From: Rhizobium sp. ICMP 5592
GTDB taxonomy: Bacteria > Pseudomonadota > Alphaproteobacteria > Rhizobiales > Rhizobiaceae
Direction: 5' to 3'
Assembly (NCBI RefSeq): GCF_009498525.1
Contig: NZ_QSNT01000001.1
Coordinates: 1 to 64,000 of the forward strand
DNA length: 64,000 bases
Position numbers and translations under genes: made by a program. Positions 1-64,000 of this stretch are shown one piece after another. The notes below the pieces were generated by a model. The model saw nothing but the letters and a program-made list of their open reading frames with translations. It was not told the DNA's origin and did not search any database. The number at the start of each line of letters is the position of its first letter. Position 1 is the first letter of the stretch.

Positions 1-369
1 GATGACGATGAACAGGTGGTACTGATCGGCCGGCCCGTGATCACCTTGAAACATTGGCTAGCGGAGGCCAAGATCGACACCGGTCCGGTGTTTCGACGCA
101 TCGACCAGTGGGGCAATATCGATCGGCGGGCGCTGACGCCGCAATCGGTCAATCTCATCCTGAAGGCACGCGTCAAGCAGGCAGGGCTCGATCCGATGAT
201 GTTTTCGGCGCATGGGCTGCGGTCCGGCTACCTCACCGAAGCCGCCAATCGCGGTATTCCCTTGCCTGAGGCGATGCAGCAATCGCTGCATAAGTCAGTG
301 ACGCAGGCGGCGAGCTATTACAACAATGCCGACCGGAAGAACGGACGCGCGGCGCGGCTGATAATTTAA
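1..369 (+). CDS. tyrosine recombinase/integrase, C-terminal part (5' end outside window)
   Basis: The frame is open from base 1 and ends at a TAA, so this is the 3' end of a gene starting upstream. The C-terminal catalytic boxes of a phage-type integrase are in order: HGLR (His codon at 211, Arg codon at 220), a second-box His at 289, and the nucleophile Tyr in SYYNNA (codons 316/319). The spacing of 9-10 residues between the last His and Tyr is normal for the family. Such enzymes cut and rejoin DNA at attachment sites through a 3'-phosphotyrosine. A near-identical, frameshifted copy lies at 1765-2171 in the same orientation. Whether the full enzyme works cannot be judged without the upstream sequence. 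Confidence 0.8.
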   Translation, partial: DDDEQVVLIGRPVITLKHWLAEAKIDTGPVFRRIDQWGNIDRRALTPQSVNLILKARVKQAGLDPMMFSAHGLRSGYLTEAANRGIPLPEAMQQSLHKSVTQAASYYNNADRKNGRAARLII

Positions 370-539
370 ACGACTCGATGGTCAGCAAACCGCCCTTGCT
401 GTGTGCTCATCGCGATTGGAGACTACATCTCTCGTGGCAGCCAACAAGATGCGCCCTAGCCGCTCTTGAGCAATAGAATGTATTGCTATCACTCATCCAT
501 ATGAGGCATTGTGAGTTATAGAAAGGATGTCTATAGCTC

Positions 540-1649
540 ATGAGGTGGAACTGGACACAGGAAGGCTGGCCGCATTTCATATATGACGATGCTCAGCTCA
601 AATCATTAGAGAGCCGATTTCTTCAGTCATCGGGGGAAGTGATCGGCGCTGTCCGTCATATCAGTGATGAGGAACGCAATCTGCTGCGCATCGAGCTCTT
701 AAGCGACGAGGCGGTGAAAACCTCTGAGATCGAGGGCGAAATGCTCGATCGGTTGAGCGTGCAATCATCATTGCGCCGGCAGTTCGGCCTTGATGTCAAC
801 AATCGACCGATAAAGCCGCAGGAGCGCGGAATCGCGGAAATGATGGTTGATGTGTATGACACTTGGCCAACCACGCTCGATCACGAAACCCTGTTTCGCT
901 GGCGCAGCATGTTGATGACGGGAAACCGCCATATTGGAACGATCGGCGGATACCGGATCCATGATGATGCCATGCAAATTGTGTCCGGCCGTCTCGATAA
1001 TCCAACGATCCATTACGAAGCTCCTCCATCAAGGCAGATGCCGGCGGAAATGGCCGCCTATATAGAGTGGTTCAACAGATCGGCGCCCAAGGGCGAAAGC
1101 CCCCTGCCCGCTCTGATACGGGCTGGCATAGGCCATTTGTATTTCGAAAGCATCCATCCATTTGAGGATGGGAACGGCAGGCTTGGCCGGGCGCTTGCGG
1201 AGAAATCGCTCGCACAGAATATCGGGCAACCAAGCCTGATTGCGCTTGCCTATACAATTGAGCATGGCCGCAAAGTTTACTACGACCAACTCGAACGCCA
1301 TCAACGCACGCTCGACATCACCGATTGGCTGGTTTACTTCGGCGAAACCATCCTTGAGGCGCAACAGACAACTTTGATGCGCGTGGCCTTTTACATCAGC
1401 AAGGCGCAGTTCTACGATCGCTTCCGCGGCCAGTTCAACCAACGTCAGGAAAAGGCTATTGCGCGCATATTCCGTGAAGGCCCAGCGGGCTTCAAGGGCG
1501 GGTTGAGCGCAGAGAACTATATTGCGATCACGCGGACCTCGCGAGCGACGGCCACGCGTGATCTTCATGATTTGGTGGAGAAAGGCGTGCTCACGCGCTC
1601 TGGCGAACGCCGGCACACACGCTATGCCCTTTGCCTGCATTTTCTGTGA
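540..1649 (+). CDS. Fic family protein (class II, DUF4172-type N-terminus)
   Basis: A 369-residue protein with the Fic core motif HPFEDGNGRLGR starting at His206. This motif coordinates ATP-Mg and transfers AMP to target hydroxyls in this family. An N-terminal helix carries the inhibitory motif TSEIEG (residues 61-66, T-x3-E-G), whose Glu normally blocks ATP binding, placing it in autoinhibited class II. The last about 70 residues look like a winged-helix DNA-binding domain (RTSRATATRDLHDLVEKGVL), common in chromosomal Fic regulators. The gene stands alone between two integrase remnants, with no separate antitoxin ORF next to it. A role as AMP-transferase or regulator is likely; the target is unknown. 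Confidence 0.85.
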   Translation: MRWNWTQEGWPHFIYDDAQLKSLESRFLQSSGEVIGAVRHISDEERNLLRIELLSDEAVKTSEIEGEMLDRLSVQSSLRRQFGLDVNNRPIKPQERGIAEMMVDVYDTWPTTLDHETLFRWRSMLMTGNRHIGTIGGYRIHDDAMQIVSGRLDNPTIHYEAPPSRQMPAEMAAYIEWFNRSAPKGESPLPALIRAGIGHLYFESIHPFEDGNGRLGRALAEKSLAQNIGQPSLIALAYTIEHGRKVYYDQLERHQRTLDITDWLVYFGETILEAQQTTLMRVAFYISKAQFYDRFRGQFNQRQEKAIARIFREGPAGFKGGLSAENYIAITRTSRATATRDLHDLVEKGVLTRSGERRHTRYALCLHFL

Positions 1650-1764
1650 AAGCGAAGCCCGACTGCCTCGAAACGCCTCTTTTGCGTCCCATAAATGCGA
1701 ATGACGTTGGGGAAGATCCGTAGCTGCCGATCCGAGAAGCCCCGTCTCCCCTCTCCTGCCGTGC

Positions 1765-2171
1765 CTGACTATCAATCTCAACCGCACCAAGGCGACAACG
1801 GCTGACGACAGGGCGCATGCCATTCTGCTCGGCCGGCCGGTCGAAGCCCTGAAACAATGGCTGGCGGAGACCACGATCGACACCGGCCCGGTGTTTCGAA
1901 GCATCGACCAGTGGGGCAATATCGATCGGCGGGCGCTGACGCCGCAATCGATCAACTTCATCCTCAAGGCACGCGTCAAGCAGGCCGGCCTAGACCCGGA
2001 GATGTTCTCGGCGCATGGTCTGCGGTCTGGCTATCTCACCGAGGCCGCCAATCGTGGCATCCCCTCCCCGGGGCCATGCAGCAGCCGCTGCACAAGTCGG
2101 TGATGCAGGCGGCCAGCTATTACAACAATGCCGACCGAAAGAACGAGCGCGCGGCGCGACTGGCTGTCTGA
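1765..2171 (+). pseudogene. tyrosine recombinase remnant, frameshifted second copy
   Basis: This stretch repeats the 3' part of the integrase at 1-369 with high identity, but it is broken. The frame starting around 1765 reads LTINLNRTKAT...HGLRSGYLTEAANRGIP. It then loses register near 2063-2073, where one base is missing relative to the first copy, and the MQQPLHKSVMQAASYYNNADRK end is found in the next frame up to 2171. No start codon or N-terminal domain is present. It is inactive and marks a duplication or a failed integration. The two copies form a direct repeat flanking the Fic gene. Confidence 0.85.
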
Positions 2172-2240
2172 TCTATCGACTGGGGTATATCGGCTATTGT
2201 GCAAGCTGCCGTCGCAGCCTCTGAACGGGAAAGGGAAGCC

Positions 2241-3068
2241 GTGCGCTCATCGCAACTGACGACATCAATAGGCACTCTCCTTTTGTCGATCCCTCTCGCG
2301 GTCGTGGCTTTCACTGCCGTTGCGTGGGCCGAGACCGCACGCCAGAGCGCTGCAAGAACGCTCGTGGAACCGGCTTATCAAATATGGCTGGCGCAGGCGA
2401 ACGCTTGGACCACCGACATGCAGCTTATGAAAGCCATGACGGAACACGCGATCGGCGGCCTAGCCGCACTACTACCAGCGGATTGCGATGCGGCCCGTAT
2501 GAAACGGGACATATGCGGCATAAAACTCTTCAACGTTCCTTCGTCCTCGATGTCGCCGACTGTGCAGGAAAACGAAATGATCGCCGCACAGGTGCTGGAT
2601 TATAATCCTGTCAGACAGGGAGATATCATCGTGCACAAGGCGAGGTTCCAAGGCGGTGACGAAACGATTGCCCTTACGCGGATCATCGGCCTGCCAGGTG
2701 AGACGGTGAAAATGCGAAACGGCCATGTCTTCATCAACGGGAAGGAAATGATCGCGGCTGCCGCTGGCCAAGTCATCAAGGAAGAATTTATCTCCGGAGA
2801 GGTCTATACGGAAACCACGCCCGAGGGCCGCAGCTATTCAACGCTATTGTCGCCCGAAACGCCTCCAGGCGTTGTGAGCGACTTCGGGCCCGTTACCCTT
2901 CCAGAAGACAGCTATTTCATGCTCGGCGATAATCGCGACAGCTCCGTGGACAGCCGCTACCCGCGCGACCTCAACGGCGATGGCCTGGTCCGAAAGGAAA
3001 GCATCTTGGGGGTAACCCTATCGGTTTTGGTGTCCAAGGATCCGGATCGGGTCGGGAAGCAATTATGA
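2241..3068 (+). CDS. signal peptidase I-like (S26 family) protein lacking the usual catalytic lysine
   Basis: A 275-residue protein from a GTG chosen because AAGGGAAG precedes it; a GTG at 2199 is a weaker alternative. One N-terminal membrane segment (about residues 8-30) precedes a periplasmic domain. Box B reads SSSMSPT with the nucleophile position at Ser103, and box E reads GDNRDSS (229-233), as in leader peptidases. In box D the normal KR-x-x-G-x-PG is TRIIGLPGE, so the general-base Lys position is Thr146 (ACG, one base from AAG). Cleavage of exported preproteins is the family role, but activity here is doubtful. No conjugation genes are beside it. Confidence 0.75.
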   Translation: MRSSQLTTSIGTLLLSIPLAVVAFTAVAWAETARQSAARTLVEPAYQIWLAQANAWTTDMQLMKAMTEHAIGGLAALLPADCDAARMKRDICGIKLFNVPSSSMSPTVQENEMIAAQVLDYNPVRQGDIIVHKARFQGGDETIALTRIIGLPGETVKMRNGHVFINGKEMIAAAAGQVIKEEFISGEVYTETTPEGRSYSTLLSPETPPGVVSDFGPVTLPEDSYFMLGDNRDSSVDSRYPRDLNGDGLVRKESILGVTLSVLVSKDPDRVGKQL

Positions 3069-3258
3069 AGCAGGCCAGTTTGTCCGCTTCCAGGAAATCG
3101 TCAACCGCTTCAGATGGCAGCAAAAGTTGCGAATGATTTGCGGTGGCAAGATATATCATGTTCACGACCGACTTCGCGAGAAGCAGCATGCTCGAAATCA
3201 GTCCAGTGGAAACCGCTGCTTCACGGAGACAAAATTTGATTATTGGAGGCATACTCAC

Positions 3259-3936
3259 ATGCGTGCATTGATGTTTTGCATTATTTGGTTCTGTGCTCCC
3301 CTGCATGCATGGGCTCAGTCTTCGCACCTTACGCCGGAACGAACTGCCGAGCTCTACTATCGCTCCTGGTTGAACTATGATCGCGGCAGCACGCTGCGGC
3401 TCCAGCGCGAATGGGGCGCTTCCAGCGCCGAACCACGTTACCTCGACATGGAGCGTGTCACCGATCCGGTAGCATGGCAGTTCAGGTATAAAATGGGTGA
3501 CTTGCCACCCGGAAGCTCGCACGAGCAGGCCAAACTCATGACAACGCTCATGATCGAAAGCTCTCGGCGGGTTCGCTGCAAGGCAATATCCGGACGGGTA
3601 GGAGAACAACTGCCGACTGGTCAATATCTGGCTCGGGTAAAGCTTGAATGTGCCGTTCCTGAGGTCAAGGCGGCCTTTGAACACCTCAAAACCGCCACTA
3701 GCGCTGCTGAACTGGGCGGAAGAGAAAAAGCTCCCGCGGCGACATTGCTGAGAAAGATGATCGCAGTTGTCAGCCGCGCCCCACTGACGCGGCGAGTTTC
3801 AACCGAGATGCTGCTCACAGGGGATGCTGATAAAAAAATCTGGCGTGTCGGTCCAACGAGTTTAGGGGTCGAGGCCGTTGGCGCCGACTTCGGCAGGCAG
3901 CTGGCTCAATCGGGATTAATGGATGGCGCTCTCTGA
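3259..3936 (+). CDS. exported protein of unknown function
   Basis: A 225-residue protein. The start at 3259 is preferred over 3127 because GGAGG sits at 3245-3249 and the N-terminus then reads as a clean Sec signal peptide ending ...LHAWAQ. The mature part is mixed alpha/beta, with conserved-looking Trp/Tyr near the N-terminus (ELYYRSW) and two cysteines. I recognise no family motif. It ends 3 bases before the next small ORF and follows the S26-like gene, so it may belong to the same mobile cargo. Confidence 0.6.
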   Translation: MRALMFCIIWFCAPLHAWAQSSHLTPERTAELYYRSWLNYDRGSTLRLQREWGASSAEPRYLDMERVTDPVAWQFRYKMGDLPPGSSHEQAKLMTTLMIESSRRVRCKAISGRVGEQLPTGQYLARVKLECAVPEVKAAFEHLKTATSAAELGGREKAPAATLLRKMIAVVSRAPLTRRVSTEMLLTGDADKKIWRVGPTSLGVEAVGADFGRQLAQSGLMDGAL

Positions 3937-3939
3937 GTA

Positions 3940-4377
3940 ATGTCGCGAAACTCGGACATCACCACGAAAAACAAGACCGATGGTGTTGTCCAATGTGACA
4001 GTTCGCAAAACAGGCGTTCGCCTTGCCGAATGATTGCAACTGTACTAAAGCCGACCGAGACGATTTTCCCAAAACTAAACCAGATCGCACGCGATTTTTT
4101 CTGCGCTGAAACCGGCCGCTTCGACCGCGAGCGGCTTTTGGCATCGACGCTTGCTGCTTACATCAACGCACTGTCAGGCCTGGGTTTGGATTGCGAATCC
4201 AGTTGGCGGCAACTCATAGAAAGCGTGTACCCCATCGATCCCACACCTGAGAACCTCCTGAAGCTGACGGGTAATTGGACGGAGGTGGCCGCGCTCATGG
4301 CGACGGAGCTCGGTCAGACGACGCGATATGATTTTTATGGTCCATACCTATTTCTTCTAACCGAAAACAGCGACTAA
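3940..4377 (+). CDS. hypothetical protein, 145 residues
   Basis: An ORF starting 3 bases after the exported-protein gene; an internal ATG at 4030 is an alternative start. No clear ribosome-binding site precedes either. The middle is predicted helical (ETIFPKLNQIARDFF, LLASTLAAYINALSGLG) and there is no signal peptide or membrane segment. I do not recognise the family. Close spacing to the upstream gene and a protein-like composition argue it is real, with moderate confidence. Confidence 0.4.
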   Translation: MSRNSDITTKNKTDGVVQCDSSQNRRSPCRMIATVLKPTETIFPKLNQIARDFFCAETGRFDRERLLASTLAAYINALSGLGLDCESSWRQLIESVYPIDPTPENLLKLTGNWTEVAALMATELGQTTRYDFYGPYLFLLTENSD

Positions 4378-4644
4378 TTTCTGTCACAATAGGCGAGTGG
4401 CCGTATTTCCCGAATGGTCCAACCCCGACCTCACAATTCCGCGTCCAGCCTAACTAAATATCTGCCTAAAAGCAGGATCTTGATAGGATCCGAACCTGCC
4501 GTGTCGCCGGGGGCTTCCTAAGCTCCTGATAAGTCTAGGGGAGTACGGCTCGCTGGGCGACGCTGGTTCGGGGGGGGTGTTACCGGAGTCATCAGTTGAT
4601 CGAAGGGTGACGACAAGACACGTTCGACCCTTGCGGCGCCGCTG

Positions 4645-5019
4645 ATGATCATTCGACTGTGTGGCGGCGGTAATGGTTTGCGGAATGCGCTACCTGACGC
4701 CTTAACGCCAACTCCGGATTTTCTCGCCGTGCTCGAACACGTTCTTTCCCACCGAAAAATCCTCTACAGTTCTCAGGGGGTGCTGCGCTACCAATCTGGG
4801 AACCGAGTTCGTCGGGCCTTCAAGAATGCCGACATCGAACTTAACTGGCAGAATCTTGCAGATATGTGGCCTCGGCTCGATGACGCCGCCAGACGCAATG
4901 TACTAGCGAATGGAACTGCATCATTTCGTTTTTCAGCCTCACGCCGTGCATCAGTGCCGGGGGGAAGTCGAGGGAACCTCTCGCCCCAGACCTGGATCTG
5001 CTACGCCTTCGATCCATAA
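4645..5019 (+). CDS. doubtful hypothetical ORF, 124 residues
   Basis: An open frame after a 267-bp stretch (4378-4644) in which I see no gene. No convincing ribosome-binding site is present and the C-terminus (SRRASVPGGSRGNL) is of low complexity. The centre (FLAVLEHVLSHRKILYSSQ, ADIELNWQNLADMWPRL) could be helical. It may be a gene remnant in the island or chance coding. Confidence 0.2.
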   Translation: MIIRLCGGGNGLRNALPDALTPTPDFLAVLEHVLSHRKILYSSQGVLRYQSGNRVRRAFKNADIELNWQNLADMWPRLDDAARRNVLANGTASFRFSASRRASVPGGSRGNLSPQTWICYAFDP

Positions 5020-5117
5020 CAATCGCTGTAACATCGCATTCAATTTCGACTTTCTGATCCTCGCAAATCTGGCCAAATTTAGAATAAGGGCGGTCCCGGC
5101 GTGCGTGCTATGCCGTC

Positions 5118-5351
5118 TTACACTTTTGCCTTGGAAAATCGGACGCCTGCACCGCCACCATTTTCAGGGATGAACTCTATCCCGGCGGTCTCGAACGCAA
5201 CGCGGATCGCCTCCATCGTCGCAGCATATCCTGGACGACCGGCTTCAATCCGGGTCACGGTGGCAGCCGTAATGTTGGCGCGGCTGGCCAGATCACGGAC
5301 ACCCCATTTCAGGGCAGCACGTGCCATGCGAACTTGATCAGCAGTTAGCAC
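5118..5351 (-). CDS. XRE-family helix-turn-helix regulator
   Basis: A 77-residue protein starting at a GTG. Almost the entire chain is a Cro/CI-type HTH: QVRMARAALKWGVRDLASRANITAATVTRIEAG, with the recognition helix around residues 28-38. Small single-domain XRE proteins usually repress mobile-element genes or act as antitoxins; no partner toxin is adjacent. The 123-bp gap to the divergent gene at 5475 probably contains its operator, but I could not single out a palindrome. Confidence 0.75.
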   Translation of the reverse strand: MLTADQVRMARAALKWGVRDLASRANITAATVTRIEAGRPGYAATMEAIRVAFETAGIEFIPENGGGAGVRFSKAKV

Positions 5352-5474
5352 ATTATAACCTTGACATAATCTTGATATGATTCAAACTCGATCTGCGACT
5401 AAACGACAGCCAAGCAAGGTGCTTGCGACACCTTACCTGGCCTGACCATAACCCAGCTACAGGGAGCTCGGATC

Positions 5475-6128
5475 ATGGCTGATTCTGAGAATACCAGAAC
5501 TTTGCCCGTAATTACTCGCAGAAAAATGCTTTCTGCCGCCGCGATCTATCTGGCCGCCTCGACCGCAAGGCTCGCCCACGGTTCGTCTAACCCTCATCCG
5601 GGTAGAGAATGGAACGACCCAGCAGTATCGCGCTGGCGCGAATGGAACGCAGCCCACAGATGCCGGCATGCGTTGTGCCGTCGGCAGCAGAAACTCGAAG
5701 CAGGGCTGTTGAAAATCGTGGGCAGGTTCCCCCAGGTAAAATTGCAGATTCCCGGCAAAGCGGAACCTGCCTTCGCGAGTACCAGCAAGGAGATTGATCG
5801 CTTGCTTCCCGGACCAGAAATGAGCAAATCCAGGAAGCTGGCGAAGGCCAAGTTGTCGGCCCGGCGCAAGGCGTGGAACACAGCGGACGAGCAGATCGGA
5901 TACTCCCTCGCCTACAAAGCAGAAACGGAGATGGCCGATACCGAAGCGTTATTGGCAGAAGCGTTATGGTACACACCTGCTCAATCGATTGCCGGCGTCA
6001 CCGCCAAATTGCATTCCCTTATCGAGACGGAAGATCCAGGCGCGCGTCTGAAGGAAATGCCATGGCCGGAGCTACGCTCTATCCTGTCCGATCTTCTCAG
6101 GATCGACACAAAGAAGCCTCCGATCTGA
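5475..6128 (+). CDS. hypothetical protein with possible twin-arginine leader
   Basis: A 217-residue protein with TRRKML followed by a hydrophobic Ala-rich stretch (residues 15-35), resembling a Tat or Sec leader. After it comes NDPAVSRWREWNAAHRCRHALCRRQQKLE, a charged helical segment. I recall similar uncharacterised proteins near integrases in rhizobial genomes, which would fit this position beside an integrase pseudogene. No enzymatic motif is visible. GGGAGC ends 9 bases before the ATG and serves as ribosome-binding site. Divergent from the XRE gene. Confidence 0.55.
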   Translation: MADSENTRTLPVITRRKMLSAAAIYLAASTARLAHGSSNPHPGREWNDPAVSRWREWNAAHRCRHALCRRQQKLEAGLLKIVGRFPQVKLQIPGKAEPAFASTSKEIDRLLPGPEMSKSRKLAKAKLSARRKAWNTADEQIGYSLAYKAETEMADTEALLAEALWYTPAQSIAGVTAKLHSLIETEDPGARLKEMPWPELRSILSDLLRIDTKKPPI

Positions 6129-6942
6129 AACGGCTTTGCGCAATAGCACAGAGCTTTGTCATTGGCCGAAGGACGCCAGGTTTCGCGACTGTCTTGATGA
6201 GCCGCTGCGAAACGAAAATCCGGGTGAAAACGACATGGAACTCAACACGCCTATCTCCCCTAGGCGTAGCGTTTGTACATGGATTATGGGTAACGATTTC
6301 GTGCCGAAGGGCAAAACTGAAAACTGCAGACAGATCGCGCGCGACCTTGCGTGCGGCACTCGCACCGCCTCTTACTATATTCCGCTGGCGAAATAGGATC
6401 TTCTCATCGCGAGACGTCTTTCCAGATGTCACATCGGCAACCATTCGCTCAATATCGCCTGAGTTTAGACTTTGTGCCCGTCGTTTCCCAAGTAGAGGCA
6501 CGACACGGTTTCGAAGACCCGCCACAGTTACGGTCTTGGTTCTTGTCTTCATCGGCTCACCTTGCCGTCGACCACGCTGGACGAAGCAGCCCTGCTTCTC
6601 ATAAAGATCGATGAGCGCACCAACCGTCATCTGTCGACGCATTGCCTGGAGATCACCGGTCGGATCTTCCCCAGCCGCAACACTCCAGAGCTTAGCCTTG
6701 GCGATTTTTCTTGCTTGCTCAACTGTGACTGGGCCAAAACGCCCTATGGTCAACATGCGCTGGGGAGCTGATCGACCGCCACCATCTGCTCGATACCTGA
6801 TGATGAAAGTCTTCACACCTATGGGAGCGATGCGAAGACCAAAGCCTAAAAGCTCACTATCTCAAATGTGGTAGCGTTCATGATCTGGCCGAGCCGCATC
6901 GACGATGCGCTTCATCAGCAGCACACTATTACGCTTGCTCAT
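6097..6942 (-). pseudogene. P4-type integrase, nonsense mutation and 3' truncation
   Basis: Reading leftward from ATG 6942 (good GGAGG 6 bases before it) gives MSKRNSVLLMKRIVDAARP...RYHI, then TGA, then DSELLGFGLR. Integrases with this N-terminal arm domain normally have Trp at the stop (VWDxxLxGFGLR), so TGG has become TGA. The frame continues with the arm-binding and core-binding domains (KTFIIRYRADG, LTIGRFGPVTVEQARKIAK, ALIDLYE) to about NPC, coded near 6275. After that similarity ends and the catalytic R-H-R-Y half is absent. The residual frame runs on to 6097 without recognisable sequence. It marks the right border of the decayed island. Confidence 0.8.
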
Positions 6943-7132
6943 CTACCGCCTCCAGGACTTTGAGGGAGACACCACCAGGACACCACCGCAATCGAAAACA
7001 GGAGGGTAATGATAGCGTTCAATCGGCGACAGCGTCAATCTAAACTATTGAATAGTAGTGGTATTTAGCAACATAGGATATTGTGGCGCTACCCAATCTC
7101 ATCCTATTGAAGGGTACGGCGATCGCAGTCAA

Positions 7133-7150
7133 TTGGCAAACGATTGCCAA
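7133..7150. promoter_or_regulatory. LacI-family operator O1
   Basis: The 18-bp near-palindrome TTGGCAAACGATTGCCAA has one mismatched pair and the central CG typical of LacI/GalR-family sites. It lies upstream of the -35 element of the promoter at 7158-7185. A second copy of its core lies 59 bp downstream. Apart from these elements I see nothing coding in 6943-7295. Confidence 0.75.
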
Positions 7151-7157
7151 AAATAAC

Positions 7158-7185
7158 TTGCATAAAAAAACGACTTGGCTACTAT
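7158..7185 (+). promoter_or_regulatory. sigma-70-like promoter of the isomerase/ABC operon
   Basis: TTGCAT (7158-7163) and TACTAT (7180-7185) are separated by 16 bp, a good housekeeping match. Predicted transcription starts near 7192, just before the second LacI-type operator. The gene start at 7296 leaves a leader of about 100 bases. Confidence 0.55.
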
Positions 7186-7193
7186 CTGGGCAC

Positions 7194-7207
7194 GGCAAAC
7201 GATTGCC
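7194..7207. promoter_or_regulatory. LacI-family operator O2
   Basis: GGCAAACGATTGCC repeats the core of O1 exactly, centred 59 bp from it and overlapping the predicted start of transcription. Two operators bracketing a promoter suggest repression, perhaps by looping. No lacI-type gene is in the window, so the repressor is encoded elsewhere. Confidence 0.75.
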
Positions 7208-7295
7208 ATTTGCAGTGCATTGAAATTATTCGGATAATTTACTGCGGACCTCGCTTCTGCAAAGGATTTCCTGTGCCTGGAGAACGGATAGCGTC

Positions 7296-8249
7296 ATGAC
7301 TTCAACCGAACGACTTCGCTTCGGCGTCGATCTCGTCACCTTCTTCCATCCCGGTTTCTGGGGTGTGGAGGATTATGACGGCATCATCGCTTTGTCCCGC
7401 AAAGAGCCTCGCGCCTTCTGGGACAAAATTCTCGACAGCGTGCAGGCCTCTGGCGTCACCGGCGTGGAGCTGACCTTCTCGCCCTTCAACTGGCAGGATG
7501 CGACGAAAACCTATGATTCGGTCGAAGCTTTCGCCGGCGAACTGTCCAAACGCGGACTGACCCTGGCGAGCGGCTTTTTCGCCGAACTCGAGGCCGCCGG
7601 CGATTTCACGGAAGGCGCGGCGCAGGCCGCCATTATCGACAAGGCGGAGAAATATGCCGAATTCCTGAAGGCCTGCGGCAGCGACATCATGGTCATCGGT
7701 GGCCCGTTGCGCCAGACGCTCGGCGCGCAGCCGGTGCGGTTTTTCGATTTCGAACAGGCGCGCAAGATCGCCGATTTTCTCAACCGCCTCGGCGCGGTTC
7801 TTTACGCCAAGGGCGTTCGGCTGGCGATCCACACCGAGGCACACTCGATCTTTGCGTCCGCGCGCGATGTCGATCTGCTGATGCTGCTGACCGACCCGGC
7901 CTATGTGCATATGTGCCCGGATACGGCTCATATCATCGTCGCGGGGTCCGACCCGATCCAGCTCGTCGACCGCCATCATGAGCGTGTTATCATCGCCCAT
8001 TGGAAGGATGCGCTCGGGCCGATGCCGGCCGACACCCCGATCGACAAAGATATCCATGATCGCCACCGCCCCTATTTCTGCGGCTTCGGGCTTGGCCGTG
8101 TCGATTGGCCGGGCTGGATCAGACTTTTGCGTGATCGCGGCTATCAGGGCTGGGCCATTCTCGAGCTGGACGCAGCCCCCGATCCGGTCGGCGATATCGC
8201 CAACGGGCTGACGCTCGTCCGGCAGGCGCTCTTGCCGATCTATCGCTGA
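7296..8249 (+). CDS. sugar phosphate isomerase/epimerase-like TIM-barrel protein
   Basis: A 317-residue protein of the xylose-isomerase-like (AP endonuclease family 2) TIM-barrel superfamily. Visible metal-ligand candidates at barrel strand ends are Glu in GVELTFSPF, Glu/His in AIHTEAHS, Asp in MCPDTAHI, His in IIAHWKDA, and Glu in AILELDAAP, the usual Mn/Zn set. These enzymes isomerise or epimerise sugars or keto-sugars in the cytoplasm. First gene of an operon with a CUT1 importer and a GMC oxidoreductase, so its substrate is probably the imported sugar or its oxidised form. Controlled by the LacI-type operators upstream. Confidence 0.8.
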   Translation: MTSTERLRFGVDLVTFFHPGFWGVEDYDGIIALSRKEPRAFWDKILDSVQASGVTGVELTFSPFNWQDATKTYDSVEAFAGELSKRGLTLASGFFAELEAAGDFTEGAAQAAIIDKAEKYAEFLKACGSDIMVIGGPLRQTLGAQPVRFFDFEQARKIADFLNRLGAVLYAKGVRLAIHTEAHSIFASARDVDLLMLLTDPAYVHMCPDTAHIIVAGSDPIQLVDRHHERVIIAHWKDALGPMPADTPIDKDIHDRHRPYFCGFGLGRVDWPGWIRLLRDRGYQGWAILELDAAPDPVGDIANGLTLVRQALLPIYR

Positions 8250-8271
8250 ATTTCATAACCCTGGAACCAAC

Positions 8272-8293
8272 GGCCCCGCCAAGAGGGCCTTTT
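8272..8293 (+). terminator. weak intra-operon terminator/attenuator hairpin
   Basis: GGCCC (8272-8276) pairs with GGGCC (8285-8289) over an 8-base loop and is followed by TTTT. Located between the isomerase and the substrate-binding gene, it may adjust their relative expression rather than end the transcript. Confidence 0.35.
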
Positions 8294-8307
8294 GAAGAGG
8301 TGGAACA

Positions 8308-9540
8308 ATGAAGACTAAAGTGAAACTGCTATTGGCGGGCGCCGCGCTTTTTGCGGCCCTCGCTCCCGCCCATGCCGAAGACAAGCCCAAGGTCGAGGTA
8401 ATGACCTCGTGGACCTCCGGCGGCGAAGCGGCCGCTCTCGACGTCATCAAGCAGGAATTCGAAAAGCGCGGCGGAGTCTGGAAGGATTCCTCCATCGCCG
8501 GCTTCGGCGCCGCCGACGCCGCCTTCCAGAACCGTCTGGTCGCCGGCGATCCGCCGACCGCCAAACAGAGCGTGCTTGGCGTCGCCAACGCCGATTTCGT
8601 CAATCAGGGCCTTCTGAGCCCGATCGACGAGGTGGCGAAGGCCGGAAAATGGGCCGATGTGCTGCCGAAATCGATCCATGATCTGATCGCCTACAACGGC
8701 CAAGTCTATCTCTCCCCGACCGGCGCCCATGGCGAAAGCTGGGTGTTTTATTCCAAGGACACCTTCGCCAAGGCCGGCATAGCCGAAGAGCCGAAGAGCT
8801 GGGACGAGTTCTTCGCAGCGCTCGACAAGCTCAAGGCCGCCGGCGTGCAGCCGGTCGCCTGGGGCGGCCAATCCTGGCAGGAATCCAAGGTCTTCAACAT
8901 GATCCTGCTGACCCAGGTCGGCATTGACGGCTTCCTCAAGATCTATGCCGACAAGGATAAGGGCGAAGCCTCCATCGCTGGCGTAAAGAAGACCCTCGAT
9001 ATTCTCGGCAAGCTCCGCACCTATGTCGATGAAGGCGCGCCGGGCCGCAACTGGAACGACGCCACCGCCATGGTCATCACCGGCAAAGCCGGCGTGCAGT
9101 TCATGGGCGACTGGGCCAAGGGCGAGTTCATCGCTGCCGCCAAGGAGGCCGGTAAGGACTACGGCTGCATGCTCGCTCCGCAATCGCCGGGCATGGTCTA
9201 TGTCGCCGATTCCTTCTCCTTCCCCAAGCTCAGTGACGCCGCCGCCCAGAAGGGCCAGACACTGCTTGCCGAAGTCGCCATGGATCCGGCCGTACAAGTC
9301 GAATTCTCGCTGAAGAAGGGCTCGGTGCCGATGCGGACCGATGTCGACAAGTCGAAGCTCGACGTTTGCGCGCAGAAAGGTCTCGAGCTGATGAGCGCCG
9401 GCAAGATCGTGCCGGACCAGGCGCTGATCCTGTCTCCGCAGCAGGCAGGCGCGCTCAACGACTTCGTCGACGAGTTCTGGAGCAATCCTTCCGAAGATAG
9501 CACCGCCGGCGCCGAAAAGTTCTTCGCGATCTTTGAATAG
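8308..9540 (+). CDS. carbohydrate ABC transporter substrate-binding protein (CUT1)
   Basis: A 410-residue periplasmic protein with a Sec signal peptide (MKTKVKLLLAGAALFAALAPAHA). Family-1 solute-binding features include VEVMTSWTSGGEAAALD at the mature N-terminus and the domain-crossing region GESWVFYSKDTFAKAGI. The sequence resembles glucose/mannose-type binding proteins of rhizobia and pseudomonads more than maltose-type ones; that is family recollection. It delivers sugar to the two permeases encoded immediately downstream. GAGGTGG precedes the ATG. A stable hairpin follows the stop. Confidence 0.9.
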   Translation: MKTKVKLLLAGAALFAALAPAHAEDKPKVEVMTSWTSGGEAAALDVIKQEFEKRGGVWKDSSIAGFGAADAAFQNRLVAGDPPTAKQSVLGVANADFVNQGLLSPIDEVAKAGKWADVLPKSIHDLIAYNGQVYLSPTGAHGESWVFYSKDTFAKAGIAEEPKSWDEFFAALDKLKAAGVQPVAWGGQSWQESKVFNMILLTQVGIDGFLKIYADKDKGEASIAGVKKTLDILGKLRTYVDEGAPGRNWNDATAMVITGKAGVQFMGDWAKGEFIAAAKEAGKDYGCMLAPQSPGMVYVADSFSFPKLSDAAAQKGQTLLAEVAMDPAVQVEFSLKKGSVPMRTDVDKSKLDVCAQKGLELMSAGKIVPDQALILSPQQAGALNDFVDEFWSNPSEDSTAGAEKFFAIFE

Positions 9541-9547
9541 CGCCGTG

Positions 9548-9584
9548 GCGGGCCGGTTGGAACAAAGCGTCCGATCGGCCCCGC
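9548..9584 (+). other. intercistronic mRNA hairpin after binding-protein gene
   Basis: GCGGGCCGG (9548-9556) can pair with CGGCCCCGC (9576-9584) with one bulged base. There is no T-tract. Such structures commonly protect binding-protein mRNA and lower downstream permease expression; that role is inferred. Confidence 0.45.
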
Positions 9585-9609
9585 GCATTCCTTTTGAGAA
9601 AGTTTGCTG

Positions 9610-10497
9610 ATGCAAGCCAAGCGCAGACGCTCCCCTACTGCGACCATCGCGCTCCTGCCGACATGGATCGCAGCGATCTTCATCTATATCGGCACCATGG
9701 TCTGGTCCGTGAGGCTCTCGTTCACGGATTCGACCATCTTCCCATCGTCCAACTATGTCGGCTTTGCCCAATATGCAAAACTGTTCCGGACGTCGAGATG
9801 GCTCGCATCGCTGGAAAACGTTGTGATTTTCGGCGTGCTTTATGTCGCCGGCTGTCTGACGCTAGGCTTTGTGCTGGCGGCGGCGCTTGATCGCAAGGTC
9901 CGCTTCGAAGCCGTGTTCCGCACCATCTTCCTCTATCCCTATGCCATGTCCTTCGTGGTCACCGGCCTCATCTGGCAATGGATGCTGAACCCGACCTTCG
10001 GTATTCAGGCAACCGTCAGGGCGCTCGGCTGGCAGAGTTTCGCATTCGACTGGATCGTCAGTCGCGACATGGCAATCTACACCGTCGTCTTCGCCGGCGT
10101 CTGGCAGGGGGCTGGCCTCGTCATGGTGATCGCGCTCTCCGGCATGCGCGGCATTGGCGAGGAGCAATGGAAGGCAGCGCAGATCGACGGCATTCCGGTC
10201 TGGCGCATCTACCTGTCGATCATCCTCCCGCAGCTTGGACCGGCGCTTGCCGCATCGGGCATGCTGCTCTCCATGGGCGTCATCAAGACCTACGACCTCG
10301 TCGTGGCGCTGACCGGCGGTGGGCCGGGCAATGCGACCGAAGTGCCGGCGAAATTCATCATGGACAATCTGTTCGAGCGGCAGAATCTCGGCCTGGCGAG
10401 CGCAGGCGCCACCGTGCTGGTGCTCTCCGTCGTCATTGCCGTCGCCCCGTTTCGCTATGCGCTTTACATGCGCGCCAGAAGAATGGGAGCGCACTGA
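9610..10497 (+). CDS. carbohydrate ABC transporter permease 1 (MalF-like)
   Basis: A 295-residue inner-membrane protein with about six membrane segments (TIALLPTWIAAIFIYIGTMVW; VVIFGVLYVAGCLTLGFVLAAAL; AVFRTIFLYPYAMSFVVTGL and others). The cytoplasmic EAA loop reads EEQWKAAQIDGIPVWRIYLSIILPQL, the contact for the ATPase. ATG 9610 is preferred to the TTG at 9604. Its stop overlaps the next start (ATGA), showing translational coupling with the partner permease. Confidence 0.9.
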   Translation: MQAKRRRSPTATIALLPTWIAAIFIYIGTMVWSVRLSFTDSTIFPSSNYVGFAQYAKLFRTSRWLASLENVVIFGVLYVAGCLTLGFVLAAALDRKVRFEAVFRTIFLYPYAMSFVVTGLIWQWMLNPTFGIQATVRALGWQSFAFDWIVSRDMAIYTVVFAGVWQGAGLVMVIALSGMRGIGEEQWKAAQIDGIPVWRIYLSIILPQLGPALAASGMLLSMGVIKTYDLVVALTGGGPGNATEVPAKFIMDNLFERQNLGLASAGATVLVLSVVIAVAPFRYALYMRARRMGAH

Positions 10498-11381
10498 TGG
10501 CAGCCCTTCGTCCAAACGGCCCCAAACCATCCCGGCTGACGGTCGGCCGCATCGGGCTTTATGCGTTCCTGATCTTCTCGGCGCTGTTCTTCCTACTGCC
10601 GCTCTATACGATGCTGGTGACGTCACTGAAGACGATGGAGGAGATCCGTCAGGGCCACATCTTCGCCCTTCCCGGCGCTCTCGATTTCAACGCCTGGAAA
10701 ACCGCCTGGTCGGGCGCCTGCATGGGCACGCAATGCCTCGGCGTGCGCCTCGGCTTCTGGAACTCGGTGAAGATCACCGTGCCGGCAGTGGCAATTTCCG
10801 TCCTCATCGGCGCGATCAACGGCTATGCCCTCTCCTTCTGGCGGCCGAAAGGTTCCAGCTTCCTTTTCGGGCTGCTGATGGCCGGCGGGTTGATCCCCTA
10901 TCAGATCTTCCTCTATCCGCTGGTCCGGCTGCTCGCCAATCTCAGCCTCTATAATTCGGTGGCGGGCGTCGTCCTCGTTCATGTGATCTTCGGCCTGCCG
11001 CTGGTCACGCTGCTCTTCCGCAATTATTTCGTCGCCATCCCCGAAGAGCTCTGCAAGGCCGCGCGCGTCGACGGCGCCGGCTTCTGGCGGATCTTCTTCG
11101 AGATCATGCTGCCCATGTCGGTGCCGATGGTCGTCGTCGCTTCCATCTTCCAGCTCACCGGCATCTGGAACGACTTCCTGATCGGGCTGGTCTTTGCCGG
11201 ACGGGACAATCTGCCGATGACGGTTCAGCTCAACAATATCGTCAACACCACCATGGGCGAGCGCGCCTACAATGTGAACATGGCCGCCACCATCCTGACC
11301 GCCATAGTTCCGCTCGCCATCTATTTCTTTTCCGGCCGCTGGTTCGTGCGCGGCGTGGCCGCTGGCGCAGTGAAGGGATAA
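10497..11381 (+). CDS. carbohydrate ABC transporter permease 2 (MalG-like)
   Basis: A 294-residue partner permease beginning at the ATG that overlaps the previous stop; a longer open frame from 9978 is only a shadow. Hydrophobic segments include LYAFLIFSALFFLLPLYTML and LFGLLMAGGLIPYQIFLYPL. The EAA loop is EELCKAARVDGAGFWRIFFEIMLP. It forms the heterodimeric membrane channel with the 9610-10497 product. An unusual Cys-containing insert (SGACMGTQCLGV) lies in the first periplasmic loop, as seen in glucose-type systems. Confidence 0.9.
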   Translation: MAALRPNGPKPSRLTVGRIGLYAFLIFSALFFLLPLYTMLVTSLKTMEEIRQGHIFALPGALDFNAWKTAWSGACMGTQCLGVRLGFWNSVKITVPAVAISVLIGAINGYALSFWRPKGSSFLFGLLMAGGLIPYQIFLYPLVRLLANLSLYNSVAGVVLVHVIFGLPLVTLLFRNYFVAIPEELCKAARVDGAGFWRIFFEIMLPMSVPMVVVASIFQLTGIWNDFLIGLVFAGRDNLPMTVQLNNIVNTTMGERAYNVNMAATILTAIVPLAIYFFSGRWFVRGVAAGAVKG

Positions 11382-11385
11382 TTCC

Positions 11386-12468
11386 ATGCAATCCGCTGTT
11401 TCTGTCAAGGATCTGAAGATCGCCTATGGCGAACATACCGTGATCGAGAAAATGTCGATCGATATCGCTCCGCGTGAATTCCTTGTGCTGCTGGGACCGT
11501 CGGGCTGCGGGAAATCCACGCTGCTGAACGCCATAGCGGGGCTGCAGGACATCACCGGCGGCGAAATTTCGATTTCCGGCAAGAACGTCACCTGGGAGGA
11601 GCCGAAGGATCGCGGCATCGGCATGGTGTTCCAGTCCTATGCGCTCTATCCGCACATGACGGTGAAGAAAAACCTCTCCTTCGGTCTGCGCGTCGCCGGT
11701 CTTCCCAAAGCCGAAATAGAGGCGCGCATCGCCCGCACCGCATCGCTTCTGCAGCTTGAAAAGCTGCTCGACCGCCGCCCATCGGCATTGTCCGGCGGCC
11801 AGCGCCAGCGGGTGGCGATCGGTCGCGCCCTGGTGCGCCAGGTCGACGTCTTCCTGTTCGACGAACCGCTCTCCAACCTCGACGCCAAGCTGCGCAACGA
11901 GCTGCGCGTCGAAATCAAGAAGCTGCACCAGAGCCTCGGCAACACCATGATCTATGTCACGCATGATCAGGTGGAGGCGCTGACCCTTGCCGATCGCATC
12001 GCCATCATGCGCGACGGCGTGATCCAGCAGCTCGGCAGCCCCTCCGAGATCTATCACCGCCCGGCCAATCTTTTCGTCGCGGGCTTCATTGGCGCGCCAG
12101 CAATGAACTTCATCGAAGGTGAGATTGCGTTCAAGGCGGGCGTTCCGGTCTTCGAAAGCAACGGGCTCGAAATCGAGCTATCCGACTATCCCTTTCTCGC
12201 ATCTCCCAAATCAGGCCCGACCACCCTTGGCGTCCGCCCGGAACATATCGCGCCCGATGGCAGAGCGAAGGGCTGGCCCACCATCCCGGGCGTCGTCTCC
12301 GTCGTCGAGCCGATGGGGGCCGATGCTGTGATCTGGTTCGATTGGGCGGGGCAAAGCCTTTCCTACCGGATCATGGGAGACGCGACGCTCGAGCCGGGCG
12401 CGGAGATCGCGCCTGGGCTCGATATCGCCAGAGCCTCTCTCTTCGGCGCGGATGGCGTGCGCCTGTAA
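11386..12468 (+). CDS. sugar ABC transporter ATPase (UgpC/MsmK type)
   Basis: A 360-residue ATP-binding subunit, 4 bases after the second permease. Walker A GPSGCGKST (37-45), Q-loop in FQSYALYPHM, signature LSGGQ (135-139), Walker B VFLFDE (155-160) and H-loop His193 are all intact. A C-terminal TOBE/OB region of about 110 residues (GVRPEHI) marks the CUT1 group. It powers the importer encoded by the three preceding genes. CUT1 ATPases can be shared between systems; the window encodes a second one at 16163. Confidence 0.92.
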   Translation: MQSAVSVKDLKIAYGEHTVIEKMSIDIAPREFLVLLGPSGCGKSTLLNAIAGLQDITGGEISISGKNVTWEEPKDRGIGMVFQSYALYPHMTVKKNLSFGLRVAGLPKAEIEARIARTASLLQLEKLLDRRPSALSGGQRQRVAIGRALVRQVDVFLFDEPLSNLDAKLRNELRVEIKKLHQSLGNTMIYVTHDQVEALTLADRIAIMRDGVIQQLGSPSEIYHRPANLFVAGFIGAPAMNFIEGEIAFKAGVPVFESNGLEIELSDYPFLASPKSGPTTLGVRPEHIAPDGRAKGWPTIPGVVSVVEPMGADAVIWFDWAGQSLSYRIMGDATLEPGAEIAPGLDIARASLFGADGVRL

Positions 12469-12498
12469 CGCTACTTTCAGACCATACGGAAATTGCAC

Positions 12499-14151
12499 AT
12501 GTCTCAGACTATCTATGATGCGCTGGTGATCGGCTCCGGCGCGGCGGGCTCCTTCGCCGCCAAGGAATTGACCGCTCAAGGGCTTTCGGTGCTGTTGCTC
12601 GAAGCGGGGCCTGCCGTTTCGCATAGGGATTTCGATCCGTCCCGAAAGAAGGAGCCTGCCAGCAGCATCAACATCTGGGAACGCGCGCGCGCCACGCTCA
12701 AGGGCCAGCCCATTCAGGCGCGCGCCGCCTTCTTTACCGAGCGCTTTAGCCACTTCTTCGTCAACGACCGCAAGAACCCCTACACGACGCCGAAGGATGC
12801 ACCGTTTCTCTGGATTCGCGGGCGCCAGAGCGGTGGACGCCTGCACAGTTTCGGCCGCGTGTTGCTGCGCTGGACCGACGATGATTTCAAGATCCGGTCG
12901 CGAACGGGCAAAGGCGTCGACTGGCCCGTTTCGTACGACGAGCTGGCGCCTTACTACGCCGAGGTGGAATCCTACCTCGGGCTCTATGGCAACAAGGACT
13001 GTGTCGAGACCCTGCCCGACGGCGTCTACGCCCATTCTGCGCAATTGACGCCGGCCGAAGAGACCTTCAAGGCCGAAGTGGAAGGTCGCTGGCCGGAACG
13101 GAGTGTCGTCTCCTGGCGCTATATCGCTCCGGACGCCGAGCGCACGCCGAAACCCCTGCGCGAGGCGCTGGCAACCGGCCGCCTTACCGTCCGTCACGAC
13201 GCCATCGTTCGCCGCATTACCACGGACGAGGAGAGCGGCCGGGCGACCGGCGCGGAATTCATCGATCGCGTGACGGGCGGAATTGAGACTGTGCGCGCAG
13301 CACTGGTGGTGCTTGCGGCCTCCCCGATCGAAAGCGTGCGGCTGCTGCTCAATTCGGCATCGCCGAGGCATCCCGCCGGGCTGGGCAACAGCTCGGGCAC
13401 GCTCGGTCGCTATTTCATGGATCAGTTGCCCTGCCTTGCCTTCGGCTCCTTCCCGAAAGCGAAAGGCTGGGCAGCCGACACTTCCGCGCCAGCCGACCCT
13501 TTCTACAATCCCTCGGGCGGCATCTTCATTCCGCGTTTCGGGGCAAACGACGCCTCTCGCGGAGACTTCGATTATCAGGGCAGCGTCGGCCGCGCGCCGA
13601 CGCCGGATGACCAGCCCTCACGGCTCGCCTTCTTCGGCTTCGGCCGGATGCTGCCCTATGCCGACAACCGCATCACACTCGACAGCAAGCGCAAGGATGC
13701 CTGGAATATTCCGGTTCCGCATATCCGTTGCGCCATGGGGGAGGAAGAACACGCCCTGCTACGCCATCAGGAGGAAACCCTGATCGAGACGATACGCGGC
13801 GTTGGCGGCGAGCTGGAATTCATCGGCTCACCCACCGGGCTCAAGGAGATGGGCCGCGGCGCATTCCCCGACGCCGATGCCTTCAGCCGTTTCATGTTCC
13901 GCAAATGGTTCCGCAAGACCATGTGCATGGGAGCCGCGATCCACGAGACGGGTGGCGCGCGCATGGGGACATCCGAAAAGGAGTCCGTCCTCAATGCCTA
14001 TAACCAGAGCTGGGACGTTCCCAATCTGATCGTAACGGATGCCTCCGCCTTCCCCGGCAGCGGCATTGCCGGCACGACACTAACGGTCATGGCGCTGACG
14101 ATCCGCGCCTGCCGGAATGTCGTGAACAAATATCGGGCTGGGCAATTGTGA
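12499..14151 (+). CDS. GMC-family FAD-dependent oxidoreductase (sugar dehydrogenase-like)
   Basis: A 550-residue flavoprotein with the Rossmann FAD motif GSGAAGS (12-18) followed by VLLLEAGP. The C-terminal GMC signature is HETGGARMG, with NLIVTDASAFPGSGIAGTTLTVMALTIRACRNV. There is no signal peptide, so it is probably cytoplasmic. Overall it resembles gluconate/glucoside dehydrogenase-type GMC enzymes rather than choline dehydrogenase. Located 30 bp after the ATPase at the end of the LacI-controlled operon, it likely oxidises the imported sugar, possibly giving a keto-sugar for the isomerase at 7296. The exact substrate is unknown. No small hitchhiker or cytochrome subunit is adjacent. Confidence 0.8.
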   Translation: MSQTIYDALVIGSGAAGSFAAKELTAQGLSVLLLEAGPAVSHRDFDPSRKKEPASSINIWERARATLKGQPIQARAAFFTERFSHFFVNDRKNPYTTPKDAPFLWIRGRQSGGRLHSFGRVLLRWTDDDFKIRSRTGKGVDWPVSYDELAPYYAEVESYLGLYGNKDCVETLPDGVYAHSAQLTPAEETFKAEVEGRWPERSVVSWRYIAPDAERTPKPLREALATGRLTVRHDAIVRRITTDEESGRATGAEFIDRVTGGIETVRAALVVLAASPIESVRLLLNSASPRHPAGLGNSSGTLGRYFMDQLPCLAFGSFPKAKGWAADTSAPADPFYNPSGGIFIPRFGANDASRGDFDYQGSVGRAPTPDDQPSRLAFFGFGRMLPYADNRITLDSKRKDAWNIPVPHIRCAMGEEEHALLRHQEETLIETIRGVGGELEFIGSPTGLKEMGRGAFPDADAFSRFMFRKWFRKTMCMGAAIHETGGARMGTSEKESVLNAYNQSWDVPNLIVTDASAFPGSGIAGTTLTVMALTIRACRNVVNKYRAGQL

Positions 14152-14187
14152 TTGCGCGTTCAGACGAATGACGAACTGAGCATGGAA

Positions 14188-14221
14188 TGCTGCACCCGAC
14201 GATCCGACGCCGGGTGCAGCA
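14188..14221. terminator. bidirectional hairpin between convergent operons
   Basis: A perfect 11-bp stem, TGCTGCACCCG (14188-14198) with CGGGTGCAGCA (14211-14221), and a 12-base loop. It lies between the convergent GMC gene and the GH42 gene. No strong T-run is present on either side, but position and stability fit a shared terminator. Confidence 0.6.
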
Positions 14222-14228
14222 AAGTCGT

Positions 14229-16162
14229 CTATTTCCAGGCCGCGAGAGAGAACGGAGCGACTTCACGCCCACCGAGCACAAACTCCCGCTCGCCCGGAAC
14301 CGTCCACGCATCCGGTCCGTAATTGAACGCGAATGTCAGCTTGCCTGCGCGGCGAAGACGGATGAAATCGGGCATGTCAGTGGTTTGCAGGTCGAGGCTG
14401 GAAGCGAGGTAGGACATCAGATTGCCGAGGAGCGCACCGTCCGCCCAGCAGGCCAGATAGAGATATCGTCCCTTCGACACCAGTGCCGGGCCGCCATCTT
14501 CGAAGGTCGCCACGACATTCGCATCCGGCTGCGTCTCGAGATGTTCGCGCCATCTTGTCACCTGACCGTTGACGGCGCCGGCCAACGAGGCGCTGAGTCC
14601 AGGCCGCAGCGAAGCGACCTGCGTGATCCTGAGACCGGTGAGTTCGCCGATCGGCCCCGGCGGGAGATTGGCCGGAATGCGGAAATTGCGATCCCGCGAG
14701 CCAGTCCTCGGACCGAAAAGGACGGTCCCATCAGCCTGTTCGAACGCGGCCAGAGCCACATCGGAGACATGCATCAGGCAGGGAACGAGAACAAGCTTGT
14801 AGCCCTTCAGCGACTGACCCGGACGGACGAAATCGACGTCGAGCCCGAGCTTCCTGACCGCCTCGTACCAACGGAAGGCAAGCTCTTCATAGCGGAAATC
14901 CTTGCCCTGCGGCTGGATGACGGCCGACCAGTAGCTTTCGTAATCGTAGACGATTGCGACAGGTGCCTGAGCGGCTTCCGGCAACGGGCCGACGGCCTCG
15001 ATCTCACGACCGACGATTTCAGCTTCCTTGCCGCCCGGCGAAAGTTCGTCGAGACCGGGCAGGTTCAGGCCGGCATGCATCTGCTCCTGCGCGAACGGCG
15101 CCTGGCGCCAGCGGAAATAGCTGACGACCTCGGCTCCGTGGGCGAGACCTTCCCAGCTCCACAGGCGCACCATCCCCGGCTTGGGGACCGGGTTCCATGG
15201 CGCCCAGTTCACCGGCCCCGGCTGCTGCTCCATGATCCAGAACCGGCCATTGCCGACGCCGCGATAGAGATCGTGATGAAAGGCGGCGATGTCGGGGTGA
15301 GATGTCTCAGCCCAGCGCACGCGCTCTTCCTCACTGAAGGGAAACTTCTCGACAAAGCCGATCGGATAGGAATCCCAGGACGCCAGATCCAGGTTCTCGG
15401 CGACCTTCCAATGATCGAAATCGTTGACGAAGCCCATGAAATTATGGGTGATCCAACGGTTCGGAGAGTGCTTTCGGATAGTGTCGCACTGCATGCGGTC
15501 GTAAGCGGCGATCTGGTCGGAATGGAAGCGCCAGAAGTCGAGCCGAACGGCGGGGTTCGTCTCCGTCACCGTCAGGTTCGGCAGTACGACATCCTCGAAG
15601 CTCTGGACTTCCATCGACCAGAAGACGCTGCCCCAGGCCTCGTTCAATTGCTGCGCCGACTGATAGCGAAGGCGAAGCCAACGGCGAAACGCCTTCAGGT
15701 CTTCGGCACCCCAGGAAAGGCTCGTATCGTGGCATCCGTACTCATTGTCGGTCTGCCAGCCGACAATAGCCGGATGCGAGCCATAGCGCTTCGCGACGAC
15801 CTCGACAATACGCTCCGACTCCTTCCACCAGACGTCCGACGAGAAGGTATAGTGACGGCGCGAGCCGAAGCCGCGCACCCTGCCCTGCTCGTCCACCGGA
15901 GCGATCTCGGGATATTCGTCCATCAGCCACTTCGGCGGCGTGGCGGTCGGCGTGCCGAGCACGACTTTCAGGCCGGCCGCATGCAGCGTGTCGATCGCCC
16001 GATCGAGCCAGCCGAAATCGAAGGAGCCGCGCGTCGGCTCGAGGCGCGACCAAGCAAACTCGCCGATGCGGACATGGGAGATGCCAAGCGCCCGCATGCG
16101 ACGCGCGTCTTTTTCCCACCAGCTTTCGGGCCAGTGTTCCGGATAATAACAAACGCCAAGCA

Positions 16163-16163
<1 letters not shown>
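14229..16163 (-). CDS. beta-galactosidase, glycoside hydrolase family 42
   Basis: A 644-residue enzyme beginning MLGVCYYPEHWPE, the hallmark GH42 start. The acid/base Glu is Glu141 in WQTDNEYG and the nucleophile is Glu312 in IMEQQPGPVNW. A TIM barrel is followed by a trimerisation domain and a beta-rich C-terminus. No signal peptide: it cleaves beta-galactosides in the cytoplasm after import. It is the last gene of a minus-strand operon whose other hydrolase is an alpha-galactosidase, so the system probably handles mixed galactosides of plant origin. Its start abuts the stop of the ATPase gene (16163). Confidence 0.93.
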
Positions 16164-17254
<1,091 letters not shown>

Positions 17255-17259
17255 GAGAC

Positions 17260-19350
17260 TTAGTCTCCCGTCACTGGTTCGAATTCAAGAAGAAGCCCGC
17301 TTTCGGGCCGAAGCATCGGCAGCGGCAAGCCGACATGCCGGAGCGTATCAAGGCTGAACGTCAGTTCGCCGTTCAGAAGCCGTTGCTGGCCGTCCGATAT
17401 CCGGATGAACTCGGGCTCGGCAGGGTGGATCGCTTTCACGCGCCATTTGCCTGTGCCGTCGCCACCGACCGGCAGGCGAAGCGGTGCCGGCTGCTCGCCG
17501 ACCATTTGCGGGCCTTGCGCGACGAAAGCCACGATACAGCTCTCGTCCGCAGCGCCCCAGACGTAGCGACCGTCGAGCGGCGGCAGGCGGAACTGCTTGC
17601 CGGGCGCATGCAGAAGCGGGCGCAGGCTCTTGTGAAGCGCGATCCAGCCCTCAAGCTCTAGCTTCTCCTCCGCATCGAGGGTCAAGGGGTTGAGTTCGAC
17701 GCCCAGATGATAGGAGAGCGCCACGAGCGCCCGGAAGGAAAGCGTCAGCCTGCGGCCGGTCTGGTGGTTCGGCGATGCGGCAATATGAGCACCGAGAAGT
17801 TCCGGCGGAACGAACTGGGCGGCTCCATGCTGTATTTCAAGCCGTTCAAAGGCATCGGTGCAATCGGAGGTCCAGACGCGATGCGTATACCGGAGGACGC
17901 CATAATCGATACGCCCGCCGCCCGATGCGCAGCTTTCGATCTCGACAGCCGGAAACGCCTGCCGGATCCTGTCCATCAAGGCATAGACTGCCCGCGTCTG
18001 CTGCGCGGTCCGCGCGCCGCCATCCGCGCCGCCCGCATGGGTCAGGTCGCGGTTCATGTCCCATTTGATGTAAGAGATCGCATGCTGGGAAAGTACGGCT
18101 TCCATGCATCTGAAGAGATAGTCGCTGACCTCCGGCCGCGTCAGATCCAGCACCAGCTGGTTTCTCGACAGAAGCAACGGACGCCCTTCGACCTGTAAAG
18201 CCCAATCCGGATGGGCGCGAAACAGCTCCGACTCGGGATTCACGTTTTCAGGCTCGAACCAGAGCCCGAACTCCATGCCCAGCGAGGTCACATGGTCGAC
18301 CAGCGGCTTCAGTCCGTCAGGATATTTCCGCTCGTCTATGAACCAGTCTCCGAGGCTGGTGGTATCGTCATCGCGCTTGCCGAACCAGCCATCGTCCAGC
18401 ACGAAGCGCTCGATGCCGACGGCCGCCGCCGCATCCGCCTGGGCCTTCAGGGAGTCCATGCGGTGATCGAAGTAATTGCCTTCCCAGGTGTTCAGCGTCA
18501 CCGGCCGGGGCTTCATCTCGCCACCCGGCCAGGCAATCACGCTCTCTCGCACGAAGGCATGGAAAGCTTCACCGTCAGGACCGGCAAAGGCTGTCGGGCT
18601 GGCGTAGGTTTCACCGGTTGCCAGGCGTATTTCGCCCGGCTCGAACAGCTCGCCGAGATGCACCAGCCTGCGCCCGTCATCGAGCATATCGATCGCCATC
18701 AGGTGATTGCCGCTCCAGCCGAGATGGAAGCCCATCCGTTCGCCGCCGCATTCGAGGAAAGCAAAGGGGAAGCGGTCATGCGAAGTGCGCCCACGCCGGC
18801 TTTCCTGCATCCAGAGCCCGTCGGCGATTGTCGCGCGGCGCGTCTGGAATTCCCGGCCCCACATGCCTGTGAAGGTGGTCAGCTCCGCCGCGCCGGCAGG
18901 CATCAGGAAGCTCGCCGCCATGCATCGGTCGAGGGTGTAATCGCCCGAACCGAGATTGGTCAGGGACGTCGAAACCGACAGCACCCCGGTGGTGCTGCCT
19001 TCCAGGCGTATCTGCAAGCCGATTTCCGCGACGGGATCCTCAGCCTTCAGGACGACGCCAAGGTCGTTTTCCTCGGCCTGCCAGTTTCCGAATTGTAGGA
19101 TAAACGAACGCCCATCGCGGTGCCCTGAGATCGCCGGCCAGCCGAAAAAGCCAAGCCCGCCGACAGGCAGCAGCACATTCGACGGCACGGCGATATCCAT
19201 GCCGTTGACGCGGCTCGAACGCGGCACTTCGGGCCAGAATTCCGGTGCAAGCGCCCCGCGACCAAAGCCTAAAATCTCCGGCATGCCGGTCACTGGCAGC
19301 CCGAGCGCCAGCGACACCGCGCCGGCTTTGATAACAACAGTCTTGCTCAT
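17260..19350 (-). CDS. alpha-galactosidase, glycoside hydrolase family 36
   Basis: A 696-residue cytoplasmic enzyme. The start at 19350 overlaps the permease stop (ATGA); a 41-residue upstream extension of the frame is rejected. Beta-sandwich N-terminal domain, then a barrel with LDDGWFGKRDDD (319-329), the nucleophile Asp431 in KWDMNRD and the acid/base Asp496 in RVWTSDCTDA, with CASGGGRIDYG between. It releases alpha-1,6-linked galactose from melibiose- or raffinose-type sugars. Context with CUT1 permeases and a MelR-like activator supports alpha-galactoside use. Confidence 0.93.
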   Translation of the reverse strand: MSKTVVIKAGAVSLALGLPVTGMPEILGFGRGALAPEFWPEVPRSSRVNGMDIAVPSNVLLPVGGLGFFGWPAISGHRDGRSFILQFGNWQAEENDLGVVLKAEDPVAEIGLQIRLEGSTTGVLSVSTSLTNLGSGDYTLDRCMAASFLMPAGAAELTTFTGMWGREFQTRRATIADGLWMQESRRGRTSHDRFPFAFLECGGERMGFHLGWSGNHLMAIDMLDDGRRLVHLGELFEPGEIRLATGETYASPTAFAGPDGEAFHAFVRESVIAWPGGEMKPRPVTLNTWEGNYFDHRMDSLKAQADAAAAVGIERFVLDDGWFGKRDDDTTSLGDWFIDERKYPDGLKPLVDHVTSLGMEFGLWFEPENVNPESELFRAHPDWALQVEGRPLLLSRNQLVLDLTRPEVSDYLFRCMEAVLSQHAISYIKWDMNRDLTHAGGADGGARTAQQTRAVYALMDRIRQAFPAVEIESCASGGGRIDYGVLRYTHRVWTSDCTDAFERLEIQHGAAQFVPPELLGAHIAASPNHQTGRRLTLSFRALVALSYHLGVELNPLTLDAEEKLELEGWIALHKSLRPLLHAPGKQFRLPPLDGRYVWGAADESCIVAFVAQGPQMVGEQPAPLRLPVGGDGTGKWRVKAIHPAEPEFIRISDGQQRLLNGELTFSLDTLRHVGLPLPMLRPESGLLLEFEPVTGD

Positions 19351-20198
19351 CCCTTGGTCGCTCCGAGAGTGAGGCCCGCAATAAAGTGCCTCTGCATGAA
19401 GAAGAACATCAGAACCGGCGGCATCGCGGCGACGATGGAGCCCGCCGACACCAGATGCCACGCGGCAACCCATTGCCCGTTAAGGGAGTTAAGGCCGGCG
19501 GTAACAGGCATAGCGCTCTGCCCCTGAACCAGCACGGTCGCCCAGAAATAGTCGTTCCAGACGAAGGTGAAGATCAGCACCGACAGCGCCGCAATCGCCG
19601 GGCGCATCAGCGGCAGTACGATATGGACGAAGATCCGCCATTCGGAGACCCCCTCGACACGGGCCGACTCGATCAGCGCGAAGGGCAGGCCCTTGATGAA
19701 GTTGCGCATGAACAGGGTGCAAAAGCCCGTCTGGAACGCAACGTGGAACAACACCAGCCCGGTGACCGTATCATAGAGGCCCATCTTCAGCGTCATGTCG
19801 CGCACCGGAACCATCAGGATCTGGAACGGGATGAAGTTGCCGGCAACGAAGATAAAGAACAGCGCCAGACTTCCCTTGAAGCGGTAGACGGCGAGCGCGA
19901 AGCCGCAAAGGCATGACAGACCGACCGCGCCGATCACTGTCGGGATCGTGATCTTGAACGAGTTCAGGATGTAGTGGCCGATCGGCGAATCCCGGAAGAC
20001 GGCGGTGTAGTTCTCGACGCCTGCAAAGCCCGAGGGAATGCCGAAATAATTGCCGGCCGCCAGATCTCCCGAGGGCCGGATCGATGTGACCGCGACGCCG
20101 ATCAGCGGCAGAAGCCAGATGATGAGCGCAATCGGCAGGATGATCTGGTAGGCGGTAGATGCCCATGGGCCGGATTTTTGGACAGGTGTTGGAAACAT
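19347..20198 (-). CDS. galactoside ABC transporter permease (MalG-like)
   Basis: A 283-residue membrane protein with six predicted segments (ILPIALIIWLLPLIGVAVTSI near the N-terminus) and the EAA loop LIESARVEGVSEWRIFVHIVLPLMRPAI. Coupled by ATGA overlaps to the upstream permease and the downstream alpha-galactosidase. It forms the membrane channel with the 20198-21106 product. Confidence 0.9.
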   Translation of the reverse strand: MFPTPVQKSGPWASTAYQIILPIALIIWLLPLIGVAVTSIRPSGDLAAGNYFGIPSGFAGVENYTAVFRDSPIGHYILNSFKITIPTVIGAVGLSCLCGFALAVYRFKGSLALFFIFVAGNFIPFQILMVPVRDMTLKMGLYDTVTGLVLFHVAFQTGFCTLFMRNFIKGLPFALIESARVEGVSEWRIFVHIVLPLMRPAIAALSVLIFTFVWNDYFWATVLVQGQSAMPVTAGLNSLNGQWVAAWHLVSAGSIVAAMPPVLMFFFMQRHFIAGLTLGATKG

Positions 20199-21106
20199 CA
20201 GGAATTCCTTTCCTGTCTCAGCATGCGGATGAGAAAGAAGGTGATGAAGATCATCATGATCAGGAAGAGCACGACCGCGATGGCGGCGCCATATCCCATG
20301 CGGAAGCCATATTCGGAGAGCGCTTCCTCATACATGTAGTAGGAGAGAACGCGGCTCGATCCGTAGGGGCCACCGGCCGTCATGACGGACACGAGGTCGA
20401 AGGAGCGAAGCGCACCGATGACCGTCACCACCACCGCGATGAAGGTGGCCGGCCGCAGCTGCGGCAGAACGATATTCCAGAACAGGTGCCAGCCCTTCGC
20501 GCCATCCATCCGCCCGGCTTCGATCTGCTCCGGATTGATGTTGTTGAGGCCCGTCAGATAGAGGATCATGCAATAGGCGATCTGCGGCCAGAGGCCGGCA
20601 GCGATGATGCCGTAGGTCACCAGGCGCTCATCCGCGAGAATGGCGATCTGCGTCCCCGTCAGAGCCTCGGTCAGCACCGAGAACAGCCCGAAATTCGGCG
20701 CGTAGAACCAGGTGAAGATCAGGCCGACGACGACCTGGCTGATCACGAAGGGGAAGAAAAACAGCGATTTGTAGATGCGGATGCCGGCGACGGTCTGGTT
20801 CAGGAACAGGGCTGCAGCCAGGCCCGCCGGGACCGCCAGCAGATAAAGAACGAGCCAGATGATATTGTTTTCCAGCGACGTATAGAAGGCGTCGTCGGAG
20901 AAGAGCTCAACATAATTTCCAAGACCGATCCAGGTTTTTGGCCCTAGGCCATCCCAGTCGTGAAAGCTGATCCAAACGGACTGGAAGACCGGGAGGATCA
21001 CATAGACCAGGAACATCAGGGCACCTGGCGCGAGAAAGAGCCAGGGGGCGAATGTCCGCTGATTGCGTTTCCAGAAACCCGGTAGAGCGGTGCTGCTCGT
21101 GCCCAT
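20198..21106 (-). CDS. galactoside ABC transporter permease (MalF-like)
   Basis: A 302-residue protein. Membrane segments include APWLFLAPGALMFLVYVILPVF and NIIWLVLYLLAVPAGLAAALF. The EAA loop is EQIEAGRMDGAKGWHLFWNIVLPQL. First permease after the binding-protein gene, separated from it by an 80-bp gap with a strong hairpin. Its stop overlaps the start of the partner permease. Confidence 0.9.
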   Translation of the reverse strand: MGTSSTALPGFWKRNQRTFAPWLFLAPGALMFLVYVILPVFQSVWISFHDWDGLGPKTWIGLGNYVELFSDDAFYTSLENNIIWLVLYLLAVPAGLAAALFLNQTVAGIRIYKSLFFFPFVISQVVVGLIFTWFYAPNFGLFSVLTEALTGTQIAILADERLVTYGIIAAGLWPQIAYCMILYLTGLNNINPEQIEAGRMDGAKGWHLFWNIVLPQLRPATFIAVVVTVIGALRSFDLVSVMTAGGPYGSSRVLSYYMYEEALSEYGFRMGYGAAIAVVLFLIMMIFITFFLIRMLRQERNS

Positions 21107-21136
21107 CGTCTGCTCCTATGCAAAGGCAACAAAGAA

Positions 21137-21167
21137 CGCTGCCGGGCGTCATCAACGTCCGGCAGCG
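21137..21167 (-). other. intercistronic hairpin after binding-protein gene
   Basis: CGCTGCCGGGCGT (21137-21149) pairs with ACGTCCGGCAGCG (21155-21167) over a 5-base loop, 13 pairs with one G-T wobble. It lies directly 3' of the binding-protein gene on the minus strand. It probably stabilises that mRNA segment and partly terminates before the permeases. Confidence 0.6.
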
Positions 21168-21186
21168 CGTCATTATCAAAAAAGAG

Positions 21187-22419
21187 CTATTTGTAAGCCC
21201 GGGCGCGCACCTTATCGAGGCGTGCCAGGATCGCGTCGATCTTGTCGGGCTTCACCATGAATTCCTGGAAGCCTTCCATGCCGGCCTTCGCCATATCGGC
21301 GGGGGCGTCGCGATCATAGAACTGCGAGAGAGCCTGGGCCTTCGACACCAGCTCGAAGCCGGCCTTCAGGAACTTGTCGTCCGCAGGCGTCGCCTGGTTG
21401 TTGACGGGCAACTGGCCGAGGGTCGCATTCATTTTCGTCTGCGCTTCCGCGGATGCCAGATAGGCGAGGAACTTCTTGGCGTCTTCCTTGTTCTTCGCAC
21501 CGGACGGGATGTGAAAGGTGTCGAGAGGCGCTTCCTCGGCGGCAGGCAGGCCAGCCGTGATTTCCGGGAACGGCAGGAAGCCGATCTGGTCTTCCTTCAG
21601 CCCGCCATCCTTCATCGGAGCGACAGCGAAGTTGCCCATCAGATACATGGCCGCCTTGCCCTGGACGAACTGCGGCATGGCATCCTGCCAATCGAGTGCG
21701 GCATGGTTCTCAAGGAAATAGCCCGGCTTGACCAGCTCGGCCCACTTGGCGAACACGGCCTTCACCTTCGGATCGGTATAGGGCACCTTGCCGGAGGTCA
21801 GGTCCATGTGGAACTGGTAACCGTTGACGCGCAGATCGAGATAATCGAACCAGCCAGCCGTCGGCCACAGGGCCTTGCTGCCAATCGTAAACGGCGTGAT
21901 GCCGGCGCTTTTCAGCTTGGCGCAGGCGGCGACCAGTTCGTCCCAGGTCTTCGGCGGCGTAATGCCCTTATCCTTGAAGATATCGGCGCGATAGTAGATG
22001 CCCCACTGATAGTAGGTGTAGGGAACGCCCCACTTCTTGCCGTCAATGGTCATCGACGCCGCGGCGGACTTCAGCTGGTCGTTCAGCCCGTTTGCGGCCC
22101 AGACGTCGCTGACATCTTCGAAAAGGCCTGCCTTGACGAAAGGCTCCATGCGGTTGCCGGCATACCAGGCAACGACATCAGGCGGCGTCGCCGTCAGAAA
22201 GTTGCGGATCGCGGACTTATAGCCTTCGTGATCGAAATTGTTCCACTTGACCTTGATGTCGGGGTTCTTCGTCTGGAAGTCCGCAATCAGCTGTTCCATT
22301 GCCTTTTTCGGCACTGGATCCGACTGGTCGGAATTGAGAACGATTTCACCGGCGCAAGCCGCCGAGGCGACCAGCATGTAGCTCAATGCGATCGAGCCGA
22401 TATTTTTCAAAAGGGTCAC
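21187..22419 (-). CDS. galactoside ABC transporter substrate-binding protein
   Basis: A 410-residue periplasmic CUT1 binding protein. The start is a GTG at 22419 because GGAGGA lies 7 bases before it and the N-terminus then reads as a signal peptide (TLLKNIGSIALSYMLVASAACA). The mature chain EIVLNSDQSDPVPKKAMEQLIADFQTKNPD and AMYLMGNFAV are family-1 features. First gene of the galactoside operon and divergent from the MelR-like regulator, which probably activates it. Confidence 0.9.
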   Translation of the reverse strand: MTLLKNIGSIALSYMLVASAACAGEIVLNSDQSDPVPKKAMEQLIADFQTKNPDIKVKWNNFDHEGYKSAIRNFLTATPPDVVAWYAGNRMEPFVKAGLFEDVSDVWAANGLNDQLKSAAASMTIDGKKWGVPYTYYQWGIYYRADIFKDKGITPPKTWDELVAACAKLKSAGITPFTIGSKALWPTAGWFDYLDLRVNGYQFHMDLTSGKVPYTDPKVKAVFAKWAELVKPGYFLENHAALDWQDAMPQFVQGKAAMYLMGNFAVAPMKDGGLKEDQIGFLPFPEITAGLPAAEEAPLDTFHIPSGAKNKEDAKKFLAYLASAEAQTKMNATLGQLPVNNQATPADDKFLKAGFELVSKAQALSQFYDRDAPADMAKAGMEGFQEFMVKPDKIDAILARLDKVRARAYK

Positions 22420-22579
22420 GTATATCCTCCACTGACCTGTTGCGGCGCAGGGCGCCGGCGTGCACATCGCCCCCAATGTGCGGCGTTGATATTCATCATT
22501 CAAATTCGTAGACCTCTACCGCCATATTAAAGTTCGTTTCCGGTTTTCTAAGATCACGACCGCAATGGAGACTCTTGCA

Positions 22580-23494
22580 ATGCTGATCGAAGACGAGTCA
22601 GTTCCAGTTCACGATGGCCCGACGCGCCATCCGCTCGTCGTCTTCGGCGATCATCGCTTCTGTGCCGGGGAACGGCTGGACGTGCGGCGGATGAGCGGTC
22701 CACACATGCACAGCCAGGTGGAACTCAACTATGTCCTGGACGGCCGTATCACATATTGGTTCGACGGCCGCAGGCTTCAGATCTCGCAAGGGCAGCTCTG
22801 CCTTTTCTGGGGAATGATCCCGCACCAAGTCGTCGATATCACCGAGCCGGCGAATTTCGTCTGTCTCTATGTCCCCATGTCCGTGCTGGTCAACCTGCAC
22901 AGCATGGGTGCCTTTCGCGACGCCGTCTTCCGTGGCGGATTGATAGAGGCATTGAGCGTCAGGGCACACGACCGCGATGTTTTTCTGAAATGGCGCGAAG
23001 AGTTGCTGTCGGGCGATCCGGAGCTGGAACAGATCGTCCGTGACGAACTTGTCGCCCGCATACGCCGGATTGCCCGGGAGGGCTGGCAGGACCTGCGGGA
23101 ACAGGGCTCCGCCATCGAAGCCTCGCGCAACCAGGATCCCGACCGGCTGCCGAGGGTGGAAAAGATGCTGCGCTTCATCGCCGAACGCGCACTCGGCGAG
23201 ATATCGGCCGTTGATGTCGGATCGGCTGCCGGACTGCATCCCAACTACGCCATGTCGATCTTCAAGAAGACCGTAGGGCTGACCGTCAATCAGGCCATCA
23301 CCCGCCATCGGCTCGACACGGCGCAGTCGCTGCTGATTTCAAGCGACCTGCCGGTCGCCGCGGTCGCATTCGAATCCGGATTTGGCTCGCTGTCGCGCTT
23401 CTACGAAGCCTTCGAAGAGCGCTTTTCCACGACACCCGCCAAATATCGCAGCGGCTTCGGTCTGGTGACGACAAAGGGAGCTTCAGTGGCCTAG
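22580..23494 (+). CDS. AraC-family regulator, MelR-like
   Basis: A 304-residue protein; ATG 22580 is chosen because GGAG lies 9 bases before it (ATG 22565 is possible). The N-terminal cupin includes HMHSQVELNYVLDG and LFWGMIPHQ. The C-terminal double HTH includes LHPNYAMSIFKKTVGLTVNQAITRHRL and FGSLSRFYEAFEERF. Several stretches resemble E. coli MelR (LFWxxxPHQ, NYAMxIF) and the length is almost equal. MelR activates melibiose genes; here the divergent operon holds an alpha-galactosidase, so the same logic is likely. The 160-bp intergenic space should carry its sites. Confidence 0.85.
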   Translation: MLIEDESVPVHDGPTRHPLVVFGDHRFCAGERLDVRRMSGPHMHSQVELNYVLDGRITYWFDGRRLQISQGQLCLFWGMIPHQVVDITEPANFVCLYVPMSVLVNLHSMGAFRDAVFRGGLIEALSVRAHDRDVFLKWREELLSGDPELEQIVRDELVARIRRIAREGWQDLREQGSAIEASRNQDPDRLPRVEKMLRFIAERALGEISAVDVGSAAGLHPNYAMSIFKKTVGLTVNQAITRHRLDTAQSLLISSDLPVAAVAFESGFGSLSRFYEAFEERFSTTPAKYRSGFGLVTTKGASVA

Positions 23495-23501
23495 CCGCCG
23501 C

Positions 23502-23891
23502 TCAGCGTGCGGCCGCCAGAATGCCGAACACCGAAGCGACGATGGCAAGCGCGATCCGTACATTGTGGATCATGAGCCAGGTGTCGAGCCGTGCGGAGAC
23601 CTGATCGAGAGGCACCGACCTGGCGGCGAACTGCGCGTTGCTCGGGACGAACCACGCAATGGTAAGAACCAGAACAGCCGCGACGCAGGCGATCGCCCCC
23701 AGCCAGAACACGCGCGCTCCTCCCTCGCTCCAGCCAAGCCAGAGAGAGCCGATGAGACCAATGAGGGTCGGGGCGAGCACGAGAGGAATCGCGCGCGCGA
23801 CGAACTGGCCATTCAGGCTGAACCAATCCAGAAAGTCGGACGCCGGGAGGCTTTTCCAGTAGCCGCCAAGCGTCACGCCGATCGCCAGCAT
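23502..23891 (-). CDS. small membrane protein, DUF1772-like, N-terminus uncertain
   Basis: From ATG 23891 this gives 129 residues with three to four hydrophobic segments (FVARAIPLVLAPTLIGLIGSLWLGW; VFWLGAIACVAAVLVLTIAWFV; VRIALAIVASVFGILAA) and a conserved-looking LDQVSARLDTWLMIH. The pattern suggests the DUF1772 family, at low certainty. The GAGVMLAIGVTLGGYW start looks like the second half of a first membrane helix. The upstream frame runs into the monooxygenase gene without a usable start, so the 5' end may have been lost or frameshifted. Convergent with the MelR-like gene. Confidence 0.5.
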   Translation of the reverse strand: MLAIGVTLGGYWKSLPASDFLDWFSLNGQFVARAIPLVLAPTLIGLIGSLWLGWSEGGARVFWLGAIACVAAVLVLTIAWFVPSNAQFAARSVPLDQVSARLDTWLMIHNVRIALAIVASVFGILAAAR

Positions 23892-23919
23892 GACGCCGGC
23901 GCCACGGGTGGTGTTGGGT

Positions 23920-24288
23920 CTACGCCACGCAAATGCCCGGAACGGCGACCTTCTGGAACAGATGCGGGGAGGCAACCGCCGAGGATGGATAGGTCGAGAG
24001 TTTCTCCCTGAACTGCGGATGCATGAACGCGGCGCGGAAATCCTCCATCGTCTCCCAGACGGCATAGTTGAAATAGGTCGGGCTTTCGCCGATCGCGCGG
24101 TGAAGCTGAGTCGAGATGAAGCCGGGTTGTCGCTTCATGAATGCAGCGTCGTCCTGCCATGCCTTGAGAAAAATCTGCTCATCCGCCTTATCGAGCGTGA
24201 AGACGTTCACGAGGATGACGGGGGCAGCATCGACCGCGACCTGGTGTTCGATGGGAAATGAGGGGTCCATTGGACGCATGTGCGACAT
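23920..24288 (-). CDS. antibiotic biosynthesis monooxygenase (ABM) domain protein
   Basis: A 122-residue single-domain protein of the dimeric ferredoxin-like ABM fold: APVILVNVFTLDKADEQIFLKAWQDDAAFMKRQPGFISTQLHRA, then FNYAVWETMEDFRAAF. Such proteins act as cofactor-free monooxygenases or haem/quinone handlers, and the substrate cannot be told. Divergent from a MarR gene across a region with a perfect inverted repeat, suggesting MarR control. A small membrane-protein ORF follows. Confidence 0.75.
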   Translation of the reverse strand: MSHMRPMDPSFPIEHQVAVDAAPVILVNVFTLDKADEQIFLKAWQDDAAFMKRQPGFISTQLHRAIGESPTYFNYAVWETMEDFRAAFMHPQFREKLSTYPSSAVASPHLFQKVAVPGICVA

Positions 24289-24308
24289 GGCATACTCCGT
24301 TCGATATG

Positions 24309-24385
24309 GTTACATGGTGTCAATCTGGTGTAGCGCATACATAGATAATTGACATTGTGATGTCAAATTGATTACATGGTGACAA
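24309..24385. promoter_or_regulatory. MarR operator region: inverted repeat plus two direct repeats
   Basis: TTGACAT-TGTG-ATGTCAA (24349-24366) is a perfect 7-bp inverted repeat. It is flanked by direct repeats GTTACATGGTGTCAA (24309-24323) and ATTACATGGTGACAA (24371-24385), the latter touching the marR start codon. The layout suggests autorepression and control of the divergent ABM gene. Confidence 0.6.
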
Positions 24386-24859
24386 ATGAACAAAACCGAA
24401 TTGACCCCCGCTGCAACTGCCTTGACCGATCTGATCCTGGACCTGTTCAGGCTCAACAGCCGCGTGCTCGCTTCCGGCGACAGGCTGGTTGCCCCTCTTG
24501 GCCTGACGAGTGCCCGCTGGCAGATCCTTGGGGCGATCACCTCGGCTGGCCGACCGCAGCCGGTCGCATGGTTGGCGCGCGACATGGAAGCCAACCGCCA
24601 GAACGTTCAGCGCATCGTCAACGATCTGGAAAAGGAAGGACTCATCGCTTTTGAAGCCAATCCGCACCACCGGCGGGCGCAACTCGTCGTGCTGACCGAC
24701 AAGGGCAAGCAGACATTCGACGCCGCCATGCGTCTGCAGGCGCCGTGGGCCAACGAACTCTCCGACGGGCTTCGGGTCGAAGATATCGAAACGATGCGCA
24801 GGGTCATGGCGGCGATGCGCAGCAAACTGGAAGGAACCGGAGATGAAGAGCACACCTGA
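24386..24859 (+). CDS. MarR-family transcriptional regulator
   Basis: A 157-residue winged-helix protein: LTSARWQILGAITSAGRPQPVAWLARDMEANRQNVQRIVNDLEKEGLIAFEANPHHRRAQLVVLTDKG, the classical HTH, wing and DxRxx-like region. It probably represses itself and the divergent ABM monooxygenase gene through the repeats at 24309-24385. Its 3' end overlaps the cytochrome gene by 17 bases, so that gene is co-expressed. The ligand is unknown. Confidence 0.85.
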   Translation: MNKTELTPAATALTDLILDLFRLNSRVLASGDRLVAPLGLTSARWQILGAITSAGRPQPVAWLARDMEANRQNVQRIVNDLEKEGLIAFEANPHHRRAQLVVLTDKGKQTFDAAMRLQAPWANELSDGLRVEDIETMRRVMAAMRSKLEGTGDEEHT

Positions 24860-25370
24860 TCGCTACGGCACGGTCGCAATCTCAATTCACTGGATCAGCG
24901 CCATTCTGATCCTGGCTCTGCTCGGCTCCGGTTTCCGGGCCGCCAATGCCATGGATGCCACCACCAAGGCCGGTCTCCTGCGTTTTCATATTCCGGTGGC
25001 GATCACCGTTCTGATACTCACCATCTTCCGCATCGTCTGGTGGCGATTCGATCGGAAGCCGCTTCCGGTGAAGGGATCGCCCGCATGGCAGCAGCGCATC
25101 GCTCGCTGGGTCCATGTCGCCTTCTACATCGTCATTCTTGGGATGATTGCCAGCGGCATTGGCATGACGGTCCTGAGTGGTGCCGCCCCAGCGGTCTTTA
25201 GTGACGCCGGCGCCACGCTGCCGAACTTCACCGACTATCCGCCACGCGCGCCACATGGCCTGGGCGCCTTCTTACTGGTCGGGCTTCTCATTTTTCACGC
25301 GGGCGCAGCCCTCTACCACCAGTTCGTTCGCCACGACGGGCTGCTTCGGCGGATGTGGTATGGCGGTTAG
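24843..25370 (+). CDS. cytochrome b561-type membrane protein
   Basis: A 175-residue four-helix membrane protein with candidate haem-ligand histidines His16, His49, His91, His138 and His152. The start DRYGTVAISIHWISAILI is typical for the CybB/YodB family. It passes electrons from quinol, or superoxide to quinone, at the inner membrane. Translationally coupled to the MarR gene (17-base overlap), which together with the nearby ABM protein hints at a redox- or quinone-responsive unit. Confidence 0.85.
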   Translation: MKSTPDRYGTVAISIHWISAILILALLGSGFRAANAMDATTKAGLLRFHIPVAITVLILTIFRIVWWRFDRKPLPVKGSPAWQQRIARWVHVAFYIVILGMIASGIGMTVLSGAAPAVFSDAGATLPNFTDYPPRAPHGLGAFLLVGLLIFHAGAALYHQFVRHDGLLRRMWYGG

Positions 25371-25444
25371 TCAGGCCAGTCGGGAATATCCTCAATCCTC
25401 GCGTGGCTGCGATCCCGCTTGAAGGCCGGCGATCGATCACCGCC

Positions 25445-26089
25445 TCATTCGCGACCAGTTCCGTCCTTTGCGATCAATCCGTGGAGAATGACATCCATAT
25501 GCGCCTCGAAAAACGCCTCGACATCCTGCGGCTTGCGGTCCTCAAAGAGCATCTGCCATACGCATAGCATCATGGTCGCCCCTATCGCGGCATCCGGAAT
25601 CTTGACTGCCAGGGCGTTGCGGAATTCGCCGGCGGCAACGCCTGCTTCAAGGATATCCCGCGCCGCTTCCTTGAACGGCACAATGAATTCTTCATGATGG
25701 CGATCCACCACCTGCGGAAACCGTGATCCCTCCGTGAGGACGAAGCGCAGCATTTCCCGCGTATTCCGATCCATCACGATGCGATCGTAAAGCAGACGAA
25801 TAAACATCCTGATCCTTTCGGAATAGGATCCGCTCAGGTTTTTTGCATTGGCGCTGATGTCGGAGAACGGGACAGAGATATGGCGGATCATCTCCTCGAA
25901 CAGCCGCTCCTTCGTGTCGAAGTAGAAATAGATCGTCCCCTTGGTGACGCCGACACGGCTGGCGACATCCTCGACGCGTGTTGCCACGTAGCCGCGCTCG
26001 ACGAACTCCTCAAACGCCGCCTCGAGGATTTCCTGAGGACGCTGCGCTTTGCGCTGCGCCCGCTGTCCGAGTTGTTTTTTCGCCAACAT
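25445..26089 (-). CDS. TetR-family regulator of RND pump
   Basis: A 214-residue regulator from ATG 26089, preceded by GAGGAGG; an upstream in-frame ATG at 26134 is less likely. The N-terminal HTH is ILEAAFEEFVERGYVATRVEDVASRVGVTKGTIYFYFDTKERLFEEMI, followed by a helical ligand domain. It is divergent from the efflux operon at 26219, with a TetR-like palindrome between, so it most likely represses the pump until a substrate binds. Confidence 0.88.
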   Translation of the reverse strand: MLAKKQLGQRAQRKAQRPQEILEAAFEEFVERGYVATRVEDVASRVGVTKGTIYFYFDTKERLFEEMIRHISVPFSDISANAKNLSGSYSERIRMFIRLLYDRIVMDRNTREMLRFVLTEGSRFPQVVDRHHEEFIVPFKEAARDILEAGVAAGEFRNALAVKIPDAAIGATMMLCVWQMLFEDRKPQDVEAFFEAHMDVILHGLIAKDGTGRE

Positions 26090-26151
26090 GCAACCTCCTC
26101 GTTTTCTTAGGGAATTATGATATAACAATCTCAATTGTAACGGATTATTTC

Positions 26152-26173
26152 ATTGACTAGTCAGTCAGTCAAT
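26152..26173. promoter_or_regulatory. TetR-type operator in the efflux intergenic region
   Basis: ATTGACT-8-AGTCAAT (26152-26173) forms a 7-bp inverted repeat with an inner GACTAGTC palindrome. Its left arm contains TTGACT, a possible -35 element, so binding would block the efflux promoter. It sits 46 bp before the first adaptor gene. Confidence 0.65.
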
Positions 26174-26218
26174 AATATTGGACAAGCGCAATCGTTAAAA
26201 CCCGCGCTCGGGGGATGT

Positions 26219-27298
26219 ATGAATAGATCAGCACCCATCATGGGGTTGCTCGCACTGACGCTGGCCCTATCGTCCTGCGATCAGAAAGACGCGCCCGCCG
26301 TACAGACGTCACAAAACGTCCGAACCATCGAAACAACGCTCAGCAAGCCCACCGCACAGACAACCGTCACCGGCGAAGTGAAGGCCCGCATCGAATCGGA
26401 ACTTTCGTTTCGCGTCAGCGGCAGAATCATCGAGCGTAGTGTCGATGTCGGCGCCAGGGTCAAGGCAGGCGATCTTCTGGCGAAGATCGACGCCGAGGAA
26501 CAGCAGGCCGACGTCGACGTTGCGACGGCGAGCCTTCAGGCCGCCGAAGCGCAGCTCACCCAGGCGCAACTGGCCGCAACCCGCCAGGAAAGCCTCTTTA
26601 AAAACCAGGTCACGACCCGCGCCGCCTATGACTCCGCCAATGAAGCGCTTCTGACCGCCCAGGGATCCGAGGAAGCCGCAAAGGCCCAGCTCGAGACCGC
26701 CAAGGACGCGCTTTCCTACACGGAACTGCGCGCCGACGCGGACGGGATCATCACGGCGCGCAACGCCGAGGTCGGTCAAGTGGCGCAGGCGGCGCAATCC
26801 GTCTTCACGCTTGCCCATGACGGCCCGCGCGACGCGGTTTTCAATGTCTTCGAATCGCTATTTCTGAAGGAACAGCCCGACAAGCAGGTCGTGGTCACCC
26901 TCCTGTCCGGCACACCCAAGCAGGTGACCGCCACGATCAGGGAGATATCGCCGACGATCGATGCCTCGACCGGCACCATCAAGGTCAAGGTCGGACTGGA
27001 TAACGGCGCGGACTTGCCGCTTGGAGCGGCCGTCTCCGGAACATTCAGCAAGCCTTCGGCGGAAGCCATCCTTCTGCCCTGGAGCGCCATGACATCGGCG
27101 AGCGGCCAGCCAGCGGTATGGGTCGTCGACCCAGCGACGAGCGAAGTCTCCTTGCGAAAAATTCAGGTCGCCGAATACGAAACCGGACAATTCGCGGTCA
27201 GCGGCGGACTGAAGCCACAGGAAGTCGTCGTCACCGAGGGTGGCAAATTCCTGCGCGCCGGCCAGCGCGTGGCCAGCTCCCAGGAGGCTGCGAAATGA
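26219..27298 (+). CDS. RND efflux periplasmic adaptor lipoprotein 1
   Basis: A 359-residue membrane-fusion protein. A lipoprotein signal with lipobox ALSSC precedes the standard hairpin/lipoyl/beta-barrel order: VTGEVKARIESELSFRVSGRIIERSVDVGARVKAGDLLAKID, a coiled-coil stretch (ATASLQAAEAQLTQAQLA), then LRADADGIITARNAEVGQVAQ. GGGGA precedes the ATG. Its stop overlaps the second adaptor gene (ATGA). It links the RND pump to an outer-membrane channel, which is not encoded here. Confidence 0.9.
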   Translation: MNRSAPIMGLLALTLALSSCDQKDAPAVQTSQNVRTIETTLSKPTAQTTVTGEVKARIESELSFRVSGRIIERSVDVGARVKAGDLLAKIDAEEQQADVDVATASLQAAEAQLTQAQLAATRQESLFKNQVTTRAAYDSANEALLTAQGSEEAAKAQLETAKDALSYTELRADADGIITARNAEVGQVAQAAQSVFTLAHDGPRDAVFNVFESLFLKEQPDKQVVVTLLSGTPKQVTATIREISPTIDASTGTIKVKVGLDNGADLPLGAAVSGTFSKPSAEAILLPWSAMTSASGQPAVWVVDPATSEVSLRKIQVAEYETGQFAVSGGLKPQEVVVTEGGKFLRAGQRVASSQEAAK

Positions 27299-28380
27299 GA
27301 AACGCCCTGATTGCAGCATCGCTATTGCTCGCCGCATCGACATTATCGTCCTGTGACAGCAAACCCGCCGAGGCCGAACAGAAAATACGGCCGGTTCTTT
27401 CGACCATCATCAAATCGGTGCCGGTCGTCAGCCTGCAACTACCGGGCACGATCGAGCCGAGGATCGAGACGGACCTTGGTTTCCGCGTCCTCGGGCGGGT
27501 CATCGCGCGCGACGTCAATGTCGGCGATCTCGTCACCAAGGGGCAAGTGGTCGCCGCCATCGATCCGCTTTCCCTCGAACTTGCCGTCCGCAGCGCCCGC
27601 GCCGATCTGTCGAACAGCCAGGCGCAATTGACCAATGCTTCGGCGTCCGAAGAACGCCAGCGCGCGCTTGCCGAATCCAGATCGGGCAGCGAGGCAGCAC
27701 TTGAAAGCGCCGAGCAGGCGCAGAAATCGGCCGTCGCATCCGTCGCCAAGGCACAAGCCAATCTGGCGAAGGCGGAGGAACAGCTTGGCTATGCCCAGCT
27801 GAAGGCGGAATTCGACGGCGTCGTCACCGCAACCTCGGCGGAAGTCGGCCAGGTCGTCTCGGCGGGACAGACCGTCCTCACCGTCGCCCGCCCCGACGTG
27901 CGCGAAGCGGTCATCGACATTCCGGAGGCAAGCCTCGACGGGCTGAAGCCGGGATCGCCCTTCGAGATCTCCCTGCAACTCGATCCGACCATCAGGGTCA
28001 CCGGCATCGTGCGTGAAATCGCCCCTGAATCGGAGGCGACCACGCGGACGAGACGGACAAAGATAACGCTCAGCAATCCGCCGGACGCTTTCCGCCTGGG
28101 CTCGATCATCACCGCAAGCGCCGTCATCAACGCCGAGCCTACCGTGTCCCTGCCATCGACCGCCATTCTGATGCAGGACGGCAAGCCGAATGTCTGGGTA
28201 ATCGACACGGAAAACGCAACGGTATCCCGCAAGCCGGTCACACTGGACAGCTCCTTTACCGATCCTGACCGTGTGCGGATTCTCGATGGCTTGAAGATCG
28301 GCGACCATGTCGCGATTGCAGGCGTTCATCATCTGACAGACGGCCAGAAGGTCAAACTTACGCAGGAGAACCAGCTTTGA
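27295..28380 (+). CDS. RND efflux periplasmic adaptor lipoprotein 2
   Basis: A 361-residue second adaptor with lipobox TLSSC, a half-lipoyl motif IEPRIETDLGFRVLGRVIARDVNVGDLVTKG, a long coiled coil (ARADLSNSQAQLTNASASEERQRALAESRSGSEAALESAEQAQK) and FDGVVTATSAEVGQVVSAG. It is related to, but clearly diverged from, the first adaptor. Both genes overlap their neighbours by four bases, so they form one transcript with the pump. Two adaptors per pump is the TriAB arrangement of Pseudomonas TriABC. Confidence 0.9.
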   Translation: MRNALIAASLLLAASTLSSCDSKPAEAEQKIRPVLSTIIKSVPVVSLQLPGTIEPRIETDLGFRVLGRVIARDVNVGDLVTKGQVVAAIDPLSLELAVRSARADLSNSQAQLTNASASEERQRALAESRSGSEAALESAEQAQKSAVASVAKAQANLAKAEEQLGYAQLKAEFDGVVTATSAEVGQVVSAGQTVLTVARPDVREAVIDIPEASLDGLKPGSPFEISLQLDPTIRVTGIVREIAPESEATTRTRRTKITLSNPPDAFRLGSIITASAVINAEPTVSLPSTAILMQDGKPNVWVIDTENATVSRKPVTLDSSFTDPDRVRILDGLKIGDHVAIAGVHHLTDGQKVKLTQENQL

Positions 28381-31300
28381 AGACCTTCAACCTCTCCGAC
28401 TGGGCACTCGAACATCGTTCGATGGTCTGGTATTTCATGATCGTCTTCATTCTCGCCGGCGTGTTTTCCTACATGGGCCTCGGCCGCGAAGAAGACCCTT
28501 CCTTTACCATCAAGACCATGGTCATCCAGGCGCAATGGCCGGGAGCCTCCGCCGAGGAAGTCACCAAGCAGGTGACCGATCGCATCGAGAAGAAGCTGGA
28601 GGAGCTCGAGTCCCTCGACTACACCCGCAGTGAAACCGTCGCGGGGCAGACGACCATCTTCGTCGAGCTGCTGCCGACGACAAAAGCCAAGAATGTCGAA
28701 AGTACCTGGGTTCGCGTCCGCAACATGATCGCGGATATCAAGGGCGATTTCCCGTCTGGCGTAGTGGGTCCGTTCTTCAACGACCGCTTCGGCGATGTCT
28801 ACGGCAACATCTTTGCCTTCACCAGCGACGGGCTCACCCAGAGGCAGCTTCGCGACCGCGTCGAAGACGCGCGCGCCAGAATCCTGACCGTTCCGAATAT
28901 CGGCAAGGTCGATATCATCGGTGCGCAGGACGAAGCCGTCTATCTGGAATTCTCGACCCGCAAGATCGCAGCACTCGGCATCGACCGGTCCGCCATCATC
29001 TCGACGCTGCAGGCGCAGAACGCCGTCACCCAATCCGGTTTCGTGGAAGCCGGGCCTGAACGCATCGCGCTCAGGGTCGGCGGCCAGTTCTCCTCGGAAG
29101 AGAGCCTGCGGGCGATCAACCTCAGGGTCAACGACCGCTTCTTTCCGCTGACCGACGTCGCGACGATCAAGCGCGGTTATGTCGACCCGCCGTCTTCGCT
29201 CTTCCGCGTCAACGGCGAGCCGGCGATCGGTCTTGCCATCGGCATGAAGCAGGGCGCCAACCTGCTCGAATTCGGGAAAGCATTGGAAAAGAAGGTCGAC
29301 GAGATCGTCGCCGACCTGCCGGTGGGCGTCGATGTTCACCGCGTCTCGGACCAGCCGGCCGTGGTTGACGAAGCCGTCTCCGGCTTCACGCGCGCCCTGT
29401 TCGAAGCCATTGCCATCGTGCTTGCAATCAGCTTCATCAGCCTCGGCCTCAGGGCCGGTCTTGTTGTTGCGATCTCCATCCCGCTCGTGCTTGCCATTAC
29501 CTTCGTGGTCATGGCCTATTCGGGCATTTCGTTGCAGCGCATCTCGCTCGGCGCCCTGATCATCGCGCTCGGTCTGCTGGTCGACGACGCCATGATCGCG
29601 GTCGAAATGATGGTGGCGCGCCTGGAGGTCGGCGACGACCTGCGCAAGGCCGCCACCTACGTCTACACCTCGACGGCATTCCCGATGCTCACCGGCACGC
29701 TCGTCACCGTCGCCGGCTTCATTCCGATCGGCCTCAACGACAGCGCCGCCGGCGAGTTCACCTTCACCCTCTTCGTCGTGATCGCGGTGTCGTTGCTTGT
29801 CTCATGGATCGTGGCGGTTCTTTTCACCCCGTTATTGGGCGTGACGATCCTGCCCAAGACCATGAAGAAGCATCACGAGAAAAAGGGCTGGTTCGCCGCG
29901 CTGTTTTCGCGGCTGCTGACGCTGGCGATGCGGTTCCGATGGGCAACCATCGCCCTGACCGTCCTTGCCTTTGCGTTTTCCATCTTCGGCATGGGCTACG
30001 TGCAACAGCAGTTCTTCCCGTCATCGGACCGGCCGGAGCTCATCGTCGACTGGAACCTGCCGCACAACAGCTCGATTACCGAAACGAACCGGCAGATGGC
30101 CCAGTTCGAACGGGAAAAGCTCGCGAACAACCCAGGCATCGACCACTGGACCACCTATGTCGGACAGGGTGCGCCGCGCTTTATCCTGTCGTTCGACGTT
30201 CAGACGCCGGACGTGACCTTCGGCCAGACGGTCATCGTCACAAAGGGGCTGGACGTGCGCGACAAGGTGCGGGCGGAGCTTCAGGACTACCTCAACAAGA
30301 CCTTCCCAGGCACCGACGCCTTCGTGAAGCTGCTCGACATCGGCCCGCCGGTCGGCAAGCCTGTACAATACAGGATCAGCGGCCCGGACATTCAGAAGGT
30401 CCGCGGCATAGCCCAGGATTTTGCCGGCGTCATGGGCAGCAATCCGTCGCTGACCGGCATCATCTTCGACTGGAACGAGCCGGCGCGGGTCGTCAAGATC
30501 GATGTTCTCCAGGACAAGGCGCGCCAGCTGGGCGTTTCGTCCGAAGACATCGCGACGGCGCTCAACAGCATCGTTGAAGGATCGAGCACCACCCAGATCC
30601 GCGACGACATATACCTGATCGACGTGATCGGGCGTGCCCAGACGGCGGAGCGCGGTTCCATCGAAACGCTCCAGAACCTGCAATTGCCGGCCTCGAACGG
30701 AAAAGCGGTTCCCCTATCGGCCGTGGCGACCTTCCGCTACGAGCTGGAACAGCCGACCATCTGGCGTCGTGCGCGCATCCCGACGATCACGATTAAGGCC
30801 GGCGTCGTCGGTGCGATCCAGCCGGCAACGGTCGTCAGCCAGCTCGACGCCAAGGTCGAGCAGTTCGAGAAGACATTGCCGGTTGGCTATTCGATCGTCG
30901 TCGGTGGCGCCGTCGAGGAAAGCGCCAAGGCACAAGGACCGATCGCCGCCGTTGCACCCATGATGATCTTCATCATGGCGACGATCCTCATGATCCAGCT
31001 GCAGAGCTTCAGCCGGCTGTTCCTGGTCTTTGCGGTCGCCCCCACAGCTCTCATCGGCGTGGTCGTCGCGCTGTTGATGAGCAATGCACCGCTTGGCTTC
31101 GTTGCGATATTGGGCGTGCTGGCGCTGATCGGCATCCTGATCCGAAACTCGGTCATCCTCGTGGTGCAGATCGAGCATCTGCGAGAAACCGGAGTCAGCG
31201 CATGGCATGCGGTGATCGAGGCAACCGAGCACCGCATGCGGCCGATCATGCTGACGGCCGCCGCCGCCACGCTCGCCCTGATCCCCATTTCGCGAGAAGT

Positions 31301-31445
31301 GTTCTGGGGGCCGATGGCCTACGCCATGATGGGCGGCATCGTCATCGGCACGGCCCTGACGCTGTTGTTCCTCCCCGCCCTTTACGTGGCATGGTTCCGG
31401 ATACCGCGGGAAGAAGCGGTCAAGGAACCGGAAATATCTGCATAG
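28377..31445 (+). CDS. RND multidrug efflux transporter
   Basis: A 1022-residue inner-membrane proton antiporter of the AcrB/HAE-1 group. Twelve membrane helices with two large periplasmic loops are apparent. The proton-relay pair Asp403-Asp404 is in LLVDDAMIAVEMM, and the N-terminus reads REEDPSFTIKTMVIQAQWPGASAEEV. It expels hydrophobic compounds using the proton gradient. ATGA coupling to the second adaptor gene and a hairpin after the stop define a three-gene operon under TetR control. Confidence 0.93.
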   Translation: MKTFNLSDWALEHRSMVWYFMIVFILAGVFSYMGLGREEDPSFTIKTMVIQAQWPGASAEEVTKQVTDRIEKKLEELESLDYTRSETVAGQTTIFVELLPTTKAKNVESTWVRVRNMIADIKGDFPSGVVGPFFNDRFGDVYGNIFAFTSDGLTQRQLRDRVEDARARILTVPNIGKVDIIGAQDEAVYLEFSTRKIAALGIDRSAIISTLQAQNAVTQSGFVEAGPERIALRVGGQFSSEESLRAINLRVNDRFFPLTDVATIKRGYVDPPSSLFRVNGEPAIGLAIGMKQGANLLEFGKALEKKVDEIVADLPVGVDVHRVSDQPAVVDEAVSGFTRALFEAIAIVLAISFISLGLRAGLVVAISIPLVLAITFVVMAYSGISLQRISLGALIIALGLLVDDAMIAVEMMVARLEVGDDLRKAATYVYTSTAFPMLTGTLVTVAGFIPIGLNDSAAGEFTFTLFVVIAVSLLVSWIVAVLFTPLLGVTILPKTMKKHHEKKGWFAALFSRLLTLAMRFRWATIALTVLAFAFSIFGMGYVQQQFFPSSDRPELIVDWNLPHNSSITETNRQMAQFEREKLANNPGIDHWTTYVGQGAPRFILSFDVQTPDVTFGQTVIVTKGLDVRDKVRAELQDYLNKTFPGTDAFVKLLDIGPPVGKPVQYRISGPDIQKVRGIAQDFAGVMGSNPSLTGIIFDWNEPARVVKIDVLQDKARQLGVSSEDIATALNSIVEGSSTTQIRDDIYLIDVIGRAQTAERGSIETLQNLQLPASNGKAVPLSAVATFRYELEQPTIWRRARIPTITIKAGVVGAIQPATVVSQLDAKVEQFEKTLPVGYSIVVGGAVEESAKAQGPIAAVAPMMIFIMATILMIQLQSFSRLFLVFAVAPTALIGVVVALLMSNAPLGFVAILGVLALIGILIRNSVILVVQIEHLRETGVSAWHAVIEATEHRMRPIMLTAAAATLALIPISREVFWGPMAYAMMGGIVIGTALTLLFLPALYVAWFRIPREEAVKEPEISA

Positions 31446-31454
31446 CCCGAGATA

Positions 31455-31496
31455 AACAGACCCACGCTGCTCGATAACGCGCGGCGTGGGTCTGTT
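31455..31496 (+). terminator. hairpin terminator of RND operon
   Basis: A perfect 13-bp stem, AACAGACCCACGC (31455-31467) with GCGTGGGTCTGTT (31484-31496), begins 10 bp after the pump stop codon. The T-run is minimal. Confidence 0.65.
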
Positions 31497-31624
31497 GCCA
31501 GGCTCCAGACCTGTGATGATCGTTCGCGGTGGATAAGCGCAACCAAATAGCGAAAAACTGACTTTACTAATACCGTATTTATTGCAACATTCCCGGCATT
31601 CAAAAAACCGTTCGGGATGCGAAT

Positions 31625-32038
31625 ATGAAACGAGTTGTTGGAATGCTGATTGCTTTCGCCATGTCGGCCGGCGTGGTCAACGCAGCCTCGTGCGAAAGCA
31701 ATTTCAAGACGAGCGGAGTGCCGATGGTCACGGCTGTCAGCTACAAGACCTGGCAGGAACTCCCGAAAGCAAAAGCAGCAGTTGTTCTGAAAACGCTTGC
31801 CCAGGCCGTTGCAGCAGAGGGCTTTTCCGGCATCGAAATCAACCGGGAGCTTTCGACCATCGACGCTTATCAAGAAACCACCGGATCCGGCAGAGTTCAG
31901 ACTCTCCGAGTGGTCGCGCGTCAAAAGGGCGCCGGAGTACGCGTCGACGCAATCTTCGATATTCAAGCCGGCCAGGTTACGTCCAACAATGTGGTTCGAA
32001 CCGGCCTTTGCAATATCGTGAATTCCGTATCACGGTGA
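31625..32038 (+). CDS. small exported protein of unknown function
   Basis: A 137-residue protein with a signal peptide (MKRVVGMLIAFAMSAGVVNAAS). The mature part has two cysteines (Cys near residue 23 and Cys in GLCNIV) that could form a disulfide, and a predicted alpha/beta core (TWQELPKAKAAVVLKTLAQAVAAEGFSGIEINRELSTIDAY). I recognise no family. It lies in an isolated position with its own upstream AT-rich region (31540-31600). Confidence 0.6.
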   Translation: MKRVVGMLIAFAMSAGVVNAASCESNFKTSGVPMVTAVSYKTWQELPKAKAAVVLKTLAQAVAAEGFSGIEINRELSTIDAYQETTGSGRVQTLRVVARQKGAGVRVDAIFDIQAGQVTSNNVVRTGLCNIVNSVSR

Positions 32039-32127
32039 AAGCTGGACGTTTCCGCTTCCCATATCTGGCAAAATGCTGAGATGTAAGCGACGCGGAAACG
32101 TCGACTGCCTGTTGACGATTTCGCGCC

Positions 32128-33630
32128 CTACCCGATCGCCGCCCAGACGCCCTTGGTCTGGGTATAGGAATTAAGCGCATCCATGCATTTGTCGCGGCCG
32201 TTGCCGCTTTCCTTCCAGCCGCCGAAGGGAAGCTGCATGTCGCCGGTCATATAGCTGTTGATGTAGACCATTCCGGCCTCCACATCGCGCGCGAAACGAT
32301 GCGCCTTGCCGAGGTCCGAGGTCCAGATGCCGGCGGCAAGGCCGAAGCTGGTGTCATTGGCGATTGCAACCGCCTCCTCGAAGCTATCGAAGGCAATGAC
32401 ACTGGCGACGGGACCGAATATCTCCTCGCGGGCGATGGTCATCTGGTTGTTGACGCCGGCAAAGATCGTCGGCGAAACGAAAGCGCCCTTTTCCAGCCCC
32501 GCCGGAATGCCGCCGCCGAGCACGCATTCCGCGCCGGCCTGCTTGCCGATGCCGATATAGTTCAACACCCGCTTCTGCTGGCCGAAATCCACCAGCGGCC
32601 CCATGCTGGTGTTCGGGTCCAGCGGATCGCCCAGCCGATAGCCCGTTTCGGCCTTTTCGCGGAAGATGTCGATGAAGTCCTTGAGGATCTTGCGTTCCAC
32701 CAGAATACGCGAGCCGGCGCAGCAGACCTCGCCCTGGTTCCCGAAAATGCCCATGGCCGCCCAGGAGGCGGCCGCCTCGAGATCGGCGGCGTCGGCCATG
32801 ATCACATGCGGAGATTTACCGCCGCATTCGGTCGAGACCTTCTTGAGGTTCGACTGGCCGGAATAGACCATCATCAGCTTGCCGATCTCGACCGAGCCGG
32901 TGAAGGCGATCTTCTCGACGTCGCGATGAAGCGCAAGCGCCTTGCCGGCCTCCGGCCCGAACCCGTTGACGACGTTGAGCACACCCTCCGGACCTCCCGC
33001 TTCGACAAAGAGGCGTGCGAGAAGAATGGCCGACAGCGGCGACTGCTCGGCCGGTTTGAGCACCACCGAATTGCCGGCAGATAGCGCGGGAGCGATCTTC
33101 CACGCGGTCATCAGCAATGGGTAGTTCCAGGGCACGATGCACCCGACGACCCCGATTGGCTGGCGCAGCACATAAGAAAGGACATCCGGGGAGGTCGCGC
33201 CCACGCTTCCCTGCACCTTGTCGATGCATTCGGCGGTAAAGCGAAAGCAGAGAAGCGCGAGCGGAATATCCACGTTCAGCATCTCGCTGATCGGCTTGCC
33301 CATGTCCATGGTGTCGATCAGCGCGAATTCGTCACGATGCGCCTCGATGAGATCGGCAAAGCGCAGCATCACGGCCATACGCTCGCGCGGCGCCTTTCGC
33401 GACCAGATACCAGATTTGAAGGCCTTCAGGCCGGATGCCACGGCGCGATCGATATCGGCGGCATCGCCCTCAGCCACTTCGGCAATCACCGCGCCGTTCG
33501 CCGGATTGATGCTTTCGAACAGCTTGCCGGATCTTGCCGGCTGGAGCACGCCGTCGATGAACAACCCTCCTTCAAGCTTCAATTTTTCGGCCTTCTGGTG
33601 CCAGGTCGCATGGGTGGAAACAGCGGTCAT
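32128..33630 (-). CDS. aldehyde dehydrogenase (NAD-dependent, PuuC/BetB-like)
   Basis: A 500-residue ALDH; start 33630 is chosen by GGAGAA 5 bases before it. Nucleophile Cys303 lies in NQGEVCCAGSR, base Glu268 in STECGGKSP (Leu of the usual ELGGK replaced by Cys), cofactor motif FTGSVEIG and PWNYP present. It oxidises an aldehyde to the acid with NAD(P). It is the last gene of an amidase-ABM-GMC-ALDH operon, directly after a GMC alcohol dehydrogenase, so the pair likely takes an alcohol to a carboxylate. The substrate is not determined. Confidence 0.9.
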   Translation of the reverse strand: MTAVSTHATWHQKAEKLKLEGGLFIDGVLQPARSGKLFESINPANGAVIAEVAEGDAADIDRAVASGLKAFKSGIWSRKAPRERMAVMLRFADLIEAHRDEFALIDTMDMGKPISEMLNVDIPLALLCFRFTAECIDKVQGSVGATSPDVLSYVLRQPIGVVGCIVPWNYPLLMTAWKIAPALSAGNSVVLKPAEQSPLSAILLARLFVEAGGPEGVLNVVNGFGPEAGKALALHRDVEKIAFTGSVEIGKLMMVYSGQSNLKKVSTECGGKSPHVIMADAADLEAAASWAAMGIFGNQGEVCCAGSRILVERKILKDFIDIFREKAETGYRLGDPLDPNTSMGPLVDFGQQKRVLNYIGIGKQAGAECVLGGGIPAGLEKGAFVSPTIFAGVNNQMTIAREEIFGPVASVIAFDSFEEAVAIANDTSFGLAAGIWTSDLGKAHRFARDVEAGMVYINSYMTGDMQLPFGGWKESGNGRDKCMDALNSYTQTKGVWAAIG

Positions 33631-33641
33631 TTTCGTTCTCC

Positions 33642-35225
33642 TCAAGCCGCAAGTATTTTCTGACAGGTACGCTCGGCAAGCATGATCGTCGGCGCGTTGA
33701 GATTACCGGACACCATTTTCGGAATGGCGGAGGCATCGGCGATGCGCAGGCCTTCGAGGCCATGCACCTTCATGGTGACGGGATCGGTGACCGCGAGCCT
33801 GTCGATCCCCATCCGGCAGGTGCTGGAGGGATGATAGAGCGTCGTCATGTGCCCACGGACATAGTCAGCAATCTCGGCATCCGTCTCGCATTCCGCGCTC
33901 GGGGACAGCTCGTAGTCGATGAGCTCTCTTATCGGCGATTGCGCCAGGATATCGCGGTTGATCCTCACCCCGGCGACCATCGTCGCAAGATCGGTCCCGT
34001 CAGGATCAGAGACGAAGTATTTCGGATCGATCGCCGGATGCTCCGTAGGGTCCGCCGAGCGCAGCCTGATCTCGCCCCGGCTGTTCGGCCGCTGGAGAAC
34101 GCAATGGGCGGTGATGCCGGAACGACCGCCAAGGAAACGGGCATAGTCGCGATGCGGGCTGATGGCGCCGTAAAGCTGAAGATCGGGCTCGACGCCTTCC
34201 CGGCTGCAAACGTGAGCACCCGCCGCCACCCAAGGCGAAGTGCGGATGCCGCTCCGGTGGTCACGCCATTCCGCAAAACTGTCTTCGAGGATTTCCTCTG
34301 TCCACGCCCCGATCCCCATCGGCTCCCGGGTATAGAATGATATCGGGATATTGAGGTGATCCTGCAGATCCTTGCCGACACCGGGGAGATCGTGAACCGG
34401 CATGATACCTGCCGTTTCCAGCTCCGTGGCCGGGCCGATGCCGGACAGCATCATGATCTGGCACGTCCCGATGGCACCAGCCGCCATGACGACCTCGCTT
34501 GCCGCATAGGATGTCTCCGGAATGCCGTTGACCAGGTAATTCACGCCGACGACCCGGCCCTTTTCGATGATGAGACCGGTGACGAGAACACCCTTCTTCA
34601 GAGTCAGGTTCGGCCGGTCGAGTATGGGGCGCAGATAGGCCTTGCCAGTCCCCCATCGTTCGCCATTGCGGATCGTGAACTGGAAGAAACCGGCACCTTC
34701 CTGGCTCTCCCCATTGAAGTCCAAGTTGAAGGTAAAACCCGCCGCCTGGGCGGCGTCGAGCCAGAGACGCTCATGCATGTCGACATAGGGCACGTTGGCG
34801 ACATGAAGCGGCCCATCATTGCCGTGATAGGGACTGGCCTGGAAATCGGCATTGCTCTCGGCAGCTAAGAAGGCGGGAAATACGTCCTTCCAGCCCCAAC
34901 CGGTGCAGCCCATCCCCTGCCAGGCGTCATAGTCCGACGGCAGACCGCGAATGTAGATCATGGCGTTGAGCGCGCCGGATCCGCCGACCATTTTTCCGCG
35001 CGGCCAGAAGATGCGACGCCCACGGCAGCCGGGCTGCGGCTCTGTATAGTAGCCCCAGTCGGCGCCCGTGTTGAACATCGTCACCCAGTCGGACGGAATA
35101 TCGGAGGCGACAGGCGCATCCCGCCCCGCCTCCAGCACCAGAACCTTTCGCTTCGCATCCGCGCTCAGGCGGTGGGCAGCCACGCAGCCGGCGGAGCCTG
35201 CACCGATAATGATCGTATCGAACAT
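33642..35225 (-). CDS. GMC-family alcohol/choline dehydrogenase-like flavoprotein
   Basis: A 527-residue FAD enzyme: TIIIGAGSAGCVAAHRLS at the N-terminus, LVLEAG, PRGKMVGGSGALNAMIYIRG (GMC signature 1) and GAIGTCQIMMLSGIGP (signature 2). The active-site His is in YHPSSTCRMG and the Asn in GNLNAPTIM. The start is at the second of two adjacent ATGs (35228/35225). It oxidises a primary alcohol to the aldehyde passed to the ALDH gene 11 bp downstream. Distinct from the sugar-type GMC enzyme at 12499. Confidence 0.88.
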   Translation of the reverse strand: MFDTIIIGAGSAGCVAAHRLSADAKRKVLVLEAGRDAPVASDIPSDWVTMFNTGADWGYYTEPQPGCRGRRIFWPRGKMVGGSGALNAMIYIRGLPSDYDAWQGMGCTGWGWKDVFPAFLAAESNADFQASPYHGNDGPLHVANVPYVDMHERLWLDAAQAAGFTFNLDFNGESQEGAGFFQFTIRNGERWGTGKAYLRPILDRPNLTLKKGVLVTGLIIEKGRVVGVNYLVNGIPETSYAASEVVMAAGAIGTCQIMMLSGIGPATELETAGIMPVHDLPGVGKDLQDHLNIPISFYTREPMGIGAWTEEILEDSFAEWRDHRSGIRTSPWVAAGAHVCSREGVEPDLQLYGAISPHRDYARFLGGRSGITAHCVLQRPNSRGEIRLRSADPTEHPAIDPKYFVSDPDGTDLATMVAGVRINRDILAQSPIRELIDYELSPSAECETDAEIADYVRGHMTTLYHPSSTCRMGIDRLAVTDPVTMKVHGLEGLRIADASAIPKMVSGNLNAPTIMLAERTCQKILAA

Positions 35226-35316
35226 CATCCCATTCTTTCGTTCGAAATCGGCAAAGAGCCATACGTCGCCCTGTGCCGGCGAGCGAGGCGCCGCCGGCAC
35301 TGTGGAACTGTCGAAA

Positions 35317-35616
35317 TCAGGCTTTCGCCGATGCCTCGAGCGCCGTTACCAGCGTCACAGGCCCATCCAGGATCGGGCTCGCGATGGCGAAAAACACACC
35401 CACCGCATCCGAACCGTTGTGGCGATCCATGGCGGCGCGATCCGTGAAGCGTTCATAGGTGGTGAACAGGCACGGATCGTCCTCGCTCTGGGAAATGAAG
35501 AAGCCGATTGTTTCCGGCTCATTCATGGCCACATGCGAGGCGACCGCCATCAAGGCGTCGCGCATGACCGCCTCCTCCCCGGCCTTGACCCGGATGATCG
35601 CGCTGATGGTGTGCAT
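35317..35616 (-). CDS. putative quinol monooxygenase (ABM domain)
   Basis: A 99-residue ABM-fold protein: HTISAIIRVKAGEEAVMRDALMAVASHVAMNEPETIGFFISQSEDDPCLFTTYERFTDRAAMDRHNG, matching YgiN-type small monooxygenases. It overlaps the amidase stop (TGATG), so it belongs to the same operon, 91 bp before the GMC gene. The role within the pathway is unclear. Confidence 0.75.
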   Translation of the reverse strand: MHTISAIIRVKAGEEAVMRDALMAVASHVAMNEPETIGFFISQSEDDPCLFTTYERFTDRAAMDRHNGSDAVGVFFAIASPILDGPVTLVTALEASAKA

Positions 35617-37130
35617 CAGAACGACCTCCAGTCGCCGTCGGCCTCAAACGCGCTGGCCGCACGATAGATCGTGCTCTCATCGTAGTCCTTGGCGATCAGC
35701 ATCAGGCCAACGGGCAACCCATCCACGAGACCGCAAGGCAGGGACATGGCCGGATGGCCCGTAACGTCGAAGGGGCTTGTGGATGCAGTCATCTCGAAGG
35801 CGCGTTCGATAATTTCGGACAGCGGCGCATCCTTCTCGGGCAATTTCGTTGCCACGCAAGGCAGAGTCGGCATCAGCAGCAGATCATATTCACCGAAGAC
35901 CGCGTCATAGGCAGCCTTCGCCGCGATGGCTATGTTGCGGGACTTGGCATAGTAGCGCCCGCGATAGTGGGTAAGGCCCCACTGACCGACTAGCATGCAA
36001 AGCTTGAGGGTCTTCGACAGATCGTCGGCCCGGTTCCGCCAGGAGGAATGCGCGTCCAGCAGGCCGACATCATAGAGCCCCTTCCAGTTGAAGCCCATGC
36101 CGTTGCCATGCATCATCTGCACCATGAAGCCTTCCAGCGTGATCGGATTCCAAGCCGCAAGCGCATTGAGATGATCCGGAATCGAGACCTCGGAGATTTC
36201 GGCGCCGAGGCCAGCCAGACGCTCAGCGCCCGCCCGCACCTTGTCGGCAACCGCCTCTTGCATGTTCGACACGGCAAAGCCTTCCTTCAGCAGGCCGATC
36301 TTCAAGCCCCTGACGCCCTTGCCGAGCGCCTCGGTATAGGACGAAACCTTCGGCGCATATTGGCGCGGATCGAAACCATCGGCACCGGCAAGCACTTCCA
36401 GCAGCAGAGCATTGTCGGCCACGGTCGCAGTCATCGGCCCGGTGTGGTCGATGGTCGACTCGATCGGCATGACGCCGGTATAGGGCACGAGACCATGCGT
36501 GGCCTTCATGCCGTAGATGCCGCAATAGGAGGAAGGAATCCGGATCGAGCCGCCCTGATCACCGCCGATCGCCATGTCCACTTCGCCGGCCGCCACCAGT
36601 GCGGCGCTGCCGGAGGAGGAACCGCCCGCCGAATAGCCCATGCGGTGCGGGTTATGAACCGGGCCGGGATCCGAGGTGTGGCTGCCGCCGGAGAGGCAAA
36701 AATGCTCGCAGACCGCCTTGCCGACGATGGTCGCGCCGGCGTCGAGCAGGCGCGTAACGATCGTCGCGTCGGCGGCCGGCACGAAGCCTTCGAGCGTCGT
36801 CGACCCGTTCATCATCGGAACACCGGCAAGCGCGACATTGTCCTTGAGGGCGACGGTTCGTCCCTTGAGCTTGCCCTCGGACGCGCCCTTTACCTCGCTC
36901 TTGTAGGCCCAGGCTCCATATTTGTTTTCCTCGAGGCCCGGCTTGTAGCCCGGAGTGCGCGGATATTTGGCCGGTGGCAGGGGATTGGGCAGCGCGTCGA
37001 CGACATCATAAGCATCGAACATGCCGCCCATCAGCGACTGATAGCTGGCGGCTTCCTCGGCGGACATGTTCATGTGCAGGCTGGAGGCCAGCTCGACGAC
37101 ATCGGCAACGGTTGGGCGGGTAATGGACAT
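35616..37130 (-). CDS. amidase (amidase signature family)
   Basis: A 504-residue enzyme with the full Ser-cisSer-Lys machinery: Lys96 in ALKDN, the Gly/Ser loop GGSSSGSA (169-176), and nucleophile Ser195 in [11 protein letters not shown]. It hydrolyses a carboxamide to acid and ammonia in the cytoplasm. First gene of a four-gene operon, it is separated from the upstream amide-type ABC importer by a terminator. The natural substrate is probably what that importer and the AmiC-like protein recognise. Confidence 0.9.
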
Positions 37131-37180
37131 GAGTCATCCTTTCTTGTGAAGACAAGCGTTTTGAGATCGGATTTTCGGTG

Positions 37181-37203
37181 AAAACGGAGCCGGGACGGCT
37201 CCG
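37181..37203 (-). terminator. Rho-independent terminator of the amide ABC operon
   Basis: On the minus strand a 7-bp CGGAGCC/GGCTCCG stem (37185-37203) with a 5-base loop is followed by TTTT (37184-37181), just 6 bases after the ATPase stop. It separates the transporter operon from the amidase operon that starts at 37130. Confidence 0.8.
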
Positions 37204-37208
37204 GTGAA

Positions 37209-37910
37209 CTAGACGGGGGCCATGCCTACCTCCCCGGACAGGATGGCATCCCGATCCACTTCACCGGTGATGCGTCCCTTCTGGATATGCAGGATCCGGT
37301 CGGACAGCGACGTGATGAATTCGAGGTTCTGCTCGACGACGATCAGCGACAGTCTCCAGCGGCCCTTCAGCGCAATCAGCGTCTCGATGATCTCCTCGAT
37401 GATCGACGGCTGAATACCTTCTGTCGGCTCATCGAGAAGGATGAGCCTCGGCTTGGTGCACAGGCAACGGGCAAGGGCCAAGAGCTGCTGTTCGCCGCCG
37501 GAAAGTGCCCCGCCGCGACGGTCGAGCAAGCGCACGAGACGCGGGAAATCCTGAAGAACGGTATCGATGATCGATCGATCTTCCTTCCGGGCCGCCACGA
37601 GCCCCATCCGCAGGTTTTCGTAGACGGAAAGCTCCGGAAAGATTTCGCGCCCCTGCGGCACCAGCCCCATGCCGAGCCTCGACCGCTCGAAGGGTTTCAT
37701 CCCCGTCACGTTGCGGCCGGCGAACTCCACCGTGCCGGCCGTTGCCGGCAGATGCCCCATGAGAGTACGCATGAGCGTCGTCTTGCCCATGCCGTTATGG
37801 CCGAGGATGCCGAGATACTCGCCCTCCTCCATCGCCATATCCACGCCTGCAAGGATCGGAATCCGCCCGTAGCCGGATCGCAGGTCCTTCACGCCCAGAA
37901 GCTGTGTCAT
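37209..37910 (-). CDS. amide/urea-type ABC transporter ATPase (LivF/UrtE-like)
   Basis: A 233-residue ATPase; the ATG at 37910 overlaps the preceding stop (ATGA). Walker A is GHNGMGKTT (Met in place of the usual Ala/Val), signature LSGGEQQ, and Walker B LILLDEPTEGIQPSII; the EGIQPSII tail is typical of UrtE/FmdF-type subunits. It pairs with the 37907 ATPase to energise import. Confidence 0.9.
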   Translation of the reverse strand: MTQLLGVKDLRSGYGRIPILAGVDMAMEEGEYLGILGHNGMGKTTLMRTLMGHLPATAGTVEFAGRNVTGMKPFERSRLGMGLVPQGREIFPELSVYENLRMGLVAARKEDRSIIDTVLQDFPRLVRLLDRRGGALSGGEQQLLALARCLCTKPRLILLDEPTEGIQPSIIEEIIETLIALKGRWRLSLIVVEQNLEFITSLSDRILHIQKGRITGEVDRDAILSGEVGMAPV

Positions 37911-38635
37911 GCGACCACCTTCTTTCCGAGGTAGATGTCCCGAACCCTCTGATCGGCAAGCACGCGGTCGATCGTGTCCTCCACCAGCACCTTGCCCTGG
38001 TGAAAGACCGTGACCTTCTTGGCGATCAGCTTGATAAACGCCATGTCGTGCTCGACGACGATAATGGCGCGTGACTGGTTGATGTCGCGGATGATCTCCG
38101 CAGTTCTGAGCGTCTCCTCGTCGGTCATGCCGGCAGCGGGCTCGTCGAGCAGGATGAGGTCCGGTTCGGCGGCAAGCACCATGCCGATCTCGACCCATTG
38201 GCGCTGGCCGTGGGACAGCGTCGCGACGACCCTGTCGGCAAAATCGCTCAACCGGATCAGGGAAAGCACGCTCTCCACCATGGGTGCGAGCCCCCTGGGC
38301 GTCGCCTTGCGGCGAGCCGCCATCCAGATATTTTCGCGGACACTCAGCCCGTTGAAGACGCTCGGGACCTGCGTCTTGATGCCGATCCCCATGCGGGCGA
38401 TCTCATGCGGGAGCTTTCCCGCGATCGGCTGCCCCCGGAAGGCAATCGTCCCCGATGTCGGCGTCTGCTGGCCGGTGAGCGACTTGAAAAAGGTGCTCTT
38501 TCCGGCGCCGTTCGGGCCGATCAGGCAGCGTAGTTCCATCTCCTCCAGCGTGAAATTGATGTCGTCATTGGCGACGACGCCGCCGAAGCGCATGGTCAGC
38601 TGTTCTGTCTTGAGAAGTAAAGTGGGCTCAGGCAT
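37907..38635 (-). CDS. amide/urea-type ABC transporter ATPase (LivG/UrtD-like)
   Basis: A 242-residue ATPase with Walker A GPNGAGKST, a signature reading LSHGQRQWVEIGM (His in place of Gly, a UrtD-type trait), Walker B LILLDEPAAGMTDEE and H-loop VEHD. One base separates it from the permease gene. The sequence fingerprints favour urea or short amide uptake over branched amino acids. Confidence 0.9.
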   Translation of the reverse strand: MPEPTLLLKTEQLTMRFGGVVANDDINFTLEEMELRCLIGPNGAGKSTFFKSLTGQQTPTSGTIAFRGQPIAGKLPHEIARMGIGIKTQVPSVFNGLSVRENIWMAARRKATPRGLAPMVESVLSLIRLSDFADRVVATLSHGQRQWVEIGMVLAAEPDLILLDEPAAGMTDEETLRTAEIIRDINQSRAIIVVEHDMAFIKLIAKKVTVFHQGKVLVEDTIDRVLADQRVRDIYLGKKVVA

Positions 38636-38636
38636 G

Positions 38637-39686
38637 TCACTTGGCTCCCACGGGCTGGACGGAGGGTTCCTGCGCCGGATTGGCCGATCTCGGTTCGATC
38701 TTCGGGACGAGCCGCAGCAGAAGATCGCGGACGGTCGGCACCAATCCCTTGGGCAGCAGCAGCACGAAGAAAATGAGAACGGCGCCCAGGACGAGGTTCG
38801 AATTCAGCGTCTGTTGCGAGCCGATGGCGGCGACCGCATATTCGATCAATATGCAGCCGATGATCGGGCCAAGCAGCGTGCCAAGACCACCGATGGTGAT
38901 CCAGATGATGATCTCGGCCGACAACGACAGGCTGAAGATCGTCGGGCCGACGAAAGCGCCCCAATTGACATAGAGGGCGCCAGCCAATCCGGCGATCGCA
39001 CCGCCGATCACGAAGGTCACCAGTTTGATCAGCCGAGGGTCATATCCCAGCAGAGAAGCTCGCACCTCGTTTTCCCGGACAGCGACCACGACGCGGCCGA
39101 AGGGGCTTGCCAGAATGAGGCGGAGCAGGAGGTAGACGGCAATGAGCGCACCGCCGGTCACCCACCATGATTGCTCCGGCGACAGCGGGGTCGAGGGATC
39201 GAAAGGCATGTTGAAGGTCGGCACCGCCGGAATACCGTTGAAGCCGCCCAACATCGCCGTGCCGATGTGATATTCGTCCCCCGAGGTCGAGTTAATGACA
39301 TTGAACAGGATCAGGGTCACCGTCAGGGTGATGACCCCGAGATAGACATCGGAGATTCGCCCGTAGAAAACAAAGTAACCAAGCAGCGCCGAAAACACCG
39401 CCGGGATGAACAGGGCCAGCATGATGCCTTGCGTGGAATCCTGGAAATTGATAGCGGAAATTGCATAGACGTAGCCGCCCAGGCCGAAGAAGGCCGTCTG
39501 TCCGAAAGACAGGATGCCGCCGAAACCCCAGATGAAGGCAAGGCTCAGCGACAGCACCGCCATGGCGGCAAACAGCGTGAATTGCATCAACGTGAAGAGT
39601 TCGAGCTGGCCGGGTGCAATGACGACGGCGATGATGGCGACGAGAACGGCCAGGCTCTGGGCAATCAGGCGAAGACGTGGCGTCAT
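38637..39686 (-). CDS. amide/urea-type ABC transporter permease (LivM/UrtC-like)
   Basis: A 349-residue membrane protein starting at 39686, where TGATG overlaps the stop of the partner permease. About ten hydrophobic segments, including FGGILSFGQTAFFGLGGYVYA and VTFVIGGAIAGLAGALYVNWGAFVGP, which are hallmark LivM stretches. It forms the channel with the 39686-40552 product. Confidence 0.9.
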   Translation of the reverse strand: MTPRLRLIAQSLAVLVAIIAVVIAPGQLELFTLMQFTLFAAMAVLSLSLAFIWGFGGILSFGQTAFFGLGGYVYAISAINFQDSTQGIMLALFIPAVFSALLGYFVFYGRISDVYLGVITLTVTLILFNVINSTSGDEYHIGTAMLGGFNGIPAVPTFNMPFDPSTPLSPEQSWWVTGGALIAVYLLLRLILASPFGRVVVAVRENEVRASLLGYDPRLIKLVTFVIGGAIAGLAGALYVNWGAFVGPTIFSLSLSAEIIIWITIGGLGTLLGPIIGCILIEYAVAAIGSQQTLNSNLVLGAVLIFFVLLLPKGLVPTVRDLLLRLVPKIEPRSANPAQEPSVQPVGAK

Positions 39687-40552
39687 CACAGGTTCCCCTT
39701 GAAAAAGCGCCCGGAAATGCCCTGTGGCAACAGCCGGATCAGGACGATGGCGGCGGTGAAGACGATGACCTCGCCATAGACGGGAGTGGTGAGATAGGCA
39801 CCGATCTGATTGATGCTGCCGAACAGGGTCGCCGCCGAAAGCGTCCCGGACAGAATGGCCGCGCCGCCGCCGACAACCGTGATGAAGGCCTTGGCGACAT
39901 AGGCACCGCCCATGACCGGCGTGACGCCCGATACCGGCGCCAGCAGGCCGCCGGCCAAGCCGGTAATGGCAGCGCCGGCCGCAAAGGTCGTCATGTAGAC
40001 ACGAGCCGGGTTGACGCCGAGCGTGTTGGCCATGGCCGGGTTCTGCATGGTGGCGCGCGCAATCAGGCCGAACCTGGTGTAGCGCATGACGGCGTAGACC
40101 AACGCCATCATGATGATGGCCATCGCCAGCAGGAACAGCGTGTAATAGCTCGACCGGTAGGCGCCGATGGAGAAGCCACCAAGCGGGGTCGGCACGCCCT
40201 GGATGGTGTTGCCGAAGATCGTCGTGACGATGCCAATGATCAGCAGGCTCAATCCCCAGGTCGCCAGCATGGAATCGACCAGCCGTCCGTAGAGGAAGCG
40301 GATCAGGCAGCGCTCGACGACAAGCCCAACCAACCCGACGAACAGCGGCGCAACGACCAGCATGGCGATCCAGATGTTGACGCCCGCATTGGCGGAAATA
40401 ACCGTGGCATAGGCGCCGAGCATGATGAATTCGCCATGCGCCAGATTGATGATCTTCATCATCCCGAAGATGATCGCCAATCCCAGGCATAGGAGGAACA
40501 GGGAGGCCGTGCCGTTGATGACGTCGAGCGCCACTATGATGTAGATATCCAA
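39686..40552 (-). CDS. amide/urea-type ABC transporter permease (LivH/UrtB-like)
   Basis: A 288-residue permease with FGMMKIINLAHGEFIMLGAYATV, the LivH signature (IxNLAHGExxMLGAY), and repeated Gly-rich helices. It is 67 bp downstream of the binding-protein gene, with a hairpin in that gap. Confidence 0.9.
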   Translation of the reverse strand: MDIYIIVALDVINGTASLFLLCLGLAIIFGMMKIINLAHGEFIMLGAYATVISANAGVNIWIAMLVVAPLFVGLVGLVVERCLIRFLYGRLVDSMLATWGLSLLIIGIVTTIFGNTIQGVPTPLGGFSIGAYRSSYYTLFLLAMAIIMMALVYAVMRYTRFGLIARATMQNPAMANTLGVNPARVYMTTFAAGAAITGLAGGLLAPVSGVTPVMGGAYVAKAFITVVGGGAAILSGTLSAATLFGSINQIGAYLTTPVYGEVIVFTAAIVLIRLLPQGISGRFFKGNL

Positions 40553-40578
40553 AATCGAGCTCCTTTCTCGCGAAAACT

Positions 40579-40610
40579 GCGGATTGCCCAGGCTTTGCCG
40601 CGCAATCCGC
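40579..40610 (-). other. intercistronic hairpin after amide-binding-protein gene
   Basis: GCGGATTG (40579-40586) pairs perfectly with CAATCCGC (40603-40610). Its place directly after the binding-protein gene suggests mRNA stabilisation or partial termination. Confidence 0.5.
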
Positions 40611-40619
40611 CGGCGGGCT

Positions 40620-41858
40620 TTAGAAGCTGATGACGTATTGCTTGTTGTCGGCCGGGTTCTTCACCAGATCGCAGACGCTGGCGGTGTCGAGCGGCTTGAC
40701 GTCCGGAAAGCTCTCGAGAACGCTCCACTTGCGATCCTTGACCTCTGCGAGGAAGGCGTTGCGCGTGGTGTGATGGGTCGCGTGATCGAGGGTGGCTGTG
40801 CCGGTCGGCCCCGCAAAGGAGAGACCCGATTCTAGCGCATCGACGACCTTGGCGCGGTCGATGCTGCCGGCCTTGCGCACGCCTTCCGCCCAGAGCTGCG
40901 CCCCTTCATAGGTGGCCGCGGCAAGCTCGCTGATATAGGGCGTATCCGGATGGGCCTTCTTGATCTTCTCGACGAAGCTTTTGCTCGCGGGCGTATCGAG
41001 TTCCTCGAAATAACCGTAGGCGCCTAGGATGTTCTCGCTTTCTGCCGCATCCAGCGTCGTCGGCTCGTTGACGAGGCCGAAGGTGGTGGAAGCGATCGGG
41101 ATCTGTCCCTTCATTCCGGCCGAGGTCCACTGCCGATAAAAGGCGGTGTGGTTGCCGCCGACGAGAGCCGACAGAATGAGATCGGGCTTGGCCGCCTGGA
41201 TCTTGGAAATGGTCGGGCCGAAATTGGTGACATCCAGCGGGAAGAAGTCGATCGAAGCGACCTCGCCGCCATTGTCCTTGACATATTTGGTCATCCACTT
41301 CGCAGTGATCTGACCGTAATTATAGTCGGCGGCGATGATGTAGGCCTTCTTGCCGGCCTTCTTCATGGCTGCAGGAACCAGCTTTTCGACCGTCTGCGCC
41401 GGCGTCGTTCCCGTGCAGAACGTATTGCGATCGCAGACGCCGCCTTCGTAAAGCACGTTGTAGAAATACAGCACCTTGAAGCGATCGAAAGTCGGGCGCA
41501 CGGCCTCGCGCGACGCCGATGTGATGCCGCCGTGAACAACGGCAACCTTGTCCTTCAAGGCCAGCTGCTGTGCATATTGCGAATACATCTGAATGTTCGA
41601 TTGCGTGTCGTAATGCACGATCTTGACCGGCCGGCCAATAAGGCCGCCTGCCGCATTGATCTCATCGGCCGCCAGTTGCAGCGCATGCACCATCGGCACG
41701 CCGGATGCCGCGATCGGGCCGGACTGATCGTGCAGGCTGCCGATCAGAATGGGGTTGTCCGCGCCAAGAGCCGAATGACGGAGAATCATAGGGGTGGTTA
41801 GGAGCGTGGCGGAGGCGAGCGCGGAGCGATGCAGGAAGCGGCGGCGAGACAGGTGCAT
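40620..41858 (-). CDS. ABC transporter substrate-binding protein, amide/urea type, Tat-exported
   Basis: A 412-residue protein with a twin-arginine leader (SRRRFLHRSALASATLLTTP). The mature type-1 periplasmic fold starts ILIGSLHDQSGPIAASG and contains VVHGGITSASREAVRPTF and DYNYGQITAKW, resembling FmdD/UrtA/AmiC binding proteins rather than LivK. It captures the amide-type substrate for the permeases downstream. A 68-bp gap separates it from the leaderless AmiC-like gene upstream. Confidence 0.88.
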   Translation of the reverse strand: MHLSRRRFLHRSALASATLLTTPMILRHSALGADNPILIGSLHDQSGPIAASGVPMVHALQLAADEINAAGGLIGRPVKIVHYDTQSNIQMYSQYAQQLALKDKVAVVHGGITSASREAVRPTFDRFKVLYFYNVLYEGGVCDRNTFCTGTTPAQTVEKLVPAAMKKAGKKAYIIAADYNYGQITAKWMTKYVKDNGGEVASIDFFPLDVTNFGPTISKIQAAKPDLILSALVGGNHTAFYRQWTSAGMKGQIPIASTTFGLVNEPTTLDAAESENILGAYGYFEELDTPASKSFVEKIKKAHPDTPYISELAAATYEGAQLWAEGVRKAGSIDRAKVVDALESGLSFAGPTGTATLDHATHHTTRNAFLAEVKDRKWSVLESFPDVKPLDTASVCDLVKNPADNKQYVISF

Positions 41859-41926
41859 TGAAGAGTTCCCCTTGTTGCTTATGGCGGGGATACTTAAATC
41901 CGCAATATTTGAAAAATCAAGTTATT

Positions 41927-42976
41927 TTATGCGCTGGTGAGAATTCTGAAATCGTAGCCGTCCAGGCGCGCGACATGCACGGGATGGCGCCCGCCGACCA
42001 CAGCCTGGGGATCGCTGCCGCGAGCGGTGCGTTGCTGCAGGATGCGGCCATAGAGGCGCCCGAGCTGTCTGGTGTCGAAGCCGCCGGCTTCTTCGACAAG
42101 GGCCGCCAGGGAATAGATGCCTTCGTAGCAGGATTGTCCGAAGGCATTGGCAGGCGGCGGATTTTCGCCGTAGGCCATATGATAGCGCTCCAGGAAAGCG
42201 CCGTTGTTGCGAGACCGGATCGATGAAAAATAGGCCGAACTGGCGTAGAGATTTTCCGTCTCGTGCGGCGTAAGGCCATAGACGATCGTCTCGTCGATCG
42301 CCGAGGTAAAGCGCAGGACGCTGGAACTCAGTCCCGCCGCGCAAAAGGCCCGGTTGAATTCAATCGCGTCGGAGCCGAGGAAATACGGTAGGACAACATC
42401 CGCGCGCGTCGTCTTGATGCGATCGAGGATTTCATCATAGTCGAGCACGCCGACAGGAACGAACCCCTCCCCCGTGACAATGCCGCCGACGCGATGGATA
42501 AGTTTGCGCGCGATGGACAGGCTCGAGCGCGGCCAGACATAATCATTGCCGCAGAGAAAATAGCGGCGAGCGCCCGTCTTTTCCGAAAGCCAATTGATCG
42601 CCGGCGCCAGAAGCTCGTCGGCCGTCTCTCCGGTGGTCATGACCTGCCGCTCCGGCGCAAAGCCTTCGAATTGCGGAGTATAGACGAATGGCACCGTGTC
42701 ATTGGTTGCGGCGGCAACGGCTTCGCGCGCATAGCTCGGCAGCATGCCGATGATTCCGTGAACGCCATCGAAGCGGATCGCGTGCGCCGCCGCGCGGCCG
42801 GCGGTCTCGCTCGTCGGCCCGGCATCGATGACCGAAAGCTCGACAGGCCGGCGCAAGATCCCGCTTGCACGGTTGATCTCGTCAACCGCCAGACGACCGC
42901 AAGCCTCGGCTGACGGCGCCCATAGTCCCGCCGAACCACTTTGAGGAGTAAGCAGACCAAGCCGAATCGTGAACAA
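41927..42976 (-). CDS. AmiC-like leaderless ligand-binding protein
   Basis: A 349-residue protein with the type-1 binding-protein fold (IRLGLLTPQSGSAGLWAPSAEACGRLAVDEINRASGILRRPVEL; YFLCGNDYVWPRSS) but no signal peptide: the fold starts at residue 4. In Pseudomonas, AmiC is a cytoplasmic amide sensor that restrains the antiterminator AmiR. The same sensor role is likely here, yet no AmiR-like gene is in the window. It is the first gene of the ABC operon and is divergent from a MarR gene (43245), a possible alternative partner. Confidence 0.75.
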   Translation of the reverse strand: MFTIRLGLLTPQSGSAGLWAPSAEACGRLAVDEINRASGILRRPVELSVIDAGPTSETAGRAAAHAIRFDGVHGIIGMLPSYAREAVAAATNDTVPFVYTPQFEGFAPERQVMTTGETADELLAPAINWLSEKTGARRYFLCGNDYVWPRSSLSIARKLIHRVGGIVTGEGFVPVGVLDYDEILDRIKTTRADVVLPYFLGSDAIEFNRAFCAAGLSSSVLRFTSAIDETIVYGLTPHETENLYASSAYFSSIRSRNNGAFLERYHMAYGENPPPANAFGQSCYEGIYSLAALVEEAGGFDTRQLGRLYGRILQQRTARGSDPQAVVGGRHPVHVARLDGYDFRILTSA

Positions 42977-43244
42977 GACCGTTGCCTTCCATCTTCTTCG
43001 CTTCGCCAGGGAGTAAAGAAAGCAGGAAATGTGCCAATCGTTCCCGGCAGGCCTTTTGCACTTCCCGGGCGGCCATGGACCGCCGCAAGCCGCCAGATTC
43101 AGCCCCTTGAGAGGCGCCGGCGGCGATTATGCACAAAAAATGACAGGGCCGGATGCTCAGTCGTTAAGCATATTAGCGCAATCGCCGGCTTGATCATTTG
43201 AGTTTGAAAATTTATATGGAAAGGAAAATATTGAAAATGAATAT

Positions 43245-43676
43245 ATGCACGCGAGGACCAACCAAGTGCAACTGACGCGCCTCATTTGCGGCGTCAACCG
43301 CAAGCTCGAGCAGGCCATGGAGGCGCATCTGAGACCGGTTGGCCTGTCCATAGAACAATATAGGGTCTTGGAAGCGCTCGACGAACATGACGGCATGTCG
43401 ATGGGAGAGCTGGCAACCAGGGTTTTCGTCGATTCACCGACTCTGACCAAGATCATCGACAAGATGGTCGCGTCTTCCGACGTCTATCGCGCTCCGGACG
43501 CCAAGGATCGGCGCAAGGTCCTTATTTTTCGCTCGAACAAGGGCAAGGACATTTTCCTGACACTGCAGGGCCTCAGCACGAAGGCGCAGCAAGATGTCAT
43601 GAACATACTCGGCCACAAGGAAGCGGCCGATCTTTCGAATCTGCTTTCCGAGGTTTTTCAGAAGCTGGATCAGTAA
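43245..43676 (+). CDS. MarR-family regulator
   Basis: A 143-residue winged-helix protein: LSIEQYRVLEALDEHDGMSMGELATRVFVDSPTLTKIIDKMVASSDVYRAPDAKDRRKVLIF, including the wing motif DAKDRR. It is divergent from the amide ABC operon (268-bp gap) and about 300 bp upstream of nicA. Either could be its target. It differs from the two NicR-like MarR proteins further right. Confidence 0.85.
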   Translation: MHARTNQVQLTRLICGVNRKLEQAMEAHLRPVGLSIEQYRVLEALDEHDGMSMGELATRVFVDSPTLTKIIDKMVASSDVYRAPDAKDRRKVLIFRSNKGKDIFLTLQGLSTKAQQDVMNILGHKEAADLSNLLSEVFQKLDQ

Positions 43677-43825
43677 GCAATGAGTTACTTTCGCTAAGAG
43701 CCCAAGGATATCGGGGTGCTCGGAACTGGAATTTTCCGGATGGCGTTCCACATCCAAGATAACGCGGCATCACCATAAATAGTTTTCAAGCTCTGCCCAT
43801 TGACAGATAGCCGCCCCGCGGCAAT

Positions 43826-43841
43826 CATTCGTATACAAACG
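43826..43841. promoter_or_regulatory. nic regulon operator, site A (upstream of nicA)
   Basis: CATTCGTATACAAACG; the other strand reads CGTTTGTATACGAATG, one mismatch from the consensus CATTTGTATACGAATG shared by four sites in this cluster. It lies about 140 bp before the nicA start in the 43677-43979 gap, which otherwise holds no gene. Confidence 0.7.
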
Positions 43842-43979
43842 AAGGGCGATTAAGACCCTTGGGAACAGAGCGATGACTATCTTGACAAAGCGCGGCGGCG
43901 ACTGCTCGGTTTCGCATGGCTTCCTGCCATTTCGGGAGATGACGATCCATTCCATCGCGCTTGGGACGGGAAGGGAGAC

Positions 43980-44489
43980 GTGGTGAAGACTCGTCCGATC
44001 GCCCTTGATGTCAATGGGCGCCACCACACGCTCGACCTGTCCCCAGAAACCCCTCTTCTCTATATCCTGCGTAACGATCTCGGTCTCAACGGGCCGAAAT
44101 TCGGATGCGGCCTCGGCGAATGCGGCGCCTGTGCGGTGTTGATCGGCAAACGCGCCGTGCGTGCCTGCACGATATCGGTCGCTGCTGCCGAAGGACGCGC
44201 AATCGTCACGCTTGAGGGTCTTGGCACGAAGGATAGGCTGCATCCGGTGCAGCAGGCCTTCATTGAAAAGCAAGCCGCACAATGCGGCTATTGCCTGAAC
44301 GGCATGATCATCGCGACGACAGCGCTGCTTCTTCGTAACGCGCAGCCGGACGAGACCGCCATTCGCGCAGCCCTCAGCCGCCATCTCTGTCGTTGTGGCA
44401 CGCATATCGAGATCCTCGCTGCCGCCCGTCGCGCCAGCGAGCTGATGGCCGCCCTTCCCTCCTCGACAATCGCGGAGGATGCGCCATGA
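43980..44489 (+). CDS. nicA: nicotinate dehydrogenase, small [2Fe-2S] subunit
   Basis: A 169-residue xanthine-oxidase-family iron-sulfur subunit. The plant-type [2Fe-2S] ligands are Cys43, Cys48, Cys51 and Cys63 (GCGLGECGAC), and the second cluster ligands are Cys102, Cys105, Cys137 and Cys139 (QCGYC...CRCG). It carries electrons from the molybdenum site in NicB. Starts at one of two tandem GTG codons after GGGAAGGGAG. Its stop overlaps nicB (ATGA). Pairing with a tri-haem large subunit of NicB length points to nicotinate hydroxylation to 6-hydroxynicotinate; a related N-heterocycle or aldehyde substrate is the alternative. Confidence 0.82.
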   Translation: MVKTRPIALDVNGRHHTLDLSPETPLLYILRNDLGLNGPKFGCGLGECGACAVLIGKRAVRACTISVAAAEGRAIVTLEGLGTKDRLHPVQQAFIEKQAAQCGYCLNGMIIATTALLLRNAQPDETAIRAALSRHLCRCGTHIEILAAARRASELMAALPSSTIAEDAP

Positions 44490-47400
44490 CCGCACCGCAG
44501 GAGACACCCCGCGCCCGCTATCTCGAGGCCACTGAAATCCTGCTGGTGGTCAAGCCTGGGAACACGCTCCAGCCCGACATCTTCCTTGCCCTTCATCCCG
44601 ATGGAACCGCCAGCGCCTTCAATGGCCATGTCGATCTCGGCACCGGCATCCGGACGGCTTTGGCGCAAATCGTCGCCGAGGAGCTCGATCTGCCTTTCGA
44701 ACGGGTCCGCATGGTGCTCGGCAGCACGACGGCGGCACCCGATCAGGGGGCGACGATCGCCAGCGAAACCATTCAGGTGACGGCGATCCCGCTGCGCCAG
44801 GCCGCGGCAACCGCGCGGCGCTGGCTGCTCGAACAGGCGGCTCTTCGCCATGGCGTCACGCCACAGACGCTCTCGATCGAAGAAGGCATCATTCACCCGG
44901 ATGCATCGGCCAACTGGTCGGTCACCTTCGGAGAGTTGATCGCCGGACGCCACGAGCGGATCACCATCGACGTCACCGCACCAATAAAGTCCGCGGAGAA
45001 CTACCGGATCGTCGGCAAGCCACAGCCGCGCAACGACATCGCTGCCAAGGCGACGGGGCAATGGACCTATGTGCATGATGTCCGCGTGCCGGACATGCTG
45101 CATGGCCGCGTCGTCCGCCCGCCCTATGTCGGCTTCGACCATGGCCCGCATGTCGGCCATAGCCTGATCTCCGTCAATGACGCTTCTATCGCCGACATCC
45201 CCGGCCTGATCGGGGTGGTGGCAATCGGTGATTTCGTCGGCATCGTCGCCACGCGCGAGGAGAACGCCGCCGAGGCCGCCCGCCGGCTTGAGGTCATGTG
45301 GCGCGATCCGCCGCTTCTGCCCGACCTCAACAATCCGGAACAGGCGCTACGCGACAACCCGGCCAAGAAACGTATTCTTGCCGATCAGGGCGATGTCGAG
45401 CGCGCGCTCGAGGGCGCGTCGCCGCGTTTCGACCGCAGCTACATCTGGCCCTATCAGATGCATGGTTCCATCGGCCCATCCTGTGCCGTTGCCGATTGGC
45501 ACCCGGAACGGCTGGTCGTCTGGTCGGGAACGCAAAACCCCTATCCGATGCGCCGCGATCTGGCGCTTCTTCTCGATATGCCGGAAGAGGCAGTCCTCGT
45601 CGAGCGGCTGGAGGCCGCCGGCTGCTACGGGCGCAATTGCGCCGACGACGTAACAGCCGACGCCGCCCTTTTGTCGCGCGCCGTTGGCCGGCCGGTACGC
45701 GTGCAGCTCACCCGCGAACAGGAGCATGGCTGGGAGCCGAAGGGCGCCGCCCAGGTAATCGACGTGCGCGGCGGGCTCGACCTCGAAGGCGGGCCGGCGG
45801 CCTATGATTTCGAGACGCGCTATCCGTCGAACCTGTCGCCGACGCTTGCCCTGATCTTGACCGGCAAGGCATCGAACGTCACGGCAACGTCGGATATGGG
45901 CGATCGAACAGCGATACCGCCCTATGCCTTCAGCAATATGCGTATCGCCGTGCATGACATGCCGCCGATCGCACGAGCCTCATGGTTTCGCGGCGTCTCG
46001 GCCATGCCGAACAGCTTTGCGCATGAAAGCTACATCGACGAACTCGCCTTTGCGGCCAAGGTGGACCCGGTCGAATACCGGCTGCGCTACCTGAAGGATC
46101 CAAGAGCAATCGAGCTGGTCCATGCGGTCACCGAACGCGCCGGCTGGGCGCCGCGCACTGAGCCGGGAACGATGGGCGGCGAAGGCGACCTGCTTTATGG
46201 CCGGGGCTTTGCCTATGCGCTCTATGTCCATGGCAAGTTCCCGGGAACGCCAGCCGCCTGGTCGGCCTGGGTCGCCGACGTCGCCGTCAACCGCAAGACT
46301 GGCGAGATCGCGGTCACGCGCGTAACGGTCGGCCAGGATTCCGGCATGATGATCAATCCGGACGGCGTGCGTCACCAGATCCACGGCAATGTCATCCAGT
46401 CCACCAGCCGCGTGCTGAAGGAGAAGGTGGATTTCTCCAGCACCGCCGTCGAGAGTGCCGAGTGGGGTGGCTACCCGATCATCACCTTCCCGGAAGTGCC
46501 TGAGATCGATGTGCTGATGCTGTTGCGCCAGGACGAAGAGCCACGCGGCGCCGGCGAATCCGCCTCGGTGCCGTCGGCTGCCGCCATCGTCAACGCCGTC
46601 TTCGACGCCACCGGCATCCGGTTCCGTGAACTGCCGCTGACACCGGAGCGCGTGCTCGCCGCCCTTGGCGAAACAAGCCCGGCGCTCGCTCTGCCGGCAC
46701 CGGTCAAGAAGCCATGGTGGCGGCGCGGATCGATGTTCACAGGCCTAGGCGGTATCGTCGCGGGCCTGCTTGCCGGCGGCATTCTCGCCGCCTCGCCCTG
46801 GCGCGGTGCCTATCCCGAAATCACGCCGCCGGATCCCGGCACCTACAGCGCCGCCACGATCAAGCGTGGGCGGCTGGCAGCGGCGATCGGCGCCTGCAAT
46901 GTCTGTCACACCGGAGCGGATGGAACGCCCTTTGCCGGCGGCCGCGCTTTCGACACGCCATTCGGCGTGGTCCATGCCACCAATATTACCCCCGACGCCG
47001 AAAACGGCATCGGCGCCTGGTCCTATCCAGCCTTCGAGCGCGCGATGCGCCAGGGCGTGCGCCGGGATGGAAAACATCTTTATCCGGTCCATCCCTACCC
47101 CTCATTTTCCGGTGCGACAGATGCGGATCTTCAGGCGCTCTATGCCTTCCTGATGACGCAGGCGCCTTCCACTGCAAAGACGACGAACAACGCCTTACGC
47201 TTCCCCTTCAACATCCGGCCGTTGCTGGCCGGCTGGAACATGCTTTTTGCAGGCGGACGGACGGTGCCGGCGGATGCAACGAAGGGTGAAGCCTGGAACC
47301 GCGGCGCCTATCTCGTCGAGACGCTCGGCCATTGTGGCGCCTGCCACACACCGCGCAATGCTCTTGGTGCGGAAAAGAAGGGCGACTTTCATCTCGCGGG

Positions 47401-48043
47401 CGGTGTCGCGGAGGGCTGGGATGCGCCGGCGCTGAATGGCGCGGGTCTTGCTCCCGTCGGCTGGAGCCAAACCGCTCTCTACGACTATCTGCGCACCGGC
47501 ACCGCCAAGGGCCATGGCAGCGCCGGCGGGCCGATGGGCGCGGTCGTCAAGGCGCTCGCTCCTCTTCCGGACAGCGATATCCAGGCCATGGCGACGTATC
47601 TGGCAGGCTTCTCGGGGCAGACGGAAGAGGGTGCTACGGCACAACAGACGACCGCACTCGCCAACACGAAGGCGGCGGAGGCCACGGCCGCACGGATCGC
47701 GCCGGTGGGGGCAAGGCTGTTCGAGGGTGCCTGTTCAGCCTGCCATACCGAGACTTCGCCGCTCGGATCGCTCACCTTCAACAGCAACTTGCATGCTGAC
47801 CGTCCCGACAATGTCCTGCTGACGATGATGCACGGGGCGGAAGCGCCGGCGCTGTTCGCCCAGAAGGCGGGCGCGGATGCCGCCGAGATCATGTCGATGC
47901 CGGCTTATGGCGAAGCCTTAAGCGATCGCCAGCTCACCGACCTCGCGGCCTATCTGCGCGCCCGCTTCGCTCCCGACAAGCCCGCATGGCAGGAACTTGG
48001 CGCTGCGATCGAACGCACTCGCGCCGTCCATCCGATGGATTGA
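44486..48043 (+). CDS. nicB: nicotinate dehydrogenase, molybdopterin/tri-haem cytochrome c subunit
   Basis: A 1185-residue fusion. Residues 1 to about 735 form the molybdenum-cofactor domain of the isoquinoline/aldehyde oxidoreductase group (VDLGTGIRTALAQIVAEELDLPF; APDQGATIASETIQ). A single membrane helix lies at about 751-772 (GLGGIVAGLLAGGILAA). The C-terminal part has three CxxCH haem sites at Cys804, Cys950 and Cys1083. Length and order match Pseudomonas NicB (about 1190 residues). It hydroxylates nicotinate with water and sends electrons via haem c to the respiratory chain. No N-terminal leader, so the catalytic domain would be cytoplasmic and the haems periplasmic. Confidence 0.85.
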   Translation: MTAPQETPRARYLEATEILLVVKPGNTLQPDIFLALHPDGTASAFNGHVDLGTGIRTALAQIVAEELDLPFERVRMVLGSTTAAPDQGATIASETIQVTAIPLRQAAATARRWLLEQAALRHGVTPQTLSIEEGIIHPDASANWSVTFGELIAGRHERITIDVTAPIKSAENYRIVGKPQPRNDIAAKATGQWTYVHDVRVPDMLHGRVVRPPYVGFDHGPHVGHSLISVNDASIADIPGLIGVVAIGDFVGIVATREENAAEAARRLEVMWRDPPLLPDLNNPEQALRDNPAKKRILADQGDVERALEGASPRFDRSYIWPYQMHGSIGPSCAVADWHPERLVVWSGTQNPYPMRRDLALLLDMPEEAVLVERLEAAGCYGRNCADDVTADAALLSRAVGRPVRVQLTREQEHGWEPKGAAQVIDVRGGLDLEGGPAAYDFETRYPSNLSPTLALILTGKASNVTATSDMGDRTAIPPYAFSNMRIAVHDMPPIARASWFRGVSAMPNSFAHESYIDELAFAAKVDPVEYRLRYLKDPRAIELVHAVTERAGWAPRTEPGTMGGEGDLLYGRGFAYALYVHGKFPGTPAAWSAWVADVAVNRKTGEIAVTRVTVGQDSGMMINPDGVRHQIHGNVIQSTSRVLKEKVDFSSTAVESAEWGGYPIITFPEVPEIDVLMLLRQDEEPRGAGESASVPSAAAIVNAVFDATGIRFRELPLTPERVLAALGETSPALALPAPVKKPWWRRGSMFTGLGGIVAGLLAGGILAASPWRGAYPEITPPDPGTYSAATIKRGRLAAAIGACNVCHTGADGTPFAGGRAFDTPFGVVHATNITPDAENGIGAWSYPAFERAMRQGVRRDGKHLYPVHPYPSFSGATDADLQALYAFLMTQAPSTAKTTNNALRFPFNIRPLLAGWNMLFAGGRTVPADATKGEAWNRGAYLVETLGHCGACHTPRNALGAEKKGDFHLAGGVAEGWDAPALNGAGLAPVGWSQTALYDYLRTGTAKGHGSAGGPMGAVVKALAPLPDSDIQAMATYLAGFSGQTEEGATAQQTTALANTKAAEATAARIAPVGARLFEGACSACHTETSPLGSLTFNSNLHADRPDNVLLTMMHGAEAPALFAQKAGADAAEIMSMPAYGEALSDRQLTDLAAYLRARFAPDKPAWQELGAAIERTRAVHPMD

Positions 48044-48047
48044 TAGC

Positions 48048-48890
48048 TTAACCGACGAAAGCACGCTCGATGACGAAGGTCGCTGGGGCATTGTTGGCGC
48101 CTTCAATGAGACCGAAGGATTCCAGAACAGCCTTGGTATCCTTCAACATCGCCGCCGAGCCGCAGATCATGCCGCGGTCTTCGTCCGGATTGATGCGCGG
48201 CAGGCCCGTCTCTTCGAAGAATTTACCGCTGGTCAGGAGGTCGGTGATCCGGCCCATGCGCGGAAAGGCTTCGCGCGTCGTCGTCGTATGCAGGCGCAGC
48301 CGTTCGCCAACGAGCTCGCCGATCAACGGATCGTCCTTCAGCGTCTCGACCATTTCCGTGATGTAGGTGAGCTCTTCCACGTCCCGGCAGGTCTGAACGA
48401 GGACGATTTCCTCGAATTTCTCGTAGGTCTCCGGATCGCGGATCAGGCTTGCGAAGGGTGCGACGCCGGTGCCGGTCGACAGAAGATAGAGCCGCTTGCC
48501 TGGGATCAGCGCATCGAGCACCAGTGTGCCGGTCGGCTTCTTGCGCATCAGCACGGTGTCGCCCGGCACGATTTTCTGCAGGTGCTCCGTCAACGGGCCA
48601 CCCGGAACCTTGATGGAATAGAATTCGATCTCCTCGTCCCAGAAGGGGCTAGCGATCGAATAGGCGCGAAAGACGGGCTTTTCCGCATTCGGAAGGCCGA
48701 TCATGATAAACTCGCCGGAACGGAAGCGGAATTCCGCAGGCCGCGTGATGCGGAACTTGAACAGCCGGTCGGTGAAATGCCGCACCTCGGTCACCGTCTG
48801 GACAAAGACATTGGCGGGGATTGGAAAGGCCGGTGCAGTACCTGCCTGTTGACCGCCATTGATGACTGCTTCTTCCGTTGACAAGCTCAT
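48048..48890 (-). CDS. fpr: ferredoxin/flavodoxin-NADP reductase
   Basis: A 280-residue Fpr-type flavoprotein. The start at 48890 is chosen because AGGGA precedes it and because operator B would otherwise lie inside the gene. FAD-binding RAYSIASP and NADP-binding STGTGVAPFASLIRD are present, with the C-terminus ATFVIERAFVG typical of bacterial Fpr. It moves electrons between NADPH and ferredoxin or flavodoxin. Convergent with nicB (4-bp gap) and carrying the nic operator, it probably supplies low-potential electrons to the ring-reducing Fe-S enzyme encoded at 49822. Confidence 0.88.
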   Translation of the reverse strand: MSLSTEEAVINGGQQAGTAPAFPIPANVFVQTVTEVRHFTDRLFKFRITRPAEFRFRSGEFIMIGLPNAEKPVFRAYSIASPFWDEEIEFYSIKVPGGPLTEHLQKIVPGDTVLMRKKPTGTLVLDALIPGKRLYLLSTGTGVAPFASLIRDPETYEKFEEIVLVQTCRDVEELTYITEMVETLKDDPLIGELVGERLRLHTTTTREAFPRMGRITDLLTSGKFFEETGLPRINPDEDRGMICGSAAMLKDTKAVLESFGLIEGANNAPATFVIERAFVG

Positions 48891-48920
48891 CCGTCTTCCC
48901 TCGCCTTGGTCGCTCATATT

Positions 48921-48936
48921 CATTTGTACACGAATG
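48921..48936. promoter_or_regulatory. nic regulon operator, site B (upstream of fpr)
   Basis: CATTTGTACACGAATG differs at one position from the consensus CATTTGTATACGAATG. It lies 31 bp upstream of the chosen fpr start, where it would overlap the promoter on the minus strand. Confidence 0.7.
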
Positions 48937-49032
48937 AATTTCGCTGTGCAATCCATTCCTTCTGCCAACAACATGATGTTCTGGTCGTCGCCGAAGGCAG
49001 GGGAGTGGGAACGAGGGCTTCGGACGAACTGA

Positions 49033-49479
49033 TCAGCAGATCTTCTGCAGCAATTCGAGGAACATCATCCGCTCGCCGGAGGTGAGCGGCGCCAATGTCC
49101 CCTCAGTCGCCACAAGCGCTGCACCAACATTCGCGGCGATGACGGCGAGACCCTCTTCCGTTAGCGACAGGACGACCCGGCGCCCATCATTTCGGTCCGG
49201 CGCGGTTGCGACGAAGCCACGCTTCACCAGGCGATCCACCACTCCTTTGATGGTCGCGACGTCCATCGCCGTTTCGCGTCCGAGCTGATTCTGCGAGCAG
49301 GGCTGGATTTCCTTGAGCTTCGAAAGCGCCGACCATTGCGTCGTCGTCAACTTGTCGCCGATGGCATTGGCGAAGATCGCCACATGCCGCTGGTTGGCCT
49401 GCCGGAGGAAGAACCCGACTTGCCGATCGACATGATAGTCGGGCGCGGCGGCTTGTCTGTCTTCACGCGATTTCTGCAT
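49033..49479 (-). CDS. MarR-family regulator, NicR-like
   Basis: A 148-residue regulator from ATG 49479 (49503 is an alternative start). YHVDRQVGFFLRQANQRHVAIFANAIGDKLTTTQWSALSKLKEIQPCSQNQLGRETAMDVATIKGVVDRLVKRGFVATAPDRNDGRRVVLSLTEEG has the architecture of NicR/BpsR, the MarR repressors of nicotinate genes; that link is by recollected resemblance. It is divergent from the reductase operon, with operator C between, and probably binds the four CATTTGTATACGAATG-type sites. A paralogue lies at 58602. Confidence 0.82.
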   Translation of the reverse strand: MQKSREDRQAAAPDYHVDRQVGFFLRQANQRHVAIFANAIGDKLTTTQWSALSKLKEIQPCSQNQLGRETAMDVATIKGVVDRLVKRGFVATAPDRNDGRRVVLSLTEEGLAVIAANVGAALVATEGTLAPLTSGERMMFLELLQKIC

Positions 49480-49716
49480 TTGTCCCGCCCCGGTTCCGCG
49501 CATATGGTTGCGACGTCGATAAGCTGTTCTAGATTCAAAAGATTAGAGCGCCATTGCTCGATGATGTAAACGCTCAAGGTTCCAAGCGTCTAGTTTGAAG
49601 TCAGCATTTGTCAACGCCGCAGCCTCGCTAAGAACCGGACCGGCCGAAGGCAGAGACAGCATTTTTATCCGACCTCTCCGCCCTCGCTTGACAGGACCGA
49701 TAGACGGGCTGATACT

Positions 49717-49732
49717 CATTCGCATACAAATG
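49717..49732. promoter_or_regulatory. nic regulon operator, site C (marR/reductase intergenic)
   Basis: CATTCGCATACAAATG; the reverse strand CATTTGTATGCGAATG has one mismatch to consensus. It is 90 bp before the reductase start and in the 342-bp divergent gap (49480-49821), so it could control both the regulator and the catabolic operon. No gene is seen in that gap. Confidence 0.7.
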
Positions 49733-49821
49733 AAAAATGGGAACGACGCCGGTTATATATCCGTCCATGGGCTGATGGCAGCACCACCGGACGAGCGGCC
49801 GTGCTAAAGATGGAGAGTGCC

Positions 49822-51315
49822 ATGGTCAAGCAACGCGTGGAAAGCGTCGCGAACGGCAAGATACGCTGCGATGCCTGTCCCGTCATGTGCTACATCTCCG
49901 ATGGCCGCTCCGGCGCCTGCGATCGCTATGCCAATGTCGGCGGCGAGCTGATCCGCGTCGATCCGCTGACGATCATCGAGAACACCATTTCCGAGGGCGG
50001 CAATGTCGTGCCGTTCCTCGCCCAGCCGGACGAGAGCGAATGGGACGGCGACATCGTCCACGCCACCAGACGCTTTGTCACCGCCGTTGGCGCCGGAACG
50101 ACCTATCCCGATTACAAGCCAGCCCCCTTCATCGTCTCGCAGAAGGAAAACGGCATCGACATGGTGACCGTCGTCACCGAAGGCATCTTCAGCTATTGCG
50201 GCGCCAAGGTGAAGATCGACACCGACCGCTTTCTCGGCCCTGAAACGGCGACTGTGCTGGTCGACGGCGAGGCCATCGGCCATGTCACCACCGGCGAATA
50301 CGGCTCGCAAATGCTGTCGCTCGGCGGCGTCCACCACCTGACCGGCGGCTCGAAGAAAGAGGGCCGCGTCACCTGCGACGCGCTGTTGAAACTCTGTAAT
50401 GGCGAAGCCGTCGACATGCAGGTCGACGGCGGGGTCAGCCTGACCATCAAGGCAGGCGCGGCACCAGTGATCAACGACGTCGAGGAAAGCCGCATGCGCG
50501 TCGGCTGCGGCTCGGCCACCATCGGCATGTTCGCCAAGCAATGGATGGGCCATGTCGATGAAGTCGTCGTTGTCGACGACCATATCACCGGCGTACTCTC
50601 CGAACACCAGGCCGGGCGACTGCTCGATGTGCCCGCCACCGGCATTCGCATCAAGGGCCGGCGCTCGACGCCCGGCCGTTATTTCCAGGTGGCCGAGCCC
50701 GGCATCGGCTGGGGCGGCACCAACATCTCCGATCCTCTGACCATTCTCGGCGATTTCGATCCGAAGACCGCCTGGCCGGGCATGCGGATGTTGATGGTGT
50801 CGACCACCGGCGAGCAATATGGCTACTATATTCTCGACGACAATCTACGGCCGGAGCTGCAGACCATCCTTCCCGCGGCCCTGCAGGAATCGGTGGAGAT
50901 CATCGCCGAAAACTGCGAACCGGCGCTGACCTCGGTCCTGTTCATCGGCGGTGCCGGCGGAAGTCTGCGCGCTGGCGTCACCACGAACCCGGTCCGCCTG
51001 ACGCGTTCCGTCAAGGAAGCACTGACTCATGTTTCCTGCGGTGGCGTTCCGGCCTATGTCTGGCCGGGCGGCGGCATCACCGTCATGGCCGACGTGACGC
51101 AAATGCCGAGCAACGCCTTCGGCTACGTGCCGACGCCCGCGCTTGTCGCACCGATCGAATTCACCATGCGGCTCGATGACTACCGCGCGCTCGGCGGCCA
51201 TATGGAGGCTGTCATGCCGATCGAGCAGGCGCTGGAAGTGGCCGAACGCAAGGTGACGCCGATCGGCCGAGGCCCCTGGCCGACGGAAAGCCGAAACTTC
51301 CGGTGGGGCGCCTGA
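49822..51315 (+). CDS. hnr: 6-hydroxynicotinate reductase-like Fe-S protein
   Basis: A 497-residue protein; ATG 49822 is chosen because GGAGAG lies 5 bases before it (GTG 49801 and ATG 49810 are in frame). An N-terminal cluster motif has Cys16, Cys19, Cys23 and Cys33 (CDACPVMC...GACDRYAN), suited to an iron-sulfur centre. The rest is rich in Gly turns (GGVHHLTGG, GGAGGSLRAG, WPGGGI). Size and sequence fit the 6-hydroxynicotinate reductase family first described in Eubacterium barkeri, which reduces 6-hydroxynicotinate to 1,4,5,6-tetrahydro-6-oxonicotinate. NicAB and Fpr next door support that reaction. It heads an operon with six further genes. Confidence 0.8.
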   Translation: MVKQRVESVANGKIRCDACPVMCYISDGRSGACDRYANVGGELIRVDPLTIIENTISEGGNVVPFLAQPDESEWDGDIVHATRRFVTAVGAGTTYPDYKPAPFIVSQKENGIDMVTVVTEGIFSYCGAKVKIDTDRFLGPETATVLVDGEAIGHVTTGEYGSQMLSLGGVHHLTGGSKKEGRVTCDALLKLCNGEAVDMQVDGGVSLTIKAGAAPVINDVEESRMRVGCGSATIGMFAKQWMGHVDEVVVVDDHITGVLSEHQAGRLLDVPATGIRIKGRRSTPGRYFQVAEPGIGWGGTNISDPLTILGDFDPKTAWPGMRMLMVSTTGEQYGYYILDDNLRPELQTILPAALQESVEIIAENCEPALTSVLFIGGAGGSLRAGVTTNPVRLTRSVKEALTHVSCGGVPAYVWPGGGITVMADVTQMPSNAFGYVPTPALVAPIEFTMRLDDYRALGGHMEAVMPIEQALEVAERKVTPIGRGPWPTESRNFRWGA

Positions 51316-51334
51316 CGGCAAAGGGAGCGATAGC

Positions 51335-52276
51335 ATGTCGCGGCCTGTTGCCCGATATCTCGATGGCGATCCGAACGGCCGGCTGCATCTGCAGCACGGG
51401 CCGATCGATCTCGTCATTGGCGTCGATGACGGCGGCGCTGCCCGCAAGGGCGAAGCTGAACGGCGAGCCCGTGCTTTCGCGGCTGCCATCGCTCGCTTCC
51501 AGACAGTCCTTGATGAGTTGGTGAGCGAACTGCCGCTGCTCCGCGCTCCCGCCGAAATTGGCGGCCCAATGCCTGCGGGCTCCGTCGCCCGACGCATGGT
51601 CGCCGCAGTCCGGCCCTTTGCCGCCGATCATTTCATCACGCCGATGGCGGCCGTTGCCGGTGCCGTCGCCGACGAAATCCTGGCGGCGATGCTGGGGGCA
51701 TTCGATAACGGCGATCTCCCTCTCCGCGCCTATGTCAACAATGGCGGCGACATTGCCGTCCATCTGGGCGGCGACGCGGAATTTCATGTCCGCATGGCGC
51801 GCGAAGACGGCGCAGCACTTGGCGATTTCGCGCTTCACGCTTCCAGCCCCACGCGCGGCATCGCCACCAGCGGACGCGGCGGGCGCAGCCTGTCGATGGG
51901 GATTGCCGATTCCGTAACTGTGTTAGCAGCGAATGCGGCCGCCGCCGACGCAGCGGTCACGCTTGTTGCCAATGCCGTCGATCTCCCCGGCCATGCCGCC
52001 ATCAACCGGGCACGCGCCATCGACGTCGTCGACGACAGCGATCTCGGCGAGCGCCTTGTAGTCACCGGCTGCGGCCCCCTGACGGACGCGGAAATCGACA
52101 TGGCACTTTCCTGTGGCCTTGCCAGAGCTGAGCGTTTCATCGCCCTCGGCCTCATCGATCGCGCCGGCCTCTTTCTCAGAAACCAGGGCCTGCTCGCCAT
52201 GCCGGCCGCAGCCCAGCCATTTCCAGCCTCACCTCTTTCAATCGATCAATCCATGGAGCGGTTTTCCAATGCCTGA
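51335..52276 (+). CDS. UPF0280 family protein
   Basis: A 313-residue protein with features of UPF0280, a family related in fold to the ApbE flavin transferase: AYVNNGGDIAVHLGG, SSPTRGIATSGRGGRSLSMGIADSVTVLA, then DAAVTLVANAVD. Gly/Ser-rich loops could bind a nucleotide or phosphate. GGGAG precedes the ATG; the gene is 19 bp after the reductase gene and overlaps the next by 8 bases. Function in the pathway is unknown. Maturation of the neighbouring reductase or a chemical step after ring reduction are both possible. Confidence 0.75.
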   Translation: MSRPVARYLDGDPNGRLHLQHGPIDLVIGVDDGGAARKGEAERRARAFAAAIARFQTVLDELVSELPLLRAPAEIGGPMPAGSVARRMVAAVRPFAADHFITPMAAVAGAVADEILAAMLGAFDNGDLPLRAYVNNGGDIAVHLGGDAEFHVRMAREDGAALGDFALHASSPTRGIATSGRGGRSLSMGIADSVTVLAANAAAADAAVTLVANAVDLPGHAAINRARAIDVVDDSDLGERLVVTGCGPLTDAEIDMALSCGLARAERFIALGLIDRAGLFLRNQGLLAMPAAAQPFPASPLSIDQSMERFSNA

Positions 52277-52853
52277 CGTCAAGATCCGCAAGTTCCTCAC
52301 CGTTATCGACGAGATTTATCACGAAGGCGGCAAGCCCGTCGCAAAGCCGCTGAAGCGGGGAGCGATCGTCGCCGTCATCGAGAACCCTTTCGCCGGCAGC
52401 TATCATGAGGAAATCACCGGCTTCATGAAGGATCTGGAGCCGCTCGGTCTCGATATGGCAAACCGGCTGGTCGCAGCACTTGGCGGCGATCCCACCATTG
52501 TCGAGGGATATGGCAAGGGCATCATCGTCGGTCAGGCCGGCGAGTTGGAGCATGGTGCGCTCTGGCATGCGCCAGGCGGCTACGCCATGCGCGAAGTGCT
52601 GGGCGGCGCCAAGGCGATCGTGCCCTCCTCGAAGAAGGTCGGCGGCCCCGGCACGCGGCTCGATGTGCCGGTCACTCATATCAATGCCTCCTATGTACGA
52701 AGCCATTTCGACTCCATCGAAGTCGGAGTGCCGGACGGTCCGCGCTCCAACGAGATGGCGGTCGTGCTGGTGATGACCACCGGCCCGCGCGTCCATGCCC
52801 GCAGTGGCGGCCTCAAGGCTGAGGACATCAAGGGCGAGGACGGCCTGCGTTGA
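52269..52853 (+). CDS. AA_synth (PF06684/DUF1185) family protein 1
   Basis: A 194-residue protein: VKIRKFLTVIDEIYHEGGKPVAKPLKRGAIVAVIENPFAG, then GKGIIVGQAGELEHGALWHAPGGYAMREVLGGAKAIVPSSKKVGGPGTRLDVPVTHINASYVRSHFD. These fit the poorly understood amino-acid-synthesis family. The conserved Glu-His pair (GELEHGA) and Ser-Ser-Lys-Lys are candidate active-site residues. It overlaps the UPF0280 gene upstream and its paralogue downstream. It may catalyse ring opening, deamination or decarboxylation of a nicotinate intermediate; this is inference from position only. Confidence 0.8.
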   Translation: MPDVKIRKFLTVIDEIYHEGGKPVAKPLKRGAIVAVIENPFAGSYHEEITGFMKDLEPLGLDMANRLVAALGGDPTIVEGYGKGIIVGQAGELEHGALWHAPGGYAMREVLGGAKAIVPSSKKVGGPGTRLDVPVTHINASYVRSHFDSIEVGVPDGPRSNEMAVVLVMTTGPRVHARSGGLKAEDIKGEDGLR

Positions 52854-53434
52854 CCGCCGAGATCCGCAAGATCACTGTCTTCATCGAGGAGACGCTGAGC
52901 GAGATGGGTCAAACCATCTCGCCGCCGACGCGCAAGGCAGCCGCCGTCGCCGTCATCGCCAATCCTTTCGCCGGCCGCTATGTCGAGGATCTGACGCCGC
53001 TGATCGACATTGGCGCCGAACTCGGCGCTTTGCTTGGCCGCAAATGCGTCGAAGCGCTCGGAATTTCGCCGGCGCAGGCCGAAAGCTACGGCAAGGCGGC
53101 CCTGGTCGGCGAGGATGGCGAGCTGGAACATGCGGCTGCCCTGCTGCATCCTTCGCTCGGCAAGCCGCTGCGTGAGGCCGTGGAAAAAGGCGCTGCACTC
53201 GTGCCGTCCTCCAAGAAGCGCGGCGGTCCCGGCCGGCCCCTCGATATTCCCCTCGGGCACAAGGATGCCGCCTATGTGCGGTCGCATTTCGACGGGATGG
53301 AAGTGAGCCTCGCTGACGCACCGCGTCCGGCGGAAATCATGGTGGCCATCGCCGTGACCGATAGCGGCCGGCCGCTTGCCCGCGTCGGTGGGCTGAAGGC
53401 GTCCGAGGTCGAAGGCAAGGATGGCCTACGCTAG
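52850..53434 (+). CDS. AA_synth (PF06684/DUF1185) family protein 2
   Basis: A 194-residue paralogue of the preceding gene, equal in length. Shared landmarks are IRKITVFIEET, VAVIANPFAGRYVEDL, GEDGELEHAA, VPSSKKRGGPGRPLDIPLGHKDAAYVRSHFDGMEV and a C-terminal GLKASEVEGKDGLR. Its TTG start overlaps the previous TGA, showing tight coupling. The retained pair suggests a heteromeric enzyme rather than redundant copies. Its reaction is unknown. Confidence 0.8.
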   Translation: MTAEIRKITVFIEETLSEMGQTISPPTRKAAAVAVIANPFAGRYVEDLTPLIDIGAELGALLGRKCVEALGISPAQAESYGKAALVGEDGELEHAAALLHPSLGKPLREAVEKGAALVPSSKKRGGPGRPLDIPLGHKDAAYVRSHFDGMEVSLADAPRPAEIMVAIAVTDSGRPLARVGGLKASEVEGKDGLR

Positions 53435-53465
53435 GGCATGCGCCAGGATCGCGGAGCCGTTTATT

Positions 53466-53481
53466 CATTTGCATACAAACA
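53466..53481. promoter_or_regulatory. nic regulon operator, site D (upstream of hyuA)
   Basis: CATTTGCATACAAACA; the reverse strand has four mismatches to CATTTGTATACGAATG, the weakest of the four. It sits in the 50-bp gap before hyuA and suggests a second, independently regulated promoter inside the gene series. Confidence 0.5.
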
Positions 53482-53484
53482 ATA

Positions 53485-55584
53485 ATGGGAACAGTCGTGA
53501 CTCAGCCTTCTTCGAATGAACCATCGGCCCCGACGCCTGAACAATCGCAGGTCGCGGGTATCGATGTCGGCGGCACATTTACCGATCTCGTGCTCTTCGA
53601 CACGATCTCCGGCAAGGTTCGCCTCGCCAAGACGCCAACCACGCTCGATAATCAGGCGTTCGGCGTTCTCAACGCGCTCGATGCGGCTGAAGCCGATGTC
53701 GCGGCGCTCGACCTCATCGTGCACGGCACCACCACCACCACCAATGCCGTCCTTGAGCGTAATCTCTGCCGAACGGGCCTGATCACCACCCGCGGTTTCC
53801 GCGACGTGCTGGAGCTCGGCCGACGCACGCGCCCGAATCCCTATGGCATGAAGGGCGAGTTTCGTCCGATCATCCCGCGCGACCTCAGGCTCGAAGTTCC
53901 CGAGCGCATGGATGCTGCCGGCAACGTGCTGATCCCGCTCGACGAGGAAGCGCTCCGCATTGCGCTCAAAGCCCTGCTGGATACAGGTTGCGAGTCGCTG
54001 GTCATCCACTTCCTCCACGCCTATGCCAATCCGGCGCATGAGCTGCGCGCCGGCGAGATCGCCGCCGAAATCTGGCCCAACGACAATATCACGCTCGGCC
54101 ATGCGCTTCTGTCCGAAAGCCGCGAATTCGAGCGCGGCGTCACAGCGGCCGTCAATGCGTCGGTGCAGCCGCTCCTGGCGCGCTATATCGAACGCCTCGC
54201 CGACCAGCTCGCCACCAAGGGCTACAGGCACGACGTTCTCGTGATGAACGGCAATGGCGGCATGGTCTCCGCACGCCATGTCGCCAAGGAAGCCGCAAAG
54301 ACGGTCATGTCCGGGCCTGCCTCCGGTGTCATGGCCGCCGCCTATACCGGCCGCCGTGCCGGCATCCCCAACCTCATCACCTATGACATGGGCGGCACTT
54401 CGACCGACGTTGCGCTGATCCGCAACGCTGAACCGGCGGTCTCCAACGAGATCGAGATCGAATACGCCATGCCGATCCACGTTCCGATGGTCGATGTCCG
54501 CACCGTCGGTGCCGGCGGCGGCTCGATTGCCAAGGTCACGGCCGCAGGCCTGCTGCAAGTCGGCCCGGAAAGTGCCGGCGCCATGCCGGGGCCGATCTGC
54601 TATGGCCGCGGCGGCACCATACCGACCATCTCCGACGCCAACCTGCTGCTCGGCCGCCTCAACCCCTCCAAGCTCAACTCGGTTCCCGGCGGCATTTCCA
54701 TCGACGGCATTCGCGAGCTGTTCGAGGAAAAGCTCGGCCGGGCGCTCGGGCTTGACGCGACGGCTGCGGCCGCAGCCGTTATCCGTATCGCCAATGCCCG
54801 CATGGCAGACGCCGTACGCATGGTCTCCGTCAGTCTCGGCGAGGATCCGCGCGATTTCGCGCTGTTCTCCTTCGGCGGCGCCGGTCCGCTGCACGCAACC
54901 GCGATCGCGCGGGAACTCGGCATCCCAAGGGTGCTGACGCCGTCCCGTCCAGGGATCACCAACGCGCTCGGCTGCGTCGTCGCCGATCTCCGGCATGATT
55001 TCGTCAACACCGTCAACCGACCGCTCGATGTCGCTGATATGGATGTCGTGCACGCGCTCTTCGAAAAGCAGTCGACAGAAGGACGCCGCCTGATCGGCAA
55101 GGAGGCGGTCGCCATTCGCGAGATCCGCGAGATTTACTCCGTCGACATGCAGTTCATCGGCCAGACGCATTTGCTGCGCGTGCCGCTTCCGAGCGCCATG
55201 CCGACACGCGCCGAATTGCAGGCACGCTTCGAGGAGGCCTATTTCAACCGCTTCCATGTCGAGCTTCCGGAAATCCGCGCCAGCCTCGTCAACGTCAACA
55301 CCTCGGTCATCGGCCGGCGCACCGAGATCGATCTGTCCATGCTGATCGATGCGGCCGGTCGCAAGGCGATGCTTGCCGAAGCGCAGACAGGCACGCGATC
55401 GGTCTGGTTCGATGGCTGGCGCGAAACGCCGATCTACTGGCGCGATCACCTGCCGATCAAGGCAAGCATATCGGGACCAGCGATCATCGAGCAGATGGAC
55501 ACGACCATCATCCTCGAGCCCGGTGACGTCGCCACCCAGGACGACGACGGCAATATCATCATCTCGATCGGAGCCGGCCAATGA
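53485..55584 (+). CDS. hyuA: hydantoinase/oxoprolinase subunit A
   Basis: A 699-residue protein with the actin/HSP70-like ATPase start GIDVGGTFTDLVLFD (25-39), then HGTTTTTNAVLERN, MSGPASGVMAAAYTGRRAGIPNLITYDMGGTSTDVALI and the C-terminal domain of the HyuA/5-oxoprolinase family. With HyuB it hydrolyses cyclic amides at the cost of ATP. Start 53485 or GTG 53497 (GGGAACA before it). It overlaps hyuB by four bases. In this cluster the lactam 1,4,5,6-tetrahydro-6-oxonicotinate is a plausible substrate; a hydantoin or oxoproline would be the conventional guess. Confidence 0.85.
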   Translation: MGTVVTQPSSNEPSAPTPEQSQVAGIDVGGTFTDLVLFDTISGKVRLAKTPTTLDNQAFGVLNALDAAEADVAALDLIVHGTTTTTNAVLERNLCRTGLITTRGFRDVLELGRRTRPNPYGMKGEFRPIIPRDLRLEVPERMDAAGNVLIPLDEEALRIALKALLDTGCESLVIHFLHAYANPAHELRAGEIAAEIWPNDNITLGHALLSESREFERGVTAAVNASVQPLLARYIERLADQLATKGYRHDVLVMNGNGGMVSARHVAKEAAKTVMSGPASGVMAAAYTGRRAGIPNLITYDMGGTSTDVALIRNAEPAVSNEIEIEYAMPIHVPMVDVRTVGAGGGSIAKVTAAGLLQVGPESAGAMPGPICYGRGGTIPTISDANLLLGRLNPSKLNSVPGGISIDGIRELFEEKLGRALGLDATAAAAAVIRIANARMADAVRMVSVSLGEDPRDFALFSFGGAGPLHATAIARELGIPRVLTPSRPGITNALGCVVADLRHDFVNTVNRPLDVADMDVVHALFEKQSTEGRRLIGKEAVAIREIREIYSVDMQFIGQTHLLRVPLPSAMPTRAELQARFEEAYFNRFHVELPEIRASLVNVNTSVIGRRTEIDLSMLIDAAGRKAMLAEAQTGTRSVWFDGWRETPIYWRDHLPIKASISGPAIIEQMDTTIILEPGDVATQDDDGNIIISIGAGQ

Positions 55585-57326
55585 GCATCGACCCCATCAC
55601 GCTGAGCGTCATCCAGTCCGGCCTGCAGCAGGTCTGCGATGAAATGGACCTGACCTTCTCCCGCGCCGCCTTTTCGCCGGTCATCGCCGAGGCCAACGAC
55701 CGCTCGGACGGCATCTATTCGGCAAAGGACGGTTCGCTGATTGCCCAGGGCGCCGGCGGCCTGCCGGTCTTCGTCGGCACCATGCAATATTCGACGCGCA
55801 CGCTGATCGAGATGATCGCCTCCGGCAAGGCGGCGGCGCCGAAGCCGGGCGATATCTATATCGTCAACGACCCCTATCTCGGTGGCACGCATCTGATGGA
55901 CGTGCGCTTCGCCATGCCGGTCTATCGTAATGGCGAGATCTTTTGCTGGCTGTCCAACACCGGCCATTGGCCGGATACAGGCGGTGCGGTCCCCGGCGGT
56001 TTTTCGGCCTCGGCCACCTCCGTCGAACAGGAGGGCCTGCGCCTGCCGCCGGTGCGGCTCTTCAAGGAAGGCAAGCTTGACGCCGAGATCTATGCCATCA
56101 TCTGCTCGAACATCCGCGTCTCCGAGCAGCGTATCGGCGATGTGAAGGCGCAGGCAGCCGCCCTTCTGGTCGGTCAGGAACGGCTCGTGCGTATTCTCGA
56201 ACGCTATGGCGACGATACGGTCGCCCAAGCGATCAGCGAGCTGCGTCGTCGCGCGGCCGAACAGATGCGCGCCAATATCCGGCTGATCCCGGAAGGCACC
56301 TACCGCTCCGTCGCCTATATCGACAGCGACGGCGTGGTCAACGAACCGCTCGAGATCCGCCTTTCGATCACGGCGACGGGCGACGAACTTTCCTTCGATT
56401 TCGAGGGATCGTCGAAGCCCTGTGCCGGGCCGATGAATTCGGTATTGGCGACGACGCTATCCTCCGTCTATCTCGCCATGCGCCATATCTTCCCCGACGT
56501 CCCGATCAGCGCCGGCGCCTTCGAACCGTTGAAGGTGAAGACGCCCGAGGGAACGTTCCTAGACGCCCATTATCCGCGCCCGGTTTCCGGCTGTGCTGCG
56601 GAAGTCAGCCAGCGGATCGCCGAAGCGGTATTTGCTGCACTGGTCGAGGCGCTGCCCGAGCGGGTGACGGCATCGCCCGCCGGAAGCTCCGGCAATTTCG
56701 CCCTCGGCGGTCACGATCCGGAGCGCGGACGCGGCTATGTCATGTACCAGATTTCCGGCGGCGGCTACGGCGGCAACAGCGATCACGACGGGCTCGCCAA
56801 CGGTTGCTCGACCATCGGCATTTCCAAGGCACCGCCGGTCGAGATCATGGAACAGCAATTCCCCGTGCTTTATCATCGCTATGCCCTTCGCGAAGGGTCC
56901 GGCGGCGCCGGCAAGCATCGCGGCGGCTTTGGTCTCGACTACGAGATCGAACTCAGGCGCGGTGCAGCGACCGCCAGCTTCGTCATGGATCACGGTCGTT
57001 TCGGGCCGCAGGGCGCACTTGGCGGCAGTGACGGCCGGACGAACAGCGTCACGGTCTGGCGCGGCGGCGAAACGATGACGCCGGAGCATCTCTCGAAAGC
57101 GCAGGATATAGCATTGAAACCCGGCGACCGCGTCCGCGTCGGCACGCCGGGCGGCGGCGGCTACGGCGACCCGTTGACACGCGACCCGCAAGCCGTTGTA
57201 GAAGATGTGCGGCTCGGTCGTTATACATCGACCGAAGCGCTCGATCTGTTCGGCGTTGTCGTAACAGCGGATTGCCATCCGGATACGGCCGCGACCGAGC
57301 GAGCCCGCGCCAGCCGCAAGGCATAG
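55581..57326 (+). CDS. hyuB: hydantoinase/oxoprolinase subunit B
   Basis: A 581-residue partner: DPITLSVIQSGLQQVCDEMDLTFSRAAFSPVIAEANDRSDGIY, then GDIYIVNDPYLGGTHLMDV, STGHWPDTGG-like SNTGHWPDTGG, and YGGNSDHDG and GGGGYGDPLTRDP near the C-terminus, all HyuB marks. ATGA overlap with hyuA means stoichiometric synthesis. Acts with HyuA in ATP-dependent cleavage of a cyclic amide. It precedes the glutaryl-CoA dehydrogenase gene by 42 bp. Confidence 0.88.
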   Translation: MSIDPITLSVIQSGLQQVCDEMDLTFSRAAFSPVIAEANDRSDGIYSAKDGSLIAQGAGGLPVFVGTMQYSTRTLIEMIASGKAAAPKPGDIYIVNDPYLGGTHLMDVRFAMPVYRNGEIFCWLSNTGHWPDTGGAVPGGFSASATSVEQEGLRLPPVRLFKEGKLDAEIYAIICSNIRVSEQRIGDVKAQAAALLVGQERLVRILERYGDDTVAQAISELRRRAAEQMRANIRLIPEGTYRSVAYIDSDGVVNEPLEIRLSITATGDELSFDFEGSSKPCAGPMNSVLATTLSSVYLAMRHIFPDVPISAGAFEPLKVKTPEGTFLDAHYPRPVSGCAAEVSQRIAEAVFAALVEALPERVTASPAGSSGNFALGGHDPERGRGYVMYQISGGGYGGNSDHDGLANGCSTIGISKAPPVEIMEQQFPVLYHRYALREGSGGAGKHRGGFGLDYEIELRRGAATASFVMDHGRFGPQGALGGSDGRTNSVTVWRGGETMTPEHLSKAQDIALKPGDRVRVGTPGGGGYGDPLTRDPQAVVEDVRLGRYTSTEALDLFGVVVTADCHPDTAATERARASRKA

Positions 57327-57368
57327 CTACGCCATGATTGAGAAAAGAGAGAATTGGGAGACGAGAGC

Positions 57369-58550
57369 ATGAGCCGCGAGATATTCGATTGGGCCGATCC
57401 GTTCCGGCTGACGGAACAGCTGACCGATGACGAACGCATGGTGCTGGACACGGCTCATGCTTACGCGCAGGAGAAGCTGGCGCCCCGCGTGCTCGACGCT
57501 TTCCGCCACGAGAAGACCGATCCCTCGATCTTCCGCGAGATGGGCGAACTCGGCCTGCTCGGCCCGACCATTGCCCCCGAATATGGCGGCGCCGGCCTCG
57601 GCTATGTAGCCTATGGCCTGATCGCTCGCGAAGTCGAGCGCGTCGACAGCGGCTATCGCTCGATGATGAGCGTGCAGTCTTCCCTCGTCATGGTGCCGAT
57701 CGACGCCTTCGGATCCGAGGCGCAGAAGCAGAAGTACCTGCCGAAGCTTGCCACCGGCGAATGGATCGGCTGCTTCGGCCTCACCGAACCCAATCACGGC
57801 TCCGACCCCGGCTCGATGGCGACACGGGCGAAGAAGGTCGATGGCGGCTATAGCCTCACCGGCGCCAAGACCTGGATTTCCAATGCGCCGATCGCCGATG
57901 TCTTCGTCGTCTGGGGCAAGACCGAAGACGGCGTCATCCGTGGCTTCATCCTGGAGAAGGGCTGGAAGGGACTGTCCGCGCCCGCCATCCACGGCAAGGT
58001 CGGCCTGCGCGCCTCGATCACCGGTGAAGTCGTCATGGAGAATGTCTTCGTGCCGGAAGAAAACCTGCTGCCCAAGGTCTCCGGCCTCAAGGGTCCATTC
58101 ACTTGCCTGAACTCCGCCCGCTTCGGCATTGCCTGGGGTGCGCTGGGTGCTGCCGAGGATTGCTATGCCAAAGCGCGGCAATATGTGCTCGACCGCCAGC
58201 AGTTCGGCCGGCCGCTTGCCGCCAACCAGCTGATCCAGAAGAAGCTCGCCGACATGGTGACCGAGATCACGCTCGGGCTTCAGGGCTGCCTGCGTCTCGG
58301 CCGCATGAAGGAAGACGGCCATCCGCCGGTCGAGCTGACCTCGATCCTGAAGCGTAATTCCTGCGGCAAGGCGCTCGACATTGCCCGCGCCGCCCGCGAC
58401 ATGCTCGGCGGCAACGGCATCTCCGACGAGTTCGGCATTGCCCGCCATCTGGTCAACCTCGAAGTGGTCAACACCTATGAGGGCACCCACGACATCCACG
58501 CCCTCATCCTCGGCCGTGCCATCACCGGCATCGCCGCTTTTTCGAACTGA
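57369..58550 (+). CDS. gcdH: glutaryl-CoA dehydrogenase
   Basis: A 393-residue acyl-CoA dehydrogenase-fold enzyme; ATG 57369 follows GGGAG. Marks of GcdH are [48 protein letters not shown], and the catalytic base Glu371 in [20 protein letters not shown]. It oxidatively decarboxylates glutaryl-CoA to crotonyl-CoA with FAD, passing electrons to ETF. Its place at the end of the nic operon matches the Azorhizobium pathway, where nicotinate carbon reaches glutaryl-CoA. Confidence 0.92.
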
Positions 58551-58554
58551 GGCG

Positions 58555-58617
58555 GACAGGCAAAAGAGAGATGCTATCGGGCGATGGCATCTCCAGCCGG
58601 CCTATCTCTCGCCTGTC
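58555..58617. terminator. long inverted repeat between convergent gcdH and marR
   Basis: GACAGGC (58555-58561) pairs with GCCTGTC (58611-58617), and GAGAGAT (58566-58572) with ATCTCTC (58604-58610), separated by an AAAA bulge. GATGC/GCATC pair inside the loop. It is placed between convergent genes, so a bidirectional terminator is likely. Confidence 0.6.
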
Positions 58618-59102
58618 TGTTTCTCTGACGCGCTCGATGATCTGTCATCATGGTAGTTCAGGATGCGGCGGAGCAGATAAAGCAGAGCCACTCGTTCGGC
58701 GGGATTGAGATCTGCCATGGTCAGCTCGCTGATCAGGCGGGCCGCCGGTATCATCTCTTCCAGCAGCTGTTCCGCAGCCGGCGTCAGGGACATAATGATC
58801 TTGCGTCCGTCCTGCTCGTCCCCCGAGGTCGTGATCAGGCCCCGCGCGGACAGCCGTTCGATGATGCCCCGGATCGTGCCCTGATCGACGGCCGTGGCCC
58901 TGACGAGTTCAGTCTGCGAACTCGGTCCGTGATCGCGAAGCGCGCAGAGGGTGACGAACTGGACGGAGGTCAGATTGGGATCGGAGGCGTTGTCCTGGAA
59001 GATCGAAAGATGCCGTTGATACACCCTGCGCAGCAGATGGCCCACCTGCTGCGTGACATCATAGTCGCCCGTATCCGGCCTATCGTGCGTCACATCAGCC
59101 AT
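58602..59102 (-). CDS. MarR-family regulator, second NicR-like paralogue
   Basis: A 166-residue regulator: YDVTQQVGHLLRRVYQRHLSIFQDNASDPNLTSVQFVTLCALRDHGPSSQTELVRATAVDQGTIRGIIERLSARGLITTSGDEQDGRKIIMSLTPAAEQLL. It is clearly paralogous to the 49033 regulator and resembles NicR/BpsR. It is divergent from the binding-protein gene at 59356 and likely controls the ABC importer. Upstream GTGTACAC-type motifs (59120 and 59227) differ from the CATTTG sites, suggesting a separate binding specificity. Its 3' end overlaps the terminator repeat. Confidence 0.85.
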   Translation of the reverse strand: MADVTHDRPDTGDYDVTQQVGHLLRRVYQRHLSIFQDNASDPNLTSVQFVTLCALRDHGPSSQTELVRATAVDQGTIRGIIERLSARGLITTSGDEQDGRKIIMSLTPAAEQLLEEMIPAARLISELTMADLNPAERVALLYLLRRILNYHDDRSSSASEKQTGER

Positions 59103-59119
59103 CCATCGCCAAGATTAGT

Positions 59120-59127
59120 GTGTACAC
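59120..59127. promoter_or_regulatory. candidate operator for the second MarR regulator
   Basis: GTGTACAC is an 8-bp palindrome 18 bp upstream of the marR start. The reverse strand reads GTGTACACACTA, and a related GTGAACACACCA occurs at 59227-59238 (10 of 12 identical). Both are in the 253-bp divergent gap before the importer operon. The assignment is tentative. Confidence 0.4.
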
Positions 59128-59355
59128 GCGAATTTCCACGTTCTCCGCGCGCTTGGCAAGCCGGAAAAGCGGGATTCCCGCGCAATTTTGCCTAAAAAAT
59201 ACACAGAGAAAGATCTTGCATTTATAGTGAACACACCAGATCATACCCTCAGGCGACAGCCCATAGATAGCGATTGCACGCGCTCGAAATTCGATGCCGC
59301 CGATGACGTGCCGTAAGAACAAGAATCAAAACAGATCAATCCAGAGAGGACGAAA

Positions 59356-60543
59356 ATGAGAGGACTTTTTGCGATTATGGGTACGGCCCTTTGTCTTGCG
59401 GCCGGGACACACGCGATGGCCGGCGAGATCAAGGTCGGCGAGATCAACAGTTATTCCGCGCTACCTGCTTTTACCGATCCTTACAAGAAGGGCTGGCAGC
59501 TGGCGCTTGACGAGGTCAACGCGGCGGGCGGCATCAACGGCGACACGCTGGTGATCATTTCCAAGGACGACGGCGGCAAGCCCGGCGACGCGCTGACGGC
59601 CGCAAACGAGCTGGTCGCGAAGGAAGGGGTGGTGATGATCTCCGGCTCCTTCTTCTCGAATGTCGGGATGGCGGTCGCCGATTTCGCCAAGCAAAAGAAG
59701 GTCTTTTATCTGGCGGGAGAGCCGCTGACCGACGCGATGATCTGGTCGAAGGGGAACGACTATACCTTCCGCCTGCGTCCGCCGAACTATGTGCAGGCCG
59801 CCATGCTGGCACAGGAGGCGGCCAAGCTGCCGGCAAAGCGCTGGGCAACCATCGCGCCGAACTATGAATATGGCCAAAGCGCCGTGGCCGTGTTCAAGGA
59901 ATTGCTCCAGAAGGCCCGGCCCGACGTCGAGTTCGTCGGCGAGCAATGGCCGCCGCAGGGCAAGATCGACGCCGGCTCCGTGGCGCAGGCCATCGAGGCC
60001 GCCAAGCCGGATGCGATCCTCAACGTCGAATTCGGCGCAGACCTGGTGAAGCTCGTGCGCGAAGGCACGACCCGCGATCTCTTCAAGGGCCGCTCGGTGG
60101 TTTCCTTCCTGACCGGCGAGCCGGAATATCTCGATCCGCTTAAGACCGACACGCCGGAAGGATGGATCGTCACCGGCTACCCCTGGTATTCCGTCGACAC
60201 GCCAGCCCATAAGGCATTTCTTGACGCTTACCAGAAGCGCTATAATGACTATCCCCGCCTCGGCTCGGTGGTCGGCTACGCACTGGTCAAGTCGATGGCT
60301 GCGATCCTGACCAAGGCAAAGTCGACCGATACGGATGCGCTGATTGCCGCCGCCAAGGGTATTTCGGTCGACACTCCCTTCGGCCCGATCACCTATCGTG
60401 CCGCGGACCATCAATCGACGCTCGGCGCCTTCATCGGCAAGACCGCCCTCAAGGACGGAAAAGGCGTGATGGTCGATTTCCAGTACCATAGCGGCAACGA
60501 CTTCCTGCCGAGCGAAGCCGACGCTGCCAAGCTCCGCCCCTAG
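59356..60543 (+). CDS. branched-chain/amide-type ABC substrate-binding protein
   Basis: A 395-residue type-1 periplasmic binding protein with signal peptide (MRGLFAIMGTALCLAAGTHAMAG). Landmarks are IKVGEINSYSALPAFTDPYKKGWQLALDEVNAAGGINGDTL, NYEYGQSAVAVF and WYSVDTPAHKAFLDAYQKRY. GAGAGGACG precedes the ATG. First gene of an importer operon next to the nic cluster and a NicR-like gene, so nicotinate or a related pyridine carboxylate is a candidate ligand, though unproven. Confidence 0.88.
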   Translation: MRGLFAIMGTALCLAAGTHAMAGEIKVGEINSYSALPAFTDPYKKGWQLALDEVNAAGGINGDTLVIISKDDGGKPGDALTAANELVAKEGVVMISGSFFSNVGMAVADFAKQKKVFYLAGEPLTDAMIWSKGNDYTFRLRPPNYVQAAMLAQEAAKLPAKRWATIAPNYEYGQSAVAVFKELLQKARPDVEFVGEQWPPQGKIDAGSVAQAIEAAKPDAILNVEFGADLVKLVREGTTRDLFKGRSVVSFLTGEPEYLDPLKTDTPEGWIVTGYPWYSVDTPAHKAFLDAYQKRYNDYPRLGSVVGYALVKSMAAILTKAKSTDTDALIAAAKGISVDTPFGPITYRAADHQSTLGAFIGKTALKDGKGVMVDFQYHSGNDFLPSEADAAKLRP

Positions 60544-60651
60544 CGGAACCATCAAGGCTGGCGGTCGCGGCGTCATGCCCTTCCGCTGGCAAGATGGACA
60601 CGCGCTATCGAGCCGGCATTCGCTCCATGGATCGAATGCCACCCTTGTTAA

Positions 60652-62565
60652 ATGGGCAGGGAGCCTCCGTTGGACCTTTATCTTCTGCAGTTCCTGACCG
60701 GGCTCTCGAATGCCGCCTCGCTGTTCCTGGTCGCCTCCGGACTATCGCTGATCTTCGGTGTGACCCGCATCGTCAATTTCGCCCATGGCGCTTTCTACAT
60801 GTTGGGCGCCTATATCGCCTATAGCTTGACGACCCGCTGGGAGAGCGCCTTTGGCTTCTGGGCAGCCCTGCTCGTATCCGCCGCTATCGTCGCCGTCTGC
60901 GGTGCTCTGCTGGAAATCCTGCTGCTGCGCCGTATCTACCGCGCTCCCGAACTCTTGCAGCTTCTGGCCACCTTCGGCGTCACGCTCGTCGTCGAGGACG
61001 GTGTGCGGCTGATCTGGGGACCGGAAGATCTCGTCGGGCCACGAGCACCGGGACTGTCCGGCGCCGTCGAAATCCTCGGCCGGCCCTTTCCAGCCTATGA
61101 TCTCGTGCTCATCGCGCTCGGGCCTGCCGTCCTCGGCATGCTGTGGCTGCTGCTGCACCGCTCGCGATGGGGCATTCTGGTGCGTGCCGCCACGCAGGAC
61201 CGCGATATGGTCAGCGCGCTTGGCGTGAACCAGAAATGGCTTTTCACCGGTGTCTTCGCGCTTGGAGTCTTCCTGGCTGCCTTCGGTGGCGGCCTGCAAA
61301 TCCCGCGCGATGCCGTCACGCATTTCATGGATCTGTCCATTATCACCGAGGTTTTCGTGGTGGTCGTGATCGGCGGGCTCGGCAGCATTGGCGGCGCCTT
61401 TCTGGCCGCCATCGTCGTTTCGGAGCTGAACGCCTTTGGCATCCTGGTGTTTCCAGGCATTTCCCTGGTGCTGATGTTCGTGGTCATGGCGGTCGTCCTT
61501 GTGCTGCGTCCCTGGGGCTTTTTCGGCAAACCGCTGCCTGCGTTCCGCGCTGGCTACGCGGCCAGGACGACGTGGCAACCACTTGGTCCGCGCAGCCGTG
61601 TCGCCGCCGGCGCGCTGATCTTAGGCGCTGTCCTGCTGCCATCGGTGCTCGGCAATTACGGTCTCGGGGTCGCAAGCGAAGTCCTGATCGCGGTGATCTT
61701 CGCCACCAGTCTCCAGTTCATGATGTCGGTGGGCGGGCTGGACTCCTTCGGCCATGCCGCAAGCCTCGGCCTCGGCGCCTATGGGGCGGCGCTATCGGTC
61801 CAGTGGCTCGGCGCGCCGATGGAGCTTGCCCTCGTCATCGGGCCGGTCGTTGCGGCGGCCATATCCCTCGTCTCGGGGTGGTTCTGCGTTCGGCTGTCCA
61901 ACATCTATTTCGCCATGCTCACGCTGGCCTTCGCGCAGATCTTCTGGTCGATCGCCTACCAGTGGGTCGACGTCACCGGCGGCGACAACGGCATCGTTGG
62001 CGTCTGGCCATCCGAATGGGCGAGCGGCGCCAGGGCCTTCTATTGGCTGGCGCTGGCGGCGGCCGTTCTGTCGGTCGGCTGTATCCGCTACCTCACCTTT
62101 GCGCCGTTCGGCCATGCCCTGAGAGCACTCCGGGATTCGCCGCAGCGCGCCGCGGCGACCGGCATTCCGCGCCGCGCTGTCCAGCATACGGCATTCGTCA
62201 TCTCGGCCTTCTTTGCCGGCCTTGCCGGCTCGCTCCTGGCGTTCCAGAAGGGAAGTATCTTTCCCGAAGTGCTCGGCATCCCGATGTCGATCGACGGGCT
62301 CGTCATGGTTCTGCTTGGCGGTTTCGGCACGGTGTCGGGCGGCATCGTCGGCGCGATCGTCTACAAGACCGCGTCCATCTGGCTGATGAGCAACACTGAT
62401 CTCTCCCGCATGATCCTCGGCGGCCTCATCATCCTTCTGGTCGTGGCCTTTCCGGAGGGGATCGTCGGAACGCTGGGCCGCGTGTTCGGAGCCCGCAAAC
62501 AGCAACAAGCAATGCTTCCTCAACCCCTTTCGCAGCCGATCGCCAAGATGGGGGATGCACCATGA
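60652..62565 (+). CDS. fused LivH-LivM ABC transporter permease
   Basis: A 637-residue protein carrying both permeases in one chain. Residues 1 to about 295 are LivH-like (FGVTRIVNFAHGAFYMLGAYIAY; GGLGSIGGAFLAAIVVSELNAFGI) and about 310-615 are LivM-like (DSFGHAASLGLGAYGAALS; ISAFFAGLAGSLLAFQKG; LLGGFGTVSGGIVGAIVYK). The TTG at 60670 with AGGGAG 6 bases before it is an alternative start to ATG 60652. The fusion fixes a 1:1 channel. It overlaps the next ATPase gene by four bases. Confidence 0.9.
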   Translation: MGREPPLDLYLLQFLTGLSNAASLFLVASGLSLIFGVTRIVNFAHGAFYMLGAYIAYSLTTRWESAFGFWAALLVSAAIVAVCGALLEILLLRRIYRAPELLQLLATFGVTLVVEDGVRLIWGPEDLVGPRAPGLSGAVEILGRPFPAYDLVLIALGPAVLGMLWLLLHRSRWGILVRAATQDRDMVSALGVNQKWLFTGVFALGVFLAAFGGGLQIPRDAVTHFMDLSIITEVFVVVVIGGLGSIGGAFLAAIVVSELNAFGILVFPGISLVLMFVVMAVVLVLRPWGFFGKPLPAFRAGYAARTTWQPLGPRSRVAAGALILGAVLLPSVLGNYGLGVASEVLIAVIFATSLQFMMSVGGLDSFGHAASLGLGAYGAALSVQWLGAPMELALVIGPVVAAAISLVSGWFCVRLSNIYFAMLTLAFAQIFWSIAYQWVDVTGGDNGIVGVWPSEWASGARAFYWLALAAAVLSVGCIRYLTFAPFGHALRALRDSPQRAAATGIPRRAVQHTAFVISAFFAGLAGSLLAFQKGSIFPEVLGIPMSIDGLVMVLLGGFGTVSGGIVGAIVYKTASIWLMSNTDLSRMILGGLIILLVVAFPEGIVGTLGRVFGARKQQQAMLPQPLSQPIAKMGDAP

Positions 62566-63344
62566 GCCAGCCGCTTCTGTCGGTATCGCATCTGAGCAAG
62601 AGCTATCAGGGCGTCAAGGCGGTCACTGACGTCTCTTTTTCGCTTGCCCGCGGCGAGCTGATGGCGCTGATCGGTCCAAACGGCGCCGGAAAAAGCACCT
62701 GCTTCAACATGCTGAACGGGCAGATCCGGCCCGATGCCGGATCGGTGATCCTCGACGGGGTCGCGACATCCGGTCTTTCACCCGCGCGAATCTTCCGCCT
62801 CGGCGTCGGCCGGACATTCCAGATCGCGGAAGTCTATCTGTCGATGACGGTTCGCGAGAATGTGCAGGTGGCAATCCTGTCCCATGCCGGGCATCTTTCC
62901 GGATGGACTGGCTTCTTCGGGCGGCTGGACCGCAAATTCCGCCGCGAAGCCGAAGAGCTGATCGGCCTGATCGGTCTCGGCGACCAGGCCGATCGTCCCT
63001 GTCGCGAACTTCCCTATGGCGACGTCAAGCGGCTGGAGCTTGCAATCGCCCTGGCGGGCGATCCGAAGCTCCTGCTGATGGACGAGCCCGCCGCCGGCAT
63101 GGCTCCACGGGAACGCATCGAGCTCATGAAGCTGACCGCCCGGATCGTCGAGGAAAGACAGATCGGCGTTCTTTTCACCGAGCATGACATGGACATCGTC
63201 TTTGAACATGCGTCGCGGATCCTCGTGCTCAATCGCGGCGCGATCATCGCGGAAGGATCTCCCGAGGCGATCCGGACCAATCCCGATGTCCAGGCCGTCT
63301 ATCTCGGCTCCGGCCTCCTTTACGCCAACAGATCGGAGGGCTGA
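62562..63344 (+). CDS. branched-chain-type ABC transporter ATPase (LivG-like)
   Basis: A 260-residue ATPase: Walker A GPNGAGKST, signature region LPYGDVKRLELAIAL (LivG-type, without the usual LSGGQ), Walker B LLLMDEPAAGMAPRE and H-loop TEHD. Starts by ATGA overlap with the fused permease and ends overlapping the LivF-like start by one base. Energises the importer. Confidence 0.92.
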   Translation: MSQPLLSVSHLSKSYQGVKAVTDVSFSLARGELMALIGPNGAGKSTCFNMLNGQIRPDAGSVILDGVATSGLSPARIFRLGVGRTFQIAEVYLSMTVRENVQVAILSHAGHLSGWTGFFGRLDRKFRREAEELIGLIGLGDQADRPCRELPYGDVKRLELAIALAGDPKLLLMDEPAAGMAPRERIELMKLTARIVEERQIGVLFTEHDMDIVFEHASRILVLNRGAIIAEGSPEAIRTNPDVQAVYLGSGLLYANRSEG

Positions 63345-64000
63345 TGCTGGAAGTATCGCGTCTCAATAGCTGGTACGGACCCGCGCATATCCTGTTCGAC
63401 GTGGAGCTGAAGGTTGCCGAAGGCGAAGTCGCCGCCTTGCTTGGCCGCAACGGCGCCGGCAAATCGACGACCTTCAAATCGATCATGAGCCTGCTCACCT
63501 CGAAACAGGGGGAGGTCCGGTTTCGCGGCGAGGACATTTCCAGGCTTGCGCCGTTCGACATCGCCCGCAGAGGGCTCGGCTATGTGCCGGAAGACCGGCG
63601 CATCTTCACTGGACTGACGGTGGAGGAAAATCTCGAAGTCGGGCGGCAAGCGGGGCGGGATCAACGCGCGGTGTGGACGCCCGAGCGCATCTACGAGATC
63701 TTCCCGAACCTTGGCAGCATGCGCAAAAGACCGGCCGGCAACATGAGCGGCGGCGAGCAGCAGATGCTGACAATCGGCCGCACGCTGATGGGCAATCCGC
63801 ATCTGATCCTGCTTGACGAACCATCCGAAGGGCTGGCGCCCAAGATCGTCGAGCAGATGGCGGATGCAATCGTCACCATGAAGCGCGAGGGGCTGTCCAT
63901 CCTTTTGTCGGAACAAAACCTGCATTTCGCCCGGTTGATATCCGACCGTGCCTATATTCTGGAAAAAGGCGCGATCCGATATTCCGGCACCATTGCCGAA
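63344..64000 (+). CDS. branched-chain-type ABC transporter ATPase (LivF-like), cut by window end
   Basis: The frame from ATG 63344 is open to the last base (219 codons, no stop), so the 3' end lies outside. Walker A GRNGAGKST, PEDRRIFTGLTVEENL, signature MSGGEQQ and Walker B LILLDEPSEGLAPKI are complete, and SEQNLHFARLISDRAYILEKG follows the H-loop region, where SEQN replaces the usual VEQN/TEHD. Second ATPase of the importer. Confidence 0.9.
   Translation, partial: MLEVSRLNSWYGPAHILFDVELKVAEGEVAALLGRNGAGKSTTFKSIMSLLTSKQGEVRFRGEDISRLAPFDIARRGLGYVPEDRRIFTGLTVEENLEVGRQAGRDQRAVWTPERIYEIFPNLGSMRKRPAGNMSGGEQQMLTIGRTLMGNPHLILLDEPSEGLAPKIVEQMADAIVTMKREGLSILLSEQNLHFARLISDRAYILEKGAIRYSGTIAE

Follow-up and report, generated by a model that had tools for sequence, protein, structure and literature searches.

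Proposed roles for UPF0280 and AA_synth proteins in a HyuAB-type nicotinate cluster of Rhizobium

Introduction

A decarboxylation in the breakdown of nicotinate by Azorhizobium was reportedly described by Kitts in 1992. The 6-hydroxynicotinate reductase (Hnr) of E. barkeri is said to contain a covalent flavin and Fe-S clusters (work of Alhapel, 2006). The trigonelline pathway is said to have been worked out by Perchat in 2018, and sulfide work on the methanogen protein MA1715 is attributed to Rauch and Perona in 2016. Our literature search, which left most subscription papers outside its reach, turned up no gene for the decarboxylation and no role for UPF0280 with Hnr.

Enamidase, which opens the reduced ring, has been described as deaminating as well (PMC9304392). 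COG2122 proteins, to which UPF0280 belongs, have been linked in methanogens and Desulfovibrio to the formation of homocysteine and the handling of sulfur (PMC5764234, PMC12068725). As for the AA_synth family (PF06684), BB2672 and SPO0826 were each made alone and were hexamers in solution, and conserved Glu-Arg pairs in the solved structures were described as dimer salt bridges (PMC2954203). Another family member, TgnF, was reported to stimulate the oxidation of succinate semialdehyde by TgnE (PMC7913881).

Here we consider three genes, for one UPF0280 and two AA_synth proteins, in a stretch of 64,000 nucleotides from Rhizobium sp. ICMP 5592 (the window; contig NZ_QSNT01000001.1, positions 1 to 64,000).

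Results

The nicotinate cluster of the window includes these genes:

49801..51315, + strand: Hnr, 6-hydroxynicotinate reductase homologue (plasmid-record annotation of homologues)
51335..52276, + strand: UPF0280/COG2122 protein, 313 amino acids (NF003322)
52269..52853, + strand: AA_synth 1 (AA1 clade), ATG start, 194 amino acids (PF06684, tree)
52850..53434, + strand: AA_synth 2 (AA2 lineage, SPO0826-like), TTG start, 194 amino acids (PF06684, 2QTP)
53485..55584, + strand: HyuA, hydantoinase/oxoprolinase subunit (Pfam)
55581..57326, + strand: HyuB, second subunit (PF02538, 543.9 bits)
57354..58550, + strand: acyl-CoA dehydrogenase, candidate glutaryl-CoA dehydrogenase (Pfam)
59356-63344: ABC transporter (translations)

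A preliminary description of this DNA had placed overlapping UPF0280 and tandem AA_synth genes between Hnr and HyuAB, and the coordinates agree: the three genes run in one direction, UPF0280 begins 19 nt after the end of Hnr and overlaps AA_synth 1 by 8 nt, AA_synth 1 overlaps AA_synth 2 by 4 nt, and HyuA starts 50 nt beyond AA_synth 2. The equal length of the AA_synth proteins and the GELEH and SSKK stretches noted in both are indeed seen in the translations (the latter as PSSKK), and gene content and co-occurrence (below) uphold the assignment of the trio to a nicotinate pathway. (For AA_synth 1, a longer open reading frame runs from 52113; our Pfam query started at 52263, two codons before the ATG at 52269.)

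Upstream of Hnr are the subunits of a Mo-hydroxylase, and then ferredoxin-reductase-like and MarR-like genes on the opposite strand. Downstream of the acyl-CoA dehydrogenase, an opposite-strand MarR-like gene is followed by the ABC transporter. (The MarR and ABC names were read off the translations, not taken from a profile scan.) The acyl-CoA dehydrogenase scored 217 bits against NF045552 (glutaryl-CoA dehydrogenase), which has a cut-off of 470 and was not its best match, so we infer its substrate. We also noticed that the Mo-binding subunit (44486-48043) has C-terminal cytochrome c domains by Pfam, which suggests that its electrons are delivered to the respiratory chain. The named records with the most similar Hnr are those of Rhizobium rhizogenes OV677 (99%) and R. 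lusitanum (97%).

We named the reductase Hnr because 17 of 26 plasmid records label its homologue (63-80% identical) as 6-hydroxynicotinate reductase. Neither Pfam nor NCBIfam gave a family for it at E 0.001; at E 10, Pfam gave GCV_T_C alone (E 0.0036). Comparison by sequence to solved structures gave no convincing match (best E 0.71), a profile search of PDB sequences found none, and neither Foldseek nor VIA-align gave a convincing match for the predicted model (pLDDT 74; best Z 4.3), although the absence of a match does not imply a new fold. Cysteines 20, 23, 27, 37, 189, 233, and 369 (counted from 49810) are present in all 48 aligned sequences, and Cys 130 is present in 47 of them. We considered that GSAT (234-237) might be an ApbE-type flavinylation motif, but residue 237 is alanine in 12 of the 48 sequences, so the strict form of the motif was rejected. 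Because Hnr and the DUF39/COG1900 enzymes both accompany UPF0280, we also considered that they might be related. The Pfam search at E 10, with GCV_T_C as its only match, gave no sign of such kinship.

Some other observations touch on Hnr. The N-terminal CxxCxxxCx9C stretch by itself has weak matches in other genomes (E about 1e-4). In four loci (L112, 1234-4157; L114; L128; L134), a pair of 2-oxoacid:ferredoxin oxidoreductase subunits is encoded near Hnr and might supply it with reduced ferredoxin. A VanA-type Rieske oxygenase is encoded near Hnr in eight loci (L098, 11838-12878, and seven others).

UPF0280 is found wherever Hnr is. The search covered 289 genomes from the class and 299 from the phylum (the samples partly overlap), with Hnr called at E below 1e-100 and UPF0280 called by NF003322. 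Hnr and UPF0280 were present in the same 44 genomes of the class and in the same 21 genomes of the phylum, or 61 different genomes when pooled. These counts leave out weak matches to Hnr (G078 and G182 in the class; G427, G512, and G536 in the phylum) and to UPF0280 (G099, G109, G121, and G143 in the class; G558 in the phylum). They include two genomes (G064 and G087) as UPF0280-positive whose genes are split over contigs and score below the cut-off, which 42 of the 289 pass. Both genes could be located on a single stretch in 41 class loci, and in all 41 UPF0280 comes after Hnr in the same orientation. A further 80 loci, the nearest among at least 588 relatives, were also examined. In 73 of them UPF0280 is found downstream of Hnr at no more than 400 nt, and in 3 it is elsewhere in the stretch; the other 4 have no UPF0280 in the stretch, but it is present elsewhere in those genomes. 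That UPF0280 is kept even after its separation from Hnr speaks for a functional tie and not only shared transfer. The window protein scores 374.7 bits against NF003322, above the equivalog cut-off of 290. We are confident, short of certainty, that UPF0280 serves Hnr. Within the genus the cluster is patchy, as the three genomes of this genus in the phylum sample (G322, G380, and G519) have neither gene.

The predicted model of UPF0280 (pLDDT 93) is most similar to 2O34 (DVU1097; Z 18.2, rmsd 3.6, 214 aligned), which a profile comparison also matches (E 3.4e-12). ApbE and Ftp structures follow at Z 13-14 (for instance 4XGW, Z 14.3, rmsd 3.4, 207 aligned), and the next fold is at Z about 8. A shared ApbE fold is by itself no proof of function. 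In Pfam, no family was listed for UPF0280 at E 10, including PF02424 (ApbE). It also lacks the HxxDPxTG stretch of ApbE and has TSG..GRS.S.G at 178-189 instead. Asp205 is present in 49 of 49 sequences, and position 209 is occupied by Thr in 47 sequences and by Ser in the other 2; the two resemble, and may correspond to, the Mg-binding Asp/Thr pair of ApbE. PF02424 is absent from 22 of the 44 Hnr genomes (18 of 40 when only those of good quality are counted). The genome of the window, which is 99.99% complete, is one of the 22, so UPF0280 is the sole ApbE-like protein that these searches find there.

The co-occurrence with Hnr, the ApbE fold, and the 22 genomes without the Pfam ApbE make it likely that UPF0280 is a maturation protein specific to Hnr, and a dedicated Hnr maturase is our best reading. 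Reductase maturation had been among the jobs suggested for these genes, and for UPF0280 the shared genomes in both samples and the fold of the model speak for it. That it serves Hnr through flavin, we would put at slightly under an even chance. Instead, UPF0280 might give sulfur to Hnr or help to build its Fe-S clusters, as COG2122 probably does for the DUF39/COG1900 homocysteine enzyme, with no role in flavin attachment. The tie of COG2122 to homocysteine and sulfur would favor a sulfur or Fe-S role over flavin: COG2122 mutants were reported to be rescued by methionine, with fitness that tracks DUF39 (PMC5764234), and MA1715 has been termed a sulfur trafficking protein (PMC12068725). Hnr has seven invariant cysteines and one nearly invariant one, and the flavin site of ApbE is not fully kept in UPF0280. 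However, there is no cysteine among the 37 invariant columns of UPF0280, and the fold of its model is that of flavin transferases, for what a fold can tell. Overall, we consider the sulfur or Fe-S role rather unlikely.

The enzymes that might open the ring exclude each other. Among the 44 Hnr genomes, 17 encode enamidase (68-100% identical to the copy in L094, which matches 2VUN at E 4.2e-111), 26 encode HyuA (strong matches of 57-100% identity; in G028, G187, and G280 there is one stop in the matched frame), and none has both. Neither is present in one genome (G226, 70% complete), whose AA_synth belongs to the trigonelline clade described below. In the flanks of the 80 further loci, we found enamidase in 44 (including L192, L237, and L243, at only 49-51% identity) and HyuA in 8, but never both; 28 have neither within the stretch examined. 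The eight HyuA loci (L174-L181) are seven Rhizobium/Agrobacterium/Neorhizobium records and one Hyphomicrobiales MAG, and all have the gene order of the window, Hnr-UPF0280-AA1-AA2-HyuA-HyuB. Six loci of the phylum sample were also inspected: two have enamidase and AA2, two have HyuA and AA1 only, and two have neither opener in the flank. Because of this mutual exclusion, HyuAB is the most likely ring opener here, and we think it probable that it acts in place of enamidase. The best NCBIfam families for HyuA and HyuB are those of caprolactamase (NF050156 and NF050157), at 482.5 and 331.5 bits and so below the cut-off of 1000.

Both AA_synth proteins match PF06684 over its full length (234 bits for AA_synth 1 and 246 for AA_synth 2; cut-off 27), and they are 46% identical. 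In a tree of 77 of the 79 AA_synth sequences (L143, which has an inner stop, and one duplicate were left out), AA1 forms a clade of 31 rows with support 100/99, a trigonelline-associated clade has 12 rows with support 100/100, and the AA2 rows lie in a third set, mixed with other lineages. Among solved structures, AA2 is closest to SPO0826 (2QTP; E 9.9e-94). In 36 aligned sequences, N39, Y81, K83, R108, and D156 are invariant, as are G82, G91, E94, H95, R174, and R178, and E92 is nearly so. If E92, E94, R174, and R178 are the salt-bridge residues, then K83, Y81, N39, R108, and D156 remain as candidates for the site.

The preliminary description took the pair to be a conserved heteromer, on its equal lengths and its shared GELEH and SSKK stretches. 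This reading now seems improbable. It fits the overlapping genes and the similarity of the two proteins, and both genes are present in 15 of the 44 Hnr genomes and in 49 of the 80 further loci. But AA1 occurs alone in 14 of the 44 genomes and AA2 in 6 (9 have neither), and among the further loci, some of which are short contigs, 23 have AA2 alone and 3 have AA1 alone. Also, SPO0826 was a hexamer by itself in solution, although the crystal held a monomer (PMC2954203). Since the two genes occur apart and solved relatives are homohexamers, we rejected an obligate heteromer. As judged by sequence, the GELEH stretch is a signature of the whole family; the trigonelline clade lacks the SSKK stretch.

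The distribution of AA2 is tied to the ring opener. AA2 is present in 17 of 17 enamidase genomes but in only 4 of 26 HyuAB genomes (Fisher 1.4e-8, ignoring the relatedness of the genomes), and in all 44 enamidase loci among the 80. We considered that AA2 might be an accessory of enamidase only. This is disfavored, as AA2 is kept in 8 of 8 loci of the Rhizobiaceae group that have HyuAB instead, with no enamidase in the flanks. The retention of AA2 under both openers suggests that it acts at a step after ring opening that is common to both. We also rejected AA1 as a specific partner of HyuAB: it is in 16 of 26 HyuAB genomes and 13 of 17 enamidase genomes (Fisher p 0.34, again ignoring relatedness). 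In the class sample, 22 of the 26 genomes with HyuAB lack AA2, and 8 of the 26 lack both AA1 and AA2 (3 have an AA_synth of another lineage and 5 have none; a weak PF06684 match in G056 was not counted), so neither protein is essential everywhere.

AA_synth proteins are not confined to nicotinate clusters. The same genome has a third AA_synth about 0.97 Mb away, within this cluster:

L004 6673-16893 (G000:C1 about 1024700-1034900): trigonelline-type cluster (translations and tgn order)

It includes genes for a GntR regulator, the third AA_synth, an alpha/beta hydrolase, a flavin reductase, a luciferase-like monooxygenase, an aldehyde dehydrogenase, and an ABC transporter. We named these genes from their translations and from the tgn gene order. 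Across 16 trigonelline-type AA_synth loci, the alpha/beta hydrolase (29% identity or more to that of this genome) is found in 13 and a close luciferase-like monooxygenase (55% or more) in 8. In one other AA_synth lineage, 3 of 4 loci encode enamidase-like amidohydrolases (40-41%). The remaining AA_synth neighbors include amidase, esterase, luciferase-like or GMC oxidoreductase, amine oxidase, and MFS genes. The preliminary description would have been weakened had its trio been common next to unrelated pathways. In the genomes searched, this is not the case for UPF0280, but it is partly so for AA_synth, given the trigonelline-type clusters and the other hydrolases. Separately, L144 (9686-13089) has genes for an AA_synth, an enamidase-like amidohydrolase, a PF02441 flavoprotein, and a protein with a 2Fe-2S ferredoxin domain, and it may encode a similar pathway that acts on a different ring compound.

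Discussion

From the observed gene content, co-occurrence, replacement of ring openers, lineages, invariant residues, and fold of the UPF0280 model, we propose that the trio belongs to an Azorhizobium-type breakdown of nicotinate, in which UPF0280 matures Hnr, HyuAB opens the ring, and AA2 decarboxylates. As a whole, this proposal is tentative, with its chances just below even, and we infer every chemical step. UPF0280 would mature Hnr, most likely by handling its covalent flavin, which we presume from the E. barkeri enzyme. Hnr would form 1,4,5,6-tetrahydro-6-oxonicotinate. HyuAB, presumably with ATP, would open this lactam in place of the metal enzyme enamidase, and the product would be either the enamine 2-(aminomethylene)glutarate or 2-formylglutarate and ammonium. 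AA2, as its own homohexamer, would remove CO2 from 2-formylglutarate, by way of a Schiff base on the invariant lysine (K83 in AA1 numbering, Lys82 of AA2). The resulting glutarate semialdehyde would be converted to glutarate and then glutaryl-CoA. The paralogue AA1 would act beside AA2, possibly to free ammonium from the enamine.

The preliminary description had offered ammonium release or decarboxylation as steps for these genes, and for AA_synth both are plausible, short of proof. The simplest mechanism for the loss of CO2 from a 2-formyl acid would be a Schiff base between a lysine and the formyl group. With this and the genomic context, decarboxylation of 2-formylglutarate by AA2 is a possibility that we hold with modest confidence. 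That AA1 has a role of its own in this part of the pathway is about an even bet. In the trigonelline route, the analogous intermediate would be 2-formylsuccinate. Several AA_synth neighborhoods have no obvious formyl-acid chemistry, which counts against a decarboxylase, and the decarboxylation may be partly spontaneous. Also counting against it, attempts to see an effect of HcdD, the AA_synth of a coumarin cluster, failed (PMC7913881).

If the decarboxylation is spontaneous, then AA_synth proteins might instead be enamine or imine hydrolases, RidA-like in effect, that would free ammonium from 2-(aminomethylene)glutarate in the nicotinate route and methylamine in that of trigonelline. The same type of enamine arises in both routes. 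The fold of the family is also like that of Bacillus chorismate mutase (PMC2954203). However, enamidase is described as deaminating too (PMC9304392), and yet AA2 accompanies it in every enamidase genome, so we consider such a hydrolase unlikely. The 2010 proposal that these proteins sense the environment or take part in amino-acid synthesis is less likely by far. It reflected the authors' view of the structures and neighboring genes for branched-chain amino-acid transporters (PMC2954203). What looks like the same type of ABC transporter is found next to or near the AA_synth genes in many nicotinate clusters, including this one, so nicotinate uptake would explain that neighbor.

If our proposal is correct, then two families that have structures but no settled function would gain separately testable jobs in one pathway. 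The link to Hnr would give a second client to UPF0280, whose family has until now been connected with sulfur metabolism. That genomes carry either HyuAB or enamidase but not both suggests a second variant of ring opening, of the HyuAB type, which would allow genome annotations to be corrected. A bolder joint reading, which we regard as doubtful, is that UPF0280 is a new ApbE-derived enzyme for attaching a cofactor, with Hnr as its one client here, and that AA_synth proteins are a new family of lysine-dependent 2-formyl-dicarboxylate decarboxylases, common to the breakdown of nicotinate (C6) and trigonelline (C5).

The closest described cluster is the Azorhizobium-type one of Bradyrhizobiaceae SG-6C (PMC3511419). 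Compared to the relatives examined here, the window has HyuAB where many of them have enamidase, and its two AA_synth genes are in tandem. The caprolactamase CapAB is the top-scoring NCBIfam relative of HyuA and HyuB, yet they fall far below its curated cut-off. SPO0826 (2QTP) and BB2672 (3BYQ) are in the same family as the AA_synth pair, and the former is very close to AA2. TgnF is of the PF06684 type (PMC7913881), and this genome has a paralogue in its trigonelline-type cluster, which belongs to a clade (100/100) separate from AA1 and AA2 and without SSKK. UPF0280 shares its fold with the ApbE and Ftp flavin transferases but has neither the Pfam ApbE match nor HxxDPxTG. It shares both fold and family (by profile) with DVU1097 (2O34, DUF375/COG2122). 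For DVU1097 of Desulfovibrio and MA1715 of methanogens, the client in the literature is DUF39/COG1900 (PMC5764234, PMC12068725), whereas for UPF0280 of the window it is probably Hnr.
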